Assembly (NCBI GenBank): GCA_016290415.1
Contig: JAEETP010000003.1
Location: 20,059-84,058, forward strand
Source: Bacteroidales bacterium
GTDB taxonomy: Bacteria > Bacteroidota > Bacteroidia > Bacteroidales > UBA932
Direction of reading: 5' to 3'
DNA length: 64,000 nt
A program made the position numbers and the translations under genes. Under the pieces are notes generated by a model. It was given only the letters and a program-made list of their open reading frames with translations, was not told where the DNA came from and did not search any database. Below are positions 1 through 64,000 of the stretch, piece by piece. The first letter of the stretch is position 1. Each line of letters starts with the position of its first letter.

Positions 1-49
1 TCAGGGAATCGTTATCCAGGAAGGGACGTCTAATGAGATAATCAATGAG

Positions 50-994
50 ATGGTTCAACCTATTCGTGAGGCCATTTATGAGATGCTTCCATCGAGTTTG
101 TTCCGATTCAGACCCTGTGGCGATTTACAAATAGAGGCTTTTGAAAGAGATGAGATATATGCTGTAACTGCTGACAAGTTCAATGACCCATATGATACCT
201 TGCCTTGGTTTAATCTGGATGGAATAATTCAGCTTATTAATGCTTTTATTCGACCGGAGTCGTTTGAGCAACTCAAATCTTTCTTGGCGGCGGGGAATGA
301 TTTCCCCGATGAGTTCAAGAAGATGTTCCCCGAATCGTACTGGAAAGATGTCCGTGCAGGTATCATTGCAATTCCTGATTATAAGGAACTAGAGGGAGAG
401 ATTGAGGATCTTAAAAAACAAGGGTTAACTCAGATTGCCACATTATGCCCAATTATTGCTCATTTCGCAAAGCGCTTTTCTTCCTATGCATGTTTCTGCG
501 AAGATGTTCAATCTATTCTGATGTGGGGGCATTATGCGGATTCTCAAAAGGGTTTTGCACTGGAGTATGATTTTAGACCGACATTACAGTCTCCGTTGCC
601 TAATGTGTTGATGTGCCCTGTCGTTTATTCGGAGAGTCGCCACGATGCAACGGATTATATGACATGGGCCTTCTTGAAGATGAAACAAATGCCAGTCATC
701 AGTACTGATTTATTGGCCCATATGAAGGTCGCTTTGCATAAATCGAAAGACTGGGAATATGAGCAGGAGTGGCGCTTGATTGATCCTCGCATACAAGATC
801 CGAATAATCCAAAACCGACAGTTACTCAGTATCGGCCTAAAGCCATCTATTACGGGACAGGAATTGATAAGGCCCATCTGGCTAGATTGCATGAGATTGC
901 GGCACGAAAAGGGATTCGAGAATTTGAGATGATTATCGACTACGGCTCGTCTAAGTATGAACTTCAGTATCGCCCCTTTCTGTCGAAAGAGTGA
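50..994 (+). CDS. DUF2971 domain-containing protein
   Basis: The 314-residue product has the layout of the DUF2971 family: an N-terminal LFRFRP-type motif, a central MWGHYADSQKGFALEYD block, a WEYEQEWRLI block and a C-terminal IYYGTGI block. The biochemical activity of the family is not known to me. Members often sit in phage-defence or other variable islands, and this gene lies in the AT-rich left part of the window, upstream of an AbiC-like gene and a YobI-type NTPase. The reading frame stays open upstream of the chosen ATG to base 2, so the true start could lie outside the window. The ATG at 50 gives a protein of usual size with the first domain motif about 17 residues in. Product family is confident; function is not. 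Confidence 0.8.
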   Translation: MVQPIREAIYEMLPSSLFRFRPCGDLQIEAFERDEIYAVTADKFNDPYDTLPWFNLDGIIQLINAFIRPESFEQLKSFLAAGNDFPDEFKKMFPESYWKDVRAGIIAIPDYKELEGEIEDLKKQGLTQIATLCPIIAHFAKRFSSYACFCEDVQSILMWGHYADSQKGFALEYDFRPTLQSPLPNVLMCPVVYSESRHDATDYMTWAFLKMKQMPVISTDLLAHMKVALHKSKDWEYEQEWRLIDPRIQDPNNPKPTVTQYRPKAIYYGTGIDKAHLARLHEIAARKGIREFEMIIDYGSSKYELQYRPFLSKE

Positions 995-1031
995 AAGGGC
1001 GCGTTCTTAAGGACTCGGCTGTCCCTGCGTT

Positions 1032-1420
1032 ATTGGTTGGAAACAAATAGATGAATTAACCTCCCAGGCTAAGACCTCGTCGCGGCTTCGTATGAACTTA
1101 GATTTTCGGAATGGTCCGGACGATCAGTCGCAGCGGATGCTCAATGCACTGGAACCAAGGATTGTGATGCCGATACATATACACCAGGCTTCATCGAAAA
1201 TTGTTGTGATTCTTCGAGGAAAGATTTGTTGGATATTCTATGATGATAATGGTAACGAGACTGAGCGCGTTCATTGGATGCATATGGTTGGCCAAGGATG
1301 CTGATTATGGAGAAAGATAGGTGGCACTCGCTGGAATGCCTTTAAAGCGGGAGCATGCTGTTTGAGTCTAAGGATGGACCATATCATCCTATGGAAGAAG
1401 ACGAGATAATGGTGAAGTAA
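1032..1420 (+). pseudogene. WbuC-family cupin pseudogene (frameshift and premature stop)
   Basis: Translation from about 1032 gives DELTSQAK, then MNLDFRNGPDDQSQRMLNAL and RGKICWIFYDDNGNETERV, which I recognise as the WbuC-type cupin metalloprotein of surface-polysaccharide loci. After the ERV codons at 1269-1271 the frame is lost. Homology resumes one frame over from 1274 (LDAYG, then MEKDRWHSLECL). An in-frame TAA at 1343-1345 stands where a Glu codon is expected, and the rest (SGSMLFESKDGPYHP to EDEIMVK) runs to the natural stop at 1418-1420. One base lost near 1272 and a GAA-to-TAA change explain both lesions. No good start codon remains at the expected N-terminus. The remnant suggests the region was once the end of an O-antigen or capsule cluster. 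Confidence 0.8.
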
Positions 1421-1573
1421 CAATGAGAAGAATGAAGAGCGAAAAGATCATAGCTTTGGTGAAAGGTGCGTGGGCTTTTTGCGGTTATTTGTTCTGGCCG
1501 CAGAGGGGGGAGGATTAAATAGTGGGTGAGTAGCAACAGGACCGGGAATGGGTGGTAACGAAAACAGCTAAAT
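1421..1573 (+). other. Short spacer with a 31-codon reading frame
   Basis: Between the cupin remnant and the AbiC-like gene there is one short open frame (ATG at 1423 to TAA at 1516-1518) encoding a basic, Trp-containing peptide that includes KGAWAFCGYLFWPQ. It starts three bases after the cupin remnant's stop. I cannot tell whether it is a fragment of a decayed gene, a real small protein or chance. I see no terminator or repeat here. Confidence 0.25.
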
Positions 1574-2671
1574 ATGAGATTGATGAATAAAGATGAGGAC
1601 AATAAGAAGATTGCAAAATATGCAGTTATCTCAGTTATCGTCGTTTTAGTGTTGTGGGCACTAACGTTTCTCTTGTTTTTCATTAATAAGATGGAGACAA
1701 GGGGTCAGTTTGGAGATATGTTCGGCGCCAGTAACGCACTCTTTTCTGGGTTGGCATTTGCAGGATTAATCATCACGTTGCTTCTCCAGAAGAACGAGTT
1801 GTCATTACAGCGTGAAGAGTTGCAGTTGACGCGCGATGAAATGAAGAATCAGCGCGTTGAGTTCGAAAAAGAGAATAAAACGCTTAAGTATCAGAGGTTT
1901 GAAAACCTGTTTTATAATATGCTAAATCTGCAGCAGGAGATAGTGGCTGGGCTGAGGTATGATTACCAAGAAAAGCAGACCATATTGATTCCTCAAACAG
2001 ATTCTTATACGCTGCAAGATGAGAGAAAGGTTGATAAAGTGGTGACGGGCAGGGAAGTGTTTAGATATACTTTTGATGAGGCTGAGATTATCCTTTCTGA
2101 GAAAGGGAAATTGGGGAATAATCTTAAAGTGTATGGCTATCGGAGATTCCTGTATACAAAAGGCTTTGGCGCTTATAACGATACATGGATACCCACGATT
2201 TTTGACCATTACTTCAGGCATCTCTATAAGATTATCCAGTTTGTCGACAATCAGGGCTTTTCTTTCGAAGAGGCATATAAATACGTCTCTCTCCTGAGAG
2301 GAACACTTTCGCATTATGAGCTGGTATGGATCTTCTATAATGCACTTAATCCTGCCTTCCACAAGTTTCAGGAGCTTATAGAAAAGTACAGCCTGCTAAA
2401 GAATATGAGGGAGGATTTGTTAACACGTTGCCTTGAATTAGAGCGTTATTACACGGGGTTAGGTCTTACCCCACAAGATTTAAAAGATGTAGGATTCACA
2501 GCAGGAGATTTTGAGTTTTATTTGACGGATGATAAGAAAGATGCTGAGCGCTATTATGTGACTGCATTTTGGAAGGAGGATGAGCTAGCGAAGGGGTTGG
2601 ATTGCTTGAAGAGATGGCGGGCATTTGTGAATGATGCCGCAGGAAAAGTGATAGAGAAAACATACAAATAG
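1574..2671 (+). CDS. putAbiC-like phage abortive infection membrane protein
   Basis: This 365-residue protein has two N-terminal membrane helices (about residues 14-37 and 52-70), a charged coiled coil (about 72-105), and then the FENLFYNMLNLQQEIV motif typical of the putative phage abortive infection family (putAbiC). A C-terminal soluble region of about 240 residues follows. Family members are associated with abortive phage resistance; the mechanism is not established. The hairpin of helices facing a coiled coil fits a membrane-attached sensor or effector. The next gene on the same strand, 224 bases downstream, is a membrane-linked YobI-type NTPase, so the two may form one system. The sequence is AT-richer than the genes after 6.9 kb, consistent with transfer. 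ATG at 1574 is used; a second ATG lies three codons in. Confidence 0.7.
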   Translation: MRLMNKDEDNKKIAKYAVISVIVVLVLWALTFLLFFINKMETRGQFGDMFGASNALFSGLAFAGLIITLLLQKNELSLQREELQLTRDEMKNQRVEFEKENKTLKYQRFENLFYNMLNLQQEIVAGLRYDYQEKQTILIPQTDSYTLQDERKVDKVVTGREVFRYTFDEAEIILSEKGKLGNNLKVYGYRRFLYTKGFGAYNDTWIPTIFDHYFRHLYKIIQFVDNQGFSFEEAYKYVSLLRGTLSHYELVWIFYNALNPAFHKFQELIEKYSLLKNMREDLLTRCLELERYYTGLGLTPQDLKDVGFTAGDFEFYLTDDKKDAERYYVTAFWKEDELAKGLDCLKRWRAFVNDAAGKVIEKTYK

Positions 2672-2895
2672 TGGTTTTTTCTTTCCTGATGATTCCAAAG
2701 GATTGTAAAGCCAGTAAAATTTGTTTGAATGAGATGGGCGCAGTTTGGGCTACGGTTAATCGTGTTAGATACTATTTGCTCATAGATGTGGAATTCAAAT
2801 AATCAAGTTGTCGGTAATATGGGGGGATTTCGTTGAGTTGATAAGAACAACAATAGCTATATTTGTAAACAGTTTATTATTGAGCAAAGAATAAC
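2672..2895. other. AT-rich gap between the AbiC-like and NTPase genes
   Basis: The 224-base gap has no open frame worth reporting and no clear hairpin terminator. Its length leaves room for a promoter for the NTPase gene, but no good TAnnTTTG box stands out. Confidence 0.3.
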
Positions 2896-5800
2896 GTGAG
2901 GTTGTCAATCTTTCATAATCTTTTCAAACAATTCCACAAAAAGCCTGCACTTTCCGTCCCGGAAGCCTATCCTTTGTCTCCTTGCATAGTAAAGCCATAT
3001 GTAGAGAATGCTGGGAAACGTGAGGAGAATAAGGGGTATGTTCCGGTCTCACTTTTAATGCGGGCAATTAAGGATAATAGGATGCTCAACATAGCAGTGG
3101 CTGGGAACTATGGCGTTGGTAAAAGTTCAGTTATCAATACGGCGGAGAAAAAGTTGGATAGGTGGTGGATGTTGTGTTGGCGTCATCGCTTTATTAGGAT
3201 ATCGTTGGCTTCTTTGCTTACGAAAGAGAACAAGGCAGCTAAGGAAAATCATACGCCAGTTTCTGCTGGCTGCGTGGATTCTGTTACGGATAAACAGATA
3301 GAGTATAGCATCTTGCAGCAGATACTGTATCATAATAATCCACAGACTACGCCTAAAAGCAGGATTCACCGGATTCATAAGACAAAATGTTACACGCCAT
3401 ATTTGATTACGCTTTTATGTCTTGTAACTATTGTGTCAGTGGTCTTTTTATTTAAGCCATCTTGGGCTTTAGGCTACATTACGTTTGATGATGTGGGTGA
3501 TAATGTCCAGAACCTATTGAAATGGGGGCCATTAGTGGCCCTTAGCGTTGTTTTTTTTATACTCGTTCGCTATTTCTTGCTGCATTATTCATTTGCCGTA
3601 GGCAAAGTTGGATACAAGGATGTTGTGCTGAAGATAACGAAGAATATGTCGGTATTCAATGCATATTTGGATGAGATTGTTTATTTCTTTGAGAGTACAA
3701 AGTACGATGTGGTGGTGTTTGAAGACTTAGATCGTTTCGCAAATAAGGAGATTATCTTCTATAAATTACGTGAACTGAATACGATTCTTAATAATTCCCA
3801 TAGTTTTAAGCGGAAGATTAATTTTGTTTACGCAGTGTCGGACGACTTGTTTGATGCAACGGAGAGGGTGAAGTTCTTCGATTATATTGTTACGGTAATC
3901 CCTATTATCAATTCGCTGAATTCATATGAAAAGTTGAAGGAGGCGATTCGTCCGTCGGAGACGTTTGACAAGTTGGGACGAACTGAGCTTTGGAATCTTT
4001 GTGACTATCTTCAGGATATGCGACTGCTGCTGAACATTGTTAATGAATTTAACCAGTTCATCCTTCTTCTGGATTCCAAGGTGATGAATGAGAAGGTTCT
4101 CTTTGGTCTGATCGTTTACAAAAATTATATTCCGGATGACTTTGCCAAGATGTATAACAAAGCAGGTATTGTGGCTGGCATTTTGGAGGATTCGGACGAG
4201 CAACGCAAAAGGATAATCGCTGGCTATGACGAAGAGATTGTTAAACAGAGGGTTAAGATTAAGGAGGAAAACGATAATCTGACTCAGAAGCAGATTGCTT
4301 TAAGGGAACGTTATCTTGACAAGGCTAAAGAACTGACAGGTTATTCATCTTATGATTTGAAGGTCAGAATCAACGGAAATGATTATCAATTTGATGCTGT
4401 AGCTGCACAGCCTTCTCTATTCCAGAAAGTTAGGGAGGGAAGCGCAGACTCTTTCCGGTTTAATAATTCCATTTCGGCTCGGATACCATCTTTTGACGCT
4501 GTAGACAAGAATCTTTTCGGCCTTGGCGGTTTTGACAACGCTATGGCTCTGTATGAAGAAGAGAATAAACGAAAAACAGGAGAATTGGAGCTATCTATCT
4601 TGTCGTTGTCTCAAAAGAAGATTGACTTACCGAATACAGTCGAAGGTATTTATCAAGTAAACACTGAGGACTTAGATGAGAAGTTAAAAGCGCTTGGGAA
4701 TCTAGAGAAAGAACAGTTGGTTAAGTTCCTTATTCTGAATGGATATCTTGACCGTTATTACCAATACTACTTGTCGTATTTTTATCCAAACTCGCTTACT
4801 AGGGAGGACCGTAACTTTACAATGCGTGCGGCGCGTCATGAAGGGCTCCAATTTGAGGCTCAATTGGAGCGTTTGGACGAGGTTATCAAACGGTTCTCGG
4901 TTGAGGATTTTTCTTCCAATGAATCACTATTGAACGATGACCTTGTCCGTGAGATATTTGGCAAGAGCGGTCTGTACCAGTTATACCGTGCGCCAATTTG
5001 CAATCAAATCACAAAAAACAAGCGTTTAGACTTCATCCTCTCTGCCTATAAGGCGCAACCATCTGTGCCAGGGACGTTCTTCTTTTCGCTCCTCAAAAAC
5101 TATGATTTCTGGAATGAGATAGAGCAGGAAGATCGCTTTATTGAGGATCAAGAAGCGCTTCGTGAGATTTATGTCAAGTTCTGCGACCTGCGTGAAGGAC
5201 ACATTAATCCTTTGTTCTGCTCTTGGCTACAGGATAACTATGCATTCTTTGATAAACGTTGGGAGGTAATTACGCCCAAACGGGCGCAGAATGTATTTGT
5301 TGCCTGTTGTCCAGTATTTACTGTGCTGATTTTAAGGGAAACCCCAGAGCTGATTCTTCAAGATATTATTGAAAACCAGAGATTTGCATTCACTCGTAAG
5401 AATTTGAATGCTATCATTAGAAAGTTGGGCTTCTTTGAAGAGTATAGGAGCGCTGCTTATTCCGCAATTCTTGACGCAAATAATCAAAATCTTATTCGGG
5501 CAGTCAAAGCACATTGGTCTGTCGCCCTCAAATCGGCCTTCCCTGACACAAGCATTCACGAACGGATAGAGATCCAATGTGCCCTCCTGAATGCACCTGA
5601 TAGCCCCAAGGCTGATGTCTATCGTTATCTATCCAAGCAAAGGAACAGGATTACAAATGCCGAGCTTCTTCAGGACGGAGTCCTAGAGCAGGTATTCGAG
5701 AATTCTTTGGTTGAGTCCACTTGGAAAAATGTAAACTACTATGCGGTAACAAAAGGGAAGGGACTGCCACTCCAATTCCTGTACAATAATACATTCAAGG

Positions 5801-6540
5801 ATAAAGTTGGAGACACTTTATCGCTTGAAGAAGAATCTGCCTTGGCCCGTCTCATTGTCTTTAGCGACAGCGTAAAAGTCTCCAAGTATGCAGAATTGGT
5901 TCCTCTCTTTTCGACTCCTTTTAACGGCATCCTATTCCAGATTCAGCCGCAAAGGATGAAAGTCCTGGTGGAAAAGAAACTGTTAGAGTTCAATGCGACC
6001 AATTATAAGTTCATTTTTAGCCATTATCCGGCCCTCTATACGCAATTCCTTGTGAATAACCTGGAAGTCTTCGTCCAGCATCCGAATGATTATCCCATTA
6101 ATAAGGCAGATGCGTCTGCTGCTATTTTGTCACTTTCTACCAAGAGGGCGAAGATTGATTTCATTCGCGCCATCAAGGTCCAAGATATTGTATTTGACCA
6201 CTCATTCGTTTCTTTAGCCCGCAAGTTTATTGAAGATGGGGATTTGAAAGTGACAGATGTCGGCCATAAGCTTCTTCTTTCTGTTATTACAGACGCTCCA
6301 ATAGGAATTCGGGAATCAATTGGGAGGAGAGCCATCCTCTCTTTGGACTATGATCCGAATGTCGTTACTGATGTACTAAATGCTATGGGAGGTGAATATC
6401 GGCGATTCTTAACGGATACAGCAACGTCAAGCATTTCGTATAGCCTTGATGCTATAAAGATTTGCAATGATCTAGTTGCAAAGGGTTATTTAGTAGGATG
6501 TGAAAAGAACAGTAATAAAATAATTATACATAAGAAATAA
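2896..6540 (+). CDS. YobI/KAP-type P-loop NTPase with membrane helices inserted in the ATPase domain
   Basis: A 1,214-residue protein. Walker A is GNYGVGKS (residues 70-77) and Walker B is VVVFEDLD (272-279). Two membrane helices (about 168-187 and 211-230) lie between them, the arrangement known for KAP-type NTPases and for the YobI-like family. The remaining ~900 residues are helical-looking, with a coiled-coil segment near 440-490 and no enzyme motif I recognise. Proteins of this type are predicted membrane-anchored, conformationally switching ATPases in conflict systems. The gene follows a putAbiC-like gene on the same strand in the AT-rich island, which points to a shared role in phage defence, but this is inference. 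Start chosen at ATG 2896. Confidence 0.8.
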   Translation: MRLSIFHNLFKQFHKKPALSVPEAYPLSPCIVKPYVENAGKREENKGYVPVSLLMRAIKDNRMLNIAVAGNYGVGKSSVINTAEKKLDRWWMLCWRHRFIRISLASLLTKENKAAKENHTPVSAGCVDSVTDKQIEYSILQQILYHNNPQTTPKSRIHRIHKTKCYTPYLITLLCLVTIVSVVFLFKPSWALGYITFDDVGDNVQNLLKWGPLVALSVVFFILVRYFLLHYSFAVGKVGYKDVVLKITKNMSVFNAYLDEIVYFFESTKYDVVVFEDLDRFANKEIIFYKLRELNTILNNSHSFKRKINFVYAVSDDLFDATERVKFFDYIVTVIPIINSLNSYEKLKEAIRPSETFDKLGRTELWNLCDYLQDMRLLLNIVNEFNQFILLLDSKVMNEKVLFGLIVYKNYIPDDFAKMYNKAGIVAGILEDSDEQRKRIIAGYDEEIVKQRVKIKEENDNLTQKQIALRERYLDKAKELTGYSSYDLKVRINGNDYQFDAVAAQPSLFQKVREGSADSFRFNNSISARIPSFDAVDKNLFGLGGFDNAMALYEEENKRKTGELELSILSLSQKKIDLPNTVEGIYQVNTEDLDEKLKALGNLEKEQLVKFLILNGYLDRYYQYYLSYFYPNSLTREDRNFTMRAARHEGLQFEAQLERLDEVIKRFSVEDFSSNESLLNDDLVREIFGKSGLYQLYRAPICNQITKNKRLDFILSAYKAQPSVPGTFFFSLLKNYDFWNEIEQEDRFIEDQEALREIYVKFCDLREGHINPLFCSWLQDNYAFFDKRWEVITPKRAQNVFVACCPVFTVLILRETPELILQDIIENQRFAFTRKNLNAIIRKLGFFEEYRSAAYSAILDANNQNLIRAVKAHWSVALKSAFPDTSIHERIEIQCALLNAPDSPKADVYRYLSKQRNRITNAELLQDGVLEQVFENSLVESTWKNVNYYAVTKGKGLPLQFLYNNTFKDKVGDTLSLEEESALARLIVFSDSVKVSKYAELVPLFSTPFNGILFQIQPQRMKVLVEKKLLEFNATNYKFIFSHYPALYTQFLVNNLEVFVQHPNDYPINKADASAAILSLSTKRAKIDFIRAIKVQDIVFDHSFVSLARKFIEDGDLKVTDVGHKLLLSVITDAPIGIRESIGRRAILSLDYDPNVVTDVLNAMGGEYRRFLTDTATSSISYSLDAIKICNDLVAKGYLVGCEKNSNKIIIHKK

Positions 6541-6887
6541 GATAATAATGGCAGGCGCTAAAGGTTTTGAGAGTATGATGCTTTGACAGATATTAACAGA
6601 AGGCGCTGATAGCTGCGCTCAAAACTGCATACTGCCCCCTCATTCGGTCGTCTTGTGTCGTTGCTAAAGTTGAAGCAATTAGAGATATTATTGAGGTAAA
6701 CGCGTCCTCTTCCACCTTGACTGATTCCAAGACCAGATGTTCTGGGATATGCTGATAAGCTGGTTTGGGATGACCGTGATGTGCTGATATTAATGAAATT
6801 CTTGAAACTACGGATACTTTATCTACCAAAGATAAATAGCGTTTCGGAATAAAGCGCAGATAAAAAAGCTCTGATAATTCATTGACT
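6541..6887. other. Unassigned sequence between the NTPase and aminotransferase genes
   Basis: About 340 bases with stops in all frames. Short peptide-like stretches on the + strand (for example WDDRDVLILMKFLK just before 6850) suggest a degraded gene, but I cannot match them to a family. It marks the passage from the AT-rich island to the GC-rich DegT gene and may contain the island boundary. No direct repeats or integrase remnant were seen by eye. Confidence 0.3.
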
Positions 6888-8180
6888 ATGTCTAACCGTA
6901 TTTACCTCTGTCTAGCCCATATGTCGGGCAAGGAGCAGGAGTTTATCAAGGAGGCGTTTGATACTAACTGGGTCGTGCCTCTGGGCCCGAATGTGAATGG
7001 GTTTGAGGCGGACCTGGAGCGGTTCGTGGGGGCGAGATTGACAGCCGCCCCCGGCAACGGCAGCGCCCCTGACCCCATCGCTAAGCGTGTTGTGGCGCTC
7101 TCTTCCGGCACGGCGGCGGTGCATCTGGCGCTGATTGCGTGTGGGGTGCAGCCAGGCGACGAGGTGCTGGTTCAGAGCTTTACATTTTGCGCAAGCTCGC
7201 ATCCAATCACATACCTTGGCGCAACGCCAGTATTTATCGATTCGGAAAAGGACACTTGGAATATAGATCCGGACCTGTTGGAAGATGCCATCAAAGACCG
7301 CATCGTCAAGACGGGTAGGGTGCCTAAGGCCATCGTTCCGGTGGCGCTGTACGGAATGCCGTATAAGGCCGACCGCATTATGGAGATTGCCGACCGCTAC
7401 GGCATCCCCGTGATTGAGGATGCGGCGGAGGGTTTCGGCAGTCGCTTCAACGGTCAGGTGCTGGGTACTTTTGGCCGCTACGGCGTGCTAAGCTTCAACG
7501 GCAACAAGATGATTACCACCTCCGGCGGCGGCGCTCTGATTACCCCGGACGAGGACTCGTGGCGGGAGATTATGATGTACGCCACGCAGTACCGCGAGAG
7601 CTATCCGTACTATCAGCACGAAAAAATCGGCTATAACTACCGCATGAGCAATATATGCGCCGGCATCGGCCGCGGACAGATGACAGTGGCGGACGAGCAT
7701 ATCTCGCATCACAAGCACGTGCAGGCGCTCTATGAACAGCTGCTGGCGGATGTGCCGGGCATCACCGTCCACAGCCAGCCCGCCACCGGCGAGTATGACT
7801 CCAACTATTGGCTTTGCACGATAATGATTGACCCGCAACTGCAGATAAAAGGGCAGGAGAATGCCTACAAAGCGGTTGTCAAAGGGGCCGTAGGCGGTGC
7901 TGCGGGTGTTATCCATATGGCATCGTCGGCGGTGACCTACTGCCAGCCCAACGACAATGTAGAGGCGCTGCGTGTCTTTCTTGACGCCGCCGGTATCGAG
8001 GCTCGTCCCGTGTGGAAGCCGATGCACAAGCAGCCGGTGTACAAGAATGCCCCTGCCTACGTCAACGGTGTTTCGGAGGCCTTCTTCAAGGTCGGTATGT
8101 GCCTCCCCGCCGGCCCGTACGTGACTGACGAGGATGTGAGGTATATTGTGGAGACGATTAAGGGGGCGATGGAGGTATAA
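6888..8180 (+). CDS. DegT/DnrJ/EryC1/StrS family PLP-dependent sugar aminotransferase
   Basis: This 430-residue protein is a nucleotide-sugar aminotransferase or related PLP enzyme. The probable PLP-binding lysine is K207 in the LSFNGNKMITTSGGGALI block, and EDAAEGFGS (about 178-186) supplies the cofactor-contacting Asp. The N-terminal block LSSGTAAVHLAL binds the phosphate end of the cofactor. Such enzymes make amino sugars for O-antigen or capsule in the cytoplasm. Together with the wbuC remnant upstream, it suggests the end of a polysaccharide cluster. The frame also has a TTG six bases earlier at 6882; the ATG at 6888 is preferred. Base composition is GC-rich, unlike the island to its left. 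Sugar substrate unknown. Confidence 0.9.
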   Translation: MSNRIYLCLAHMSGKEQEFIKEAFDTNWVVPLGPNVNGFEADLERFVGARLTAAPGNGSAPDPIAKRVVALSSGTAAVHLALIACGVQPGDEVLVQSFTFCASSHPITYLGATPVFIDSEKDTWNIDPDLLEDAIKDRIVKTGRVPKAIVPVALYGMPYKADRIMEIADRYGIPVIEDAAEGFGSRFNGQVLGTFGRYGVLSFNGNKMITTSGGGALITPDEDSWREIMMYATQYRESYPYYQHEKIGYNYRMSNICAGIGRGQMTVADEHISHHKHVQALYEQLLADVPGITVHSQPATGEYDSNYWLCTIMIDPQLQIKGQENAYKAVVKGAVGGAAGVIHMASSAVTYCQPNDNVEALRVFLDAAGIEARPVWKPMHKQPVYKNAPAYVNGVSEAFFKVGMCLPAGPYVTDEDVRYIVETIKGAMEV

Positions 8181-8205
8181 TCGCTCCATCAAAGAATAGA
8201 TACCC

Positions 8206-8508
8206 GTGACCGACAAGTTCAACTATAGCGTGTCAGAGAACAATATCCACCTGGAGTCTTCGTTCACGGTGCCCAAGGTGGACTTTGAGCGCGAGCTTTC
8301 GGCAATCCGCGATCAGCATCCCGACAGCAAGGTGTGGAACCGCACCATCAAGTCGCTCAAGAATGAATGGGCGGTGCACAACGCTTTCTATGCGCTGGGA
8401 GTTTTTAAAAGCCGCACTTCACACACCGACCTGAACTGGCCGCAAGGTTGGATTTTCCGCATCGGCTATGCCGTTCTAGGCAAGCTTTTCTGGCCGTTTA
8501 TCAAATAG
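8206..8508 (+). CDS. Conserved-looking small hypothetical protein
   Basis: A 100-residue product that begins at GTG 8206, because an in-frame TAG lies at 8197-8199 and no ATG is available. The C-terminal half contains WAVHNAFYALGVFKSRTSHTDLNWP followed by a hydrophobic stretch ending WPFIK, which may be a membrane-associated tail. No known domain is recognised. It lies 25 bases after the aminotransferase gene and before a strong hairpin, so the two are probably one transcript. I have a weak memory of similar small proteins near polysaccharide genes in Bacteroidales; function unknown. Confidence 0.65.
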   Translation: MTDKFNYSVSENNIHLESSFTVPKVDFERELSAIRDQHPDSKVWNRTIKSLKNEWAVHNAFYALGVFKSRTSHTDLNWPQGWIFRIGYAVLGKLFWPFIK

Positions 8509-8538
8509 GTTATTTACCTGGTATCCGATTGACAATCT

Positions 8539-8577
8539 GGGCCGGCCCTTCCAATAGGTTGCCGGCCCGGATTATTT
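8539..8577 (+). terminator. Strong GC-rich hairpin terminator
   Basis: GGGCCGGC at 8539-8546 pairs with GCCGGCCC at 8561-8568 and is followed by a T-rich tail on the + strand. It lies between convergent genes (the small hypothetical protein and fic), so it can end transcription from the left. Confidence 0.75.
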
Positions 8578-9879
8578 TTAATGAATCGTTTTTAAGACTT
8601 CGTCAAAGCTATCTCCCTTAACGTAGTTGCACTGCTTCTTGTTTATGGGTATTGTCTTCAGGAGGCCTCTTTTTAGCAATGGCTTTATGTCTGACGATGC
8701 GGTGGGCTTGCTTATGCCGAATTTTGAGGCAATGTCGTTGGTAGATAGAGCCAACATCGGGTTGTCCCGTATCATTGACAGTATTGCCGCCTGACGGTGG
8801 TTTATGCCCCCAATGGACAAAATATCTATAGCCCTTTGCTTTTGAGATATCTTTGTCTCTATATATGATTTCAGGTCGTCAAAGGCGTTCTTGAGGACCT
8901 TAAGGTTATATTCAATAAAGTAACCGACATCGTTGTTATCTAACTCTGTGTGTATATATGCATTCTCGTAAGAGGACTTGCTCTTTATGATGACAAGCGA
9001 GATAGAAAGGTATTCGGTAAGCCAATATCCGCTCTTTAGCATATACCAATAGAATAATGCCCTGGCGGTTCGTCCGTTGCCGTCTACGAATGGGTGATAA
9101 TAACCTATTAGGAAATGTATTGTTATAGCCTTGATTATGGGGTGGAGGAAATACTTCCCATCTGAATTGGCAAATGCGCAAAGTTTCTCTATAAACGAAG
9201 GAAGAAGCTTAAAGTCCGGAGGGGTATGAACTATCTCACCGGTAATACCATCCTGTACTACAATGTTGTTACTGGTGCGCAATACTCCCGCATCTTCCGG
9301 ATTGTCCAGGGTGTTCTCCGTCATTATTTCGTGCAGCCGCAGAATAATATCTTCTGACAGAGGGGCGTTTCTGTTTTCTGTTATATACTGGATAGCTGCA
9401 TAGTTGTTGTGAATCATCTGCTCTGCACGTGTTCTGGGGGAGATGTTTCTCCGGAGCATTTCTTTTGCAACCTTGCGAGTAGTTGATGCACCCTCGATCT
9501 GGCTTGAGGCAATAGCTTCTTCCATCTGAGAGGAAGAGAGGAATTTCTCTTGACTGTCTCTGGGAATGATGGACTCGGTGCCCCAATAGCCGCCAAAGTT
9601 CATGTCAAAGTCGTGGCACATCTCCTGCATATGGCTTGTGACAGGAACCCTGATCCCAAATTCTGGCCAGTAGAATGCATAAAGACTTATTCTGGACAGT
9701 TGAGTGGCGGCCCATAATTCCTGAGGAGTAAGATCCCCAGCCTTTTTGTATTTTACATCCGACCAGTAGAGATACTTGTTGTTGATGTCAGCAATTGTGG
9801 ATAAGACTTCTTGGTTGCTAAGTTTTCCAACAGCATCTCTGATGGTTTTCTGGGTCAGAACAGGCGGTTTCTCTAGCAT
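8578..9879 (-). CDS. Fic family AMPylase-type protein with C-terminal winged helix
   Basis: A 433-residue Fic protein. The catalytic motif is HPFVDGNGRTAR (residues 262-273), matching HxFx(D/E)GNGRxxR with the catalytic His at 262. An inhibitory-helix motif, SSQIEG (125-130), fits (S/T)xxxE(G/N) and precedes the Fic core, so this is a class II, self-inhibited Fic. The last ~75 residues look like a winged helix-turn-helix (MLALSTNDIASKFGISKPTASSDIKPL), suggesting DNA binding and autoregulation. Fic proteins usually transfer AMP to Ser/Thr/Tyr hydroxyls of target proteins; the target here is unknown. The gene is alone on its strand. A perfect-arm palindrome and a -7 box lie directly upstream of the ATG. 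Confidence 0.92.
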   Translation of the reverse strand: MLEKPPVLTQKTIRDAVGKLSNQEVLSTIADINNKYLYWSDVKYKKAGDLTPQELWAATQLSRISLYAFYWPEFGIRVPVTSHMQEMCHDFDMNFGGYWGTESIIPRDSQEKFLSSSQMEEAIASSQIEGASTTRKVAKEMLRRNISPRTRAEQMIHNNYAAIQYITENRNAPLSEDIILRLHEIMTENTLDNPEDAGVLRTSNNIVVQDGITGEIVHTPPDFKLLPSFIEKLCAFANSDGKYFLHPIIKAITIHFLIGYYHPFVDGNGRTARALFYWYMLKSGYWLTEYLSISLVIIKSKSSYENAYIHTELDNNDVGYFIEYNLKVLKNAFDDLKSYIETKISQKQRAIDILSIGGINHRQAAILSMIRDNPMLALSTNDIASKFGISKPTASSDIKPLLKRGLLKTIPINKKQCNYVKGDSFDEVLKTIH

Positions 9880-9882
9880 TAC

Positions 9883-9900
9883 TTGTCAAATTTTTGACAA
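9883..9900. promoter_or_regulatory. Palindromic candidate operator of the fic gene
   Basis: TTGTCAAA at 9883-9890 and TTTGACAA at 9893-9900 are perfect inverted arms with a two-base spacer. The site begins four bases upstream of the fic ATG and overlaps the predicted -7 box, so a bound protein would block transcription. The winged-helix domain of the Fic protein is the obvious candidate ligand (inference). Confidence 0.6.
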
Positions 9901-9905
9901 AAATA
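9898..9905 (-). promoter_or_regulatory. -7 box (TATTTTTG) for fic
   Basis: Matches TAnnTTTG on the - strand, 18 bases upstream of the fic start codon. It overlaps the palindromic operator. Confidence 0.5.
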
Positions 9906-9964
9906 GTAAAATATTTGCAAACATTTAACAAAATTTTACCATTTCTTATTATCGCTAGACATTT

Positions 9965-10660
9965 TTACCTCGACCCACCTTCCGGTTCTGTCGCGTCGGT
10001 TTCGGCTGTTTCCTCGATGTCGTTGAGGAAGGGAAATGCGTGGCCTTTGACCAGCCAGGCGAAGCCGAAGAGCATCAGTAGGATGACTTCCAGAATCATT
10101 GCCAGCCAGCCCGGGCAGGGGGTCACGCGCGTAACGAAAAAGACGCCTTCTACCACCAGCATACCGTATCCGCAAAATCGGTAAATCTTGTTGCGCAGCT
10201 TCTTGCGCTCGCTCATCGTGTGACGGTATTTCGTGAACTGGAAGATGCTGTTGAGCGCGATGGCCAGGAAGAAAAGGGCGGCGCAACCGGCGTGGATGTA
10301 GTGCGATATCTCCACCGGGATCTGGAAGAAGCCCACGGGCGTGCCGTCGGCTACCCAGCTGACTTTGCACGGGAAGAGCACGATTCCAAGGCCAGAAATC
10401 CCTGCAATAGAAGTAATTAAATTGTCCGTCAGGTCGTATCCGATGTACGAAATCAGCACAATGCACGCGGGCACCAGCACGCCTACCAGCGCCGGGCTCT
10501 GGTAGTACGTCGCGGAGAGGCTCCACCACCAGTCCTCGCCCGGATGCGCCGCTATGCTGGCAGAAAACAGCGCCAGCGCCGGCAAAATAATTCCTAAAAG
10601 TCCGCACAAGTTGCGGATACGCAGGTACATCCGCACTTCTTTCGTAGGATTCTTGGCCAT
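9965..10660 (-). CDS. Six-helix integral membrane protein, function unknown
   Basis: A 231-residue protein with about six predicted membrane helices: LCGLLGIILPALALFSASIA, a second around LVPACIVLISYIGYDL, one around LITSIAGISGLGIVLFP, and three more in the C-terminal half. The loop between helices 1 and 2 carries WWWSLSATYY. The acidic C-terminal tail (IEETAETDATEPEGG) is probably cytoplasmic. No family is recognised with confidence. The longest frame starts at 10705, but a TACCTTTG -7 box lies inside that extension, so the ATG at 10660 is preferred. The gene stands alone, downstream of the fimbrillin-lipoprotein terminator. Confidence 0.75.
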   Translation of the reverse strand: MAKNPTKEVRMYLRIRNLCGLLGIILPALALFSASIAAHPGEDWWWSLSATYYQSPALVGVLVPACIVLISYIGYDLTDNLITSIAGISGLGIVLFPCKVSWVADGTPVGFFQIPVEISHYIHAGCAALFFLAIALNSIFQFTKYRHTMSERKKLRNKIYRFCGYGMLVVEGVFFVTRVTPCPGWLAMILEVILLMLFGFAWLVKGHAFPFLNDIEETAETDATEPEGGSR

Positions 10661-10681
10661 AATAGTCGTTTTATACCTCAC

Positions 10682-10689
10682 CAAAGGTA
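10682..10689 (-). promoter_or_regulatory. -7 box (TACCTTTG) for the six-helix membrane protein
   Basis: Matches TAnnTTTG, 21 bases upstream of the ATG at 10660. It decides the start, since an ATG at 10705 would lie upstream of the transcript. Confidence 0.55.
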
Positions 10690-10720
10690 CAAAGAATTGT
10701 CGCAAACTGAGATAATAAAA

Positions 10721-10760
10721 CAGCAGCCACCGGAAATCCGCGGTGGCTGCTGCTTTATCA
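10721..10760 (-). terminator. Terminator of the first fimbrillin-like lipoprotein gene
   Basis: CAGCAGCCACCG (10721-10732) pairs perfectly with CGGTGGCTGCTG (10741-10752). On the - strand the stem is followed by TTTTATTATC. A similar stem closes the second lipoprotein gene at 13295, part of the same duplication. Confidence 0.8.
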
Positions 10761-10788
10761 GGGTGGGGATCAGATCCCCGGAAGTGCG

Positions 10789-13029
10789 TTATTGGGCTGA
10801 GTATACGATCTTGTTGAACCTGAAGAATCCGGCTTGAGTGCCGCGCTTCAGGTCAATCTGAATCCTGTAATACATATTTGCCTGAGGATTGGTAACGGTG
10901 GCAGTAACATCACCCTGACCGGTTCCGTCGAATTCGTAAGTAGTGGTTGAACTGAAGGTATTGGTGGGTGATACAACCAGTCTGATGGCGTTGACCAGGG
11001 AAGGATCAGACTGGGTTATCGACAATGTCACTGTCTTAATTGCCTCCTCAATCGGTGAATTGGTTGTAATGGCAGCCACTGAAGTGTTATCGCTACGCCC
11101 GGCGCGCATCTCTGTCCAATTGGCGTCACCGCCATTATTGATGTATGCTACAGTCAGGTTCAAACCATCACATATATTGATGAAAGATGTGGTATATGTG
11201 GTGACGTTTGTGGTAAAGGTGGTGCCTTTTGCGAATGTAACAGTGTAAGGACGGCTGGGGTCGGTGACCGCAACGTTGCACGTTGCGGATGCGGCGTGGT
11301 ATGACGCATTACCGGCAAATACAGCAGTGATAGTTGCAAAGCCTCTTGCAACACCTGTCAGTTCGCCAGTAGAAGGATCAACGGTAACAACATTGGGGTT
11401 GGAAGATGAATACGTTACCGGAAGTCCGGAAGGTTCTATGGATACAATATTGCTTACTCTTTCGTCCACATTAACAGATATGTTAGAAGTAAAGCCCATA
11501 GAAGGCGTTGGGAGAATAGGCTCATCTGCTTTCACGCGTACATAGAAGGCGAAAGTTTGGTCCTTAATATTTTCAGGGATATCACTAAACAAATCACTAA
11601 TAATTGGTATGTAAGAATAACGACGCCAATCAGAAGAATTATAAATTCCTACCAAACAATTCCTGTTGGTATTAAAAAGATAACCGTGATAAATAGAGAA
11701 GGTGTTGTCACTATTAGTACCAACGCGTACACCATCATTACTTCCTGTGCAGTAAAGCCAAGTGGACGTATTACCGTTAGGATAGAAATGGTAGACCGTT
11801 CCCCACCACCGATGAGAATCCGAGCTCAGCGACCACCGGATCCTCTCTGCAGGCTCTTTTTTAAGTCTGCTGCCGTCGGCCGTCAAAGTCACAGGAACAG
11901 CCTGAGGCGCAGCAGAGGTACCCTTATCGTTCGACATAGCAAAAGTATTACCATTATCGCCCACGATGACGAATACGTCATCAGATGTAATGGAAGAAAT
12001 ATCTCGTTTAACCCAGTAATACTCCTCCTTCTGTTCTGTCTCTGCAGAAGCCATATTGATGCCCATAGTGTTGCGTGCATTCCCCTTGAGGGTCTTGCTG
12101 ATTCCCGTCCAACTCTTATGATATGTCGCCTTGTCGGTCTCTACCACAACATCGAGGGATGTAAGGGTCACCGGCATTACGCTGAGCCAGATATTGATAT
12201 TCGTTTTGTTCTGCGCATCTTTTACAAACGAGAGGTGCGAACCGTCGAGCGTAACGACATTCGACGTTCCGTTGCCGGTGAATGAGCCATCTGCCACGGA
12301 AACAACCTGTTTGCCGGTAAGGTTTGCACCTTCCTGAGCTGTGAGAACCACCTTGAGGATGTGCTCGTCATCTTCAACTCCCTGGAAGTCCTTGAGGGTA
12401 AAGTTACCGTGAGCCACAACGCGGGTCCAATACAAGTTGATGTGTTGGGAAGGGAGTCCGGTGGACCTTACGGTCTTGGACTTGCCAACCAGAATGTCTG
12501 TCTCAGGGTCAAAGGAGTCTGCTGCGGGAATCTGGTATTCCTTCAGGGCAACAGGCACATTAGGAGCACCATTCTGGTCCGTATTAAATTGAGAGCTGGG
12601 GTATACCGCGTAGAATACAAAGTCTCCGGTTTCTGTAGGGCCGGTAAAAGCATTGGTAACAGGTACGGAAAAAGTACCGATGTTTTGCTTCTCTGAATCT
12701 ATGGTAACACCGTTGGACTTATAGAATTTGATGCTATTGTTTGGAGATGCATTTCCGCTTGCATATGCGGCACTCTTGGCCCACCAATTACCGTTGAATG
12801 TAAAGCCAATAAGAATCTTGTCGTCCGTCGACCAAACAATTGATTTTGTGCCTGCGTCCCATGCAGTCTTGGTGGAGGGATCCAGCTGCGGTCTTTCTCC
12901 GGTAAAAGTCAGCTCTGTAACTTCACCGATAGTGTTACCGTTATCCAGACGTTCTTGATCAAGGCCTTTCGAGCACGAAACAGCCGCGAGAAGAGTAACA
13001 AAAATTGCGAGTAAATATCTTTTCATCAT
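10789..13029 (-). CDS. Fimbrillin-like (Mfa/FimA-type) lipoprotein with Ig-like domain, copy 1
   Basis: A 746-residue surface or periplasmic lipoprotein. The signal peptide MMKRYLLAIFVTLLAAVSC ends in the lipobox AVSC, with the lipid Cys at about 19, followed by SKGLDQE. The first ~320 residues resemble fimbrillin-like N-terminal domains of Bacteroidales pilin-type lipoproteins. A bacterial Ig-like (BIG2) domain lies at about 505-590, marked by VTYSSSNPNVVTVDPSTGELTG. The C-terminal ~150 residues form a beta-rich module shared with copy 2. It is about half identical to its neighbour at 13357-15639 and follows a 52-residue peptide gene by 18 bases, so the two are co-transcribed. Role as adhesin or pilus component is inference. 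A second Met codon follows the first. Confidence 0.85.
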   Translation of the reverse strand: MMKRYLLAIFVTLLAAVSCSKGLDQERLDNGNTIGEVTELTFTGERPQLDPSTKTAWDAGTKSIVWSTDDKILIGFTFNGNWWAKSAAYASGNASPNNSIKFYKSNGVTIDSEKQNIGTFSVPVTNAFTGPTETGDFVFYAVYPSSQFNTDQNGAPNVPVALKEYQIPAADSFDPETDILVGKSKTVRSTGLPSQHINLYWTRVVAHGNFTLKDFQGVEDDEHILKVVLTAQEGANLTGKQVVSVADGSFTGNGTSNVVTLDGSHLSFVKDAQNKTNINIWLSVMPVTLTSLDVVVETDKATYHKSWTGISKTLKGNARNTMGINMASAETEQKEEYYWVKRDISSITSDDVFVIVGDNGNTFAMSNDKGTSAAPQAVPVTLTADGSRLKKEPAERIRWSLSSDSHRWWGTVYHFYPNGNTSTWLYCTGSNDGVRVGTNSDNTFSIYHGYLFNTNRNCLVGIYNSSDWRRYSYIPIISDLFSDIPENIKDQTFAFYVRVKADEPILPTPSMGFTSNISVNVDERVSNIVSIEPSGLPVTYSSSNPNVVTVDPSTGELTGVARGFATITAVFAGNASYHAASATCNVAVTDPSRPYTVTFAKGTTFTTNVTTYTTSFINICDGLNLTVAYINNGGDANWTEMRAGRSDNTSVAAITTNSPIEEAIKTVTLSITQSDPSLVNAIRLVVSPTNTFSSTTTYEFDGTGQGDVTATVTNPQANMYYRIQIDLKRGTQAGFFRFNKIVYSAQ

Positions 13030-13047
13030 ACAATGTTTTAATCAAGA

Positions 13048-13206
13048 TTAATCACCATCATCACCAAGCTCACCAAGGTCTTGGTCGCCATAGCCAGCAT
13101 TGGAATCGTTGCCACTGCCGGACTGGAGAATGTTCTCCTCGAAAACCAGCTCGAGGATTTCGGTTACAGGCTGAGAATAAATCTCTTTTTCCTTTTTTAC
13201 GTTCAT
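13048..13206 (-). CDS. Small acidic 52-residue peptide upstream of lipoprotein copy 1
   Basis: The gene encodes 52 residues: a charged start (MNVKKEKEIYSQP), a segment VTEILELVFEENILQSGS, and a Gly/Asp/Asn-rich tail ending GELGDDGD. It is not a signal peptide. A near-identical gene precedes lipoprotein copy 2; the only protein change is Val14 versus Leu14. Similar short proteins with a P-x-x-E-hydrophobic segment and an acidic Gly-rich tail are common next to fimbrillin-type genes in Bacteroidales, with no known function. The leader-plus-polar-tail layout also resembles a RiPP precursor, notable because a PqqD/kinase/peptidase/ABC cassette lies nearby. No good -7 box is seen; the nearest candidate, TATATTCG at 13253-13260, has one mismatch. 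Confidence 0.75.
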   Translation of the reverse strand: MNVKKEKEIYSQPVTEILELVFEENILQSGSGNDSNAGYGDQDLGELGDDGD

Positions 13207-13293
13207 TTTTGTATAGAAATGTTATTATTATCGACGATAAATTTTTCGGGCGCGAATATAGTAACTTTTTGGCAATTTTGATACCATAAAAAT

Positions 13294-13325
13294 AGCAGCC
13301 ACCCGGGAAGGTGGCTGCTGTCTTA
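13294..13325 (-). terminator. Terminator of the second fimbrillin-like lipoprotein gene
   Basis: GCAGCCACC (13295-13303) pairs with GGTGGCTGC (13310-13318); on the - strand it is followed by TATTTTTATGG. Nearly the same stem as at 10721, which supports duplication of the whole transcription unit. Confidence 0.7.
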
Positions 13326-13356
13326 TCAAGGTAGGGATTAGACCTCCAGAATTGCG

Positions 13357-15639
13357 TTATTCTGCGTAAATAATCTTGTTGAACCTAAAGTGACCGTTCG
13401 AACCATTATTATAATAACTACCATCACCTTTCAAATCAATTTCAATCCGATAATACATATTAGTCGCAGGAGCAGTTATGGTAGCTGTAACATCACCTGT
13501 GCCAGTAACATTAAAGGGGTATGAGTCTGCTGAATTAAAGTTATTTGTGGTGGATACAAACAACATGACAGAGTTTACAAGGTTAGTGTTAACTTGTGTA
13601 ATTGATAATGTTACTGAGTTAATAGCTTCTGGAATGGCTGAATTGGTTGTTATTGTAGCCACCGAAGCGCGTTGTCTATTACGCCCAGCGCGCATTTCTG
13701 TCCAATCCTCGTTGCCACCATTATTGATGTATCTCAGAGTAAGGGCTAATTCATCGCAAGTGTTAACAAATCCTGTTGAATTAGTATATGAGGTCACATT
13801 TGTTGTAAATGTAGTGCCTTTCTTGAAAGTAATAGTATAAAGATCTCCAGGATTGACAACATTAACCTCACAGGTTGCAGAAGCAGGATTATAGGATGCA
13901 TTACCTGCAAAGTTGGCGTGGATGGTGGTTGTACCACGAGAAATGCCTGTTACTTCGCCTGTGTCGGGATCTACGGAAGCAATGGAATCATCATCTGAAT
14001 AGTATGTCAAAGCCAGTCCGGAAGGATCAGTGGATGCCATATTGCTAACGCTCTCGCCCATATTAACTGTTATAGGAGAAGACGTAAAGCTTATAGAAGG
14101 TGTAAGTAGGTCATCATCTTCAGCGACTCTCACATAGAATGCAAAAGTCTGGCCGTTAATATTGGGTATTTGACCATTATTACTCCGCGCATAACAACGC
14201 CAATCCGTTGAGTCGTAAATGCCAATATAGCGTCTTGAATTCCCAACGGTATTCACTAGATAGCCAGAACGCCCCATCTCGAATAATTTGTTGTCACCTG
14301 TGCCAACCCTAACGACATCACCAGTAGAGCTGGTGCAATAAAGCCAAGTAGTTGTAGAACCATTGGGATAGAATGTGTAATATGTCGTTTCGCCAGACGA
14401 TTGTTTGCTGAGATTCCACTGGAGCGTAGCTGAGGGATCACCAATAAGTTTGTCGCCAGTAGCAGTAACCGAAACGGGAACGGCGCTAGGTGCGGATGTG
14501 TCACTATTATTAGACATTGCATATGTATCTCCATCATCGCCGACAATTACAAATACATCAGTCGTAGTAATAGCGGATATGTCTCTTTTAACCCAATAAT
14601 AATTCTTTTTCTCCCTGGTTGCAGAGGCCATATTTATGCCCATAGTGTTGCGGCGATTGCCCATGAGGGTCTTGCTGATTCCCGTCCAACTCTTATGGTA
14701 TGTCGCTTTGTCGGTTTCAACAACAACATCCAGCGCGGTCAGGGTCAACGGCATAACACTGAGCCACACCTTCAAATTTGTTTGTTCTTCGGAAGTGGTG
14801 GGATCTACTTCATTTACAAATGAAAGGTTTGTACCATCAAGTGTGACAGTATTTGATGTGACATCGCCGAGATAATCACCAGTGGCTAAGGATATTTTTT
14901 GTTTGCCCGTCAAGTTGGCACCTTCCTGCGCTGTAAAAACAACCTGGGTGATGGTCTCGTCATCTTCAAATCCTACAATTCTCTGGAAATTCTTCAGTGT
15001 GAAATAGCCGTGAGCCACAACTCGTTTCCAATACAAATCAATAGTTTCAGTAGGGAAGCCGGGTTCGCTGGTTGTGATAGTATGAGAGTTGCCTACCAAT
15101 ATGTCTGTTTTGGGATCAAAGGAGTCATCTACGGGATACTGATATGAATTTAGAGTTGCGTAGATATCAGGGACAGCATTCTGTGTATTGGTGTTAGCCA
15201 GAGTGCTGGGATAGAACGAATAAAAGACAAATTCTCCCGATTCTGTGGGGCCGGTAAAGGCATTATTACCGACAGGAACGGTAAAAGTACCAATGTTCTG
15301 CTTCTCTGAATCAATAGTAACACCGTTCGACGTATAGAATTTAACGTTACCGGAACCACTGATGGCGGCATTTTGTCCCCACCATTCTTCATTAAATGTA
15401 AAGCCTATACGAATCTTGTCGTTCTCCGACCAGACGATTTTTGAACCATCCCAGGCAGTCTTGGTGGAGGGTTCCAATTGAGGCCTTTCGCTGGAAAATG
15501 TAAGATACGTGGTTACTTGATCAATGGCGTTATTGTCGTTGGTATTATTGCCATCAATGCGCTCTTCCTCGAGGCCTTTGGTGCAAGAGGCGAGGGCGAG
15601 GATCGAAACGAAAAATGCGAGTAAATATCTTTTCATCAT
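13357..15639 (-). CDS. Fimbrillin-like (Mfa/FimA-type) lipoprotein with Ig-like domain, copy 2
   Basis: A 760-residue paralogue of the preceding lipoprotein. The signal peptide MMKRYLLAFFVSILALASC has lipobox LASC and is followed by TKGLEEER. The order is the same: fimbrillin-like N-terminal region to about residue 330, a middle region containing the shared block YYWVKRDIS, an Ig-like domain (about 520-605, with DPDTGEVTGISRG), and a beta-rich C-terminus ending FRFNKIIYAE. Shared blocks such as TYHKSWTGISKTL and MGINMASA run through both copies. It lies 18 bases after its own 52-residue peptide gene. Surface lipoprotein, possibly pilus-tip or adhesin; the partner is unknown. Confidence 0.85.
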   Translation of the reverse strand: MMKRYLLAFFVSILALASCTKGLEEERIDGNNTNDNNAIDQVTTYLTFSSERPQLEPSTKTAWDGSKIVWSENDKIRIGFTFNEEWWGQNAAISGSGNVKFYTSNGVTIDSEKQNIGTFTVPVGNNAFTGPTESGEFVFYSFYPSTLANTNTQNAVPDIYATLNSYQYPVDDSFDPKTDILVGNSHTITTSEPGFPTETIDLYWKRVVAHGYFTLKNFQRIVGFEDDETITQVVFTAQEGANLTGKQKISLATGDYLGDVTSNTVTLDGTNLSFVNEVDPTTSEEQTNLKVWLSVMPLTLTALDVVVETDKATYHKSWTGISKTLMGNRRNTMGINMASATREKKNYYWVKRDISAITTTDVFVIVGDDGDTYAMSNNSDTSAPSAVPVSVTATGDKLIGDPSATLQWNLSKQSSGETTYYTFYPNGSTTTWLYCTSSTGDVVRVGTGDNKLFEMGRSGYLVNTVGNSRRYIGIYDSTDWRCYARSNNGQIPNINGQTFAFYVRVAEDDDLLTPSISFTSSPITVNMGESVSNMASTDPSGLALTYYSDDDSIASVDPDTGEVTGISRGTTTIHANFAGNASYNPASATCEVNVVNPGDLYTITFKKGTTFTTNVTSYTNSTGFVNTCDELALTLRYINNGGNEDWTEMRAGRNRQRASVATITTNSAIPEAINSVTLSITQVNTNLVNSVMLFVSTTNNFNSADSYPFNVTGTGDVTATITAPATNMYYRIEIDLKGDGSYYNNGSNGHFRFNKIIYAE

Positions 15640-15657
15640 ACAATGTTTTAATCAAGA

Positions 15658-15816
15658 TTAATCACCATCATCACCAAGTTCACCAAGGTCTTGGTCGCCA
15701 TAGCCAGCATTGGAATCGTTGCCGCTGCCGGACTGGAGAATGTTCTCCTCGAAAACCAGCTCGAGGATTTCGGTAAGAGGTTGAGAATAAATCTCTTTTT
15801 CCTTTTTAACGTTCAT
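15658..15816 (-). CDS. Small acidic 52-residue peptide upstream of lipoprotein copy 2
   Basis: Twin of the gene at 13048-13206 and nearly identical at the DNA level from the lipoprotein start through the whole peptide gene. The protein has the same charged N-terminus, the LELVFEENILQSG segment and the acidic Gly/Asp tail, with Leu at residue 14. A -7 box (TAACTTTG) lies 49 bases upstream. The strong conservation of a tiny open frame, including both ends, argues that it is translated. See copy 1 for possible roles. Confidence 0.75.
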   Translation of the reverse strand: MNVKKEKEIYSQPLTEILELVFEENILQSGSGNDSNAGYGDQDLGELGDDGD

Positions 15817-15865
15817 TTTTGTATAGTAATTTTATTATTCTTCTGGGTACAAATTTTACAAACCG

Positions 15866-15873
15866 CAAAGTTA
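15866..15873 (-). promoter_or_regulatory. -7 box (TAACTTTG) for peptide and lipoprotein copy 2
   Basis: Matches TAnnTTTG on the - strand, 49 bases upstream of the small peptide ATG, within the divergent intergenic region shared with the nucleotidyltransferase gene. Confidence 0.5.
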
Positions 15874-15911
15874 AAAATTTTCCTGAAAATACGTAGTATT
15901 TTATAATTCAC

Positions 15912-15919
15912 TACTTTTG
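15912..15919 (+). promoter_or_regulatory. -7 box (TACTTTTG) with 7-base spacing to the ATG
   Basis: Matches TAnnTTTG and ends seven bases before the ATG at 15927. With Bacteroidota promoter geometry, transcription would begin at or next to the start codon, giving a leaderless message. Confidence 0.6.
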
Positions 15920-15926
15920 CAGTGAA

Positions 15927-17048
15927 ATGGCAAAGGAAAACCGACATACCTCCGCGTTTTTTGCGCTGATGAGGGCGGGGCTCTGGGAGACCGGGGCTCG
16001 GCTGGGGGTGTATGCGCCGGTGGACTGGGAGGCGATATACAATCTGGCGCTGGAGCAGTCTGTGGCGGGGATTGTTGCGGCTGGATTGGACCAGGTGGAA
16101 GATTTGAAGGTGGCCAGGCAGGATGCGCTGCGCTTTGTGCAGCAGGTTATCCCGCTGGAGAAGCGCAACTCCGATATGAATGCCTTTATCTCAGAGCTGG
16201 TGGGTAAGCTGCAGCTTGATGGCATCCGTGCCGTGCTTATAAAGGGGCAGGGGGTGGCGCAATGCTATTCAAAGCCTCTGTGGCGTATGTCGGGCGACGT
16301 GGATCTGCTGCTTGACCAGGAAAACTATAATAAGGCGAAAGAACTGCTGCTTCCGATGGCCTCGGCGGTTGAAAGGGAGCACCCAAGAAATCTTCACCAG
16401 GGGTTGGAATTCGGCAAATGGGTGGTGGAACTTCACGGCAGTTATCACGCAAATATCTCGAAGCGGTCGGCGGCGGTTTTGGACCGGCTGCAGGGCGAAA
16501 CTTGCACAGGCGATGCGACCCGCACCTGGCGCAATGGCGAGGTGGACATTCTGCTGCCGAGCCCCGACAACGACACCCTGTTCATCTTCTCGCACATCCT
16601 GCAGCACTTTTTCTTTGGCGGAATAGGGCTGCGCCAGGTATGTGACTGGTGCCGGCTGCTGTGGACTTATAGGGAGAATATTGACCGGCAGCTGCTGGAA
16701 TCGCGGATAAAGGAAATGGGCCTTATGACCGAATGGAAGGCGTTCGCGGCTCTGGCGGTGAAATGGCTGGGAATGTCGGAAGAGGCGATGCCGCTCTATG
16801 ACGCATCGGCACGCTGGGAGCGCAAAGCCAGCCGAATTGTCAAATTCATCCTGAAGGTCGGCAACTTTGGCCACAACCGCGACATCAGTTACCACCAGAA
16901 ATATCCGTTCGTGATATACAAAGCAATTTCGCTGGCGCGCCATACGGGCGATTTTTTCAGATATCTTACAATCTTCCCCCTGGACTCGTTTGGAGTCTAT
17001 TTCAGGATGCTGGCATCGGGCTTCGAGACCGCCGCGAAAGGGGAGTAG
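15927..17048 (+). CDS. Nucleotidyltransferase-fold protein (NTP_transf_5 type) of a RiPP-like cassette
   Basis: A 373-residue protein resembling the uncharacterised nucleotidyltransferase family PF14907. The core motif is RAVLIKGQGV followed by WRMSGDVDLLLD, with D124 and D126 as the expected metal-binding pair. A conserved-looking WVVELHGSYH block follows, and the C-terminal half is helical. Homologues occur in RiPP clusters, especially lasso-type, with PqqD, HPr-kinase-like and S24-type peptidase genes; the reaction is not firmly known to me. Here it is convergent with exactly such a set, ending five bases from the ABC transporter stop. Its predicted leaderless promoter matches that of the kinase gene at the far end of the cassette, hinting at shared control. 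Confidence 0.75.
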   Translation: MAKENRHTSAFFALMRAGLWETGARLGVYAPVDWEAIYNLALEQSVAGIVAAGLDQVEDLKVARQDALRFVQQVIPLEKRNSDMNAFISELVGKLQLDGIRAVLIKGQGVAQCYSKPLWRMSGDVDLLLDQENYNKAKELLLPMASAVEREHPRNLHQGLEFGKWVVELHGSYHANISKRSAAVLDRLQGETCTGDATRTWRNGEVDILLPSPDNDTLFIFSHILQHFFFGGIGLRQVCDWCRLLWTYRENIDRQLLESRIKEMGLMTEWKAFAALAVKWLGMSEEAMPLYDASARWERKASRIVKFILKVGNFGHNRDISYHQKYPFVIYKAISLARHTGDFFRYLTIFPLDSFGVYFRMLASGFETAAKGE

Positions 17049-17053
17049 TGCTT

Positions 17054-18679
17054 TTATTCGGGTATATCGACTACGGCATCTGCAAAGCGGATGGCGGCGT
17101 CGCGGTGTGAGATAAGGATGATGGTCTTGCCGGCGTGATGGCGGCGATGGATGTTCTCCAGCATCCGGCTTTCGGTGTCGGCGTCCAGGGCAGAGGTGGA
17201 TTCGTCAAGAATAAGTATGCCACCGGGACGCAGCAGGGCACGGGCTATGGCGATGCGCTGCGCCTGACCTTCTGACAGGCCGCTGCCTGACTCTCCGCAG
17301 GGGGTGTCTAGTCCCTCCGGCAGATCATATACGAAAGCGGCTTCGGCGGTGTAGAGCGCCTCCTTGATTTCACTTAGGGAGGCATCTTCTTTGGCCAGCA
17401 GCAGGTTGCTGCGGATGGTGCCGCTGAGCAGGGAGTTGCCCTGTGGCACGTACATAAAGTTGACTCTGAGAGCGCCTCCTGCAGGGTGGCCATCCACTGT
17501 GATCTGGCCCTCGGTGGGTTGCAGCAGGCCCAGGATAAGGTTGATGAGGGTGCTCTTGCCCACTCCGGTAGGGCCGGTGATGACATTGAATGAGCCGGAT
17601 TTGAACTGACAGGAAAAGTTCTTGAGCACAGGCCTGCTTAAATCTGGATATGCGAAGGTCACGTTGGAAACCGTGACTTCCGGTGCATCGGGTAGCAGAA
17701 TGGATTCCGCCTTGGGCTCTTCTTCAAGCTCCTGAAGGTCCATCAGGCGTTCTATGGAGGTGATTGCCCTGATGAATGTGGGAACCTGGCGGCCAAGTTC
17801 TGCGATGGGGCGCTGTACCTGTCCAACCAACTGTAAGAAGGCGGTCATCATACCGTAAGTTACGGTTCCGGCGGCTAGGCCAAAGATGCCCCACAGGAAG
17901 GCGGCTACGTGTCCGGCCTGGAAGCCGAGCAGCATCAGACCTCGGGCAAATGCATTATAGTTGAGGCGCTTGCGCGTCTTGCATTCGATATCTGACTGGA
18001 GCCAGCCAAAATGGGTCATTATCCGCTCTACACCCGTAAGCGTCAGCATCAGCACGCGATGCTGAAAGCTTTCTTGCATAGTCTGCTGGACTTCGCTCTC
18101 ACGGGCGCGTATCTCCGCCATAATCTTACGGAACCTTTTGAAGAACAGTCTGGACCCGACCACTGCGGCAAACATCAGAATAATAAGTACCCAAAGCAGG
18201 TTGGGGGCCAGCGTCAATAGATATACAGATGCTGCCAGCAACTGTGCAAGTGTGATGATAATGCCCGGGAAAGAGTCCACAAGCAGATCTGAAGTGATGC
18301 GGATGTCGTCTTCCAGACGGTTCACGATGTCGCCCGAGAGGAACTTCTCCCGGCCATTCCAGCGGCTGCGGAGCACGTGGCCGAAAAGCTGATTGCGGAT
18401 GTGGTTTTGCGCCTTGACGCTGTTGTATGAATTCCACCAGTTGGCAAAGATGATTACGGCAATCTGAACCGCCAGGATCCCTATGAACAGTGCGATGCCC
18501 CGGCCCAGGGAGTCACTGCTCACCTTGGTGGCGATATCCACCAGGTGTTTGCTGGCCCAGACAAAACCCAGCGATGCAGCTATTCGCACAAGGCCCGCGG
18601 CGATGCTTACCAGCATCCGCCACCGAAGGGTGGAGGACATAGCCCACAGGGTTTTTATGCATTCAGAAAGTTTACGCAT
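17054..18679 (-). CDS. ABC transporter, fused membrane and ATPase domains (half transporter)
   Basis: A 541-residue type I exporter subunit that probably works as a homodimer in the inner membrane. About six helices occupy residues 20-300. The ATPase follows: Walker A GPTGVGKST (369-377), Q-loop around VPQGNSLL, signature LSEGQ (469-473, a variant of LSGGQ), Walker B ILILDEST (488-495), and H-loop His525. There is no C39 peptidase domain, so leader removal would need another enzyme; the S24/S26 peptidase encoded upstream fits. The gene starts three bases after the PqqD stop, in an operon of kinase, peptidase, PqqD and ABC transporter. Likely cargo is the processed peptide of this cassette (inference). 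Confidence 0.9.
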   Translation of the reverse strand: MRKLSECIKTLWAMSSTLRWRMLVSIAAGLVRIAASLGFVWASKHLVDIATKVSSDSLGRGIALFIGILAVQIAVIIFANWWNSYNSVKAQNHIRNQLFGHVLRSRWNGREKFLSGDIVNRLEDDIRITSDLLVDSFPGIIITLAQLLAASVYLLTLAPNLLWVLIILMFAAVVGSRLFFKRFRKIMAEIRARESEVQQTMQESFQHRVLMLTLTGVERIMTHFGWLQSDIECKTRKRLNYNAFARGLMLLGFQAGHVAAFLWGIFGLAAGTVTYGMMTAFLQLVGQVQRPIAELGRQVPTFIRAITSIERLMDLQELEEEPKAESILLPDAPEVTVSNVTFAYPDLSRPVLKNFSCQFKSGSFNVITGPTGVGKSTLINLILGLLQPTEGQITVDGHPAGGALRVNFMYVPQGNSLLSGTIRSNLLLAKEDASLSEIKEALYTAEAAFVYDLPEGLDTPCGESGSGLSEGQAQRIAIARALLRPGGILILDESTSALDADTESRMLENIHRRHHAGKTIILISHRDAAIRFADAVVDIPE

Positions 18680-18682
18680 AGG

Positions 18683-18949
18683 TTATTCGAGTATGCCGTT
18701 TTCCCGCCAGATGTTCACCATTGTGGTGGCATCTTCGCGAGCGCGGTCTGTGGATACTTCATATCTCTCGGTGAGCAGTGTCACCAGATCTTCTATTTCA
18801 AAGTCTTTGTCCTTGACCTGTTCCCAAAGGTAAGCCGCGGAGTCGTTCAGGGAGAGCATTTTGTTGAAATCTACCAGTGCGAGACCTTCTGCAATTACTA
18901 TATGCTCCCCGCATAGGGAGCGAAGGGTAAAGCCGTCTTTTATCTTCAT
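18683..18949 (-). CDS. PqqD family peptide chaperone
   Basis: An 88-residue PqqD-like protein (winged-helix RiPP recognition element). Visible hallmarks are DFNKMLSLNDSAAYLWEQV near the middle and the helical C-terminus with LTERYEVSTDRAREDATTMV. PqqD-type proteins bind the leader of a precursor peptide and present it to modifying enzymes. The longer frame reaching 19075 is not used. The ATG at 18949 overlaps the upstream peptidase stop as ATGA (18946-18949), which suggests translational coupling. Its presence is the main reason to read this operon as a peptide-maturation cassette, though no precursor lies inside the operon. Confidence 0.85.
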   Translation of the reverse strand: MKIKDGFTLRSLCGEHIVIAEGLALVDFNKMLSLNDSAAYLWEQVKDKDFEIEDLVTLLTERYEVSTDRAREDATTMVNIWRENGILE

Positions 18950-19356
18950 ACTATTCGTCGGTATATTGCCAGTAAATATCTTCTGATAGGTTTGAGCAGG
19001 CGCCAAAGGGTGCCGCGGGTGGGTTTGTGGCCGTTTATGAGCACCACGGTGCCCAGTATGTCTTGCGGCCGGCAATGCTCGGTGCCGGAGATGTTTCCGT
19101 CGCCCATAAGTTCTATCTTGCCGTCGCAGGTTTTTATGACACGGTGCAGCACATAACGGGTACCCGCCAGGCGCGCCAGTACTATGTCGCCGACTTCTAC
19201 TCCAGGGAGTTTTTTAAGCGTCACGCTGTCCCTGCCGCCCTTGATAAAGGGAAGCATACTGGTTCCCTTTGGGGTGATGCATACCTCGCGGCCCTCTGCT
19301 AGCAGAGCGCCCGCATCTTCCAGCAGGACTTCGTTGGTGAGGGTCTTTCTATCCAT
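18946..19356 (-). CDS. S24/S26-type signal-peptidase-like serine protease
   Basis: A 136-residue protein of the S24/S26 peptidase clan. The box GTSMLPFI contains the predicted nucleophile Ser33, and YVLHRVI contains His71, giving a Ser-His dyad as in SipW/Sec11-type signal peptidases rather than the Ser-Lys of LepB. PGVEVGDIVL forms the usual beta-strand between them. No clear membrane helix is seen. It overlaps the kinase gene by eight bases and the PqqD gene by four, so it belongs to the same transcript. Likely role: removal of the leader from a PqqD-bound precursor. Homologues accompany PqqD, kinase-like and nucleotidyltransferase genes in lasso-type loci. Confidence 0.8.
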   Translation of the reverse strand: MDRKTLTNEVLLEDAGALLAEGREVCITPKGTSMLPFIKGGRDSVTLKKLPGVEVGDIVLARLAGTRYVLHRVIKTCDGKIELMGDGNISGTEHCRPQDILGTVVLINGHKPTRGTLWRLLKPIRRYLLAIYRRIV

Positions 19357-20212
19357 TTACGGTATTGTAACAGAGTAGGGCGGCATCGCGGTCCGGGCGG
19401 CATTCCAGGCGGTAGAACGGGACTGCAGCGCAGATTCCCTCCAGAGTCCGGTGCCAGCCGTCGGCGCATTCTTTAACAGGCCGGAAAGAGGATGAGGATT
19501 CCATCAGTGTGGCGTAGGCCTGGATTACCGTCAACTTTTTGATATGGTTTTGTGGTGCCTGGCACAGGCTTACGATGGCACCCACGGGGGCGTCCTGGGC
19601 CTTGTAACAGGGCGTCTTGCCGCTCCAGGGGGTGCCATAGACACGGACGGTGCCATCGGGCATCAGCCTGAGGACCGGGTTGTCGTCGTTTAGCAGTTCG
19701 GTGCCGGGGATGTTTTCTATCCACAGGCGGCTGTGGGTGCTCTTACCGGTGCCGCTCCGGCCCAAAAACAAGTAGCCCTTGCCGCAGTTTGTCACTACGG
19801 ATGAGTGTATTACAAGGGCTCCTTTCTGTGCTGTGGAGAAGGTGAACATCAGCATCATGGCCGAGTCAATGGCGTAGCGGTCGTCTGTGCCTGTAAGGTG
19901 TAGTTCGGCACTCTTGAAGTCTTGAGTGACGGCCATCCGACCAGCCGCAGGCTTGTCCGGAACCGGCTGCATTTCAAAGATATAGCCGTTTTCGCTGGTA
20001 TATATGGTGATGACGGGGAAGCCGGGCGTTTCCGGGGTTTTATATAGCAATGAACTGTTTGCCACCGGCATATCAGGCGTCACTCTGAGGGCAAACAGGA
20101 CCTCTATCTCGGGTGTCTGTACCCTGAAAGGTAGTAAGTTAGCAGGCTCGAACGGCAGGTCCTCCGCCGTAAAGCAGAACCCCGCAACGCTATATGCCTG
20201 AAAGCTTTTCAT
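19349..20212 (-). CDS. HPr-kinase-like (HprK/PEPCK-fold) protein of a RiPP-like cassette
   Basis: A 287-residue protein whose C-terminal half has the HPr kinase/PEP carboxykinase-like nucleotide-binding fold: Walker A GRSGTGKST (151-159), followed by HSRLW, NDDNPVLR (about 175-182) and GTPWSGKTP (about 193-201). Homologues in lasso peptide clusters phosphorylate the precursor at its C-terminal Ser, which is the established precedent. It is the first gene of the operon. The upstream TTG at 20218 is ignored in favour of ATG 20212, seven bases after a perfect -7 box, so the transcript is probably leaderless. No HPr or phosphotransferase genes are nearby, which argues against a role in carbon catabolite control. 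Confidence 0.8.
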   Translation of the reverse strand: MKSFQAYSVAGFCFTAEDLPFEPANLLPFRVQTPEIEVLFALRVTPDMPVANSSLLYKTPETPGFPVITIYTSENGYIFEMQPVPDKPAAGRMAVTQDFKSAELHLTGTDDRYAIDSAMMLMFTFSTAQKGALVIHSSVVTNCGKGYLFLGRSGTGKSTHSRLWIENIPGTELLNDDNPVLRLMPDGTVRVYGTPWSGKTPCYKAQDAPVGAIVSLCQAPQNHIKKLTVIQAYATLMESSSSFRPVKECADGWHRTLEGICAAVPFYRLECRPDRDAALLCYNTVNG

Positions 20213-20219
20213 TATCAAA

Positions 20220-20227
20220 CAAAGATA
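20220..20227 (-). promoter_or_regulatory. -7 box (TATCTTTG) with 7-base spacing to the kinase ATG
   Basis: Matches TAnnTTTG on the - strand and ends seven bases before ATG 20212, the same geometry as at 15912. Predicts a leaderless transcript for the operon. Confidence 0.6.
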
Positions 20228-20256
20228 AAAATTATTTCAACACTTATGAAAATTGT

Positions 20257-20264
20257 TAAATTTG
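20257..20264 (+). promoter_or_regulatory. -7 box (TAAATTTG) for the OmpA-family gene
   Basis: Matches TAnnTTTG on the + strand, 39 bases upstream of ATG 20304, divergent from the kinase promoter. Confidence 0.55.
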
Positions 20265-20303
20265 CAGTTCCTATCAGAAAAAGTATTATTAATTATTATA
20301 ATT

Positions 20304-21485
20304 ATGAAGAAATTATTCTCAATCATTGCACTTGCGCTGCTGGTGACTTTCGCAGCTGGTGCGCAAGATGAAAAAACTTTCTATCCCGGTTTCTATCTGG
20401 GTATTCAGGGTGGTGCCAACTACACTACTTCCAACGAGTGGGCCATCAGTCACTGGGATCATATCAATTTACCCAATGTTGCTCTGAATTTTGGTTATGA
20501 CTTTACTCCTGTATTTGGTCTGCGCGCCAATCTGAGCGGTCCGTTTGCCAATTTCCCCGGTGCTGACCACGCTACCATCAACAAGTTCAATTATGCTCAG
20601 GCCGCCGTGGACGCAACCTTTGACATCTGCAATATTTTCAAGGTTAACGCTCATCGCCTGCTGAATCCCTACTTGTTCCTGGGTGCCGGCGCCAACTACC
20701 GTTTTGCAGCTAACGACCAGCCTGCATATCTTGGCCCCGTAGTTCGCCTGGGTGGTGGAATGGACATCCGTCTGAGCAATCTGGTGGATCTCTCTTTCGA
20801 ACTTTTGGACAATGGCTTGAACAACAAGTTCAACACTCTGGACGACAATGAGTTCTTTGGTGGCGAAATCCTAATGTGGAAGAGGCCCTTCAGGTGGGAT
20901 GACAATTTTGCTGCTCTGGTCGGCCTGAAGTTCAACATCGGCGCCAACAAGGCCCGCAAGGCTGCTGCCGTTGCAGCTGCCGAGGCCGCCGCTGCCGCAG
21001 AGGCTGCACGTCTGGCCGCAGAAGAGGCTGCCCGCCGCGAGGCTGAGCGTCTGGCTGCCGAGCAGGCTGAGGCAGAGCGTCTTGCCGCTGAGAAGGCAGA
21101 GCAGGAGCGTCTGGCTGCTGAAAAGGCCGAGGCAGAGCGCCTGGCTGCCGAGCGTGCCGCTGCCCGTTCCATCACCGAGAATGTTTACTTCCTCCTCGAC
21201 CGCACAAATATCCGCAAGAGCGAGCAGGAAAAGATTGACCACATCATCGCCGTTATGAACGAGTATCCCGAGGCAGTGGTTGTTATCGGTGGTCACGCAG
21301 ACAAGGAGACCGGTAATGCCAAGCATAATATGAAGCTCTCCGAGGGTCGTGCAGACAACGTTGCCAAGGCTCTCAAGGATGCAGGTATCGCTGAGGACCG
21401 CATCACTGTAGAGTACTACGGTGACACTCAGCGCGTAAGTGACGTTCGCGAAGAGAACCGTGTATCTGTTTGTGTTACTAAATAA
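20304..21485 (+). CDS. OmpA family outer membrane protein with Ala/Glu-rich coiled linker
   Basis: A 393-residue outer membrane protein. A signal peptide (MKKLFSIIALALLVTFAAGAQ) is followed by a predicted eight-strand-type barrel (about 22-225, with FGYDFTPVFGLRANL), a long Ala/Glu/Arg coiled segment built from repeats such as AERLAAEKAE (about 228-295), and a C-terminal OmpA domain that binds peptidoglycan (GGHADKETGNAKHN and SEGRADNVAKAL). It anchors the outer membrane to the wall. The TTG start at 20253 would overlap the -7 box and is rejected. It reads divergently from the kinase operon and ends eight bases from the convergent GNAT gene. Confidence 0.92.
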   Translation: MKKLFSIIALALLVTFAAGAQDEKTFYPGFYLGIQGGANYTTSNEWAISHWDHINLPNVALNFGYDFTPVFGLRANLSGPFANFPGADHATINKFNYAQAAVDATFDICNIFKVNAHRLLNPYLFLGAGANYRFAANDQPAYLGPVVRLGGGMDIRLSNLVDLSFELLDNGLNNKFNTLDDNEFFGGEILMWKRPFRWDDNFAALVGLKFNIGANKARKAAAVAAAEAAAAAEAARLAAEEAARREAERLAAEQAEAERLAAEKAEQERLAAEKAEAERLAAERAAARSITENVYFLLDRTNIRKSEQEKIDHIIAVMNEYPEAVVVIGGHADKETGNAKHNMKLSEGRADNVAKALKDAGIAEDRITVEYYGDTQRVSDVREENRVSVCVTK

Positions 21486-21493
21486 GGGAATCC

Positions 21494-21925
21494 TTATTCG
21501 CAGATAAGCTTATATACGTTTGTATCGTATTTTGAGAAGCCAATCGACTGGTAAAGTCGGTTGGCTTTTTCTCTGGATGGACGGCTGGTGAGATGGAGGG
21601 TGACGGGGGCGTAGTTTTCTTTAGCGAATGCTATGATGTGCTCGATCAATTGCCGGCCGATGTGCTGTCCGCGGAAAGTAGCATCAACAACGACATCCTC
21701 TATACCGCCTTTGACTCCTGTTGGCGATTTGGTGATGCATAGACTGGCGCAGCCGGCAATGCGCCCTTCTTCATCCACAGCTGCGAACAGGTGGGTGGAA
21801 GGGTTTTCTGCCGCCGCGCAAAGCATTTCGGCAGAAACTTCGATGCTTGAGGTGAGCTGTGGCATCAGCTTCAGCAAATCTGACGTTTGGCTCTCGGATA
21901 GCGATGTGAGTTCTGTGATGCGCAT
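21494..21925 (-). CDS. GNAT family N-acetyltransferase
   Basis: A 143-residue GNAT protein. Motif A is visible as VVVDATFRGQHIGRQLIEHIIAFAKE (about 82-107), with the Q/RxxGxG/A acetyl-CoA loop in RGQHIG, and the C-terminal strand carries LYQSIGFSKYDTNVYKL. The substrate is unknown; it could be a protein N-terminus, an amine or a small metabolite. It follows the nucleotide-sugar dehydrogenase by six bases on the same strand and probably shares its transcript. Confidence 0.88.
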   Translation of the reverse strand: MRITELTSLSESQTSDLLKLMPQLTSSIEVSAEMLCAAAENPSTHLFAAVDEEGRIAGCASLCITKSPTGVKGGIEDVVVDATFRGQHIGRQLIEHIIAFAKENYAPVTLHLTSRPSREKANRLYQSIGFSKYDTNVYKLICE

Positions 21926-21931
21926 TGCAGA

Positions 21932-23161
21932 TCAGTCGCGGCCAAAGATGTCGCGAGTATAGAGTTTGTCGGCCACGTCCTGCAGGGCCGGGTCGTAGCG
22001 GTTTGCTATTATGCAGTCGCTCTGGGCCTTGAATTTTTCCAAATCATTAACCACCGGACTTCCGAAGAATGTGCTCCCTTCTTCAAGGGTGGGCTCATAT
22101 ACTATCACCTTGGCTCCTTTGGCTTTTATGCGCTTCATAATGCCTTGTATGGCGCTCTGGCGGAAATTGTCGCTGCCTGTTTTCATTGTGAGTCGGAACA
22201 CGCCAATAGTGACAGGTTTTTCGCGGTCGCTGCTGTAGGTGTTGTCCGGGCCGTAGTAGCTGTAGCCGCCTGCCATTGCCAGCACGCGGTCTGCTATATA
22301 ATCTTTACGGGTGCGGTTGCTTTCAACAATCGCCTGAATAAGATTCTCAGGTACATCATTGTAGTTGGCCAGCAGTTGTTTGGTGTCCTTGGGGAGGCAG
22401 TATCCGCCATATCCGAAGCTGGGATTGTTGTAATGAGAGCCAATGCGCGGGTCCAGGCACACGCCGTCTATGATAGATTTGGTGTCGAGCCCTTTCATCT
22501 CTGCATAAGTATCCAACTCGTTGAAATAACTCACACGCAGGGCCAAATAGGTATTGGCGAACAGTTTTACGGCTTCAGCCTCTGTGGTGCCCATAAAAAG
22601 GGTAGGGATATCTTCTTTGATGGCGCCTTCTTTGAGCAGGGCTGCGAATGTTTCGGCAGCATCTTTTTCACTGTCGTGACCGACTATTATGCGGCTGGGA
22701 TAGAGGTTGTCATATAGGGCCTTGCTTTCACGCAGGAACTCAGGGCTGAACAGGAGGCGGGCTCCGTGAAACCGTTCGCTGGCGGCGCGTGTAAAACCTA
22801 CCGGGACGGTGCTTTTAATGACCATGACAGCACTGGGATTAACCTCCATCACGGTGCGGATGACCTCATCTACGTGGCTGGTATCGAAGAAGTTCTTCTG
22901 CGGATCATAGTTGGTAGGGGTGGCGATGACTACGAAATCAGCGTCGGTGTAGGCACTATGTGCATCAAGAGTGGCAGTCAGTTGCAGCTCTTTCTGCTGC
23001 AGATACTGCTCTATATATTCGTCTTGAATAGGGCTATGGCGCTTGTTGATGGCATTTACCTTGTCAGGAATGACATCAACAGCCAATACAGGGTGGTGTT
23101 GCGCCAGTAGGGTGGCGATGCTGAGGCCTACGTAGCCTGTGCCTGCAACTGCAATCTTCAT
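21932..23161 (-). CDS. ugd: UDP-glucose 6-dehydrogenase (nucleotide-sugar dehydrogenase)
   Basis: A 409-residue enzyme that oxidises UDP-glucose, or a related UDP-sugar, to the uronic acid using two NAD+. The N-terminus is a Rossmann motif [25 protein letters not shown] and [10 protein letters not shown] lie in the catalytic domain, and the catalytic Cys is in [15 protein letters not shown] (about residues 250-264). NRYDP near the end belongs to the C-terminal UDP-binding domain. The start at ATG 23161 follows a -7 box; the longer frame from 23188 is not used. It supplies UDP-glucuronate for surface polysaccharide. The gene pairs with a GNAT gene downstream rather than a glycan cluster. Confidence 0.9.
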
Positions 23162-23185
23162 TGTGGATAAACTTATATTTCTCCA

Positions 23186-23193
23186 CAAATCTA
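23186..23193 (-). promoter_or_regulatory. -7 box (TAGATTTG) for ugd
   Basis: Matches TAnnTTTG, 24 bases upstream of ATG 23161. It excludes the upstream start at 23188. Confidence 0.5.
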
Positions 23194-23218
23194 ATCATTT
23201 TGCGGCAAATAAACTCCG

Positions 23219-25648
23219 CTAAACATTTGCAATTGAAATAATGTCTGCAAAGACGCCCGCCGCGGTGACGTCGGCGCCGGCGCCGTAGCCCTGTATCAGC
23301 ATAGGGTGGTTGTGGTAGCGTTCTGTGGTGAGCAGCACAATGTTGTTGCTGCCGTCCAGCACATAGAGCGAATTGTCGCTGGAAACGGCCTTCAGGGCCA
23401 CGCTGCAGCGGCCGGCCTCCATTGTGGCCACAAACCTCCAGCGCTTGCCGTCTGCCTCAAGTCCCTGGCGGCGCGCCTCAAAGTCGGCGTCCAGGGTGGG
23501 GAGCTTTTTCCAGAATTCGTCCAGACTGCAGTGGAAGAACTCGCGCGGGATGAAGAGGTTGGCCTCCACATCTTCCTGATTCACCTCGTAGCCCGCCTCG
23601 CGGGAAAGGATCACCAGCTTGCGGATCACGTCGGTGCCGCTGAGGTCTATGCGCGGGTCAGGCTCGCTGTAGCCCTGCTCTTTGGCCATCTGCACGGCCG
23701 TGCTGAAAGGGATGTCGGCCGAGATGGTGTTGAATATGAAATTGAGAGTGCCGCTGAGCACTGCCTCTATCTTCTGGATGCGGTCGCCGCTCTTGCGCAG
23801 GCTGCCGATGGTGTTGATGATGGGCAGGCCGGCGCCCACATTGGCCTCGAACAGATATTTCACGCCGCGGGCGCGGGCGGTCTCTTTAAGGCGGTGGTAG
23901 TTCTCATAGTCGCTGGACGCGGCTATTTTGTTGGCTGCCACCACATTGACGCCGTGGTTGAAGAAGTCTTCGTATAGCGCGGCTATATCGGCGCTGGCGG
24001 TGCAGTCCACAAACACGCTGTTGAATATGTTCATCCCTATGACTTCCTCTTTCAGGCGGGCGGGGTTGATGTCCTCGCCGTTCTGCAAGGCCTCGCGCCA
24101 GGAAGCCAGGTCAATGCCGTTTCGGTCAAATACCGCCTTGGAGCTGCGGGCGATGCCTACGATATTTATCTTGAGATTGTTCTCGTTTTTAAGCTTTTCC
24201 TGCTGGCTGGCAATTTGCTCTATCAGCTGGCCGCCCACGGTGCCGATGCCGCACACGAACAGGTTAAGCTCCTGGAACTCTGATAGGAAGAAGCCGTCGT
24301 GGATAACGTTCAGCGATTTGCGCAGGAACTTGCGCTCTACCACAAAGCTGATGTTGCTCTCCGAGGCGCCCTGCGCCAGGGCTATGATGCTGATGCCGTT
24401 GCGGCCCAGGGTGCTGAACAGTTTGCCGGCGATACCGCAGTGGTGCTTCATATTTTCGCCCACGATGGCCACGGCGGCCAGCTCGTCTTCGCGCTTCACT
24501 GGGTTCACGGCGCCGCTGGAGATGGCTCCGGCAAATGTTTCGGCCAGAACCTCGCACGCCAGGGCGGCGTCGGCGCTGCTCACACCTATTGATATGCCTG
24601 TCTCGGAGGCGGACTGGCTCACCAGGAACACGCTTATGTTCTTGTCTGCCAGGGCGGTGAATATGTGGCGGTCAACACCCACGATGCCCACCATAGAGGT
24701 GGCGGAGAGGGTGATTAGGCTTATGTTGTCTATGCTGGAGATACCCTTGATAATTTGGTTGGAGGGGCGCAGCTTGTCTGGCGTGTGAATCAGCGTGCCG
24801 GGTGCATCCGGGTTGAAAGTGTTCTTCACGCGGATGGGTATCTGCTTGATGCACACCGGATAAACGGTGGGCGGGTAGATGACCTTTGCGCCAAAGTTGC
24901 ACAGCTCGGTGGCCTCTTCGTAGGTCAGTTCGTCTATCACGTAGCTGGTGCGGATGATGCGCGGGTCGGCCGTCATAAAGCCGTCTACGTCAGTCCAGAT
25001 CTCCAGCACGGAGGCGTCCAGGGCGGCTGCCAGGATGCTGGCGGTGTAGTCGCTGCCGCCGCGGCCCAGGGTGGAGATATCGCCGTTAAGGTTGCGGGCA
25101 ATGAAGCCCGGCACTATGGCCACGGGGCTCTTTTCGTTATAATCTTTGAAGCGCTCGCGGATCAGGCGGTTGGTCTCGTTGAATTCTACCAGGCCGTCTT
25201 TGGTGCGGATAAAGTCCAGGGCGTTGTACTGCTCGGCGCGGTCCATTGCCGCAGCCACTATTATGGATGAAAGCCGCTCGCCAAAGCTTACAATTTGGTC
25301 GCGGGTGGTTTCGGGAATCACCTTGAGCAGGAACACTCCGCGGCAGATGCCTTCCAGCTCGTCCAGCAGGGCGTTGACCTCCGCTTTCAATTTGTCATTC
25401 CGGTGGCCTTTCTCTACCAACTCGTCGCAGGCTGCCCAGTGGCGGGTGCGAAGGGCGGTGAGGTGGTCTTTGTAGCTCTCGTCGGCCGCAGAGGCCAGCT
25501 GCGAGGTCTTTATGAGCTCGTCTGTGACTCCGCCCAGAGCAGAGACGACAATTACAGATGTGTCGTCCAGCTTATCTACGATAGATTTGACTCTGAGTAT
25601 GTTTTCTGCAGTTGCGACGCTGCTGCCGCCGAATTTTAGAACTTTCAT
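23219..25648 (-). CDS. thrA: Bifunctional aspartate kinase / homoserine dehydrogenase
   Basis: An 809-residue fusion enzyme that catalyses the first and third steps of the threonine/methionine branch. The aspartokinase domain opens with MKVLKFGGSSVATAENI and continues to about residue 290 (EIWTDVDGFMTADPR is the substrate loop). Two ACT-type regulatory segments lie at about 310-450, and the homoserine dehydrogenase domain starts near LNLFVCGIGTVGGQL and includes the conserved GAGLPIINT and LSGTLNFIFN blocks. ThrA and MetL paralogues share this layout; sequence alone does not settle which feedback inhibitor applies. No thrB/thrC lies downstream, and the gene is monocistronic here. Length matches the family. 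Confidence 0.93.
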   Translation of the reverse strand: MKVLKFGGSSVATAENILRVKSIVDKLDDTSVIVVSALGGVTDELIKTSQLASAADESYKDHLTALRTRHWAACDELVEKGHRNDKLKAEVNALLDELEGICRGVFLLKVIPETTRDQIVSFGERLSSIIVAAAMDRAEQYNALDFIRTKDGLVEFNETNRLIRERFKDYNEKSPVAIVPGFIARNLNGDISTLGRGGSDYTASILAAALDASVLEIWTDVDGFMTADPRIIRTSYVIDELTYEEATELCNFGAKVIYPPTVYPVCIKQIPIRVKNTFNPDAPGTLIHTPDKLRPSNQIIKGISSIDNISLITLSATSMVGIVGVDRHIFTALADKNISVFLVSQSASETGISIGVSSADAALACEVLAETFAGAISSGAVNPVKREDELAAVAIVGENMKHHCGIAGKLFSTLGRNGISIIALAQGASESNISFVVERKFLRKSLNVIHDGFFLSEFQELNLFVCGIGTVGGQLIEQIASQQEKLKNENNLKINIVGIARSSKAVFDRNGIDLASWREALQNGEDINPARLKEEVIGMNIFNSVFVDCTASADIAALYEDFFNHGVNVVAANKIAASSDYENYHRLKETARARGVKYLFEANVGAGLPIINTIGSLRKSGDRIQKIEAVLSGTLNFIFNTISADIPFSTAVQMAKEQGYSEPDPRIDLSGTDVIRKLVILSREAGYEVNQEDVEANLFIPREFFHCSLDEFWKKLPTLDADFEARRQGLEADGKRWRFVATMEAGRCSVALKAVSSDNSLYVLDGSNNIVLLTTERYHNHPMLIQGYGAGADVTAAGVFADIISIANV

Positions 25649-25673
25649 CCCTTACAATTTATAAGCAAGCGCC

Positions 25674-25681
25674 AAAGATAA
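25674..25681 (-). promoter_or_regulatory. -7 box (TATCTTTG) for thrA
   Basis: Matches TAnnTTTG, 25 bases upstream of the thrA ATG at 25648. No attenuator or leader peptide is visible in between. Confidence 0.5.
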
Positions 25682-25752
25682 GCACCTTTGCGGTAAGTAT
25701 CAAATTTATGCAATACCCATTTTTGGGGGTTGCGGTTTTGAAAATCGTTACA

Positions 25753-25760
25753 TATTTTTG
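25753..25760 (+). promoter_or_regulatory. -7 box (TATTTTTG) for the ResB/CcsA operon
   Basis: Matches TAnnTTTG, 24 bases upstream of ATG 25785. Confidence 0.5.
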
Positions 25761-25784
25761 CGGAGAACTGATAATTAACCTGTT

Positions 25785-26891
25785 ATGTTTAAGAAACCGT
25801 GGAAGATGAAGGAGGGGTTCCTCCTTGGGGCCGGGCTGCTGGTTCTGGGCATTGTGCTGCAGATTGTCTGCGGACCGGTGCGCTGGGCCGCCCTGGCATT
25901 TCCGGTAAATATAATTTTGCTGGCTGTGGCGCTGGCGGCAATAGGCGTGATGTATGCGCTGCGGCGCCGCGTCTATCTTTTTGAATGGATGATGCACTAC
26001 GGGGCGGCGGTGCCGGCGCTGGTGTATGCCCTGGGGCTGACCATTGTGATGGGCCTAGTGGCGCAGGGGGAGGCTGCTCCCTCGTCAATGGCCGATTTCC
26101 CGCCCGAGATGATGAGGAATATGCCCGAGGCTATGCGGCAGGCGCTGGAGGCCTCTCAGGCTGCTGGTGCTATGGGCGGTTCCGGTATGGGCGGCGGCTC
26201 GCATGCTATGCCCTGGCTGGGGCAGATGCTCAATTTCTGGCCGTTTGTTTTGGCTTGGGGCTGGATGCTGCTGGTGGTGGGGATGGCCTCGCTTAACCAT
26301 CTGCTGCGCTGGAAGCTGCGCGAGATCCCGTTCCTGCTGAATCACCTGGGCGTGTTTGTGGCCGTTGCTGCGGCCACGCTGGGTGCGCCCGACAAGCAGG
26401 ATGTGCTTATCCAGGCTTTCCGCGATATCCCCGAGAACCGGGCGGTGCGCGAAGACGGGTCTATGCTGCAGATGGATTTGTCCATCGAACTGCATAAATT
26501 CATTATGGAGACTTATCCGGACGGGTCGCCCAAGCGGTTTGCGTCGGATATCACAGTGTCGCGCCGCGACGGATCGTCCGTTTCCGGCACCGTGGACGTC
26601 AACAAACCGATGAAGGTGGACGGCTGGAAGATTTATCAATACGACTATGACTCCCAGGCGGGTGCCGAGAGCCTGTACAGCACTTTCGAGCTGGTGCGCG
26701 ACCCTTGGCTGCCGGCGGTCTATGCGGGTATCTTTATGATGATTGCCGGCGCGCTGTGCCTGATGCTGTTTATGGCGCCCAAGCCGGCTGTCGCCGCGGC
26801 GGGCGGTGCATCCGCCGGCGCTGGCTCCAGTTCTTCCGCAGCTGCCCGGTCTTCAAAGTCGGCTAGAAACAATAGGAGGGAGACGCTATGA
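25785..26891 (+). CDS. Cytochrome c biogenesis protein, ResB-like
   Basis: A 368-residue membrane protein with about four helices in the first half (residues 12-30, 36-56, 70-92, 150-172), a periplasmic segment carrying SGTVDVNKPMKVDGWKIYQYDYD, and a final helix (WLPAVYAGIFMMIAGALCLM) before an Ala/Ser-rich cytoplasmic tail. The VNKP...GWKIYQ block and the RDPWLP-helix are recognisable from ResB/Ccs1 proteins, which deliver haem in system II cytochrome c assembly. A Gly/Met-rich insertion (about 120-145) is unusual. Its stop overlaps the CcsA start as ATGA, so the pair is translationally coupled. Confidence 0.85.
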   Translation: MFKKPWKMKEGFLLGAGLLVLGIVLQIVCGPVRWAALAFPVNIILLAVALAAIGVMYALRRRVYLFEWMMHYGAAVPALVYALGLTIVMGLVAQGEAAPSSMADFPPEMMRNMPEAMRQALEASQAAGAMGGSGMGGGSHAMPWLGQMLNFWPFVLAWGWMLLVVGMASLNHLLRWKLREIPFLLNHLGVFVAVAAATLGAPDKQDVLIQAFRDIPENRAVREDGSMLQMDLSIELHKFIMETYPDGSPKRFASDITVSRRDGSSVSGTVDVNKPMKVDGWKIYQYDYDSQAGAESLYSTFELVRDPWLPAVYAGIFMMIAGALCLMLFMAPKPAVAAAGGASAGAGSSSSAAARSSKSARNNRRETL

Positions 26892-27766
26892 CCTGGAACT
26901 TGTTCATATGGTTCGCCGCGGTGGCGGTGATTCTGTGGGTGCTTGGGGCGGTTTTTGCCTGGAAAGAGCGCAGGGGGCTGACGCTGGCCTTCACGCTGGC
27001 GGGCATCCTGGTGTTCTTTGCATTTATCCTCGGGATGTGGATTTCGCTGGAGCGGCCGCCGCTGAAAACAATGGGGGAGACCCGGCTGTGGTACTCGTTT
27101 TTCGTGCCTGTGGCCGGCCTGATTGTGTACAGCCGCTGGCGCTACAAGTGGATACTGTCGTTTTCCACCGTGCTGTCGGTCGTATTCATCTGCGTCAATC
27201 TGTTCAAACCAGAGATCCACTCCAAGACCCTGATGCCGGCGCTCCAGAGCCCCTGGTTCGCCCCGCACGTGATAGTCTATATGTTCGCCTACGCCCTGCT
27301 TGGCGCCGCCACCCTGATGGCCATCTACCTGCTGTTCTTCAAGAAGATAGGGAAGGCGGGGAGTGCCAACGGGGGTGCCGCTGAGGCTGATGTTTCAAAG
27401 GGTGCCGAGAGCGCTTCTGAAAATGGGGCGGTCGAGGCAGATTCCTTCGAGGCGGTGCGGCACGAGATGAACATCGCCGACAATCTGGTGTATGTCGGTG
27501 TTGCGTTCCTCACCTTCGGGATGCTGTTCGGGGCGCTCTGGGCCAAAGTGGCGTGGGGCGACTACTGGGGCTGGGACCCCAAGGAGACCTGGGCCGCCAT
27601 CACCTGGCTGGCCTACCTGGTATACATCCACCTGCGCAAAGCCCGTCCACGCGACTGGCAGATGGCCTGCACCGTGCTGCTCATCGCCTTCGTCTGCCTT
27701 CAGATGTGCTGGTGGGGCATCAACTACCTGCCCTCTGCCCGCAGCAACTCCGTGCACACGTACTAG
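26888..27766 (+). CDS. ccsA: Cytochrome c biogenesis protein CcsA (ResC-type, WWD domain)
   Basis: A 292-residue multi-helix protein of the haem-handling CcsA/CcmC superfamily. The WWD signature reads WGDYWGWDPKETWA (about 222-235), and haem-ligand His candidates lie in VIVYMF-flanking APHVIV and IHLRKA. The C-terminus ends WWGINYLPSARSNSVHTY. With the ResB-like partner it forms the system II apparatus that attaches haem to periplasmic CXXCH proteins. An Ala/Glu-rich loop (about 160-190) interrupts two helices and looks lineage-specific. The gene overlaps resB by four bases and ends near a convergent lipoprotein gene. Confidence 0.9.
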   Translation: MTWNLFIWFAAVAVILWVLGAVFAWKERRGLTLAFTLAGILVFFAFILGMWISLERPPLKTMGETRLWYSFFVPVAGLIVYSRWRYKWILSFSTVLSVVFICVNLFKPEIHSKTLMPALQSPWFAPHVIVYMFAYALLGAATLMAIYLLFFKKIGKAGSANGGAAEADVSKGAESASENGAVEADSFEAVRHEMNIADNLVYVGVAFLTFGMLFGALWAKVAWGDYWGWDPKETWAAITWLAYLVYIHLRKARPRDWQMACTVLLIAFVCLQMCWWGINYLPSARSNSVHTY

Positions 27767-27825
27767 GCTGGCAAAAACGTCAATCCCTGTAATATCTTTG
27801 AATAAAAACCTTATCTGCGGGGCCC

Positions 27826-28407
27826 CTACTTGCGGGGGATTTCGAGGGCGGGCCAGCCGTAGTCCTTGTAGAAGTGGACTTGGAGGCCGGTGGCTTTGAC
27901 GAATTCGCCGAGGGCCGACTCGCGCTTCTTTTCGCGTTCGATGTCGTTGGAGTGGGCGGCGGCAAACGCGTCGAACTTATCGCCGAAGATGCGCTGTGCG
28001 CTGGGCATAAAGCTGCTGCCGTCGGTGGTCTGTTCAAACTCCTTCACGGCCCAGTGGCCGTCGGCGTCCTTGCAAACCAGCATCCTGCCGGAATGATTGC
28101 CGCCCGACACCGACTTCAGAGTGTCGGCTTCCTGCACATAATTCATCACCCAGAAATCGCCCAGCACCGCAATGCTGTCGGGATAGCTCTCTTCTGCGCA
28201 GACCCAATTGCAGAACGGGACGCAATAGGCGCCCTGCAGATATTGGGAAGCGATACTGTCCTTCAGAAACATCTCTATAGCAGTCAAATACGACTCCTGA
28301 GCCTGCTCCGGCTCCTGTGCCTGGGCACTTTGGGCCTTCTTGCCGCCCTTGCAGCCGGCAGTCAACAAAATGGCAACCGCCATAAACATCAATGCAATCT
28401 TTTTCAT
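27826..28407 (-). CDS. Hypothetical lipoprotein
   Basis: A 193-residue protein with a lipoprotein signal (MKKIALMFMAVAILLTAGC, lipid Cys at about 19), a charged Ala/Gln/Glu-rich spacer (about 22-40) and a globular domain with three further Cys residues in YCVPFCNWVCAEE. No family is recognised. The mature protein should be periplasmic or on the inner face of the outer membrane. It is a single gene with its own -7 box and is convergent with ccsA. Confidence 0.75.
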   Translation of the reverse strand: MKKIALMFMAVAILLTAGCKGGKKAQSAQAQEPEQAQESYLTAIEMFLKDSIASQYLQGAYCVPFCNWVCAEESYPDSIAVLGDFWVMNYVQEADTLKSVSGGNHSGRMLVCKDADGHWAVKEFEQTTDGSSFMPSAQRIFGDKFDAFAAAHSNDIEREKKRESALGEFVKATGLQVHFYKDYGWPALEIPRK

Positions 28408-28424
28408 AATCGTAAAATTTTTTA

Positions 28425-28432
28425 CAAATATA
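28425..28432 (-). promoter_or_regulatory. -7 box (TATATTTG) for the hypothetical lipoprotein
   Basis: Matches TAnnTTTG, 17 bases upstream of the ATG at 28407. Confidence 0.5.
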
Positions 28433-28484
28433 CTGCAAAATAATACTAGATATGCTAGTGGTGGATCAACTATCTGCCGTGCTC

Positions 28485-28684
28485 CAGATGTCCCAATATT
28501 AGGACAACAGTGTCAAAAGCGGGGTAAACTGCTCCCGTCGTCCCAAAATTAGGGACATCGGCGACATAAACGCATAGAAGTGACTCATGTTTTTGCCGGT
28601 ATAGGTCCACCGCTTGGACCGTCACCCGAATAATACCCCGTTTTTGACGGTATCGGTCCATAGTTTGGACCGTCACCCGAATTA
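28485..28684. repeat. Array of four short palindromes at ~51-base spacing, two in each orientation
   Basis: Units 3 and 4 carry GGTCCA-n5-TGGACC at 28604-28620 and 28655-28671, followed by CGTCACCCGAAT, with a 51-base period. Units 1 and 2 carry GTCCCAATATTAGGAC (28490-28505) and GTCCCAAAATTAGGGAC (28540-28556), 50 bases apart. The spacer element TACCCCGTTTTTGAC at 28634-28648 recurs as its reverse complement, with one change, at 28512-28526, so the left pair is in the opposite orientation. No open frame covers the array. Function unknown. Confidence 0.7.
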
Positions 28685-28736
28685 CTTCCGTAGCTGGTAC
28701 GTGATGATGCAGTGGTTTACCGGCGCCAACTGGCTT

Positions 28737-28998
28737 GAAGCGGTGAAGGGCTTCCGGGGAAGGTGCTTTTCTTAACGCTGCGCGTTTAACCGCTTCAAAG
28801 CTCCTTTTCGCCGCGACGCCTCCTTTTCCAGGCGCCTAACCGGCACCTGGAACGTCGTTGACGGGCTCAATTAGGGTCGTTCGCAATGCTTTGAAATGCC
28901 ACTGGCATTTCACGCCTTGCCCTGCGCCCCTAACCGGAGCTTGTGAAGCTGACGCGCAGCTAAAAAGCACAATATCCCCGGAAGCCCTTTACCGCTTC
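28737..28998. repeat. ~260-base foldback element with long imperfect inverted arms
   Basis: The ends are inverted copies: 28740-28759 (beginning GCGGTGAAGGGCTTCC) and 28976-28995 differ at one position. Further matches continue inward, GCTGCGCGT versus ACGCGCAGC and AAGCTCC (28798-28804) versus GGAGCTT (28936-28942), giving arms of about 65 bases. The interior holds smaller hairpins: CCAGGCGCC with GGCACCTGG around 28829-28850, and GAAATGCCA with TGGCATTTC around 28898-28916. No coding frame is seen. It could be a miniature inverted-repeat element, a structured RNA or a recombination site. Confidence 0.65.
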
Positions 28999-29034
28999 TG
29001 CCTGAAGTTGGCGGTGCGCAAACCCGGGGGAAAC

Positions 29035-29067
29035 AAAAAAGTCGCCGAGAGATTGGCGACTTTTTTT
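29035..29067. terminator. Bidirectional terminator downstream of tRNA-Ala
   Basis: A-run (29035-29040), GTCGCC (29041-29046), loop, GGCGAC (29055-29060), T-run (29061-29067). It lies immediately 3' of the tRNA gene on the - strand and would also end transcription leaving the foldback element. Confidence 0.85.
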
Positions 29068-29068
29068 G

Positions 29069-29141
29069 TGGAGCATAGGGGAGTCGGACCCCTGACCTTT
29101 TGAATGCCATTCAAACGCTCTGCCAACTGAGCTAATGCCCC
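29069..29141 (-). tRNA. tRNA-Ala (anticodon GGC)
   Basis: The 73-base cloverleaf folds fully by eye: acceptor stem GGGGCAT with ATGCTCC, D arm GCTC/GAGC with AGTTGGCA loop, anticodon stem TTTGA/TCAAA with loop ATGGCAT (anticodon GGC), and T arm AGGGG/CCCCT with TCCGACT. The acceptor stem has the G3-U70 wobble that is the alanine identity element. The discriminator is A and the 3' CCA is not encoded. It has its own promoter and terminator. Confidence 0.95.
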
Positions 29142-29403
29142 ATTCCGGTGCAAATGTATGTATTTTCCCCTAAATAACAAGGGACTTCTGCATGAAAGTG
29201 CTCCCACCGGACCGGCAGTGTCAGTACGGGCAATCTCAGAGTGTATTCAAATCGTTGCGACGAATGCGTTTTTCAAATTACTGAATATTAGCTTGTTGTG
29301 GGAGGAGTTCGTCTCAGTCTCGATTTTAAAGTGCCATTGAGATGATAGTCTTTCCCATGGTCTTGGTTATCAGTGGGTTATTTTTGCCTCTCGTCGCAAC
29401 GCT
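29142..29403. other. Intergenic sequence with an 11-base inverted repeat
   Basis: CGTTGCGACGA at 29253-29263 is exactly inverted at 29391-29401, at the border of the 44-base tandem repeat. Apart from the tRNA promoter, no gene or promoter is apparent. Confidence 0.4.
29151..29158 (-). promoter_or_regulatory. -7 box (TACATTTG) for tRNA-Ala
   Basis: Matches TAnnTTTG, nine bases upstream of the mature tRNA 5' end. A CTTG element 19 bases further upstream fits the -33 region. Confidence 0.6.
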
Positions 29404-29550
29404 TTCAAGAAGCCCCTCGAGTAGCTGGACCCGTTCACCATCCCGACTTCAAGAAGCCCCTCGGGTAGCTGGACCCGTTCACCATCCTGCCTTCAAGAAG
29501 CCCCTCGAGTAGCTGGACCCGTTCACCATCTCGACTTCAAGAATCCTCAC
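29404..29550. repeat. 44-base tandem repeat, three full units plus a partial
   Basis: Units begin with TTCAAGAAGCCCCTCG at 29404, 29448 and 29492, with a degenerate fourth start (TTCAAGAATCC) at 29536, so the period is exactly 44. Copies differ at few positions. The length is not a multiple of three, so it does not encode a repetitive protein. Read on the - strand, each unit opens a mini-frame beginning MVNGSSY and including RGFLK. There are no spacers, so it is not a CRISPR array. Confidence 0.8.
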
Positions 29551-29743
29551 AAGAAACCGTGCCCGCCCGTTGGCAGCTGATCCGGCTTGATGAAATCAAA
29601 TAGCCCGTGCTAAATGCCAGGGTTTAGTGATTTGTCGCCCAAAAATTGGGGGTGCCAGCCAAAAATCGAGCAAATTTTGTCAAATACCCCCTGAGTCTAA
29701 GGGGTTGTGGCGAAAAATGTAGTATATTTTCTGGGAAATAATC

Positions 29744-29751
29744 TATATTTG
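29744..29751 (+). promoter_or_regulatory. -7 box (TATATTTG) for glnN
   Basis: Matches TAnnTTTG, 23 bases upstream of ATG 29775. It overlaps a GTG in the same frame at 29751, which therefore cannot be the start. Confidence 0.55.
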
Positions 29752-29774
29752 TGGCGGTTAACTTTAAAAATTCT

Positions 29775-31958
29775 ATGAATTCTGTTAGGCAAAGGGCGCT
29801 GGCTGCGATGGATTCTCGCGAGCCGGTACAGTTCAAGGGGCACGAAGGGAAGATTTCCGATTACTTCGCGTGCAATGTGTTTACCCTGGACAAGATGGAG
29901 AAGTATCTCTCCAAGGATGTGTTCCGCAAGGTCAAGGCGGCCATTGAGGGTGGTACACGCATAGACCGCAGCATTGCAGACCAGGTGGCCGAAGCTATGA
30001 AGATCTGGGCCATAGAGCGCGGCGCAACGCACTACACCCACTGGTTCCAGCCACTGAACGAGCTCACGGCAGAGAAGCACGACGCTTTTCTGGAGCCCGA
30101 TATGAACGGCGGGTCATTTGAGAGTTTCAGCGGCAGCCTGCTGGTTCAGCAGGAGCCCGACGCCAGCAGCTTCCCCAGTGGCGGCCTGCGCAACACTTTT
30201 GAGGCGCGCGGCTACAGCGCCTGGGACCCGAGTTCGCCGGCATTCATAATGGACAAGACGCTGTGTATCCCCAGCATTTTCATATCGTATAACGGCGAGG
30301 CGCTGGATTTCAAGACTCCGTTGCTAAGGTCTATGGCCGCGGTGGACAAAGCCGCTGTGGAGGTCTGCAGCCTCTTTACCAAAGATGTGACCCGCGTGGT
30401 GCCCAACCTGGGCTGGGAGCAGGAATATTTCCTTGTGGATGAAGCTCTCTATGCTTCCCGTCCCGACCTGATGCAGACGGGTCGCACGCTTATGGGCCAC
30501 ACCGCCGCCAAAGATCAGCAGCTGGACGACCATTACTGGGGCGCTATCCCCGAGCGGGTGATGCGCTTTATGGAGGAGTTTGAAGAGGAGGCCTACAAGC
30601 TGGGCGTCCCCATCAAGACCCGTCACAACGAGGCTGCGCCCAACCAGTTTGAGTGCGCCCCCAAATATGAGGAAGTCAACATCGCGGTGGATCACAACCT
30701 GCTGCTTATGAGCGTGATGCGCAAGATTGCGCCCAAGCATCATCTGAAGGTCCTGTTCCACGAGAAGCCCTTTGCCGGCGTGAACGGAAGCGGCAAGCAC
30801 TGCAACTGGAGCCTGGCCACCGACACCGGCGTGAACCTTATGGCGCCGGGCAAGAATCCCAAGAGCAACATCCGCTTCCTGGCCTTTTTTGTGTGCGTGC
30901 TTAAGGCGGCGGCCGACTACGGCTCGCTGATAATGGCCTCCGTGGCCTCGCAGGGCAACAGCCACCGTCTGGGCGGCAACGAGGCGCCGCCGGCCGTGCT
31001 AAGTGTGTTCACCGGCGCCACTATGGACGCGATGCTGGGCTCCATCGAGAAGAGTATGTCCGACAAAATGACGCCCGAGAGCAAAAGCGCCATCAAGCTG
31101 CATATCGGCAAGATTCCCGAGATAATGTTTGACAACACCGACCGCAACCGTACCAGCCCGTTTGCCTTTACCGGCAACCGGTTCGAGTTCCGCGCCCCCG
31201 GCTCCAGCAGCAACTGCGCTATGCCTATGATTGTGCTGAACACGGCTGTGGCTCAGGCGCTTGAGCAATTCAAGGCGGCGGTGGACAAGCTGGAGGCAAA
31301 AGGGGAGAAGAAGGACGTAGCGGTGCTCAAGGTCATCCGCAAGTTTATTATAGAGTCCAAGAAGGCCCGCTTCGAGGGCAACGGCTACAGCCCCGAGTGG
31401 CTGAAGGAGGCTGCCAAGCGCGGTCTGAAGGCCCACACCGTGGCCGCCGAGGCGTTTAAGGAATATCTGACTGACGAGAGTGTGAAGCTATTCACGACCC
31501 ACAAGGTGCTTAACCGGGCCGAGCTGGAGGCTCGCTACGAGATCAAGACCGAGACGCTGCTCAAGAAGATTCAGATAGAGAGCCGCGTGATTGTGGATAT
31601 GGCCAGCAACCACATAATCCCCACCGCCATCAAATATCAGAACTTGCTGATAGATAACGTGCGCGGTATCAAGGAGATATTCCCCGACAAGGTGGACGAG
31701 TACGCCGCCAAAGAGCTGGAGACGCTGGCTAAAATCGCCGCCCTCACCAATAAGATAAATGAGAGCGCGGTGGCTATGACCGACATCCGCCGGCGCCTGA
31801 ACAAGATAGAGTCCATCCCTGAGCGGGCGCTGAAATATGAGCAGGAGGTGAGCCCCAATATGATTTCGCTGCGCAAGAGCATAGACGACCTGGAGATGAT
31901 TGTGGACGACGACTTCTGGCCGCTGGTCAAATACCGCGAGATACTCGCCGCCCTCTAA
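29775..31958 (+). CDS. glnN: Glutamine synthetase type III
   Basis: A 727-residue GSIII enzyme that joins ammonia to glutamate using ATP, forming a large cytoplasmic oligomer. The length is typical of GSIII (about 700-730) and well above type I. Visible catalytic-core blocks include NLGWEQEYFLVDEALY, KTRHNEAAPNQFECAP, NGSGKHCNWSL and FTGNRFEFRAPGSSSNCAMP. The C-terminal ~200 residues are helical. It is the main ammonia-assimilating enzyme in many Bacteroidales, normally controlled by nitrogen supply. The gene is alone, with a -7 box that fixes the start at ATG 29775, and lies just right of the repeat-rich gap. Confidence 0.95.
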   Translation: MNSVRQRALAAMDSREPVQFKGHEGKISDYFACNVFTLDKMEKYLSKDVFRKVKAAIEGGTRIDRSIADQVAEAMKIWAIERGATHYTHWFQPLNELTAEKHDAFLEPDMNGGSFESFSGSLLVQQEPDASSFPSGGLRNTFEARGYSAWDPSSPAFIMDKTLCIPSIFISYNGEALDFKTPLLRSMAAVDKAAVEVCSLFTKDVTRVVPNLGWEQEYFLVDEALYASRPDLMQTGRTLMGHTAAKDQQLDDHYWGAIPERVMRFMEEFEEEAYKLGVPIKTRHNEAAPNQFECAPKYEEVNIAVDHNLLLMSVMRKIAPKHHLKVLFHEKPFAGVNGSGKHCNWSLATDTGVNLMAPGKNPKSNIRFLAFFVCVLKAAADYGSLIMASVASQGNSHRLGGNEAPPAVLSVFTGATMDAMLGSIEKSMSDKMTPESKSAIKLHIGKIPEIMFDNTDRNRTSPFAFTGNRFEFRAPGSSSNCAMPMIVLNTAVAQALEQFKAAVDKLEAKGEKKDVAVLKVIRKFIIESKKARFEGNGYSPEWLKEAAKRGLKAHTVAAEAFKEYLTDESVKLFTTHKVLNRAELEARYEIKTETLLKKIQIESRVIVDMASNHIIPTAIKYQNLLIDNVRGIKEIFPDKVDEYAAKELETLAKIAALTNKINESAVAMTDIRRRLNKIESIPERALKYEQEVSPNMISLRKSIDDLEMIVDDDFWPLVKYREILAAL

Positions 31959-31997
31959 TTTTTGGGGCGCAGAGTTGGGAGTGTATCCAAAGTTTGT

Positions 31998-32005
31998 TAA
32001 ATTTG
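31998..32005 (+). promoter_or_regulatory. -7 box (TAAATTTG) for the HerA-like gene
   Basis: Matches TAnnTTTG, 46 bases upstream of ATG 32052. Confidence 0.45.
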
Positions 32006-32051
32006 AAAGAATTATCCGTTTTAAAACGTTTATAAACATTTACAGACGCAT

Positions 32052-33710
32052 ATGTACACTTCTGACGAACTGATGTATGTTGCCCACAGTGACAACGGTC
32101 CTATCTATATTAATCCCAAGATGCTGAACCGTCACGGTCTGGTGGCGGGCGCCACCGGTACCGGTAAAACGGTGACCCTGCAGGTGCTGGCAGAGACCTT
32201 CTGCCAGGCGGGCGTGCCGTGCTTTATGGCCGATATGAAGGGCGACCTTAGCGGCATCAGCCAGCCGGGCGCCATCTCCAAGTTCATAGAGAAGCGTATG
32301 CCGGAGTTCGGCATAGAGAACCCGCAGTTCCAGGGGTGCCCGACCCGCTTTTTCGACGTGTTCGGCAAGCAGGGCCACACTATGCGCACCACCGTGTCAG
32401 CAATGGGACCTATGCTGCTGGCCCGTATGCTGGAGCTCAACGATGTGCAGAGCGGCGTGCTGAACATAGTGTTCCGCATAGCCGACGATTATAATCTGCT
32501 TCTGATTGATATCAAGGACCTTAGGATGATGCTGGACTTTGTGAGCAAGAACGCATCTGAGTACACCACCACCTACGGCAATATATCCACGGCCTCCATT
32601 GGTGCCATCCAGCGCGCCATCCTGACTCTGGAAGACCAGGGCGCCGACAAATTCTTTGGCGAGCCCGCTTTCAGCGTGGCCGACCTGATGGACACAGAGG
32701 ACGGCAAGGGCATTATGAATGTGCTTGCGGCCGACGAACTGATGATGCGCCCCAAGCTCTATTCTACCTTCCTGTTCTGGCTGCTGACCGAGCTGTACAC
32801 CACGCTCCCCGAGGTCGGCGACCTGGAAAAACCCAAGCTGGTGTTCTTTTTTGACGAGGCGCATATGCTCTTTACCGACACGCCCAAGGCGCTGACAGAC
32901 AAGATAGAGCAGGTGGTCCGCCTGATAAGGTCCAAGGGTGTGGGCGTCTACTTTGTGACTCAGTCTCCCACCGATATTCCCGACAGCGTGCTGGGTCAGC
33001 TGGGTAACCGCGTGCAGCACGCCCTGCGCGCCTACACTCCGCGCGACCAGAAGGCCGTGAAGGTTGCCGCCGAGACATTCCGCGCCAATCCGGCGTTTGA
33101 CACCGCCGAGGCCATCACCAATCTGGAGACTGGCGAGGCGCTGGTCAGCTTTCTGGACGAGAAGGGCGCCCCGAGCGTTGTGGAGCGCGCCAAGATTCTG
33201 TTCCCGCTGAGCAGCATCGGTGCCATAAGCGAGGGACAGCGTCTGGACATCAACAAGAATGCCCCGCAGAAGATTCTGAACTACGACGGCTTCTTCGACC
33301 GCGAGAGTGCATACGAGGTGCTCACCGCTCAGTACGAGGCGGCCGAAAAGGCTGCCGAGAAGGCCGCCAGGGAAGAGGAGAAGGCTCTGGAAAAGGCGCA
33401 GAAAGAGAAAGAAAAGGCTGCCGCCAAGAAGAAATCGTCTGGCAGCGGCATCAAGCGCACCATTTTTGGCACAATGATAGCCGCCGCTGCCACATCGTTT
33501 GCCCGCAGCCTGGCCACCAACGCCGCCAAGAGCATCACCGGTACCAAAAAGTCGACTTCTTCCAGTAAAAAGACCACCGCTTCCAAGAAGACCACGGCAA
33601 AGAAGTCAACATCAAGCGTGGGCACTGCAGTGAAGAAAGCAGCTAAGACCGCCGCCAACACCGCCACTCGCCGGATCACCAACGACATCCTGAAGAGCCT
33701 CCTGAAATAG
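32052..33710 (+). CDS. HerA-like helicase/ATPase (DUF853) with Lys-rich tail
   Basis: A 552-residue P-loop ATPase of the HerA/FtsK superfamily, DUF853 (YjgR) branch. Walker A is GATGTGKT (33-40), Walker B is LVFFFDEAHML (about 272-282), and VYFVTQSPTDIPDSVLGQLGNRVQHAL is the sensor/arginine-finger block. These enzymes are predicted to be hexameric DNA translocases; the physiological role is not known. From about residue 425 to the end the protein is an Ala/Lys-rich coiled segment followed by a Ser/Thr/Lys repeat tail (KKSTSSSKKTTASKK), which looks like a non-specific DNA-binding tail. The gene is followed by a strong terminator. Confidence 0.88.
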   Translation: MYTSDELMYVAHSDNGPIYINPKMLNRHGLVAGATGTGKTVTLQVLAETFCQAGVPCFMADMKGDLSGISQPGAISKFIEKRMPEFGIENPQFQGCPTRFFDVFGKQGHTMRTTVSAMGPMLLARMLELNDVQSGVLNIVFRIADDYNLLLIDIKDLRMMLDFVSKNASEYTTTYGNISTASIGAIQRAILTLEDQGADKFFGEPAFSVADLMDTEDGKGIMNVLAADELMMRPKLYSTFLFWLLTELYTTLPEVGDLEKPKLVFFFDEAHMLFTDTPKALTDKIEQVVRLIRSKGVGVYFVTQSPTDIPDSVLGQLGNRVQHALRAYTPRDQKAVKVAAETFRANPAFDTAEAITNLETGEALVSFLDEKGAPSVVERAKILFPLSSIGAISEGQRLDINKNAPQKILNYDGFFDRESAYEVLTAQYEAAEKAAEKAAREEEKALEKAQKEKEKAAAKKKSSGSGIKRTIFGTMIAAAATSFARSLATNAAKSITGTKKSTSSSKKTTASKKTTAKKSTSSVGTAVKKAAKTAANTATRRITNDILKSLLK

Positions 33711-33725
33711 GATGGATCAAAACAA

Positions 33726-33764
33726 CTTAAAAACGCCAACCTTCTTAAGGCTGGCGTTTTAAGT
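33726..33764. terminator. Bidirectional terminator between the HerA-like gene and rpmE2
   Basis: Arms around AACGCCA (33733-33739) and TGGCGTT (33752-33758), extended by A- and T-rich flanks (CTTAAAA / TTTTAAG), serve the convergent genes on either side. Confidence 0.85.
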
Positions 33765-33794
33765 TATATCTTGTTAGCTAAAGAGTACCAGGGA

Positions 33795-34052
33795 TTATTT
33801 CTTCTGGTCTTTCTTGCCGTAGCGGCTGTAGAATTTATCAACGCGGCCGGCGGTGTCCACGAGTTTCATCTTACCAGTGTAGAACGGGTGAGAGGTGTTG
33901 GAAATCTCGACTTTGACAACCGGGTACTCAACGCCGTCGACTGTGATAGTCTCTTTGGTGTTGGCACAAGAACGTGTAATGAACACGTGGTCGTTTGACA
34001 TATCCTTGAAAGCAACAAGACGGTAACTTTCGGGATGGATTCCTTTTTTCAT
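33795..34052 (-). CDS. rpmE2: 50S ribosomal protein L31 type B
   Basis: An 85-residue L31 of the type B form. The sequence MKKGIHPESYRLVAFKDMSND and the block ISNTSHPFYTGKMKLVDTAGRVDKF are diagnostic. The type A zinc-binding CXXC is absent, as expected for the zinc-independent paralogue used in most Bacteroidota. It is a component of the large ribosomal subunit at the subunit interface. The gene is single, with a perfect -7 box divergent from the phosphosugar mutase promoter. Confidence 0.95.
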   Translation of the reverse strand: MKKGIHPESYRLVAFKDMSNDHVFITRSCANTKETITVDGVEYPVVKVEISNTSHPFYTGKMKLVDTAGRVDKFYSRYGKKDQKK

Positions 34053-34078
34053 TTTCGTAAGGTTTTGTTTTGGGAGCG

Positions 34079-34086
34079 CAAATGTA
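34079..34086 (-). promoter_or_regulatory. -7 box (TACATTTG) for rpmE2
   Basis: Matches TAnnTTTG, 26 bases upstream of the rpmE2 ATG. Confidence 0.55.
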
Positions 34087-34127
34087 ACAATTTATTTGAT
34101 TATTACAATCATTAGACGAAAATTAAA

Positions 34128-34135
34128 TATATTTG
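34128..34135 (+). promoter_or_regulatory. -7 box (TATATTTG) for the phosphoglucosamine mutase gene
   Basis: Matches TAnnTTTG, 23 bases upstream of ATG 34159; it lies inside the longer frame from 34096 and so argues against that start. Confidence 0.55.
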
Positions 34136-34158
34136 TCCAGACACTAAAACTAACTGGT

Positions 34159-35520
34159 ATGACACTTATCAAATCAATATCCGGAATCAGGGGCACCATA
34201 GGCGGCGCAGTGGGCGACGCTCTGACTCCCGTAGACATCGTGAAGTTTACCGCCGCTTTTGCTCGCGGCCGCAAGAGGGTTGTTGTGGGCCGCGACGCCC
34301 GCATCTCTGGCCCTATGGTAGACGGCATTGTATGTAACACGCTGGTTGCCTGCGGTGTAGAGGTCATCAACATAGGTATGGCCACCACCCCCACCACAGA
34401 ACTTGCGGTCACCGGCGAGAAGGCGGACGGCGGCATTATCATCACCGCCAGCCACAATCCCACCCAGTGGAATGCCCTCAAGCTTCTGGGCAGCAACGGC
34501 GAGTTTCTCACCGACGCGCAGGGCAAGGAGGTTTTGGCAGCCGCAGCCAAAGAGGATTTTGATTTCAAGGAGGTGCTGGAGCTTGGCTCCATCTCCTATA
34601 AAGATTATACCCAGATCCACATCGACGCCGTGAAGGCCGATTCTCTGGTGGACTTGGCTGCCATAAAGTCGGCGCACTTCAAAGTGGTGCTGGACCCCGT
34701 GAATTCGGTGGGCGGCGTGGTTATGCCGCGCCTGCTGGAGCAACTGGGCGTGGAGTGCATCACCATAAACGGTGAGCCTACGGGCCATTTTGCCCACAAT
34801 CCCGAGCCGCTGCCGGCCAATCTGGTGGGCCTGAGCCAGACAGTTGTGGCCAACAATGCCGACCTGGGCATCAGCGTAGACCCCGATGTGGACCGTCTGG
34901 CGCTGATTTGCGAGAACGGCGAGCCTTTTGGCGAGGAATATACCCTGGTGGCCGTTGCCGACTATGTCCTGGAGAACAAGAAGGGCACCACGGTGAGCAA
35001 CATCTCTTCCAGCCGCGCCCTGCGCGACGTCACGGAGGCCCACGGCTGCACCTATTATTTCTCTGCGGTGGGCGAGGTGAATGTCACCACCAAGATGCAC
35101 GAAGTGGATGCAGTGATTGGCGGCGAGGGCAACGGAGGCGTGATTTATCCCGCCCTGCACCACGGCCGCGACGCGCTTATTGGCGTGGCTCTGTTCCTCA
35201 GTCATCTGGCACACAAGAAGATGACCGCCAGCGCCCTGCGCGCCACATTGCCCGAATATTATATCTCCAAAAACCGCATAGATCTGCCCAACGCTGCGGC
35301 TGCCGACAAGGTTTTTGCCGCCGTGAAGAAGAAATATGCCCACGAGAAGCTCACCACGATAGACGGTGTGCGCGTGGATTTTGAGGCGGACAAGAGCTGG
35401 GTCATCTTGCGCAAGAGCAACACCGAGCCCATTATCCGTGTGTATGCCGAGGCGCCGGTAGAGGTTGTGAGCCAGGCCATTGCAGAAGAGATTCTGGACA
35501 TAGCCAACGAAATCCTGTAG
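34159..35520 (+). CDS. glmM: Phosphoglucosamine mutase-type phosphohexomutase
   Basis: A 453-residue alpha-D-phosphohexomutase. The phosphoserine is S98 in ITASHNP; the metal loop is DPDVDRLAL (about 240-248), the sugar-specificity loop GGEGNGGVIYP (about 325-335) and the phosphate-binding loop RKSNTEPIIRVYAEA near the C-terminus. In Bacteroidota this version is generally assigned to phosphoglucosamine mutase, making GlcN-1-P for UDP-GlcNAc, peptidoglycan and LPS; phosphomannomutase activity cannot be excluded. A NamZ-like gene follows after three bases, giving a plausible cell-wall or amino-sugar operon. Confidence 0.85.
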   Translation: MTLIKSISGIRGTIGGAVGDALTPVDIVKFTAAFARGRKRVVVGRDARISGPMVDGIVCNTLVACGVEVINIGMATTPTTELAVTGEKADGGIIITASHNPTQWNALKLLGSNGEFLTDAQGKEVLAAAAKEDFDFKEVLELGSISYKDYTQIHIDAVKADSLVDLAAIKSAHFKVVLDPVNSVGGVVMPRLLEQLGVECITINGEPTGHFAHNPEPLPANLVGLSQTVVANNADLGISVDPDVDRLALICENGEPFGEEYTLVAVADYVLENKKGTTVSNISSSRALRDVTEAHGCTYYFSAVGEVNVTTKMHEVDAVIGGEGNGGVIYPALHHGRDALIGVALFLSHLAHKKMTASALRATLPEYYISKNRIDLPNAAAADKVFAAVKKKYAHEKLTTIDGVRVDFEADKSWVILRKSNTEPIIRVYAEAPVEVVSQAIAEEILDIANEIL

Positions 35521-35523
35521 CGT

Positions 35524-36573
35524 ATGTTTTCGTTCAGGACCACTCCGCTGCTGGAGCAGGAAGACCTGACGCTGCGCCGTGGCCGGCTGGCCGTGCTGGA
35601 CGATGACACCGCCTGGCATCCCGGCACCGGCGAATACCTGTTTTACACTCTGGCGCGCTATCGCAACGCCGTGCGGCTATCCTCACTGGAGGATACGGCC
35701 GTTCTGGCGCAGTGCCAGGGCGTGGTTATAGAGCATCAGCCCACCGGCAACCGGTTTGACCCTTTCCTGAAGGCCCTGCGCGCCTTTTTCCTGGAGCAGA
35801 ATCGCAGCGACACTCCGCTTTCGGTGTATATCATAGACCGCCTGAATCCCAGCGGCCGCTGCGTTGAGGGCGGCCACTACGACGGCCTGCCGCACAAGCA
35901 CGGTCTCACTATGGGTGAGATTGCCAATATGTACTACAGCGAGATGAACGCCACCTTCCCGCTGCATATCATCTCCGCCGCCGCCAACGATGCAGCCCGC
36001 GAGTTGATGCCTTGGAGCATTCCCCAGCCGTGCGGCTTCTGCGGGCTATTTTCAGAGGTGTTTATGAGCGGTGCCTGGCTGTGGAACGGCACCAATGTCA
36101 GTTGCGGAGAGGGGACCGTGCGTCCCTACGAGATGTTCGGCGCGCCGTTTATGAAGCGTCTGGAGAGGGGGCGCGACCTTGCATGGGGCGATGCCCTGAC
36201 CTGGAACGACGTGGATTCTCCGGTATACGACAAGGCGGTGTATATGCGCTGGTGCAGTTTCACTCCCGCCTCCGGGCTGTATGCCGGGCAGGAATGCTAC
36301 GGCTTCCAGATGATTCCCAACCCCGGCGAGACGGGCTACAACTCGCTGCTGCACACCCTGCGGCTGATGCGGTTCGTGGCCGGCAACTGCCCCGAATTCG
36401 CCTTTAACGACCGGCTGGATTCGCTGGTTGGGAACGAGGTGATGATGGCCTATCTGCGCGGCGAGGTCGATTACGATGCCTTGCGCGAGGCTGTCAAAAC
36501 CGAAGAACAGAAGTGGCTCCGCAAGGCGAAGAAGTATCTGCTATACGACGAGCCGCTTTTCCGTGTGAAATAG
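35524..36573 (+). CDS. NamZ-like (DUF1343) protein with a reduced N-terminal domain
   Basis: A 349-residue protein related to DUF1343/NamZ exo-beta-N-acetylmuramidases. Conserved blocks are YIIDRLNPSGRCVEG (compare LDRPNP...VEG), HKHGLTMGEIANMYYSEM (compare RHGMTIGEL) and CGEGTVRPYEMFGAPF (compare GRGT...PFE.FGAP). The N-terminal domain is shorter than usual, the EHG motif that carries the catalytic Glu in NamZ is not visible, and there is no signal peptide, so activity is doubtful or altered and the protein should be cytoplasmic. It is co-transcribed with glmM (three-base gap), consistent with amino-sugar recycling. Confidence 0.72.
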   Translation: MFSFRTTPLLEQEDLTLRRGRLAVLDDDTAWHPGTGEYLFYTLARYRNAVRLSSLEDTAVLAQCQGVVIEHQPTGNRFDPFLKALRAFFLEQNRSDTPLSVYIIDRLNPSGRCVEGGHYDGLPHKHGLTMGEIANMYYSEMNATFPLHIISAAANDAARELMPWSIPQPCGFCGLFSEVFMSGAWLWNGTNVSCGEGTVRPYEMFGAPFMKRLERGRDLAWGDALTWNDVDSPVYDKAVYMRWCSFTPASGLYAGQECYGFQMIPNPGETGYNSLLHTLRLMRFVAGNCPEFAFNDRLDSLVGNEVMMAYLRGEVDYDALREAVKTEEQKWLRKAKKYLLYDEPLFRVK

Positions 36574-36614
36574 CGCTGGAGCATAAAGTTCTGTCTATCA
36601 GAGCTTTGTTAACA

Positions 36615-36646
36615 ATCACTCGTGTGTTTCTGTACGAGCGATTTTG
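36615..36646 (+). terminator. Candidate terminator after the NamZ-like gene
   Basis: ATC-CTCGT (36615-36623) pairs with ACGAG-GAT (36634-36642), each arm with one bulged base, followed by TTTTG on the + strand. Confidence 0.45.
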
Positions 36647-36683
36647 TGTATTTTGCTGAATGATAGTGGGTTAGCCTCCAGGT

Positions 36684-37826
36684 CTAACCAGCGATGTCCT
36701 TGATGATGTGCTCTGCGTAGCGCCCGGCGGCGCCGGGGGCGCCCAACTTTGCGCGGACACTGGCGTAGTCCTGCTGCATCGCGGTGCGGTAGGCGTCGTT
36801 GCAGACGAGCTGCTCCAGCTCGGCGGCGATGGCCTCCGGGGTGCATTTTTCCTGAAGCAACTCTTTGAATATCAGTTTGTCCAGAATCAGGTTGGCCAGG
36901 CTGATGTATTTCACCTTGAGGATGGCCATAGCTATGTGGAAGGAGAGGGGATTCATCCCGTAGCAGACCACCTGCGGGGTACCTATGATGGCCGTTTCAA
37001 GGCTGGCGGTGCCGGAGGCGACCACCGCCGCATCGGCATATTTGAGCAGCGGGCAGGTAGCGTCGTACACCACATTTATGCCGCTGGCGCCAAAGTAGCT
37101 TTGGTAGATTTCCCTGGAGATTCCCGGAGCGGCGGCAATCACCAGCTGCCGGTCGTGCAGGGGGGAGCCGGGCAGGGAGAGCAGATGCGCCAGGCGGTTG
37201 AACCGGGGCGCCAGGAACTTGATTTCCTGCAGGCGGCTGCCCGCCAGAAGGGCTATTACCGGCTTGTCTTCCAGGCCGTTGTCTTTCAGGAACTGCTCCC
37301 TGGCAGGGGCTTCTTCCAATTTGGCCCGGATGCTGTCCACCAGCGGGTTGCCTTCGTATACTGGTTCTATGCCGCGGTTGCGGAACCACTCCACTTCGAA
37401 GGGGAAAATCACCATAAGGCTGTCCACATAGCGCTTGAGTTTTTCTACCCGTTTTTCGCGGGATGCCCACACTTTGGGGGCGATGTAGTAGAACACCTTG
37501 AGGCTGTTTTCGTGGGCGAACCGGGCTATTTTCAGGTTGAAGCCGGGGTAGTCTATCAGTATTACGGCGTCGGGCCGGAATTGCAGGATGTCGGCCTTGC
37601 AGAATTGCAGGTTGCGGCGGATGCGGCCCGCCTTGGCAAGGACTTCTACTATTCCCATCACGGCTGTGTCGCGGTAGTCGCGCACCTTGCCGGGGGCCAC
37701 CGCCTCCATTTTCTCACCGCCCCAGTAGCGGAATTCCGCTGCCGGGTCCTTGGCTTTAAGTGCACCCATAAGCAGCGAGGCGTGCAAGTCGCCCGACGCT
37801 TCGCCAGCTATAAGGTAGTATCTCAT
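36684..37826 (-). CDS. lpxB: Lipid-A-disaccharide synthase
   Basis: A 380-residue GT19 enzyme that joins UDP-2,3-diacylglucosamine to lipid X, forming the lipid A disaccharide at the inner membrane. Diagnostic blocks are YYLIAGEASGDLHA at the N-terminus, DTAVMGIVEVL, IDYPGFNLKIA, FYYIAPKVWAS, FPFEVEWF and YEGNPLVDSI; the C-terminal nucleotide-binding domain has ASGTASLETAIIGTPQVVCYGM. Length matches the family. It follows surE by six bases in a two-gene operon. Confidence 0.96.
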   Translation of the reverse strand: MRYYLIAGEASGDLHASLLMGALKAKDPAAEFRYWGGEKMEAVAPGKVRDYRDTAVMGIVEVLAKAGRIRRNLQFCKADILQFRPDAVILIDYPGFNLKIARFAHENSLKVFYYIAPKVWASREKRVEKLKRYVDSLMVIFPFEVEWFRNRGIEPVYEGNPLVDSIRAKLEEAPAREQFLKDNGLEDKPVIALLAGSRLQEIKFLAPRFNRLAHLLSLPGSPLHDRQLVIAAAPGISREIYQSYFGASGINVVYDATCPLLKYADAAVVASGTASLETAIIGTPQVVCYGMNPLSFHIAMAILKVKYISLANLILDKLIFKELLQEKCTPEAIAAELEQLVCNDAYRTAMQQDYASVRAKLGAPGAAGRYAEHIIKDIAG

Positions 37827-37832
37827 AGGGAG

Positions 37833-38633
37833 TTATTCAAAATCCCAAAGGCCGGAGAGCCGATCCAGCTCGGAGTAGCTGGTGGTGTCTACGGTGTGGG
37901 GCGCAATGGTTATGTAGCCCTCGCGCAGCAAGATGTGGTCGTCGGCAATGTCGTCGTCGCCGGAGGCGAGGTTCAGGAATTCGCCCACCATCCAGTAGAT
38001 CTCGCGGCCGCGCGGGTCGGTCTCCTTCACGAACTCTTTGTGCCAGCGGCCGCGGCCCTGGCGGGCCATACGTATGCCGCGGACTTTGTCGGGCGGCAGG
38101 TCGGGGAAGTTGACGTTGATGTAGGTGCCCGGCTTGGGGGGATTCTCAAAGAAGCGCTCCATAATCTCGCCAAAATATGCGTCCACCACAGAGAAGTCGG
38201 GGTGGGGGTCGTGGGTGTCAATGGAGAGGCCAATGGCGGGGATGCCGTACAGGGCGGCTTCCATCACCGCACCCAGGGTTCCGGAATACAGCGCCGCCGC
38301 AGAGGCGTTGCTGCCGTGGTTGATGCCGGAGATCACAAGGTCGGGCATCCGGCCCTCTTCTATGAACATATTGATGCCCATCTTGGCGCAGTCGCAGGGG
38401 GTGCCGTCCAGGCTATAGCAGCGCACGCCGCCCAGTTCGCCGTCGGGGGCAAGGTCCTGCAAGTGGTTGAGGTGCAGCGGGGTTTCCATTGTCAGTGACG
38501 ACGATTTTGCGCTCTGGGGCGTCCGGGGCGCCAATACCGTGATGTCTCCGTATCTGCGAAAAAGGGTTACTAGATGCATCAGGCCGGAGGCCAGAATAGA
38601 GTCGTCGTTGATAGCCAGAATCTCCCGCGTCAT
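37833..38633 (-). CDS. surE: 5'/3'-nucleotidase SurE
   Basis: A 266-residue metal-dependent nucleotidase. The metal-binding motif is INDDSILASG (residues 8-17; most SurE have NDDG, here NDDS), followed by SLDGTPCDCAKMG and SGINHGSNAS, which provide further ligands, and AIGLSID. It removes phosphate from nucleoside monophosphates and may act on polyphosphate. It is the first gene of the surE-lpxB pair, with a -7 box 31 bases upstream, divergent from gap. Confidence 0.94.
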   Translation of the reverse strand: MTREILAINDDSILASGLMHLVTLFRRYGDITVLAPRTPQSAKSSSLTMETPLHLNHLQDLAPDGELGGVRCYSLDGTPCDCAKMGINMFIEEGRMPDLVISGINHGSNASAAALYSGTLGAVMEAALYGIPAIGLSIDTHDPHPDFSVVDAYFGEIMERFFENPPKPGTYINVNFPDLPPDKVRGIRMARQGRGRWHKEFVKETDPRGREIYWMVGEFLNLASGDDDIADDHILLREGYITIAPHTVDTTSYSELDRLSGLWDFE

Positions 38634-38664
38634 AATATACTAAAATTCTTTGAGATTACGCTTA

Positions 38665-38672
38665 CAAATATA
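38665..38672 (-). promoter_or_regulatory. -7 box (TATATTTG) for surE-lpxB
   Basis: Matches TAnnTTTG, 31 bases upstream of the surE ATG. Confidence 0.5.
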
Positions 38673-38693
38673 CGATATTTCTGACATTTTTAT

Positions 38694-38701
38694 TACATTT
38701 G
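38694..38701 (+). promoter_or_regulatory. -7 box (TACATTTG) for gap
   Basis: Matches TAnnTTTG, giving an AT-rich leader of about 50-55 bases before ATG 38758. Confidence 0.55.
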
Positions 38702-38757
38702 CAGCCCACCTTAGAAGGTTAATATTTTTTAGTTAAAACAATCATAGAATTATTAAA

Positions 38758-39825
38758 ATGACAAACGTAGCAATTAACGGCTTTGGCCGTATCGGTCGTC
38801 TCGCATTCCGCCAAATGTTCGAGGCAGAAGGTTATGATGTGGTCGCTATCAACGACCTTACAAGTCCCAAGATGCTTGCTCATCTGCTGAAGTATGACAC
38901 AGCTCAGGGCGGTTTCGCAGGCAAGTTCGGCGAAGGCAAACACACCGTTACCTATAAGGACGCCGTGATGGCAGAAGACGGTAAGACTGTTGTAACTCCC
39001 GGTTCCATCACCGTAGACGGCCAGGAGATCACCATCTATGCAAAACCTAACGCAGCTGAGCTCCCTTGGGGCGAGCTTGGTGTTGACGTAGTGCTCGAGT
39101 GCACCGGTTTCTATACTTCCAAGGCTAAGGCTGCAGCTCACATCCAGGCTGGTGCCAAGAAGGTTGTCATCTCTGCTCCCGCAGGCAACGACCTCCCTAC
39201 CATCGTGTACAACACCAACCACAAGACCCTCAAGCCCGAGGATACCATTATCTCTGCAGCATCCTGCACCACCAACTGCCTGGCTCCTATGGCAGCTGCC
39301 CTGAACAAATACGCTCCCGTAGTCAGCGGTATTATGAGCACCATCCACGCTTACACTGGTGACCAGATGATTCTTGACGGTCCTCAGCGCAAGGGTGACC
39401 TCCGCCGCAGCCGTGCAGGCGCTATGAACATTGTTCCCAACAGCACAGGTGCTGCCAAGGCTATCGGTCTGGTAATCCCCGAGCTGAACGGTAAGCTCAT
39501 CGGTAGCGCACAGCGCGTGCCCACTATGACTGGTTCCACCACTATCCTTATCGCAGTTGTTAAGGGTAAAGATGTTACCAAAGAGGGTATCAACGCCGCT
39601 ATGAAGGCTGCTGCAAACGAGAGCTTCGGTTACAACGAAGACGAGATCGTTTCTTCCGATGTTATCGGTATGAAGTTCGGTTCTCTGTTCGATGCTACCC
39701 AGACTATGGTCAGCAAGATCGACGACGACACCTATCAGGTACAGGTTGTTTCTTGGTACGACAACGAGAACTCTTACACTTCTCAGATGGTCCGCACCAT
39801 CAAGTACCTCGCCGAGCTCAAATAA
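38758..39825 (+). CDS. gap: Glyceraldehyde-3-phosphate dehydrogenase, type I
   Basis: A 355-residue glycolytic enzyme. The NAD-binding start is [18 protein letters not shown], the catalytic Cys is C170 in [12 protein letters not shown], and the phosphate-binding segment is [34 protein letters not shown] is the usual C-terminal block. Codon choice is strongly biased (few rare codons), as expected for an abundant protein. It is monocistronic, with its own promoter and a strong terminator. Confidence 0.97.
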
Positions 39826-39843
39826 TCAAGTCTCAGCATACAC

Positions 39844-39877
39844 AAAAAACGGTCTCCACTCGGGGACCGTTTTTTTG
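39844..39877 (+). terminator. Terminator of gap
   Basis: CGGTCTCC (39850-39857) and GGGGACCG (39862-39869) form a stem followed by seven T residues; A residues upstream allow use on the opposite strand for the convergent anti-sigma gene. Confidence 0.88.
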
Positions 39878-39893
39878 TCCCCTTCAGTTGCCG

Positions 39894-41201
39894 CTACAGG
39901 TTGAAGCGGAGGCCGAGGTTGAGGGTGAAGTAGAGGGGGTTCTCTTTGTAGAGGGTCTGGGGGGCCTTGTCGTTCTTGAAGTACCAGGAGAGGGTGGGCT
40001 CGGCGTAGATGCCAATCAGGTTGTTGAAGCGGTACTCTGCGCCCGGAGCGATGCCTGCGCTGAACATTACGGGAATCTCTCCCAGTTTGGTGTAGTTGCT
40101 GGGGAAGTTGGTGCTTTCGCGGCCCATAATGCACTTTGAGGCCATTCCGTAGGCTGACCCGTACAGATCGAAGTGGGTGGTGTTCAGGAACTTGTACCCA
40201 AGGCCCACGGGAATGCCCGCATAGAGCAGATTCTGGTGGGCACCGGTGGGAGAGACCCAGGTACGAAGATAGGTAAACCGCAGCCCCGTCTCGGCGTAGA
40301 ATTGGTTGGTAAGGTGGTATCTTAGAGATATGCCGCCGGAGACGGGGGCGGTGTAGTGATAGTTCAGTTCGGGGGAGCCCATAGAGTAGTACTTGTTGCC
40401 GTACTTGTCTACCTCATAGGCCAGCTGGTTGGGAGCGGCCTTGCTGTTGCTGCCGGAATTGGCAGCCAGGATGCCGGAGGCGCCCAGCGAGAAGCGCTTG
40501 AGCTGCCTGCTCACCGGCTCGGTCTTGGATTCGGAGGGCTCGTCTTTAATATTATAGATATCGCGCACGTCTGACTTGTCGGCAGGCTGTGCTGATACAG
40601 TGTTGCTGCTTTGGCTGGAAACGGTAGGCTCGTTCTGAGCCGCAGCGGTGTTTTCAGTGTTGGAATCGGATATATTGTCGGTCTGGTTTCCGGCATCGGC
40701 CAGAGCATCTTCAGGTTTGCTTTCGATGACCGTTATAGGCTCTGAAACAGTTTGTTTAACGGGCTTGTTACTACGAGCAGAATTACCCTTTGAAGGGGCT
40801 GCGGGAGAGGCGTTTGCGGGGGTATTGTCATTTGCGGCCACAGCCTCGGCCAGGTTAATATCATTCGCGGCGACGGCTTCTTGAGAAGCGACGCTCTTAT
40901 CTTCCGGAGCACTTTCTACCACGGCCACTGCGTCATTCTTAGCTGTGTCCGTACCGGTTTTGCCGCCATTGCGGAGCAGCAGCGAGCCGCCGACCACCAC
41001 TGCAGCCAGCGAAGCGGCGGCAGCTATCCAGCGGAGCCCTTTGCGCTTCATCGGCACGGACCCGCCACCAGCGGCCCCCGCGCCGGCTGCTGCGCCTGCG
41101 GCCAGCATCTTTTTCTTAAGCTCTTCGAAACTGCCTTCGGGAACCTGGGGAGCGTAGTTCTCCAGCTTCTCGCGCAGCAGATCGGTCCAGTCTTTTTTCA
41201 T
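39894..41201 (-). CDS. Dma-like dual-membrane anti-sigma factor with outer-membrane beta-barrel
   Basis: A 435-residue protein with three parts. The N-terminal ~50 residues (WTDLLREKLENYAPQVPEGSFEELKKKM) resemble a cytoplasmic anti-sigma segment; a single membrane helix follows (about 57-76); then a long low-complexity Ala/Ser/Asn/Glu region spans the periplasm (about 78-235); and a C-terminal outer-membrane barrel of about 190 residues ends in LGLRFNL. Proteins spanning both membranes beside an ECF sigma gene are known in Bacteroides thetaiotaomicron as dual membrane-spanning anti-sigma (Dma) factors linked to vesiculation. The start is set at ATG 41201 because the junction TAATATG recurs in this genome; ATG 41216 is an alternative. 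Confidence 0.8.
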   Translation of the reverse strand: MKKDWTDLLREKLENYAPQVPEGSFEELKKKMLAAGAAAGAGAAGGGSVPMKRKGLRWIAAAASLAAVVVGGSLLLRNGGKTGTDTAKNDAVAVVESAPEDKSVASQEAVAANDINLAEAVAANDNTPANASPAAPSKGNSARSNKPVKQTVSEPITVIESKPEDALADAGNQTDNISDSNTENTAAAQNEPTVSSQSSNTVSAQPADKSDVRDIYNIKDEPSESKTEPVSRQLKRFSLGASGILAANSGSNSKAAPNQLAYEVDKYGNKYYSMGSPELNYHYTAPVSGGISLRYHLTNQFYAETGLRFTYLRTWVSPTGAHQNLLYAGIPVGLGYKFLNTTHFDLYGSAYGMASKCIMGRESTNFPSNYTKLGEIPVMFSAGIAPGAEYRFNNLIGIYAEPTLSWYFKNDKAPQTLYKENPLYFTLNLGLRFNL

Positions 41202-41202
41202 A

Positions 41203-41718
41203 TTATCGTTTTTCATATTTCTCAATCATCTCGGCCAAGTGTGCCTTGGCGCGGTAAAACCTCATTGCAGAGGCACTCTCTTTTATGCCCAGCAGGTGGG
41301 CGATGTCCTTGTGCGAAAACCCCTCAAATACAAACATATTCAGCACCGTTCGCTCCAAATCCGGCAGGTCCAGGATCATATTGTACAGGTCCTCGTCTTT
41401 GATGCCGGCAATGCTGCCCGCCAGACTGTCGTCCGAAACGGCCTTGAGCGGCACTGTGTCTATCTCGTCCGCCTCGCGCACCGGATCCCTCTTGCGGAGG
41501 TACATCAAGCAGGTGTTTGCCATAATGCGGGCCAGCCACGCCTTGAGGCTGCCCGGACCGCGGTCTGTGAACTTGCTCCAGTTGGTATAGGCACTCACAA
41601 AGCCATCCTGGAACATATCCCGGGCCGTGTCCGCGTCACGCACGTAGCGCCTGCAGACCGAAAGCAGATATGCCCCGTCTTTTTTGTAGGCCTTTTCCAG
41701 TGCTTCTATACCATCCAT
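41203..41718 (-). CDS. ECF-type RNA polymerase sigma-70 factor
   Basis: A 171-residue group IV sigma factor. Region 2 covers about residues 10-85 (DADTARDMFQDGFVSAYTNWSKF, then LKAWLARIMANTCLMYLRKRD), and region 4 covers about 110-165 (LPDLERTVLNMFVFEGFSHKDIAHLLGIKESASAMRFYRAKAHL), with its helix-turn-helix reading the -35 element. There is no extracytoplasmic or regulatory extension. The next gene downstream is the dual-membrane anti-sigma protein, one base from this stop, so the pair forms an envelope-signalling unit. Its regulon is unknown. Confidence 0.93.
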   Translation of the reverse strand: MDGIEALEKAYKKDGAYLLSVCRRYVRDADTARDMFQDGFVSAYTNWSKFTDRGPGSLKAWLARIMANTCLMYLRKRDPVREADEIDTVPLKAVSDDSLAGSIAGIKDEDLYNMILDLPDLERTVLNMFVFEGFSHKDIAHLLGIKESASAMRFYRAKAHLAEMIEKYEKR

Positions 41719-41772
41719 TGCAATTCCAACTAGTTAAATGCAAATGTCGGCAAAATCTTACATATTTTTGTG

Positions 41773-41780
41773 TAAATTTG
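41773..41780 (+). promoter_or_regulatory. -7 box (TAAATTTG) with 5-base spacing to the sensor-like gene ATG
   Basis: Matches TAnnTTTG and ends five bases before ATG 41786, predicting a leaderless transcript for the seven-gene operon. Confidence 0.55.
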
Positions 41781-41785
41781 CGTTT

Positions 41786-42625
41786 ATGAAAAGAAAATCA
41801 AACGATAAGAGCCGTGTAAAGAGCATAAAACGCAAGGTCAGTGCAGGTTTTGCGGTGATTGCCTTTATCCTGTTCTTCTCCAGCATAGTGTCGCTGTATG
41901 AGTTCACCCGTATGAACAGGGTCCTCACAGAGCAGATAGACGACAATGTGAACAGCGTGAATATTGGCCGCGACCTGATTATGCTCACCGAAGACTATAA
42001 TCTGGAGGTGCTGAACGCCATTTCTGACTACGAGGGGGGCGAGGGGGCGCTGGCCAGCGGCCAGATCCATCCGGCCCAGAACCAGAAGTTTGTGGAAGAG
42101 TTCTCGCAGACTATGGAAGAGATGCGCCAGTCTTTCACCGGCCGCACCACTTTCAGCGAAAAGAACTATGCCGACAGCGTGCTGCTGGCATACACCGCCT
42201 ATATGCAGGTGCTGGGAGAGGGGCGCGACATTGTGCAGGAAGACAACGACACCCGCCAGGAGTGGTATTTCGAGCGGCTGCAGCCGTTCTATCTCAAGCT
42301 CAGGAATTATATCCAGAGTCTGACCAATGCCAGCCAGGAGGCCCTTATAGAGAATTCAAAGAAGGTGGACGCCACCTTTTACCGCAGCATCACTCCGGCC
42401 ATCGCCTCTGTGGTGGTGGGGCTGCTGCTGGTGCTGCTGTTCAACTATTTCATCAATTTCTACCTGATAAATCCGCTGATAAAAATCAGCCGTGGCATCC
42501 AGGGCTACCGCAGCTACAAAAAGAACTACAATGTTGAGGTAGACAACAACGGCGACGAGTTGGACCAGCTGAACAATAATGTCCGCGACCTTATAGAAGA
42601 CCACAAGTCGGTGCAAAAGTCATAA
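41786..42625 (+). CDS. Sensor-like membrane protein (four-helix-bundle plus HAMP) without output domain
   Basis: A 279-residue protein built like the input half of a histidine kinase or chemoreceptor. A basic N-terminus leads to helix 1 (about 20-40), followed by a ~155-residue helical periplasmic domain (FTRMNRVLTEQIDDNVNSV through QALIEN), helix 2 (about 205-230, SVVVGLLLVLLFNYFINF), and a HAMP-like segment (INPLIKISRGIQGYRS). It ends soon after (LNNNVRDLIEDHKSVQKS), with no kinase, cyclase or methyl-accepting domain. It may signal through a partner. It heads an operon with trkH six bases downstream, suggesting a link to ion balance. The longer frame from 41738 is rejected because of the -7 box. 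Confidence 0.72.
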   Translation: MKRKSNDKSRVKSIKRKVSAGFAVIAFILFFSSIVSLYEFTRMNRVLTEQIDDNVNSVNIGRDLIMLTEDYNLEVLNAISDYEGGEGALASGQIHPAQNQKFVEEFSQTMEEMRQSFTGRTTFSEKNYADSVLLAYTAYMQVLGEGRDIVQEDNDTRQEWYFERLQPFYLKLRNYIQSLTNASQEALIENSKKVDATFYRSITPAIASVVVGLLLVLLFNYFINFYLINPLIKISRGIQGYRSYKKNYNVEVDNNGDELDQLNNNVRDLIEDHKSVQKS

Positions 42626-42631
42626 GGGCAG

Positions 42632-44077
42632 ATGAATCTTCGAGTCATATCCAAAAACATAGGCCTGGCACTGCTGGTAGATGCCGGCTTTATGTTTCTG
42701 TCGGCTGCCGTGGCGGCCTACTATCATTTTGACTCGTCGTTTGCGCCGCTGCTGCTAAGCGCGCTGCTGACCCTCACGGTGGGCATCCTCCCCATAATAT
42801 TCGTGGGCAAGGGGCAGAACCGCATCACCAATGTAGAGGGGTTGCTGATATTGTTCCTGGCCTGGTTCCTTTCCTGTGTGTTCGGCCTGATGCCGTATGC
42901 TCTCTGGGGCGGAGAGTTCTCACTTGAAAACGCCTGGTTCGAGAGTGTCTCCGGCCTTACCGCCACCGGCGCCACCATCCTCCAGGATATAGAGTCGCTT
43001 CCGCGCGGCCTGCTTTTCTGGCGTCAGGCAACCCACTTCATAGGCGGATTGGGCGTGGTGGTGTTTATGATGATAATACTCCCTTCGGCGGGCACTGTCA
43101 AGCTCAGAATGCGCCAGCTGGAGGTTTCCGACACTTCGGCAGGAGAATTTAACTTCCGGTCCAACAAGATTGTGGGCGTGGTGCTCACGATTTATGTGTC
43201 GGCAATGGTGCTTTGCTCGCTGCTGTTTTTGCTGGCCGGAATGAATCTCTTCGAGTCGGTGACCAATGCCTTCAGCGTGGTGGCCACCGGCGGTTTCAGC
43301 ACGCGCAACGCCTCCATTGGCGCCTTTGGCTCCAGGTGGATAGAACTCATAGCTATGTTCTTTATGCTGGTGAGCTCTATGCACTACGGATTGCTATACA
43401 GCTCTATAGTGGGGCGCAACCTGAATCTTTTCCGCAACCCGGTGGTCAAGTTTTTCTTTGCGTCGATAGGCATCGGCATTGTGCTGGTGTTCACAGCGCT
43501 GATGATTTCCGGCACCTACACCAATCCGCTGGAGGCGCTGCACCAGGCTGCATTCAACGTGATTTCGCTGGGATCCTCTACCGGTATGGCCACGGTGGAC
43601 ACTTCTGTGTGGCCGCCTTTCTGTATGATGATCCTGCTCTATTTCTCTATGCAGTGCGGATGCTCCGGCTCCACCACCGGCGGTGTCAAGGTAGACCGCA
43701 TCTGGCTGCTGTTCAGGGCAATGCGGGCTCAGATAGTGCGCACCATCCACCCCAATGCAGTGGTGCGTGTCAACTGGAACGGCAGCGCCGCCGAGGTCGG
43801 TATGATCAATTCTGTGACGGCCTATGTGGTGATGTACTTCATCATTCTGCTGTTCTGCGCCACCTTCTATTCTGCCTGCGGAATGGATATGGTGGATTCG
43901 TTTACCGGCAGCTGCGCCTGCGTGAGCAATGTGGGCCCCGCCTTTGGCACTATCGGCTCCCTTGAAAATTATGCCCAGGTGCCCACGGTGGCCAAGCTGA
44001 TGATGGGCTTGGAGATGATTGTGGGCCGTCTTGGATTCTACGCGGCGTTCAGCATTTTTGCAATCAGAAGACATTAG
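42632..44077 (+). CDS. trkH: TrkH family potassium uptake protein
   Basis: A 481-residue K+ channel-like subunit of the inner membrane with four pore repeats. Selectivity-filter segments are visible as SGLTATGATI, SVVATGGFSTRNAS, SLGSSTGMATVD and SNVGPAFGTIG. Helices continue between them, with CGCSGSTTGGVKVDRI near the third repeat. TrkH normally works with a cytosolic nucleotide-binding TrkA subunit, which is not encoded in this window. It is the second gene of the seven-gene operon, after a sensor-like protein. Confidence 0.93.
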   Translation: MNLRVISKNIGLALLVDAGFMFLSAAVAAYYHFDSSFAPLLLSALLTLTVGILPIIFVGKGQNRITNVEGLLILFLAWFLSCVFGLMPYALWGGEFSLENAWFESVSGLTATGATILQDIESLPRGLLFWRQATHFIGGLGVVVFMMIILPSAGTVKLRMRQLEVSDTSAGEFNFRSNKIVGVVLTIYVSAMVLCSLLFLLAGMNLFESVTNAFSVVATGGFSTRNASIGAFGSRWIELIAMFFMLVSSMHYGLLYSSIVGRNLNLFRNPVVKFFFASIGIGIVLVFTALMISGTYTNPLEALHQAAFNVISLGSSTGMATVDTSVWPPFCMMILLYFSMQCGCSGSTTGGVKVDRIWLLFRAMRAQIVRTIHPNAVVRVNWNGSAAEVGMINSVTAYVVMYFIILLFCATFYSACGMDMVDSFTGSCACVSNVGPAFGTIGSLENYAQVPTVAKLMMGLEMIVGRLGFYAAFSIFAIRRH

Positions 44078-44080
44078 GAT

Positions 44081-45496
44081 ATGGCAGCGGGGAGTTTTGT
44101 GAAGGAGATGACGGACAATCTGGGTTTCACGCCTACTGAAGACCAGAGCCGGCTGTTTGCCGCCCTGGAAGAGTTTGGCGGCGACCCGGCTTCTGACATT
44201 ATGGTGGTGGCGGGCTATGCCGGCACCGGCAAGACCAGCGCCATCGCCGCCTTTGTAAAGACGCTGCATCAGCATAAATATAAATATGTGCTGCTGGCCC
44301 CGACGGGCCGTGCTGCCAAGGTTCTGAGCGGCTTCACCGGCCATCAGGCCTACACAATCCACAAGCATATCTACCGCCAGAAGTCGCTCAGCGCCGGGTT
44401 CGGTAAGTTTTCGCTGGACATCAACCGCTCGCGCGACACATTCTTCATTATAGACGAGTCGTCGCTGATAACCATAGACGATGGCGGCGGCAACGTGTTT
44501 GGCAGCGGCGACCTGCTGCAGGATCTGGTGGGGTATGTGCGCAGCGGCATAGGCAACAAGATGATTTTTGTGGGGGACCGCGGCCAGCTGCCGCCCGTGG
44601 GGATGGATGCCAGCCCGGCGCTGGACATAGATTTTATGCAGTCTGCCTTCGGGCCGGTGCATACCGCCGACCTGACCACGGTGATGCGCCAGGCGCAGCA
44701 GAGCGGCATTCTTCACAACGCCACCATACTGCGCGAGATGGAGCGGCAGGGGCATCTGGAGCGGCCCAGGCTGGTGCTGGAGGGCTTTGACGATGTGTGC
44801 AGGGTCTCCGGCAGCGAGCTGATAGAGAGTATGAGCGACGCCATTTCGCGCTACGGCCTGGACGACGTGGTGGTGCTGACCCGCAGCAACAAGCGGGCAA
44901 ACCGCTACAACGCCGGCATCCGCGCCAGCGTCCTTTACCGCGAAGAGCAGCTGACGCGCGGCGACAAGCTTATGGTGGTGAAGAACTGCTACCAGTTTCT
45001 GGAGAAGCTGGACGACGAAGATTTTTTCGTGGCCAACGGAGATATGGCCCGGCTGCAGAAGATTTCGCGCTACGAAGAGCGCTACGGGCTTCATTTTGCC
45101 CAGGCGACGCTCTCTTTTCCCGACTATGACAATCTTGAAATCACCGCCAAGATTATTCTGGACACACTTTCCAGCGAGGCGGCGGCCCTCACCGCAGAGC
45201 AGCAGGAGGCCCTTTTCGAGGGCGTCTGGGCCGATTACGATGATATCACCGTAAAGAAAAAACGCTACGAGGCGGTGCGAGAAGACAAATATTTCAACGC
45301 GCTGCAGGTGAAATATGCCACCGCCATCACCTGCCACAAATCGCAGGGCGGGGGATGGCCCTGCGTATATATCGACAACCCTTTCTGGGGGCCGGAAGTC
45401 ACGATTGACGATATAAAATGGTTATATACTGCAATTACCCGTGCCACCGAAAAGGTTTTTTTCGTAAATTTCCCTGATAATTGTTTTAAACAGTAA
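44081..45496 (+). CDS. RecD-like SF1B DNA helicase
   Basis: A 471-residue superfamily 1 helicase. Motif I is GYAGTGKT (45-52); LLAPTGRAAKVL is motif Ia; FFIIDESS is motif II; VGDRGQLPPVG is motif III; VMRQ, VVVLTRSNKRANRYN and the C-terminal TCHKSQGGGWPCVYID and YTAITRA are motifs IV to VI. It is close to RecD2-type and UvrD-C2-like helicases, with polarity likely 5' to 3'. The short N-terminus means it lacks the RecD2 helix-hairpin-helix region. It lies three bases after trkH in the operon; no functional link to transport is obvious. Confidence 0.88.
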   Translation: MAAGSFVKEMTDNLGFTPTEDQSRLFAALEEFGGDPASDIMVVAGYAGTGKTSAIAAFVKTLHQHKYKYVLLAPTGRAAKVLSGFTGHQAYTIHKHIYRQKSLSAGFGKFSLDINRSRDTFFIIDESSLITIDDGGGNVFGSGDLLQDLVGYVRSGIGNKMIFVGDRGQLPPVGMDASPALDIDFMQSAFGPVHTADLTTVMRQAQQSGILHNATILREMERQGHLERPRLVLEGFDDVCRVSGSELIESMSDAISRYGLDDVVVLTRSNKRANRYNAGIRASVLYREEQLTRGDKLMVVKNCYQFLEKLDDEDFFVANGDMARLQKISRYEERYGLHFAQATLSFPDYDNLEITAKIILDTLSSEAAALTAEQQEALFEGVWADYDDITVKKKRYEAVREDKYFNALQVKYATAITCHKSQGGGWPCVYIDNPFWGPEVTIDDIKWLYTAITRATEKVFFVNFPDNCFKQ

Positions 45497-45501
45497 AAGA
45501 T

Positions 45502-46185
45502 ATGTCTCTCTATTGGGTCCTTTTTATTGGAGTATCGCTGCTGAGCTTTATTGTTCAGTCTGTGCTGCAGTCCAGGTTCAACAAGTATTCGCAGATTCCC
45601 ATTGACGGCGGTCTCACCGGCCGCGACGTGGCAGAGCGGATGCTGCGCGAGCACGGCATCTATGATGTGCAGGTGACCTGCATCCCCGGTGCTCTTACAG
45701 ATCATTATGATCCCACCAAGAAAACGGTGAACCTGAGCGAGGCGGTGTACGGCTCCAACAGTGTGATGGCGGCTGCCGTTGCGGCGCACGAATGCGGCCA
45801 CGCAGTGCAGCACGCGGTGGGTTATCTTCCCCTTAAGATGCGCAGCGCGCTGGTGCCGGTGGTGAGCTTTTCAAGCAAGATTATGATTTGGGTGCTGCTG
45901 GCCGGAATGCTGCTGCTCAAGGTCTTCCCGGGCCTGATGCTGGCCGGCATTGCGCTGTTTGCCCTTACCACCCTGTTTTCTGTGGTGACGCTTCCGGTAG
46001 AGATAAACGCTTCCAGCCGTGCCCTGGCCTGGCTTAACCAGACCGGCATCACCAACTATTCCAATCATCCTTACGCCCAGAAAGCGCTGCGCAGCGCCGC
46101 CTACACCTATGTGGTGGCCGCCCTCTCTTCTCTGGCAACCCTCTTTTATTATATAATGCTTTTCACCGGCGGAAGCCGCAGATAA
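45502..46185 (+). CDS. Membrane zinc metallopeptidase (YugP-like)
   Basis: A 227-residue inner-membrane peptidase of the neutral zinc metallopeptidase 2 family. The zinc site is HECGH (96-100). An N-terminal helix (3-22) and two or three helices around residues 120-165 and 197-220 anchor the protein. NLSEAVYGSNSVMAAAVAAHECGHAVQH is the family signature. Substrates are unknown. It is the fourth gene of the operon; the next gene starts after a single base (TAATATG junction). Confidence 0.9.
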   Translation: MSLYWVLFIGVSLLSFIVQSVLQSRFNKYSQIPIDGGLTGRDVAERMLREHGIYDVQVTCIPGALTDHYDPTKKTVNLSEAVYGSNSVMAAAVAAHECGHAVQHAVGYLPLKMRSALVPVVSFSSKIMIWVLLAGMLLLKVFPGLMLAGIALFALTTLFSVVTLPVEINASSRALAWLNQTGITNYSNHPYAQKALRSAAYTYVVAALSSLATLFYYIMLFTGGSRR

Positions 46186-46186
46186 T

Positions 46187-48196
46187 ATGAAGAAACTCTT
46201 CCTGACACTTGCCCTGACGCTGCTTTGCTGCAGCGCCGCCTTTGCCCAGAAAAAGGCCCTTACGGACCAGCAGCTGGCCTCCGGCGTCCTCCCGGAAGGG
46301 ATCATGAACACCCGCCCCGCGCCTTCGTCAGACAAGATGATGCGCCCGCAGCCGATTCCAGAAATGGTCAAGGGGTGGGAAAACCCCACTTATTCTCCCG
46401 ACAAGAAATATATCGCCTACACTTTAAATGGCGATTTGTATTCGGTTGAGGTGGCCACCAAAAAGACCGTGCGCCACACCACCGACGGCAATTCGGTGAT
46501 AAACAACGGATGGGCTTCGTGGGTCTATTACGAAGAGATTTTCGGGCGGCCGAGCCGCTACCGCGCCTTCTGGTGGAGTCCCGACAGCAAGGTGATTGCC
46601 TTCTATCGTTTCGACAACACCAAGGTGCCGATGTTCCCCATTTACGATGCCAAGGGGCAGCACGGCTCGCTGCGCGAGACCCGATATCCCAAGGCGGGCG
46701 ATCCCAACCCCGAAGTCAAGATAGGCTTCGTTAGCGTGGATGGCAACGCCGTGGTCTGGGCCGACTTCGACCCCAGGAAAGACCAGTATTTCGGTACCCC
46801 GTTCTGGGATTACAAGGGCCGCCGCCTTATGGTGCCCTGGATGGACCGTTCCCAGGACAATATGATAATCTACAGCGTGGACCCGCTCTACGGACAGAAA
46901 ACCGTGGTATATAGCGAGCATCAGAACACCTGGGTCGACTGGCCCGAGAATATGCTCTCCAATGCCAAGGGCATCTATATGGTGCGCGACTACGAGATGT
47001 GGCAGCGCATCTACTACCTGTCTTATGACGGCAAGAATTTCCGCTATGCCAGCGACCGCAAGAATTACTGGGGCATAAAGCTTCTGAAGCTTACCGACAA
47101 GTATCTGTTCTTCACCGCCCGCGGCGGCGAGAGCAGCCTCAGGACCGACATCTACCGCGTGACCCTCTCCAACAGCAAGGTGCAGCGCATCTCCTATGGC
47201 GACTACGACTTTACTATGGTGCGGGTTTCTGACGACTGCCACACCGTGACCGCATTCGCCTCCAACTGCCACACTCCTTACAGGGAGGTGGAGATCAAGG
47301 TGCCCGCCAGCGGCGATGTCAAGGAAAAGAACGTGAAGGTGCTCTGGGACTCCAAGGGCCCCGAATATGACAACTACCGCATTGCAGAGCGCGAGATTGT
47401 GTGGATCACGCTGCGCGACGGCAGCAAGGTGCCGGCCAGTGTGATATGGCCGTTTGATATGGACCGCAGCGGCAAGACCAAATATCCCGTGAAGGTCGAC
47501 ATCTACGGCGGCCCCGACAGCCAGCAGGTCTATGACCGCTATGCCGGTGCCTATTTTGACACTCAGTGGTGGGCCAACCACGGCGTGGTGCAGGTGACTC
47601 TTGAGACCCGCTCGGCCGGCCATCTGGGCAAGGCTGGCCTGAATACAGTATATCGTAAGCTTAGTGTCAACGAGTTGCAGGACTTCATAGACGGCATCAA
47701 GTATTTTGACTCCCTGCCGTATATCAATTCCAAGAAGGTGGGCATCGAGGGCTATTCCTACGGCGGTACAATGGCGCTGCTGGCGGCCACAGAAGGGAAC
47801 GAGTATTTCCAGTATGCAGTGGCCAGCAGCGGTGTTATGGACTGGCAGCTGTATGACAGCCACTACACAGAGCGCTATATGGACCGCCCGCAGGACAATG
47901 CCGAGGGCTACCGCCAGGCCTGCGTGTTTGACCGGCTGGAGAAGTACCGCGGCGACAAGACCAATATGCTGCGCCTGACCCACGGCACCGGCGACGACAA
48001 TGTGCACCTGCAGAATTCGCTGCAGCTGATAGACAAGCTGCAGAGCCTGAATAAAGATTTTGAGCTGATGTTCTATCCCGGCGGAATGCACGGCTACCGC
48101 GGCTACCAGGAGCGTCAGTTCGAGATGCAGAATATGCGGTTCTGGTACCGCTACCTGCTGGAGCAGGATATCCCGGAAATACTAAAAAACAGATAA
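46187..48196 (+). CDS. Dipeptidyl peptidase IV-type S9 peptidase
   Basis: A 669-residue secreted serine peptidase that removes X-Pro or X-Ala dipeptides. A signal peptide (MKKLFLTLALTLLCCSAAFA) precedes an N-terminal beta-propeller (about 60-430, with the WASWVYYEEIFGR block) and a C-terminal alpha/beta-hydrolase domain. The nucleophile is Ser524 in GYSYGG; Asp in GTGDDNVH and His in GGMHGYRG complete the triad. The protein is likely periplasmic and processes peptides together with the pepC-type peptidase encoded at 51.4 kb. Fifth gene of the operon. Confidence 0.93.
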   Translation: MKKLFLTLALTLLCCSAAFAQKKALTDQQLASGVLPEGIMNTRPAPSSDKMMRPQPIPEMVKGWENPTYSPDKKYIAYTLNGDLYSVEVATKKTVRHTTDGNSVINNGWASWVYYEEIFGRPSRYRAFWWSPDSKVIAFYRFDNTKVPMFPIYDAKGQHGSLRETRYPKAGDPNPEVKIGFVSVDGNAVVWADFDPRKDQYFGTPFWDYKGRRLMVPWMDRSQDNMIIYSVDPLYGQKTVVYSEHQNTWVDWPENMLSNAKGIYMVRDYEMWQRIYYLSYDGKNFRYASDRKNYWGIKLLKLTDKYLFFTARGGESSLRTDIYRVTLSNSKVQRISYGDYDFTMVRVSDDCHTVTAFASNCHTPYREVEIKVPASGDVKEKNVKVLWDSKGPEYDNYRIAEREIVWITLRDGSKVPASVIWPFDMDRSGKTKYPVKVDIYGGPDSQQVYDRYAGAYFDTQWWANHGVVQVTLETRSAGHLGKAGLNTVYRKLSVNELQDFIDGIKYFDSLPYINSKKVGIEGYSYGGTMALLAATEGNEYFQYAVASSGVMDWQLYDSHYTERYMDRPQDNAEGYRQACVFDRLEKYRGDKTNMLRLTHGTGDDNVHLQNSLQLIDKLQSLNKDFELMFYPGGMHGYRGYQERQFEMQNMRFWYRYLLEQDIPEILKNR

Positions 48197-48197
48197 T

Positions 48198-49859
48198 ATG
48201 GAAAAGAATTACCTGGACATTGCCAAGAGTTGGCTTGGCGCAAGTTTTGACCCCGAGACCCGCGCAGAGGTCGCAGAACTCATCAAGGGCGATCCCAAGG
48301 AGTTGGAAGATCGTTTCTACCGCACTCTGGAATTCGGTACCGGCGGCCTTCGCGGCATTATGGGCGTGGGCACCAACCGTATGAACAAGTATACCGTGGG
48401 TATGGCTACCCAGGGCCTTGCAAACTACCTTAAGCAGCTTTATGGCGACAAACCCACCTCTGTGGTAATCTCTTATGACTGCCGCAACAATTCCCGCTAT
48501 TTTGCAGACATCACCGCGGGCGTGCTGCTCAAGAGCGGCATCAAGGTATATCTCTTCGAAGACATCCGCCCGACCCCCGAGCTCAGCTTCTCTATCCGCC
48601 ATCTGGGCTGCAACGCCGGAATTATGATTACAGCTTCTCACAATCCCAAGCAGTACAACGGCTACAAGGTATTCTGGGAGGACGGCGCGCAGATTGTGGA
48701 GCCGCACGACGTGAATATCATTGCCGAGGTGGCCAAGATTACCGATCCCAGCCAGGTGGCATTCAACGACGACCCCAACCTCAAGCCCGTTATGATTGGC
48801 GCCGAGGTGGACAAGGCTTTCCTGGATTCCATCTACACTCTGATGCTGAGTCTGGACTCTGTGAAGCGCCACAGCGATATGAAGATAGTCTACACTCCGC
48901 TGCACGGTACCGGCAGCCGCACCGTGTATCCTTTCCTGGATATGATGGGCTTCAAAAACGTGATCCATGTGCCGGAACAGGATGTCAACAGCGGTGATTT
49001 CCCCACCGTGGTTTCTCCCAACCCCGAGGAACCTACCGCTATGAAGATGGCTATGGAGAAGGCCGACGAAGTGGGTGCCGACCTGGTGCTGGCTTCCGAC
49101 CCCGATGCCGACCGCATAGGTGTAGCCGTGCGCGACGACAAGGGCAAGATCATCTTGCTGAACGGCAACCAGATACTCAGCATCCTGTTCGCCTATATGC
49201 TGGAGCGCTGGAATGCCCTGGGCAAGCTTAAAACGGGCAATCCTTATATGGTCAAGACCATAGTTTCCACCCGTCTGGCAGACGCCATCTGCGCCAAATA
49301 CGGCGTGCAGCTCTACAGTGTGCTCACCGGCTTCAAGAACATCGCCACAGTGGTGCGTGAGAACGAAGGCAAGCGTGTGTACATCGGCGGCGGCGAAGAG
49401 AGCAACGGCTTCAACCCCGGCGACTTCGTTCGCGACAAGGATTCAGCTGCAAGCTGCGGCCTGCTGGCAGAGTGCGCCGCCTGGCTGGCCGACCGCGGAC
49501 AGACCGTATACGGCTATCTGCAGGAGATTTACAAGGAATTTGGCTATTACAAAGAGGGCCTGACCAATATCTACCGTGCCGGTAAAGAGGGCGCTGCCGA
49601 GATCCAGCAGATTATGAAGGACTACCGCAGCAATCCTCCCAAAGAGCTGCTGGGCAGCAAAGTGGTCAAGGTCATCGACTATCTCGAGACCGAAAAGACC
49701 GGCCTGCCCAAGAGCAATGTGCTGCAGTTCCTCTCCGAAGAGGGCACCATCGTGTCTGTGCGCCCGTCCGGCACCGAGCCCAAGATCAAATTCTACTTTG
49801 GCGTGTCCGGCGCCGACGCCGACGAAAAGATTGCAAAACTGAAAGAACAATTCGCATAA
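48198..49859 (+). CDS. Phospho-sugar mutase (phosphoglucomutase/phosphomannomutase family)
   Basis: A 553-residue alpha-D-phosphohexomutase, longer than GlmM and resembling the PgcA/PGM2-like branch. The phosphoserine is S148 in ITASHNP; the metal loop is DPDADRIGVAV, the sugar loop GGGEESNGF and the C-terminal phosphate loop RPSGTEPKIKFYF. FGTGGLRGIMGVGTNRMN near residue 46 is typical of this branch. It interconverts hexose-1- and hexose-6-phosphates, linking glycolysis to glycogen and surface sugars. It follows the DPP IV gene after one base and overlaps the HAD gene by one. Confidence 0.92.
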   Translation: MEKNYLDIAKSWLGASFDPETRAEVAELIKGDPKELEDRFYRTLEFGTGGLRGIMGVGTNRMNKYTVGMATQGLANYLKQLYGDKPTSVVISYDCRNNSRYFADITAGVLLKSGIKVYLFEDIRPTPELSFSIRHLGCNAGIMITASHNPKQYNGYKVFWEDGAQIVEPHDVNIIAEVAKITDPSQVAFNDDPNLKPVMIGAEVDKAFLDSIYTLMLSLDSVKRHSDMKIVYTPLHGTGSRTVYPFLDMMGFKNVIHVPEQDVNSGDFPTVVSPNPEEPTAMKMAMEKADEVGADLVLASDPDADRIGVAVRDDKGKIILLNGNQILSILFAYMLERWNALGKLKTGNPYMVKTIVSTRLADAICAKYGVQLYSVLTGFKNIATVVRENEGKRVYIGGGEESNGFNPGDFVRDKDSAASCGLLAECAAWLADRGQTVYGYLQEIYKEFGYYKEGLTNIYRAGKEGAAEIQQIMKDYRSNPPKELLGSKVVKVIDYLETEKTGLPKSNVLQFLSEEGTIVSVRPSGTEPKIKFYFGVSGADADEKIAKLKEQFA

Positions 49860-50716
49860 TGTACAACAAACTCACCAAGGCGGCCCTCGTCTATGACTTT
49901 GACGGCACTCTGTCGCCGGGCAATATGCAGGAATACGGCTTTATCCAGGCTCTGGGCAAGTCGCCCGAAGAGTTCTGGGGCACCAGCAACTCCATAAGCG
50001 AAGAGCTGGAGATGAACGGCGTGCTTGCATATATGAAGATTATGATAGACGAGGCCCGCAAGGCGGGTATTTCCCTGAAGCGGGACAATCTGGTCAATTA
50101 CGGCCGCGGCATAGAGCTCTATCCCGGCGTAAAGGACTGGTTCTCACTGGTGAACCGATACGGCAAGGAGAGGGGAGTGGTGGTGGAGCACTACATCATC
50201 TCCTCCGGTATGACAGAGCTGATAGAGGGCAGTCCCATCGCCGCCGAATTCAAGAAAATTTTTGCCAGCAGCTATCTCTACGACGAGTCCGGCGAGCCCG
50301 TGTGGCCGGCGGTGGCCATCGACTTCACCAACAAGACGCAGTTCCTGTTCAAGATCACCAAGGGCATTATGGACATAGCCGACAACCGCAAGGTCAACCG
50401 GCAGGTGCCGGACGAAGAGAAGCCGGTGCCCTTCAGCAATATGATTTATGTGGGCGACGGCGACACCGACGTTCCCTGTATGAAGATTGTGAAGATGTTT
50501 GGCGGCAACGCCATCGCGGTATATAACAACGAAGCCAAAAAGGCCACCGCGCAGCAGCTTCTGGACCAGGACCGCGTGAATTTTATGGCCCCGACCGACT
50601 ATACCGAAAGCGGCGATATGTTCGCCCTGGTAAAGGGAATCATCGACAAAATCAAGGCCGAGAGCGAATACAACAAGCTAAAGTATCGCCAGCAGGATGT
50701 AGGCCGTGAACAGTAG
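49859..50716 (+). CDS. HAD superfamily hydrolase
   Basis: A 285-residue haloacid dehalogenase-type phosphatase. Motif I is YDFDGTLSP (12-20, nucleophile D13), SSGMTELI is motif II, and YVGDGDTDVPCMK (about residues 197-209) is motif IV. A cap of about 100 residues follows motif I. It probably dephosphorylates a small metabolite; the substrate is unknown. It starts on the last base of the phosphosugar-mutase stop codon and is the last gene of the operon; its 3' end overlaps the convergent pssA gene by 39 bases. Confidence 0.88.
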   Translation: MYNKLTKAALVYDFDGTLSPGNMQEYGFIQALGKSPEEFWGTSNSISEELEMNGVLAYMKIMIDEARKAGISLKRDNLVNYGRGIELYPGVKDWFSLVNRYGKERGVVVEHYIISSGMTELIEGSPIAAEFKKIFASSYLYDESGEPVWPAVAIDFTNKTQFLFKITKGIMDIADNRKVNRQVPDEEKPVPFSNMIYVGDGDTDVPCMKIVKMFGGNAIAVYNNEAKKATAQQLLDQDRVNFMAPTDYTESGDMFALVKGIIDKIKAESEYNKLKYRQQDVGREQ

Positions 50717-51394
50717 CACCAGGAAAAGGGCGAGATAGCCAATAAGAAGGATGCCCCGCGGGGCTACGAAGGCTATCAGAGCCACGAAAATGAGGGCTCC
50801 GGCAGCAAGGATGAAATGCTTTGCGCCGGGCTTTTCTTTTATGGAAAACATCCTGATGCGGCTCACCAGCAGGATGCAGAGGATGGCGGCCACCACCGGT
50901 ATGAACCAGGGACTGCGCAAAAGATTTAGCACGAGGCTCTCGGCGCCAGCTATGGCGCAGCAGTGGCCGTATGCCACCAGGCTGGCGGCAATCATAGCGG
51001 ATGCGGGGGTTGGAAGCCCCCTGAAGGTCTTTTCTCCGCTGTCAAAGATGTTGAAGCGGGCCAGCCGTACGGCAGAGAAGGGGACTATGAGCAGCGGCAC
51101 GAATGCCAGGAAATGGGGTGTGTCGCCGCAGTTGATCTTATAATACCAACTGAACATCATAAGCGCCGGCGCCACGCCAAAACTCACGAGGTCGCTGAGC
51201 GAATCCAGCTCCCTGCCCATACCCGAGGATACTCCAAGGGCACGGGCCAGGGCGCCGTCGCACATATCAAATACCGCCCCGGCCAGGATAAAGCAGAAGG
51301 CCTGCCAGAAAAAGCCCCACGCGGCCAGCACGCTTGCGCACACGCCGCACATCAGGTTCAGCAGGGTCAGAAGGTCGGGGAGATATTTTTTCAT
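50678..51394 (-). CDS. pssA: CDP-diacylglycerol-serine O-phosphatidyltransferase
   Basis: A 238-residue inner-membrane CDP-alcohol phosphotransferase that makes phosphatidylserine, the precursor of phosphatidylethanolamine. The signature DGx2ARx8Gx3Dx3D is complete in DGALARALGVSSGMGRELDSLSD (about residues 47-69, metal-binding Asp). About seven helices follow the family pattern, with PLLIVPFSAVRLARFN conserved. The GTG at 51400 is an alternative; ATG 51394 is preferred. It is the last gene of the pyrD-cinA-pepC-pssA operon; its 3' end runs 39 bases into the convergent HAD gene. Confidence 0.92.
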   Translation of the reverse strand: MKKYLPDLLTLLNLMCGVCASVLAAWGFFWQAFCFILAGAVFDMCDGALARALGVSSGMGRELDSLSDLVSFGVAPALMMFSWYYKINCGDTPHFLAFVPLLIVPFSAVRLARFNIFDSGEKTFRGLPTPASAMIAASLVAYGHCCAIAGAESLVLNLLRSPWFIPVVAAILCILLVSRIRMFSIKEKPGAKHFILAAGALIFVALIAFVAPRGILLIGYLALFLVLLFTAYILLAIL

Positions 51395-51403
51395 AGTCAC
51401 AGG

Positions 51404-52600
51404 TTATTTAATACCCATTTTCTTACGGATTTCCTTGGGGATGGCGTTCTTGTGCACCATAATGTTCAGGGTTTTGAGGCGCACAAAAGAGTCGGAAGCA
51501 TACCAGATGCCCTTGTATTTGCCGGTCTCGCCCCAGGAGTTCTTAACCATAAAGTATTTGTTGCCGTTCTGGTCCTTGGCAATGCCGTAGATGTGCATTC
51601 CGTGGTCGTCGGTAGTGGTCTTGTTGTCATAGCCTTCCTGACGCATTTCCTGGGTCACGGTCATCTCGGGAGCTTCGTCGCGCATCTTGCTAAGCTGTTT
51701 CATCATCTCTGCGGGATCAACGCCCACCCAGCGCTGCTGGTCGCTGCCTGCCTCTTCCACGGCCTTGAGGTCGGGATTGATGGCCAGGCCGTTGCGGGTG
51801 AAGCCCGCCTCGCTGACATCGGTGCCCCAGGCCACGGTGTAGCCCTTGTCAATGGCGTTGTATATAATCTCCATCATCTCGTCTATGGGGATGTTGTAGC
51901 TGAGGTCCCAGCGCCAGTTGTCCTCTACCTCAATTGCAAACTGGGTGTAGAAGGGGTGATGGGTAAAGGATGTGATGGAGATATAGTCTTCGGGTTTGAT
52001 GCCCAGGCTGGCTGCGAAGCTCTTGGGGGTGTATTTCTTGCCCTTGAAGGTGAACTCCTCGGGGCAGGGACCAAGATATGCGTCCAGAATGCCCTGCAGG
52101 GCGCGTCTCCAGGCGGTGGAAAGCTTTTTGTTGGGGTTCTTAACCACTGCGTCCAGATAGCCTTTCATACCATCGCAAAGCTCGCTGTGGCGGTTGACTT
52201 TCTCGCCGTAGTTCAGGCCTTCCATAACCTCCTGCGGCACGATGCCATAGTCTTCCCAAACGTGGAACACATCTTCGCTGGAAGAACCCTGTGCAAAGTT
52301 GAGCTTGCCGTCCAGGCGGATATATTTCTCAGCCTTGTCGGCATAGGCCTTGCTCACCACGAACATCTCTGCCAGATCCAGCGAGTCGCCCCCCATACGG
52401 AGTATTTCGGACTCGAGGAAGGAGAGGGTGGAATAGCACCAGCAGGTACCGCTGCTGGCCTGGTTCTTTACCGATGTGATGGGGAGTTCTTTAACTACAG
52501 TGAAAGTGAGGTCTTTCTCTATGGGCTCGGGGCGCTGTGCGTTCAGGGCCACGGTAGATGCCATTGTGAGGCATCCGAGAAGCACAAAAAGTTTTTTCAT
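51404..52600 (-). CDS. pepC: C1 family peptidase (aminopeptidase C/bleomycin hydrolase-like)
   Basis: A 398-residue papain-fold cysteine peptidase with a signal peptide (MKKLFVLLGCLTMASTVALNA). The nucleophile is C53 in NQASSGTCWCYST; His is in DDHGMHIYG and Asn in VKNSWGETGKYKG. The bleomycin-hydrolase-type C-terminal tail (PKEIRKKMGIK) is present, which in the family folds into the active site and gives aminopeptidase action. A signal peptide on a PepC-type enzyme points to periplasmic peptide trimming, as often seen in Bacteroidales. It lies nine bases after cinA and nine before pssA. Confidence 0.9.
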   Translation of the reverse strand: MKKLFVLLGCLTMASTVALNAQRPEPIEKDLTFTVVKELPITSVKNQASSGTCWCYSTLSFLESEILRMGGDSLDLAEMFVVSKAYADKAEKYIRLDGKLNFAQGSSSEDVFHVWEDYGIVPQEVMEGLNYGEKVNRHSELCDGMKGYLDAVVKNPNKKLSTAWRRALQGILDAYLGPCPEEFTFKGKKYTPKSFAASLGIKPEDYISITSFTHHPFYTQFAIEVEDNWRWDLSYNIPIDEMMEIIYNAIDKGYTVAWGTDVSEAGFTRNGLAINPDLKAVEEAGSDQQRWVGVDPAEMMKQLSKMRDEAPEMTVTQEMRQEGYDNKTTTDDHGMHIYGIAKDQNGNKYFMVKNSWGETGKYKGIWYASDSFVRLKTLNIMVHKNAIPKEIRKKMGIK

Positions 52601-52609
52601 ACTCTATTA

Positions 52610-53920
52610 TTATAATAATTTCTGTTGCATAAGCAGTCTTAGCAGATTCAGGGCGTTGGATGCGAAGCGCTGCATATTGACCTCGCGGCTGGCGGAGGCG
52701 CTCTTTATGCATTTTGATGCGACTTCTATCTCGCCGGAGAAGGGATTGCGGTGTGCCGCAGCCACCCAGCAGGTGCCCACGGGCTTTTCTTCGCTGCCGC
52801 CGCCGGGGCCGGCAATGCCGGTGGTGGCCACGCTCCAGTCGGTGTCCAGCAAGATGGCCACGCCGCGGGCCATGGCCTCTGCGCACTCACGGCTCACTGC
52901 GCCGTGCTGCTCCAGAACCTCTTCCGGAACGTTCAAAAGGTTCATCTTGACCTCGTTGGCATAGCTGGTCACGCTGCCCTTATAGTAAACGCTGCTGCCG
53001 GGCACGCTGGTGAGAAGGTTAGATACCAGGCCGCCGGTGCAGGACTCGGCCACGGAGATGGTCTCCTGGTATGCGGCATCGGGCGGGCACTGCAGCAGGC
53101 GGGGAATCACCGTCTGCAGGGTGTCGGAGCCTTCGCCGTAGATGTAGCTGCCCAGCAGGTCATAGAGCTCTGCCACAGCGCTGTCCAGGGCTTTTTTGCG
53201 CTCTGCGTCGTGGGCGCCGTAGCAGCTAAGGCGCAGCCGCACTCCGTAGATGGAGTTGGGCAGATATGCCAGGTGCAGATAGTCGGGCAGGGCATCTTCC
53301 CAAGCCTCTATCTTTTTGGCCAGCACCGATTCAGCTAAACCAAAGGTTCCGATGGTGCGGTGTAGTATCTCATCCAGAGGGAATTGCGCCTTGATGGCCG
53401 CCATAACATCGTCCAGGGCGCCGATGGTCTCGTAGGGGACGCCGGGCATAGAGTATAGCGCCGCCTTGTGGCCATATTTGCCCCCTTCGGGGAAGATGAA
53501 CTCCATAATGGGGGCGGTGCCCAGCCGGTTCACAATCACATTGGCGGTGTCGGGCACATCGGCCTGCGCGCGGTTTATGTCCAGCATAGCTATTCCGCGG
53601 CGGGTCAGGATGCTCTCTATCACGGCCATCTGCTCTTCGCTGCGGCGGGTGCCTTTAGCGCCGGAGAGGGTGGCCAGGGCCTCTTTTGTGATGTCGTCTT
53701 TTGTTGGACCAAGGCCTCCGGTGACCATTACTATATCATTCTCTTTTAAGAGATTATCCAAATGGGAAAGTATGCGGCCGCGGTCGTCTCCAATAGAAGA
53801 GATGCCCCCCACGCGCACACCTATAGAATTGAGCGCACGGGCAATGTGGCTGGAGTTGGTGTCCACAATCTGACCTATGAGTATCTCGTCGCCAATTGCG
53901 CAAATGGCTGCAGTTTTCAT
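52610..53920 (-). CDS. cinA: CinA family nicotinamide-nucleotide amidase/competence-damage protein
   Basis: A 436-residue two-domain CinA. The N-terminal molybdopterin-binding-like (COG1058) domain spans about 1-250, with AICAIGDEILIGQIVDTNS and VMVTGGLGPTKDDIT. The C-terminal PncC amidase domain (about 260-436) has ISVAESCTGGLVSN and VATTGIAGPGGGSEEKPVGT. The family hydrolyses ADP-ribose and deamidates NMN in NAD recycling. It overlaps pyrD by four bases (ATGA) and precedes the pepC-type gene by nine, so all are co-transcribed. Confidence 0.95.
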   Translation of the reverse strand: MKTAAICAIGDEILIGQIVDTNSSHIARALNSIGVRVGGISSIGDDRGRILSHLDNLLKENDIVMVTGGLGPTKDDITKEALATLSGAKGTRRSEEQMAVIESILTRRGIAMLDINRAQADVPDTANVIVNRLGTAPIMEFIFPEGGKYGHKAALYSMPGVPYETIGALDDVMAAIKAQFPLDEILHRTIGTFGLAESVLAKKIEAWEDALPDYLHLAYLPNSIYGVRLRLSCYGAHDAERKKALDSAVAELYDLLGSYIYGEGSDTLQTVIPRLLQCPPDAAYQETISVAESCTGGLVSNLLTSVPGSSVYYKGSVTSYANEVKMNLLNVPEEVLEQHGAVSRECAEAMARGVAILLDTDWSVATTGIAGPGGGSEEKPVGTCWVAAAHRNPFSGEIEVASKCIKSASASREVNMQRFASNALNLLRLLMQQKLL

Positions 53921-54957
53921 TTTTTCTTCTTCCTTTTGAGATATTTCACAATCCGTTTGGCAAACAGGGGGCCGTTGTATATGAAGCCGGTGTACACTTC
54001 TATCAGCTCGGCGCCGGCATCCAGCATCTCCTGGGCCTGCTGCGGCGTCATAATGCCGCCGGCGGCAATTATGGGCAGCAGCCCGCCGCTCTTTTCGTGG
54101 ATATATTTCACGGTGGCCAGCGACTTCTCGAACAGCGGAGCGCCGCTGAGGCCGCCCTGGCCTATGGCTCTGACGCTCTTCAAAGGGGTCTTGAGGCCGT
54201 CGCGGCTGTGGGTGGTGTTGGTGGCCACCACGCCGTCTATACCGTTTATCAGGCAGATGTGTATGATGCGGTCCAGCTGCGCCTGCTCCAGGTCGGGAGA
54301 GACCTTGAGCAGTACCGGACGGCTGTATTCGTTATAGCGGCGCACCTCGTTCACGCCGTCAATCACCTGCTGCAGCATATTGTCACCCTGAAGCTGGTCC
54401 AGATCCTTGACATTCGGGCAGGAGACATTCAGCACAAAAAAGTCCACAAAGTCGTAGAGCAGAGCCAGCGAACGGCTGAAATCTTTGTACGCCTGGTCGT
54501 TTTCGGTGTCGGAATTCTTGGAAATATTGGCACCTATAATAATATGAGGGTGATTTTTCTTGAGATTCTGCAGGGCATAGCGGACGCCGTTGTTGTTTAT
54601 GCCCATCCGGTTTATCAGGGCGCGGTCTTTGGGCAGGCGCCAGAGGCGGGGAGAAGGGTTGCCCTCCTGCGGCAGAGGCGTCAGGGAGCCGATTTCCATA
54701 AAACCGAAGCCCAGATTTGCAAGGTCGTTGTAATATTCGCCGTTCTTGTCAAGGCCGCCGGCAATGCCCACCGGGTTGGGGAAGTTGATGCCGAAGAGCT
54801 CTTTTTTAAGGGATTTGCTGCGCCGCTTGCACACCAGACGTATGAAAAACCGCGCTCCGGGGATGTAGCGCGCTACTTTTAGCGCCCCCAGGGCAATCTT
54901 GTGGGCCTTTTCCGGTGGAAACAGAAACAGCAGAGGTCTTATCAGCAATCTGTACAT
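53917..54957 (-). CDS. pyrD: Dihydroorotate dehydrogenase (quinone), class 2
   Basis: A 346-residue FMN enzyme that oxidises dihydroorotate to orotate and passes electrons to the quinone pool. The N-terminal amphipathic region (MYRLLIRPLLFLFPPEKAHK) is the membrane-binding, quinone-entry part found only in class 2. FPNPVGIAGGLDKNG, GANISKNSDT, FVLNVSCPNV (with catalytic Ser in the class 2 position) and IAAGGIMTPQQA follow. It is the first gene of a four-gene operon. A -7 box ends seven bases before the ATG, so the message is probably leaderless. Confidence 0.95.
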   Translation of the reverse strand: MYRLLIRPLLFLFPPEKAHKIALGALKVARYIPGARFFIRLVCKRRSKSLKKELFGINFPNPVGIAGGLDKNGEYYNDLANLGFGFMEIGSLTPLPQEGNPSPRLWRLPKDRALINRMGINNNGVRYALQNLKKNHPHIIIGANISKNSDTENDQAYKDFSRSLALLYDFVDFFVLNVSCPNVKDLDQLQGDNMLQQVIDGVNEVRRYNEYSRPVLLKVSPDLEQAQLDRIIHICLINGIDGVVATNTTHSRDGLKTPLKSVRAIGQGGLSGAPLFEKSLATVKYIHEKSGGLLPIIAAGGIMTPQQAQEMLDAGAELIEVYTGFIYNGPLFAKRIVKYLKRKKKK

Positions 54958-54964
54958 ATAGGTA

Positions 54965-54972
54965 CAAATATA
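54965..54972 (-). promoter_or_regulatory. -7 box (TATATTTG) with 7-base spacing to the pyrD ATG
   Basis: Matches TAnnTTTG on the - strand. It lies in the 21-base gap after the XRE gene and gives the same leaderless geometry as at 15912 and 20220. Confidence 0.55.
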
Positions 54973-54978
54973 TGAAAT

Positions 54979-55479
54979 TTATCTGACCTCGTAAGTTCCG
55001 TCTGTATAGAATATTGTGATTTGGGCTATGCGCTTTTCGCCTTGCGGGGCGGGTTTTGCACTTATGACGGCCTTCTCAGGGGCCGGTTTTGGCGGCAGCG
55101 GGGCAGGAACCTCTTGCTTTTTGGGCGGCTCAGGATTGGAGAAAAGGCTTGGCAGATCGTCGTTTACGGAATCTTCTTGAAGCTGTGCTTCAGGTCTAGG
55201 GAAGTATTCTGCCTGGGGCTGGGGAGCAGGATCGGCTGCGGCAGTGGCCTGGCTGTCGCCGCCCGGCATATCGCGATAGGCCTTGCCGGTGCCCATAATC
55301 AGCCAGTCGGGGTTGATCTTGGGGTAGGCGGCCAGCATCTTTGATATGAACTCGAAGCTGGGCTTGTTTCTGCCGGAGAGAAGGTGAGACACTCCGGAAC
55401 GCTGAACTCCCAGCTTGTCGGCAAACTGACTGGGGGAGAGGCCCTCCATTGCAAGGAAAAGTTTGAGTCTTTCTTCCAT
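54979..55479 (-). CDS. XRE family helix-turn-helix regulator with Pro-rich linker
   Basis: A 166-residue DNA-binding protein. The N-terminal ~70 residues are a Cro/C1-type helix-turn-helix (SPSQFADKLGVQRSGVSHLLSGRNKPSFEFISKML), followed by PDWLIMGTG, a hallmark of this Bacteroidota subgroup. The middle (about 72-145) is Pro/Ala/Glu-rich and probably disordered, and the last ~18 residues form a short strand motif (ITIFYTDGTYEVR). Regulated genes are unknown; the palindrome-rich upstream region suggests autoregulation. It stops 21 bases before pyrD, which has its own promoter. Confidence 0.88.
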   Translation of the reverse strand: MEERLKLFLAMEGLSPSQFADKLGVQRSGVSHLLSGRNKPSFEFISKMLAAYPKINPDWLIMGTGKAYRDMPGGDSQATAAADPAPQPQAEYFPRPEAQLQEDSVNDDLPSLFSNPEPPKKQEVPAPLPPKPAPEKAVISAKPAPQGEKRIAQITIFYTDGTYEVR

Positions 55480-55503
55480 AAAAATTCTGTAAACACGCTT
55501 TTA

Positions 55504-55511
55504 CAAATGTA
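55504..55511 (-). promoter_or_regulatory. -7 box (TACATTTG) for the XRE gene
   Basis: Matches TAnnTTTG, 24 bases upstream of the XRE ATG at 55479. Confidence 0.5.
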
Positions 55512-55540
55512 GTGAACATAATTGACAAGAACAAGTGAAA

Positions 55541-55568
55541 TTTGTAAATTACATTTGTGAATTACAAA
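55541..55568. promoter_or_regulatory. 28-base imperfect palindrome, candidate XRE operator
   Basis: TTTGTAA at 55541-55547 is mirrored by TTACAAA at 55562-55568, with 22 of 28 positions self-complementary. It lies 30 bases upstream of the XRE -7 box, a plausible site for the encoded regulator (inference). Confidence 0.45.
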
Positions 55569-55973
55569 AGTATCAATGCGGGTATGGAACGATGGCAAAT
55601 AAGAATGATGCTGGCGAGTTGTTGTTTTAAATGCGATGATTTTTCTAATTAACTGAGTTTCGGATGTATAATAAAATAGATTGGCGGCGATATCTGCGAT
55701 AAGCCCCCAATATGGCCGTCCGGTTACATTTTTCACGTCCATTTACCTATATGGATAATTTAGCTCTATAACACAAAACACTGGGAATATGTTAGTTAGA
55801 TTACAGTAATCCTATTTATAACAAAAAGTTATAAAACAAAATTCAATAAGTTGTAAATTGCGGCCCATAACAATTGTAACAACGCCGATTTTTGTCAAAT
55901 GTTTACTCTTTCACAACCGGTATTTACAGATGTGTGCAAATTACGTATTTAAAGTGATGCTTTAGGTAGTGAT
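55569..55973. other. AT-rich intergenic region with two further perfect palindromes
   Basis: No gene is visible in this ~400-base stretch. GATTAC-A-GTAATC (55799-55811) and TTATAAC-n5-GTTATAA (55816-55834) are perfect inverted repeats four bases apart. They may be regulator-binding sites or the stem of a small RNA. Base composition is much more AT-rich than neighbouring genes. Confidence 0.5.
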
Positions 55974-56005
55974 TTTGTATCATTTTCGTATCATTTGTAT
56001 CTTTG
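55974..56005 (+). promoter_or_regulatory. Full promoter of queA (-33 TTTG, 20-base spacer, -7 TATCTTTG)
   Basis: TTTG at 55974-55977 and TATCTTTG at 55998-56005 have the spacing expected for the Bacteroidota primary sigma factor. This is the best complete promoter in the window, 16 bases upstream of ATG 56022. Confidence 0.65.
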
Positions 56006-56021
56006 CATAAAATCGTATCAG

Positions 56022-57263
56022 ATGAGACCCGATATTGACATCAACGATTATGACTATCCCCTGCCTGAAGAGCGGATTGCAAAATTTCCTCTGGAGCGGC
56101 GGGACGATTCCAAACTGCTTGTAAATGTGGACGGTACGCCTCGTGCCGAATGTTTCAGGAATCTGCCCGGGCTGCTCCCAGAAGGGGCTATGATGGTATT
56201 CAATGAGACCAAGGTGATTCCTGCCAGACTCTTCTTCAGGCGGGATACTGGCGCCCTTATAGAGATTTTCTGCCTTGAACCATATGAACCAGTTGATTAT
56301 CAGCTTTGTTTTGCCACTGATTCAACGTGTCGCTTCAAGTGTATGGTGGGCAATCTAAAGCGCTTCAAAGGGACCGTATCCTTGGTAACTGACCACTGCA
56401 ACAGTACAGACCAGGCTATTTTGGCAGCTCTGGACCTCAAGGCTACCCTTGTAGAGCGCATAGATAACACTTGTATTGTGGAGTTTAACTGGAAAACCGG
56501 CGAATCTTTCTCACGTGTTATGGAGCTGTGCGGCAATATGCCCATCCCTCCCTACCTGAATAGGGATACTGATGAGAGCGATTATACCCGTTATCAGACC
56601 ACATATGCCCGCAGGGAAGGCTCTGTAGCTGCACCTACTGCCGGCCTGCACTTCACCGAGCAGGTGATGCGGGAGATCCGCAACCGCGATATAGATATCG
56701 AATATGTGACCCTGCACGTCGGGGCCGGCACTTTTTTGCCCGTAAAGAGCCGCAATGTCGCCGAGCATAATATGCACAGCGAGCCGTTTGTGGTCTCCAA
56801 GGCCTTTCTGGAGAAGCTTTCCATCAGGCTTGCTACCCAGAGGGTGATTGCCGTGGGCACTACGTCCACCCGTACGCTGGAGTCGCTATATTATCTGGGC
56901 GTCCACTGTCTGGAAGGTGGTGAACCCGATTTGGTAGAGCAGTGGGAGCCGTACCGCGACCAGGGCTATTCCTATACTGCGAAAGAATCCATAGATGCCA
57001 TCATCAAATATTTGGACAATAATAATTTGGATAAGCTGACCGCAAGGACCAGATTAATTATTGTGCCGGGCTTTGAATACCGCATTGTGGAGTATCTGGT
57101 CACCAATTTCCATCAGCCCAAGAGCACTTTGCTGCTGCTGATCGCCGCGCTGATAGGCGAAGGGTGGCGGGATATGTACCGTTTTGCCCTGGACAACGGT
57201 TTCCGCTTCTTAAGTTATGGAGATTCTTCTCTGCTCAGAAGGCGACAGGCACTTTCTTTGTAA
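56022..57263 (+). CDS. queA: S-adenosylmethionine:tRNA ribosyltransferase-isomerase
   Basis: A 413-residue QueA that transfers and rearranges the ribosyl group of SAM to the preQ1 base in tRNA, forming epoxyqueuosine. Conserved blocks: INDYDYPLPEERIAKFPLERRDDSKLL, VFNETKVIPARL, CGNMPIPPYLNRDTDESDYTRYQTTYAR, SVAAPTAGLHFTE, LHVGAGTFLPVK and VTNFHQPKSTLLLLIAALIG. It is about 50 residues longer than the E. coli form; the extra length appears in the loop after the SAM domain start and around 290-330. The frame from 55995 overlaps the promoter and is not used. Confidence 0.94.
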   Translation: MRPDIDINDYDYPLPEERIAKFPLERRDDSKLLVNVDGTPRAECFRNLPGLLPEGAMMVFNETKVIPARLFFRRDTGALIEIFCLEPYEPVDYQLCFATDSTCRFKCMVGNLKRFKGTVSLVTDHCNSTDQAILAALDLKATLVERIDNTCIVEFNWKTGESFSRVMELCGNMPIPPYLNRDTDESDYTRYQTTYARREGSVAAPTAGLHFTEQVMREIRNRDIDIEYVTLHVGAGTFLPVKSRNVAEHNMHSEPFVVSKAFLEKLSIRLATQRVIAVGTTSTRTLESLYYLGVHCLEGGEPDLVEQWEPYRDQGYSYTAKESIDAIIKYLDNNNLDKLTARTRLIIVPGFEYRIVEYLVTNFHQPKSTLLLLIAALIGEGWRDMYRFALDNGFRFLSYGDSSLLRRRQALSL

Positions 57264-57314
57264 GAGTTCTTTTTAATATAAAATAGGTAATAGTTTTATA
57301 TAAAAATATAAAAT

Positions 57315-57998
57315 ATGTTTAAATTCCTGGACAAACTGGCACTCAACAAGGGTTTGATGCTGCTTTTGTGTTCAATTACGCTGGCACTTTTGTGCGTGGA
57401 GTTGTGTGTGGCCGTGAAAAGGGGGCGCCTGTATGCCCGCAAGGTCGTGACCACGGCCGCCCAGGCAATAGTGATTGTGGCTGTTATGGCCGGTATCGGC
57501 TTTTTGCTGTCCCTGCTGCCGCTGCAAGGTGTAGGGGCTCAGGTGGTATTTTATGCCGCCCTGGCTCTGGTGCTTGCCGCGGTGGTGGTTTTCTACATAG
57601 TGGGAGAGCGCAAGGCGGTGCGGGTTGCCACTGCCAATGCGCTGCGCAAGAGCGCCGGCAATACCGCATCTGTCCGTCACGCAAAGGGCTGGCTCTACGG
57701 CGCCGGCATCGCCCATATCATTGTGGCAGCCGTGGCGCTGGCAATGGGCCGTGCCGATTATTATCTGGCTATGTTCCCGGTGGCAGTTGTGGCCGTGGCC
57801 GTGCTGCTGAACCGCATCTTGCCCATAAGAATATGGTATGCCCTGGCGGCAGTCGCACTCATTGCCTTTTTTGTATTCACGTTTTTTGCTGAAATTATTT
57901 CGGCAAAATTGTTATCTTTGGTGATTGTAGCGCCCGCACTGGCCTGCACGGCAATGCTTGTCCTGGCCTGTGTCACGCTTATCCTTAAAAGGGAATAG
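57315..57998 (+). CDS. Multi-helix membrane protein, function unknown
   Basis: A 227-residue, very hydrophobic protein with about seven predicted helices (first at about 14-33, last at about 203-224). A basic loop after helix 3 (GERKAVRVATANALRKSAGNT) suggests a cytoplasmic face. No family is recognised. It lies 51 bases after queA and six before an acyltransferase gene, so it may be part of that transcript and have a role in membrane lipid metabolism (inference). Confidence 0.7.
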   Translation: MFKFLDKLALNKGLMLLLCSITLALLCVELCVAVKRGRLYARKVVTTAAQAIVIVAVMAGIGFLLSLLPLQGVGAQVVFYAALALVLAAVVVFYIVGERKAVRVATANALRKSAGNTASVRHAKGWLYGAGIAHIIVAAVALAMGRADYYLAMFPVAVVAVAVLLNRILPIRIWYALAAVALIAFFVFTFFAEIISAKLLSLVIVAPALACTAMLVLACVTLILKRE

Positions 57999-58004
57999 AT
58001 ACAA

Positions 58005-59141
58005 ATGGAAGATATTTACGCAGATATCAGGCCGTATACCGATGCCGAGGCAGAGCGCGAGCTGCCGCTTCTGGCAGGGAGCGATATGGTGGTCAAGGCC
58101 GGCAGGTTTTTCTTTGCCGACAAGCCGGACGATTATCTGCCTTCTCTAATACGCAGCTGCCACACGGTAGAGGAGTTTCAGGGAAAGGTCATTGCGCCTA
58201 TCCTGGAGCGTGATCTGGAGCTGACGCACACCAAGTTCAGCTACAGCGGCCTGGAGAATCTGCGGAGCGCCGACGGCACTCCCGGCCAGTTTGTATTTCT
58301 CTCTACCCACAGGGACATTGTGCTGGACCCCTCTTTTATGGAGCTGGCGCTGCACTACAACAATTTGCCGGAGAGCGAAATCGCCGCCGGCGACAATCTG
58401 CTGGCAAACCACGAGATAGAGGTGGCTATGCGTTCCAACCGTATGGTCACAGTGGTGCGCAGCGACAATCCCAGGGTGGTGTACGAGTCGTCAAAGCTGC
58501 TGTCGTCTTATATCCGCGACAGGGTTGCCGGCGGCAAGCGTTCGGTCTGGATCTCGCACCGCGGCGGCCGCACCAAAGACGGCTTTGACCGCACCGAGCA
58601 GGGTCTTCTGAAGATGCTGGATATGAGCGGTAAGGGGAGTTTCGTAGAGAATTTCCTGGAGCTTAACATAGTGCCGGTCACCATCTCTTATGAATATGAG
58701 ACCTGCGGGGCGCTGAAGGCGCTGGAGACGCTCACCAAAGAGCGTCAGGGTTTCTACAAGAAGCAGCCCGGAGAGGATGTGAACAGTATGCTCCAGGGCT
58801 TTATCCAGCCCAAGGGTCACATCCACGTAGATTTTGGCAAACCGCTTGCAAAAGAGGAGCTTTTGGAGACCGACAGTGCACAGCGTAATGAAAAATTCCG
58901 TATATTAGCAGAGATTCTGGATAAAAAACTGAAGGATTCGTTCAGGCTGTGGCCCACCAACTATGCCGCGGCTGATATGGTTCTGGGGCAGGAAGATTAT
59001 CTGCGGCACGGTTTTTACACTGTAGAAGACCGCGAGAGGCTGGTGGCAAGGCTCCGCAAAGAGAGCGAGGGGATGCCGGAAGAGATTTATGCCAGAATGC
59101 TTAAGCTTTATGCAGCTCACTTATTAGAAGACAATAAATAG
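58005..59141 (+). CDS. Glycerol-3-phosphate/1-acylglycerol-3-phosphate acyltransferase (PlsC/PlsB-like)
   Basis: A 378-residue acyltransferase of the glycerophospholipid pathway. Motif I appears as STHRDIVLDPS (about 99-109), where the acidic residue follows the His at six positions rather than the usual five (HX4D); I believe this variant is normal for the Bacteroidota branch. GGKRSVWISHRGGRTKDG is motif III (compare FPEGTRS), and NIVPVTISYEYETCGA is motif IV. There is no clear membrane helix. It likely acylates lysophosphatidate or glycerol-3-phosphate. It follows the membrane protein by six bases. Confidence 0.8.
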   Translation: MEDIYADIRPYTDAEAERELPLLAGSDMVVKAGRFFFADKPDDYLPSLIRSCHTVEEFQGKVIAPILERDLELTHTKFSYSGLENLRSADGTPGQFVFLSTHRDIVLDPSFMELALHYNNLPESEIAAGDNLLANHEIEVAMRSNRMVTVVRSDNPRVVYESSKLLSSYIRDRVAGGKRSVWISHRGGRTKDGFDRTEQGLLKMLDMSGKGSFVENFLELNIVPVTISYEYETCGALKALETLTKERQGFYKKQPGEDVNSMLQGFIQPKGHIHVDFGKPLAKEELLETDSAQRNEKFRILAEILDKKLKDSFRLWPTNYAAADMVLGQEDYLRHGFYTVEDRERLVARLRKESEGMPEEIYARMLKLYAAHLLEDNK

Positions 59142-59170
59142 GACATTATTAACAATTAATTTTAGAAACA

Positions 59171-59860
59171 ATGAAAAAACTCGTATTGCTTTTTGCTTGC
59201 GCAACTATGGTTCTCACAAGCTGCGGCCCCTGGTCAAACCTGGCTAAGGGTTCTGCTATAGGCGGTGGTTCCGGTGCAGCAGTAGGTGCCGGTGTAGGCG
59301 CACTCATTGGCAAGGATGCCAAATCTGCAGCTATCGGTTCTGCAATCGGCGCTATCGTAGGTACCGGCGTTGGTGCCATCATCGGCGACCGTATGGACAA
59401 GAAGGCTGCTGAACTCGCAGCTATCGAGGGTGCACAGGTAGAGACCGTTACCGACGTCAACAACCTGACTTCTGTAAAGGTTACCTTTGACAACGGTATC
59501 CTCTTCGACTTCAACAAGTCAGAGCTCAGCGACGCTGCAAAGCAGTCTCTGAAGGACTTTGCTCAGAAGATGGCCGATATGCCCGAGACTGACATCACTA
59601 TCTGGGGCCACACCGACAACATCGGTACCGAGGCTGCAAACCAGAGCGTATCCCAGAAACGTGCAAATGCCGTTAAGGATTTCCTCGCAAGCCAGGGTAT
59701 CGCTGCAGACCGTCTGCTGGCAGAGGGCAAGTCTTTCAATATGCCCGTTGCTACCAACGACACTGCTGACGGCCGCGCTCAGAACCGCCGCGTAGAGGTT
59801 TACATCTCTGCAAACGAGGCAATGATTGCCGAGGCACAGGCAGAGGCTGATGCAAAATAA
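59171..59860 (+). CDS. OmpA/Pal-family lipoprotein with glycine zipper
   Basis: A 229-residue outer-membrane lipoprotein. The signal peptide MKKLVLLFACATMVLTSC ends in lipobox LTSC (lipid Cys about 18). A glycine-zipper segment (about 32-72, GAAVGAGVGALIG and AIVGTGVGAIIGD) follows, then an OmpA-like peptidoglycan-binding domain (about 105-215) with FDFNKSELSDAAK, IWGHTDNIGTEAAN and DGRAQNRRVEVYI. It resembles YiaD/Pal-type proteins that tether the outer membrane. A terminator follows. Confidence 0.92.
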   Translation: MKKLVLLFACATMVLTSCGPWSNLAKGSAIGGGSGAAVGAGVGALIGKDAKSAAIGSAIGAIVGTGVGAIIGDRMDKKAAELAAIEGAQVETVTDVNNLTSVKVTFDNGILFDFNKSELSDAAKQSLKDFAQKMADMPETDITIWGHTDNIGTEAANQSVSQKRANAVKDFLASQGIAADRLLAEGKSFNMPVATNDTADGRAQNRRVEVYISANEAMIAEAQAEADAK

Positions 59861-59874
59861 GTCTCAACTGTGAT

Positions 59875-59908
59875 TAAAAAAGGCAGCCCCGAACGGGCTG
59901 CCTTTTTT
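59875..59908. terminator. Bidirectional terminator
   Basis: AAAAAAGGCAGCCC (59875-59888) pairs with GGGCTGCCTTTTTT (59894-59907), serving the lipoprotein gene on the left and the amidase-like gene on the right. Confidence 0.9.
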
Positions 59909-59909
59909 G

Positions 59910-62900
59910 TTATCTCAAAAACTGAAGGGCCTCTTTCATCAGGGAGTTGATCTCTTCCTGTGTAGTGAGGCATTCTATGGGGAAACCTATTGCTAGACTG
60001 CGGTAGTCGTTCCCCTTGTAGGCAACGGCGGCACCAAAGCCGCTGTCGTCGTATTTAAGCACCGTAAAGGCCCCTTTTTGCGGCCAGAAGCCGTCGGGAC
60101 TCTCTACCCAGTACCTCCAGGGGTTGGGGCCTGTAAACAGGTTGTATTTGCGTGTAGAAGAGAATTTGTAGGGACTCTGTGCTCCGCGCACCACGCCGTT
60201 GCCGCCGCCCTTGTTGCAGGTCCAGTCAAGTTTCAGGATTTCTTCTGTGAACTTGCGCTCGGGGGCAATATCGTTCTTTGCCGTAGCGGCGTCTATTTCA
60301 AAGTCGTAGATGCGGTCGCGGCAGTCACTGGCAATGTAGGCGCCGGAGACCAGCAGGCCGCCCTTGTTCTTGGTGAATTCTGTGATGGCATCGCGCAGCG
60401 CGGCGGGGAATACGCTGTAGGATATCCGGCCGTTGCCCTTTGGCGTGCGCACCTGCTTGCCGCAAATCACGTCGCACAGACGGTAGCGCTTTAGCGATAC
60501 CTTGCCGTCCAGCACAGCCTGGCGGGACACGGAGGTGAAGCTGAGGCCGGCGTTCATAATGGCGGCACCGTGAATCAGCGGATAGTCAAAGGTGTTGCCG
60601 GCCAGGGCCTTGTCTTCCCAGCTGCCGTAGCTGGCGCCGAAAGAAGAGGGTTCGGTGGTCAGCCAGCCGGCGCTGCGGCGAAACTCGAACTGCTCTCCGG
60701 TAAAGGCGATGTCGCGCTGATAGGCCACGCCGGCGTCTATATGGTTCATAAAGCCGGCGAAGGTGGTGTCGCTGCTGGCAAAGGAGGCCGGGGCTGCGAG
60801 GCGGTCAAAATTGTTTACCACAATCACGTCGGGCACAGTGGCGCCAGCCACCAGTCCAGCCGAGAGAATCTCGGAGCAGAGGCTTTCGCCGCCTTCGTTC
60901 ACGGCCGCAACCTTGAAACTATATATCTTGCCGGGCTCCAGCCGCATCTTGAAGGAGTTGCTCTCTGTGCGGGTGCCGTTGTCAAAACCGTCCAGGCCAG
61001 CTTCGGGCTCGCCGCGGTAGCTGCCGGCAGAGGAGGGGTCGGTGATGCGGGTGTACACCATATAGCTCTTGGCCTCGGCGGTGGGCTCCAGCGGGTCATC
61101 GGTGGGCTCCCAGGTCACTGTGGCGTTGCATTTTTCTATTTCAATGGCCATAGAGTGCACCGGAAGCGGCTGCACTGCATATTCGGTGCCGTTGATCCAG
61201 GCCAGGAACTTGAGCATTCCCTTGTATACGGCGCGCGACACTATGAATTTGAATTCGGGGTCGTGGCCGTAGCGCATATCGGCAAAATTCTGGTGGGAGA
61301 GCAGCTCCAGCAGCATTGCCGGCACGTAGGGGACGCGGCTCTCGTAGTAAGATTTGTCCCAGATGCCGCGGCGGCTCCACTGAGGATTCACGGTAGCCTG
61401 TATGTCGCTCACAATCTGGCTCTGGATGATGTCGGCATATTCACGGCCGATGTTGCGGTCGCCGCCGGCAGGGTATTTTTCCTTGCCGTCGCTGGTCTTG
61501 GTGTAGATGGCCAGCGTGCCCACAATGGAGTCGGAGCGGGTGATGCCGGCATCGGAATGGAAGGCCAGCGAGAGGTCCAGCGGGATTTTGTAGCCCGGTT
61601 CCTTGGGAGCGCGGGAAGAGCCGCCCAGCAGGGCGTTGACCCACAGCGCACGGCTGCGGTAGTCATCCATATAGTCGTCCACAAACTTGGTGGTGGAGTA
61701 GATGGTGTCGTTCATTCCGGCCCACTGCAGCCAGGTGCGGGAGCCTTCGCACCAGCGGGGATAGCCGCTGATTTCGCTGCGCACCTCATAGTCGCGCTTG
61801 CGGGGGCGGCCGTTTTCGTCGTTGGGCCAGGGGCTGCGGGACACATTGCCCATTCCGCCGCCAAACTTCACGGCATCGGCGCTGACCACCTCGCCGTAGG
61901 TGCCGGTGCAGTTTGTCAGGGTCACGCCCTGGCCCTTGGCGCCGCTGCTGAAGCCAAAGGTGCCCAGGTAGACCCAGGTGCCGCCGCCCATAGTCTGGTT
62001 CACGCGGAACACGGTTTTGCCGCCGTTGTGGGTCACGGTATATTCGGCGCCGGCGGTGCTTTCGGGCAGGGTCAGATAGGAGATATATACCGCATATTCG
62101 CCGTCCTGCTCTATTTCGGGCTCCCAGTGTGCCGTGGAGGCATCTTCGCTGTGGAGTTCGGTCTGTACGTAGCGGGCGCCGCCCTCCAGGAAGGGATTCT
62201 CGCCTTCGTGGTAGACGTCGCGGTTGTGGGCAAAGCCCTTGGGCTTGGCGTCGCGCCACTCTTTGTCGCCGTTGGTCTCGGTATAGGTTCCGTCGCGGGG
62301 GCTGGTGTCGCGGTCCACAATCAGTTCAGAGCGCTGGATGTCGCGCTCGCGGGGCATCATCACCACCGCGCCGGCATTTTCCAGCATAGGCACCAGAAAC
62401 GGCAGCACGAAACTCTGGGTGAAGAGGTCCTCGCAGGTCTGGAACAGGCGTGGCCGCTGCCATTTCCAGCAGGCCTTCTCCTGGTCGTAATAGTAGCCGT
62501 GGCTCTGCCAGAGGGCGATGTGGCGCCCCTGAAGCCCGTCGGGGGCCTCCAGGTTGCGGGAGAGATTCTTCACCAGCGGGTAGTCGGTACGGGCAAAGCG
62601 GTTGCTCTTGACCATAGCGTCGGGGCCAATCCCGCTCTGGTAGCGGCCCACCAGGTTCTTTAGCGGAGTGCCGTTTGAGTAGGCCTCGAAGCTGTTTTTA
62701 TAGTCGCTGTATTTGGCCGGCATCTTGCTGCGGATAATGCTGTTGACCTTTTCCAGATCTTCTTCTCGCAGCACGCGGTCGCTGATGTATCGGGTAAAGT
62801 ATATCTGCAGTTTGTTGCCCTTTACGGCCACGCTCTCCACATCCAGACGGCCTTTCATAGTGCTGTTGCCCTCTATGCTCTCTACAATCTTGTCGCACAT

Positions 62901-62996
62901 AGGGGAGAACCACGCCTTGAGTTCTTTCTTGGTCTGGGCCCAGACGCCGCCGCAACAGAGCAGCAGCGCCAGCAGTAATGCAGATATTCTTTTCAT
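59910..62996 (-). CDS. Large secreted amidase-like protein with golvesin-type and FN3 domains
   Basis: A 1,028-residue secreted protein (signal peptide MKRISALLLALLLCCGGVWA). The region from about 115 to 215 and again from about 425 to 610 resembles an N-acetylmuramoyl-L-alanine amidase core split by an insertion: VMMPRERD, LSLAFHSDAG and ALLELLSHQNFADM match amidase_3 motifs, including likely zinc ligands. The insertion (about 265-400) contains a beta-sandwich like the golvesin/xanthan-lyase C-terminal domain (YVSY-type TLPESTAGAEYTV, TVFRVNQTMGGGTWVYLG). A fibronectin type III domain (about 625-725) and a ~300-residue C-terminal domain follow. Bacteroidales homologues are often labelled xanthan lyase, probably wrongly. 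It follows ispG directly and may share its transcript. Confidence 0.7.
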   Translation of the reverse strand: MKRISALLLALLLCCGGVWAQTKKELKAWFSPMCDKIVESIEGNSTMKGRLDVESVAVKGNKLQIYFTRYISDRVLREEDLEKVNSIIRSKMPAKYSDYKNSFEAYSNGTPLKNLVGRYQSGIGPDAMVKSNRFARTDYPLVKNLSRNLEAPDGLQGRHIALWQSHGYYYDQEKACWKWQRPRLFQTCEDLFTQSFVLPFLVPMLENAGAVVMMPRERDIQRSELIVDRDTSPRDGTYTETNGDKEWRDAKPKGFAHNRDVYHEGENPFLEGGARYVQTELHSEDASTAHWEPEIEQDGEYAVYISYLTLPESTAGAEYTVTHNGGKTVFRVNQTMGGGTWVYLGTFGFSSGAKGQGVTLTNCTGTYGEVVSADAVKFGGGMGNVSRSPWPNDENGRPRKRDYEVRSEISGYPRWCEGSRTWLQWAGMNDTIYSTTKFVDDYMDDYRSRALWVNALLGGSSRAPKEPGYKIPLDLSLAFHSDAGITRSDSIVGTLAIYTKTSDGKEKYPAGGDRNIGREYADIIQSQIVSDIQATVNPQWSRRGIWDKSYYESRVPYVPAMLLELLSHQNFADMRYGHDPEFKFIVSRAVYKGMLKFLAWINGTEYAVQPLPVHSMAIEIEKCNATVTWEPTDDPLEPTAEAKSYMVYTRITDPSSAGSYRGEPEAGLDGFDNGTRTESNSFKMRLEPGKIYSFKVAAVNEGGESLCSEILSAGLVAGATVPDVIVVNNFDRLAAPASFASSDTTFAGFMNHIDAGVAYQRDIAFTGEQFEFRRSAGWLTTEPSSFGASYGSWEDKALAGNTFDYPLIHGAAIMNAGLSFTSVSRQAVLDGKVSLKRYRLCDVICGKQVRTPKGNGRISYSVFPAALRDAITEFTKNKGGLLVSGAYIASDCRDRIYDFEIDAATAKNDIAPERKFTEEILKLDWTCNKGGGNGVVRGAQSPYKFSSTRKYNLFTGPNPWRYWVESPDGFWPQKGAFTVLKYDDSGFGAAVAYKGNDYRSLAIGFPIECLTTQEEINSLMKEALQFLR

Positions 62997-64000
62997 CTAT
63001 ATGTTGTTTCGGATAAGTTCCACGAGTTTTTCCACACCCTGTTCCTGGGGTATGCCGCGCATCACCGGCTCGGAGCCCTTGTAGAGGGTCACCTTGCCGC
63101 CGCCTTCGCCCACATAGCCAAAGTCGGCGTCGGCCATTTCGCCCGGACCGTTGACTATGCAGCCCATCACGGCGATTTTTACGCCGGCGAATTCTTTGGT
63201 GGCCTCCATAACCTCGCCCAGCAGCTTCTGGATGTTGTACAGGGTGCGGCCGCAGCCGGGGCAGGCGATGTATTCGGGTTTGGTGAACCGGCGCCGGCAG
63301 GCCTGCAGGAGGTCGTCCTTGAACGAATCAATCTCGGCCTGAGTCATTTCCCGGCCGCCCACGGTGGCCTTGAGGCAGAAGTCGTCTATCTTGCCGTCCA
63401 GCAGCGCCGGACCTATCATATAGGATGCTTTTACCAGAAAATCTTCACGGTCGGCAGCCTCCACTGTAAAGCTGGTGCCGCCTTGGACCTGTTTGCCGCC
63501 CGCCAGGGCGCGGAGTTTCTGCGCCACCGGAACTTCGTTCACCGGATTTTCTGTGAGGGAGACGCGGATGGTGTCGCCGATGCCCTCCGAGAGCAGGGTG
63601 CCTATGCCTACCGCCGATTTTATGCGGCCGGTGTCGCCGGCGCCAGCCTCGGTGACGCCCAAGTGCAGGGGGAATACCATCCCCAGCTCATCTTCCATAG
63701 TGCGGCGAAGCAGCCGGTAGGCATCTGCCATAACCTTGGTGTTGCTGGCCTTGAGCGATACGGTCACATTGTAGAATTCCCTGTCCACGCACACCTGCAG
63801 CCATTCCATCACGGCGCGGACCATCCCCAGCGGGGTGTCGCCGTATTGCGAGGTTATCCGCTCGCCCAGCGAGCCGTGGTTGAGCCCTATGCGGATGGCG
63901 GTGCCCCTTTGGCGGCAAATCTCCAGCAATTCGGCAAACTTGGCCATAGCCACTGCGTGGTCCTTGGAGAAGTTGCCGGGATTAATGCGGACCTTCTCTG
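62997..64000 (-). CDS. ispG: 4-hydroxy-3-methylbut-2-enyl-diphosphate synthase, C-terminal part (runs off the window)
   Basis: The frame is open to the right edge, so the N-terminus lies outside the window; 334 codons are visible, starting within KVRINPGNFSKDHAVAMAKF. IspG makes HMBPP in the MEP isoprenoid pathway using a [4Fe-4S] cluster; the cluster cysteines are visible in YIACPGCGRTLYN and MGCIVNGPGE. Between VPVAQKLRALAGG and FTKPEYIACPGC there are about 75 residues, more than in E. coli IspG (little insert) but fewer than in the long three-domain form (about 250-300) usual in Bacteroidota. The 62996/62997 junction with the amidase-like gene has no gap. Confidence 0.92.
   Translation of the reverse strand, partial: EKVRINPGNFSKDHAVAMAKFAELLEICRQRGTAIRIGLNHGSLGERITSQYGDTPLGMVRAVMEWLQVCVDREFYNVTVSLKASNTKVMADAYRLLRRTMEDELGMVFPLHLGVTEAGAGDTGRIKSAVGIGTLLSEGIGDTIRVSLTENPVNEVPVAQKLRALAGGKQVQGGTSFTVEAADREDFLVKASYMIGPALLDGKIDDFCLKATVGGREMTQAEIDSFKDDLLQACRRRFTKPEYIACPGCGRTLYNIQKLLGEVMEATKEFAGVKIAVMGCIVNGPGEMADADFGYVGEGGGKVTLYKGSEPVMRGIPQEQGVEKLVELIRNNI

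Follow-up and report, generated by a model that had tools for sequence, protein, structure and literature searches.

The closest described system is the family of linear polyphosphorylated peptides (LPP) reported from Bacillota by Popov et al. (2026), with the lpp cluster of Paenibacillus alginolyticus (PMC13381572). The LPP core consists of a SpI-type peptidase, a discrete RiPP recognition element (RRE), an HprK-like kinase, an NTP transferase and an MsbA-like exporter, with no cyclase (PMC13381572). The RRE binds YxxP, with N33 and D70 of LppB hydrogen-bonding the leader, Ser3 of the core receives one to four phosphates from the kinase, and the peptidase LppS requires the RRE in order to cut off the leader (PMC13381572). 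The product is taken to be linear, deletion of lppN changed nothing detectable, and capsule loci are a frequent site of the clusters in Bacilli (PMC13381572). According to the authors, the family occurs in Bacillota only, and the string 'bacteroid' has no match in the main text of their paper (PMC13381572). Our literature searches returned no earlier report of the five-gene set in Bacteroidota, and the passages searched of a Bacteroidales RiPP survey give no sign of it (PMC10352776).

Here we describe a five-gene cassette from a 64,000-nucleotide stretch of DNA (the window) that is likely to be a version, in Bacteroidales, of the machinery that matures LPP, with an RRE, kinase, protease and exporter and with precursors that in relatives are mostly encoded in trans and are usually paired with a lipoprotein. 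The window is part of contig C122; the draft assembly has 156 contigs and is 89% complete with 7.2% contamination, and the relatives of this genome are Bacteroidales. A sequence-only reading had placed five RiPP-type genes at positions 15927–20212 and described the four minus-strand genes as overlapping or abutting. ORF calls and family searches, including Pfam matches, verified all five genes within this interval (Table 1), and adjacent minus-strand genes either share 8 and 4 bp or leave a gap of 3 bp. The nucleotidyltransferase gene is convergent with the ABC exporter gene. An OmpA-like gene with a periodic Ala/Glu/Arg-rich stretch (window 20253–21485) is divergent from the kinase gene, and an OmpA-like gene also lies beside the cassette in three relatives' loci (L035, L039 and L040). 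To the left of the window, contig C122 carries a long polysaccharide locus rich in glycosyltransferases (L065).

Table 1. Cassette, candidate precursor and lipoprotein genes, in window coordinates.
Feature	Position	Strand	Basis
HprK-like putative peptide kinase, 287 aa, LppK counterpart	19349..20212	-	P-loop, AF2 fold; peptide kinase role proposed by analogy
Signal-peptidase-like S26 protease, 136 aa, LppS counterpart	18946..19356	-	Catalytic triad, fold
PqqD-like RRE, 88 aa, LppB counterpart	18683..18949	-	Pfam PqqD, E 2e-15
MsbA-like ABC exporter, 541 aa, LppD counterpart	17054..18679	-	ABC_membrane + ABC_tran (ABC_tran E 8.7e-27)
NTP_transf_5 nucleotidyltransferase, 373 aa, LppN counterpart	15927..17048	+	Pfam, E 5.1e-33
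Putative precursor peptide 1, 52 aa	15658..15816	-	YxxP family; leader MNVKKEKEIYSQPLTEILELVFEENILQS, predicted core GSGNDSNAGYGDQDLGELGDDGD
Putative precursor peptide 2, 52 aa	13048..13206	-	Differs from peptide 1 by L14V
Lipoprotein paired with peptide 1, 760 aa	13357..15639	-	Big_2, E 1.4e-7; lipobox LASC; TKTAW
Lipoprotein paired with peptide 2, 746 aa	10789..13029	-	Duplicate of the 760-aa lipoprotein

The kinase has the P-loop FLGRSGTGKSTHSRLW, and residues G151, S153, G154, G156, K157 and T159 together with D177 are invariant among 29 sequences. Its AF2 model (pLDDT 94.8) gives PEPCK and HprK as the top PDB folds. The protein scores under all family cut-offs, with weak matches to ScmC, PEPCK and HprK_rel_A; against TIGR04352 (HprK-related kinase A), which belongs to the same superfamily, it reaches 17.1 bits, far under the curated threshold of 200. 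The peptidase barely passes its Pfam cut-off (Peptidase_S24, E 2.2e-5). Because a phmmer search of this protein against PDB sequences gave chance matches only, we turned to a fold search, in which the AF2 model (pLDDT 90.5) matched E. coli signal peptidase I (Z 11.5, 1.9 Å, 91 residues). A long membrane helix is absent from the model, and the Ser-His-Asp residues S33, H71 and D86 are invariant among 40 sequences.

The RRE profile finds its best solved relative in the lasso B1 protein TfuB1 (6jx3, E 6e-8), and the match to LppB (9x8z) is weak (E 0.18). Residues N35 and D73 align with N33 and D70 of LppB, and both are invariant in 12 sequences. Recognition of YxxP by this putative RRE is strongly supported by homology. 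The nucleotidyltransferase retains the conserved motif KGQG...R..GDVDLL (KG...R..GD[VI]D); in several relatives its gene lies within the operon, unlike the convergent copy in the window.

The sequence-only reading had reported no obvious precursor. However, a pair of YxxP peptide genes is present immediately beyond the interval it covered, and a third gene of this family is found on contig C33, upstream of another lipoprotein gene. YxxP is the motif bound by the PqqD-like RREs of both lasso and LPP systems. The peptide 1 gene starts 110 bp from the nucleotidyltransferase gene and is divergent from it. Genes 1 and 2 differ at five codons, four of them synonymous. Pfam and NCBIfam searches with the peptides returned nothing meaningful, the hits to Meis_PKNOX_N (E 0.05–0.2) being chance matches. 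The 760-aa lipoprotein gene begins 18 bp past the peptide 1 gene, and the N-terminal part of its product is fimbrillin-like (TKT..W..DKI). The two lipoproteins are identical at 466 of 779 aligned columns, with 74.7% nucleotide identity over 1.36 kb. Positions 10789–15816 form a peptide-lipoprotein unit in tandem duplicate, in which the peptide keeps 51 of 52 residues versus about 60% identity for the lipoprotein. Between the peptide 1 and nucleotidyltransferase genes (window 15863–15919), inspection by eye found matches to the Bacteroidetes -7 element TAnnTTTG in both directions, TAACTTTG on the minus strand and TACTTTTG on the plus strand, which suggests that these two genes may be divergently transcribed.

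A profile built from 15 peptides, which is short and weak and was applied to draft assemblies, detects many further peptides in relatives. Among 88 peptides, for which the tyrosine was fixed by construction, proline is present in 97%, V/I at Y+7 in 83% and [CLMA] at Y+17 in 95%. The pattern [CLMA]x[SGA] falls at Y+17/Y+19 in 66 of the 88, compared with 0–10 at other offsets. We considered the conserved serine at Y+19 as the phospho-acceptor and set it aside as the less likely reading, since the pattern ending there resembles a protease -3/-1 site; the phosphoserine of LPP is at Y+18 (PMC13381572). Two close peptide groups gave dN of about 0.11 against dS of about 0.7, indicating that the peptides are translated genes under constraint.

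Most peptide genes are followed by a lipoprotein gene. We scored this pairing on 58 peptide genes with enough downstream sequence: an ORF starts within -40 to +120 bp downstream of 53, and a lipobox gene follows 49 (about 84%), against a baseline of 17.7% for genes of like loci. Of the partner lipoproteins, 44/51 fall in one cluster and the motif TKx..W is present in 44/51, the cluster having a fimbrillin-like start (TK[TAS]...W..GD.I). Pfam returned mostly nothing for the partners and no shared family name, with weak matches to Mfa_like_1, Big_2, Lcl_C and Glug. The expectation that relatives without the cassette would keep the lipoproteins and lose the peptides held in part, in that three of ten such lipoproteins retain an upstream peptide.

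The sequence-only reading had proposed searching related genomes for the gene set and for small genes conserved with it. A PqqD relative occurs in 24 of 60 related genomes, and in the stretches around these genes HprK, the S26 peptidase and PqqD follow one another in this order, with the nucleotidyltransferase and/or ABC exporter after them, at about 20 loci. A second, independent collection comprises 80 named loci found with a kinase profile; there the kinase has a peptidase nearby in 73, PqqD in 70, the ABC exporter in 53 and the nucleotidyltransferase in 20. Because the HprK-S26-PqqD order recurs in both sets, the grouping is not due to chance. Judged from these gene neighborhoods, the set occurs widely across Bacteroidales, with hosts among Prevotella, Segatella baroniae B14, Bacteroides, Phocaeicola, Muribaculaceae and Paludibacteraceae. 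Fusions of kinase to peptidase (L046) and of peptidase to ABC exporter (L056) support a shared pathway. The cultured strain S. baroniae B14 has the kinase, peptidase and RRE together with three candidate peptides. A peptide gene lies within 10 kb of the cassette at just 15 of the 80 named loci, so the precursors appear to be served mainly in trans.

A variant locus was also seen. At L055:2775-5680 (genome G002), a 42-aa YxxP-type peptide is encoded with a radical SAM protein, PqqD, an S26-like peptidase and the kinase, with the ABC exporter and nucleotidyltransferase absent nearby; this locus is possibly a radical-SAM-modified relative of the system. Additionally, genomes of the same genus have a second, solo PqqD gene (L058:9869-10150, L059:9858-10148, L060:9824-10093 and L061:1545-1847), which neighbors genes for a large secreted protein (about 810 aa) and for a protein resembling chain-length regulators; kinase and peptidase are absent there.

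As for conserved small genes, the YxxP family tracks the cassette. In the family we compared 249 genomes, 144 of them with the kinase and 133 with peptides: both are present in 124, the kinase only in 20, peptides only in 9 and neither in 96 (Fisher p 1.8e-37, inflated by kinship). Peptide copies number 782 in the 144 kinase-positive genomes and 14 in the other 105. Across 295 genomes of the order, peptides are found in 17 of 20 genomes with a strong kinase match against 5 of 275 others, and the peptide-positive strong-kinase genomes cover 10 of 12 families. Within the genus, 14 cassette-positive genomes have 1–15 peptides, whereas 6 cassette-negative genomes have 0–4 (p 0.0016, again inflated by kinship). 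Shared descent raises all such counts and p-values, and sensitivity is biased because most of the seeds for the peptide search were taken from cassette loci in the window's genus; the co-occurrence repeats in families that yielded few or no seeds. Twenty cassette genomes have no peptide at E 0.01. Peptides without a detected cassette occur in G018 (four), G021, G008 and G012, and one in G024 was reached via a second route.

In the maturation pathway that we consider likely, the PqqD-like RRE would bind the YxxP leader of the short peptides, and the HprK-like kinase would phosphorylate a serine early in the core. The protease, to which the RRE would present the substrate, would cut after [CLMA]x[SGA], 16 residues past the leader proline; for the peptides of the window, this predicts cleavage behind S29. 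The ABC exporter would move the linear product to the periplasm, and the nucleotidyltransferase may add an optional further group. Each cassette may serve several precursors, three here and up to dozens in relatives, mostly in trans. Seen at the sequence level are the gene set, its conservation as a family, the invariance of the residues for catalysis and leader binding, and the existence of a peptide family that co-occurs with the cassette and is paired with lipoproteins; phosphorylation, cleavage site and export are proposed by analogy with the LPP experiments, and any function is likewise a proposal. The earlier proposal of a RiPP-type cassette with a linear, probably phosphorylated product agrees with LPP in its five enzymes and lack of a cyclase, although its precursor-less part does not stand. 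Nucleotidylation, also proposed earlier, finds no support in the unaltered outcome of the lppN deletion (PMC13381572), though the motif is intact in the window.

In a Gram-negative cell, an ABC exporter by itself can carry a product no farther than the periplasm. The periplasm is both the destination predicted for the product and on the route of the paired lipoprotein, and joint action is the simplest reading of the pairing. With most precursors paired with a fimbrillin-like lipoprotein, the peptide probably acts with that surface lipoprotein. A further proposal, which we hold tentatively and rate as somewhat short of probable, is a genome-wide service in which one trans-acting cassette matures a repertoire of up to dozens of precursors, each belonging to its own fimbrillin-like surface lipoprotein, and the phosphorylated peptides join or switch surface adhesins.

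The very tight pairing (49/58) could also be read in another way, in which the YxxP peptides regulate the next lipoprotein gene, either in cis as upstream ORFs or as co-translated companions, and are unrelated to the cassette. The persistence of the peptide-lipoprotein pair in a few genomes without a detected cassette fits this reading. However, what is conserved is an amino acid motif, which is under purifying selection and corresponds to the motif that RREs bind, peptide copies at L054 and L055 adjoin the cassette without a lipoprotein, and the genome-level association is strong across families. We therefore regard cis control as unlikely. A role of the cassette in polysaccharide or envelope assembly, with a sugar or cofactor kinase, an NTP transferase and a lipid flippase and with the peptides incidental, is very unlikely. 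The glycosyltransferase locus on the contig's left flank and Wzc-like genes beside the cassette in L035, L040 and L044 would suit it, and so would the lipid-flipping activity known for such ABC exporters, yet PqqD and a signal-peptidase-like protease indicate a peptide substrate and many cassettes have no polysaccharide genes nearby. Moreover, the Bacillota set is found in capsule loci and its substrates are nonetheless peptides (PMC13381572).

Paeninodin-type lasso clusters share a PqqD-like B1 protein, an HprK-like kinase, a nucleotidyltransferase, an ABC exporter and a [YW]xxP leader with the cassette. They differ in that an S26 protease stands here in place of B2 and the cyclase is absent from the locus, as the sequence-only reading had noted. 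The lasso B2 protease (PF13471) was found neither in the window's own genome nor in 25 same-genus relatives. No asparagine-synthetase-like cyclase was found on contig C122, with a clear match on contig C82 and others on C62 and C53, and none was recognized beside the inspected cassettes of relatives. Because the genome lacks B2 and contig C122 lacks a cyclase, the cassette is not a lasso system; even with the gene on C82, a lasso pathway whose cyclase is encoded elsewhere is barely credible.

If the LPP-type reading is correct, a RiPP family reported as confined to Bacillota extends to the dominant Gram-negative phylum of animal guts, and hundreds of precursors are added to it. The lipoprotein companionship would be the first lead on the biological role of LPP-type peptides, and the many short ORFs that stand unannotated in Prevotella, Bacteroides and their relatives would gain a suggested function. 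The idea is testable in S. baroniae B14, which is cultured and carries the kinase, peptidase, RRE and candidate peptides.

Compared with LPP, the window has all five core enzymes, in an order conserved in relatives, and YxxP precursors at the cluster with no cyclase. The RRE is likewise discrete and PqqD-like, with the equivalent two leader-bonding residues (N35/D73) despite the weak profile match to LppB, the peptidase has the Ser-His-Asp of archaeal/ER-type signal peptidases, and the surroundings are polysaccharide loci in several cases. In contrast, the host is Bacteroidota rather than Bacillota, and the LPP consensus YxxPxVLxHQxIxFETxxS lacks its HQxIxFET part here: YxxP is followed by (T)EVVEV..EGVI[CLMA]x[SGA] in place of VLxHQxIxFET. 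The spacing Px9Fx[T/A] of LPP becomes Px13[CLMA]x[SGA], which puts the cleavage-like site four residues farther from the proline. One cassette is associated here with many precursors per genome, mostly in trans, the precursors have a fimbrillin-like lipoprotein partner, and a nucleotidyltransferase lies near only a quarter of the cassettes (20/80). Because it departs from the full leader consensus, we class the cassette as a variant rather than a plain LPP member; it is tied to that family by the shared enzymes, the leader contacts of the RRE, the kind of peptidase and the YxxP motif.
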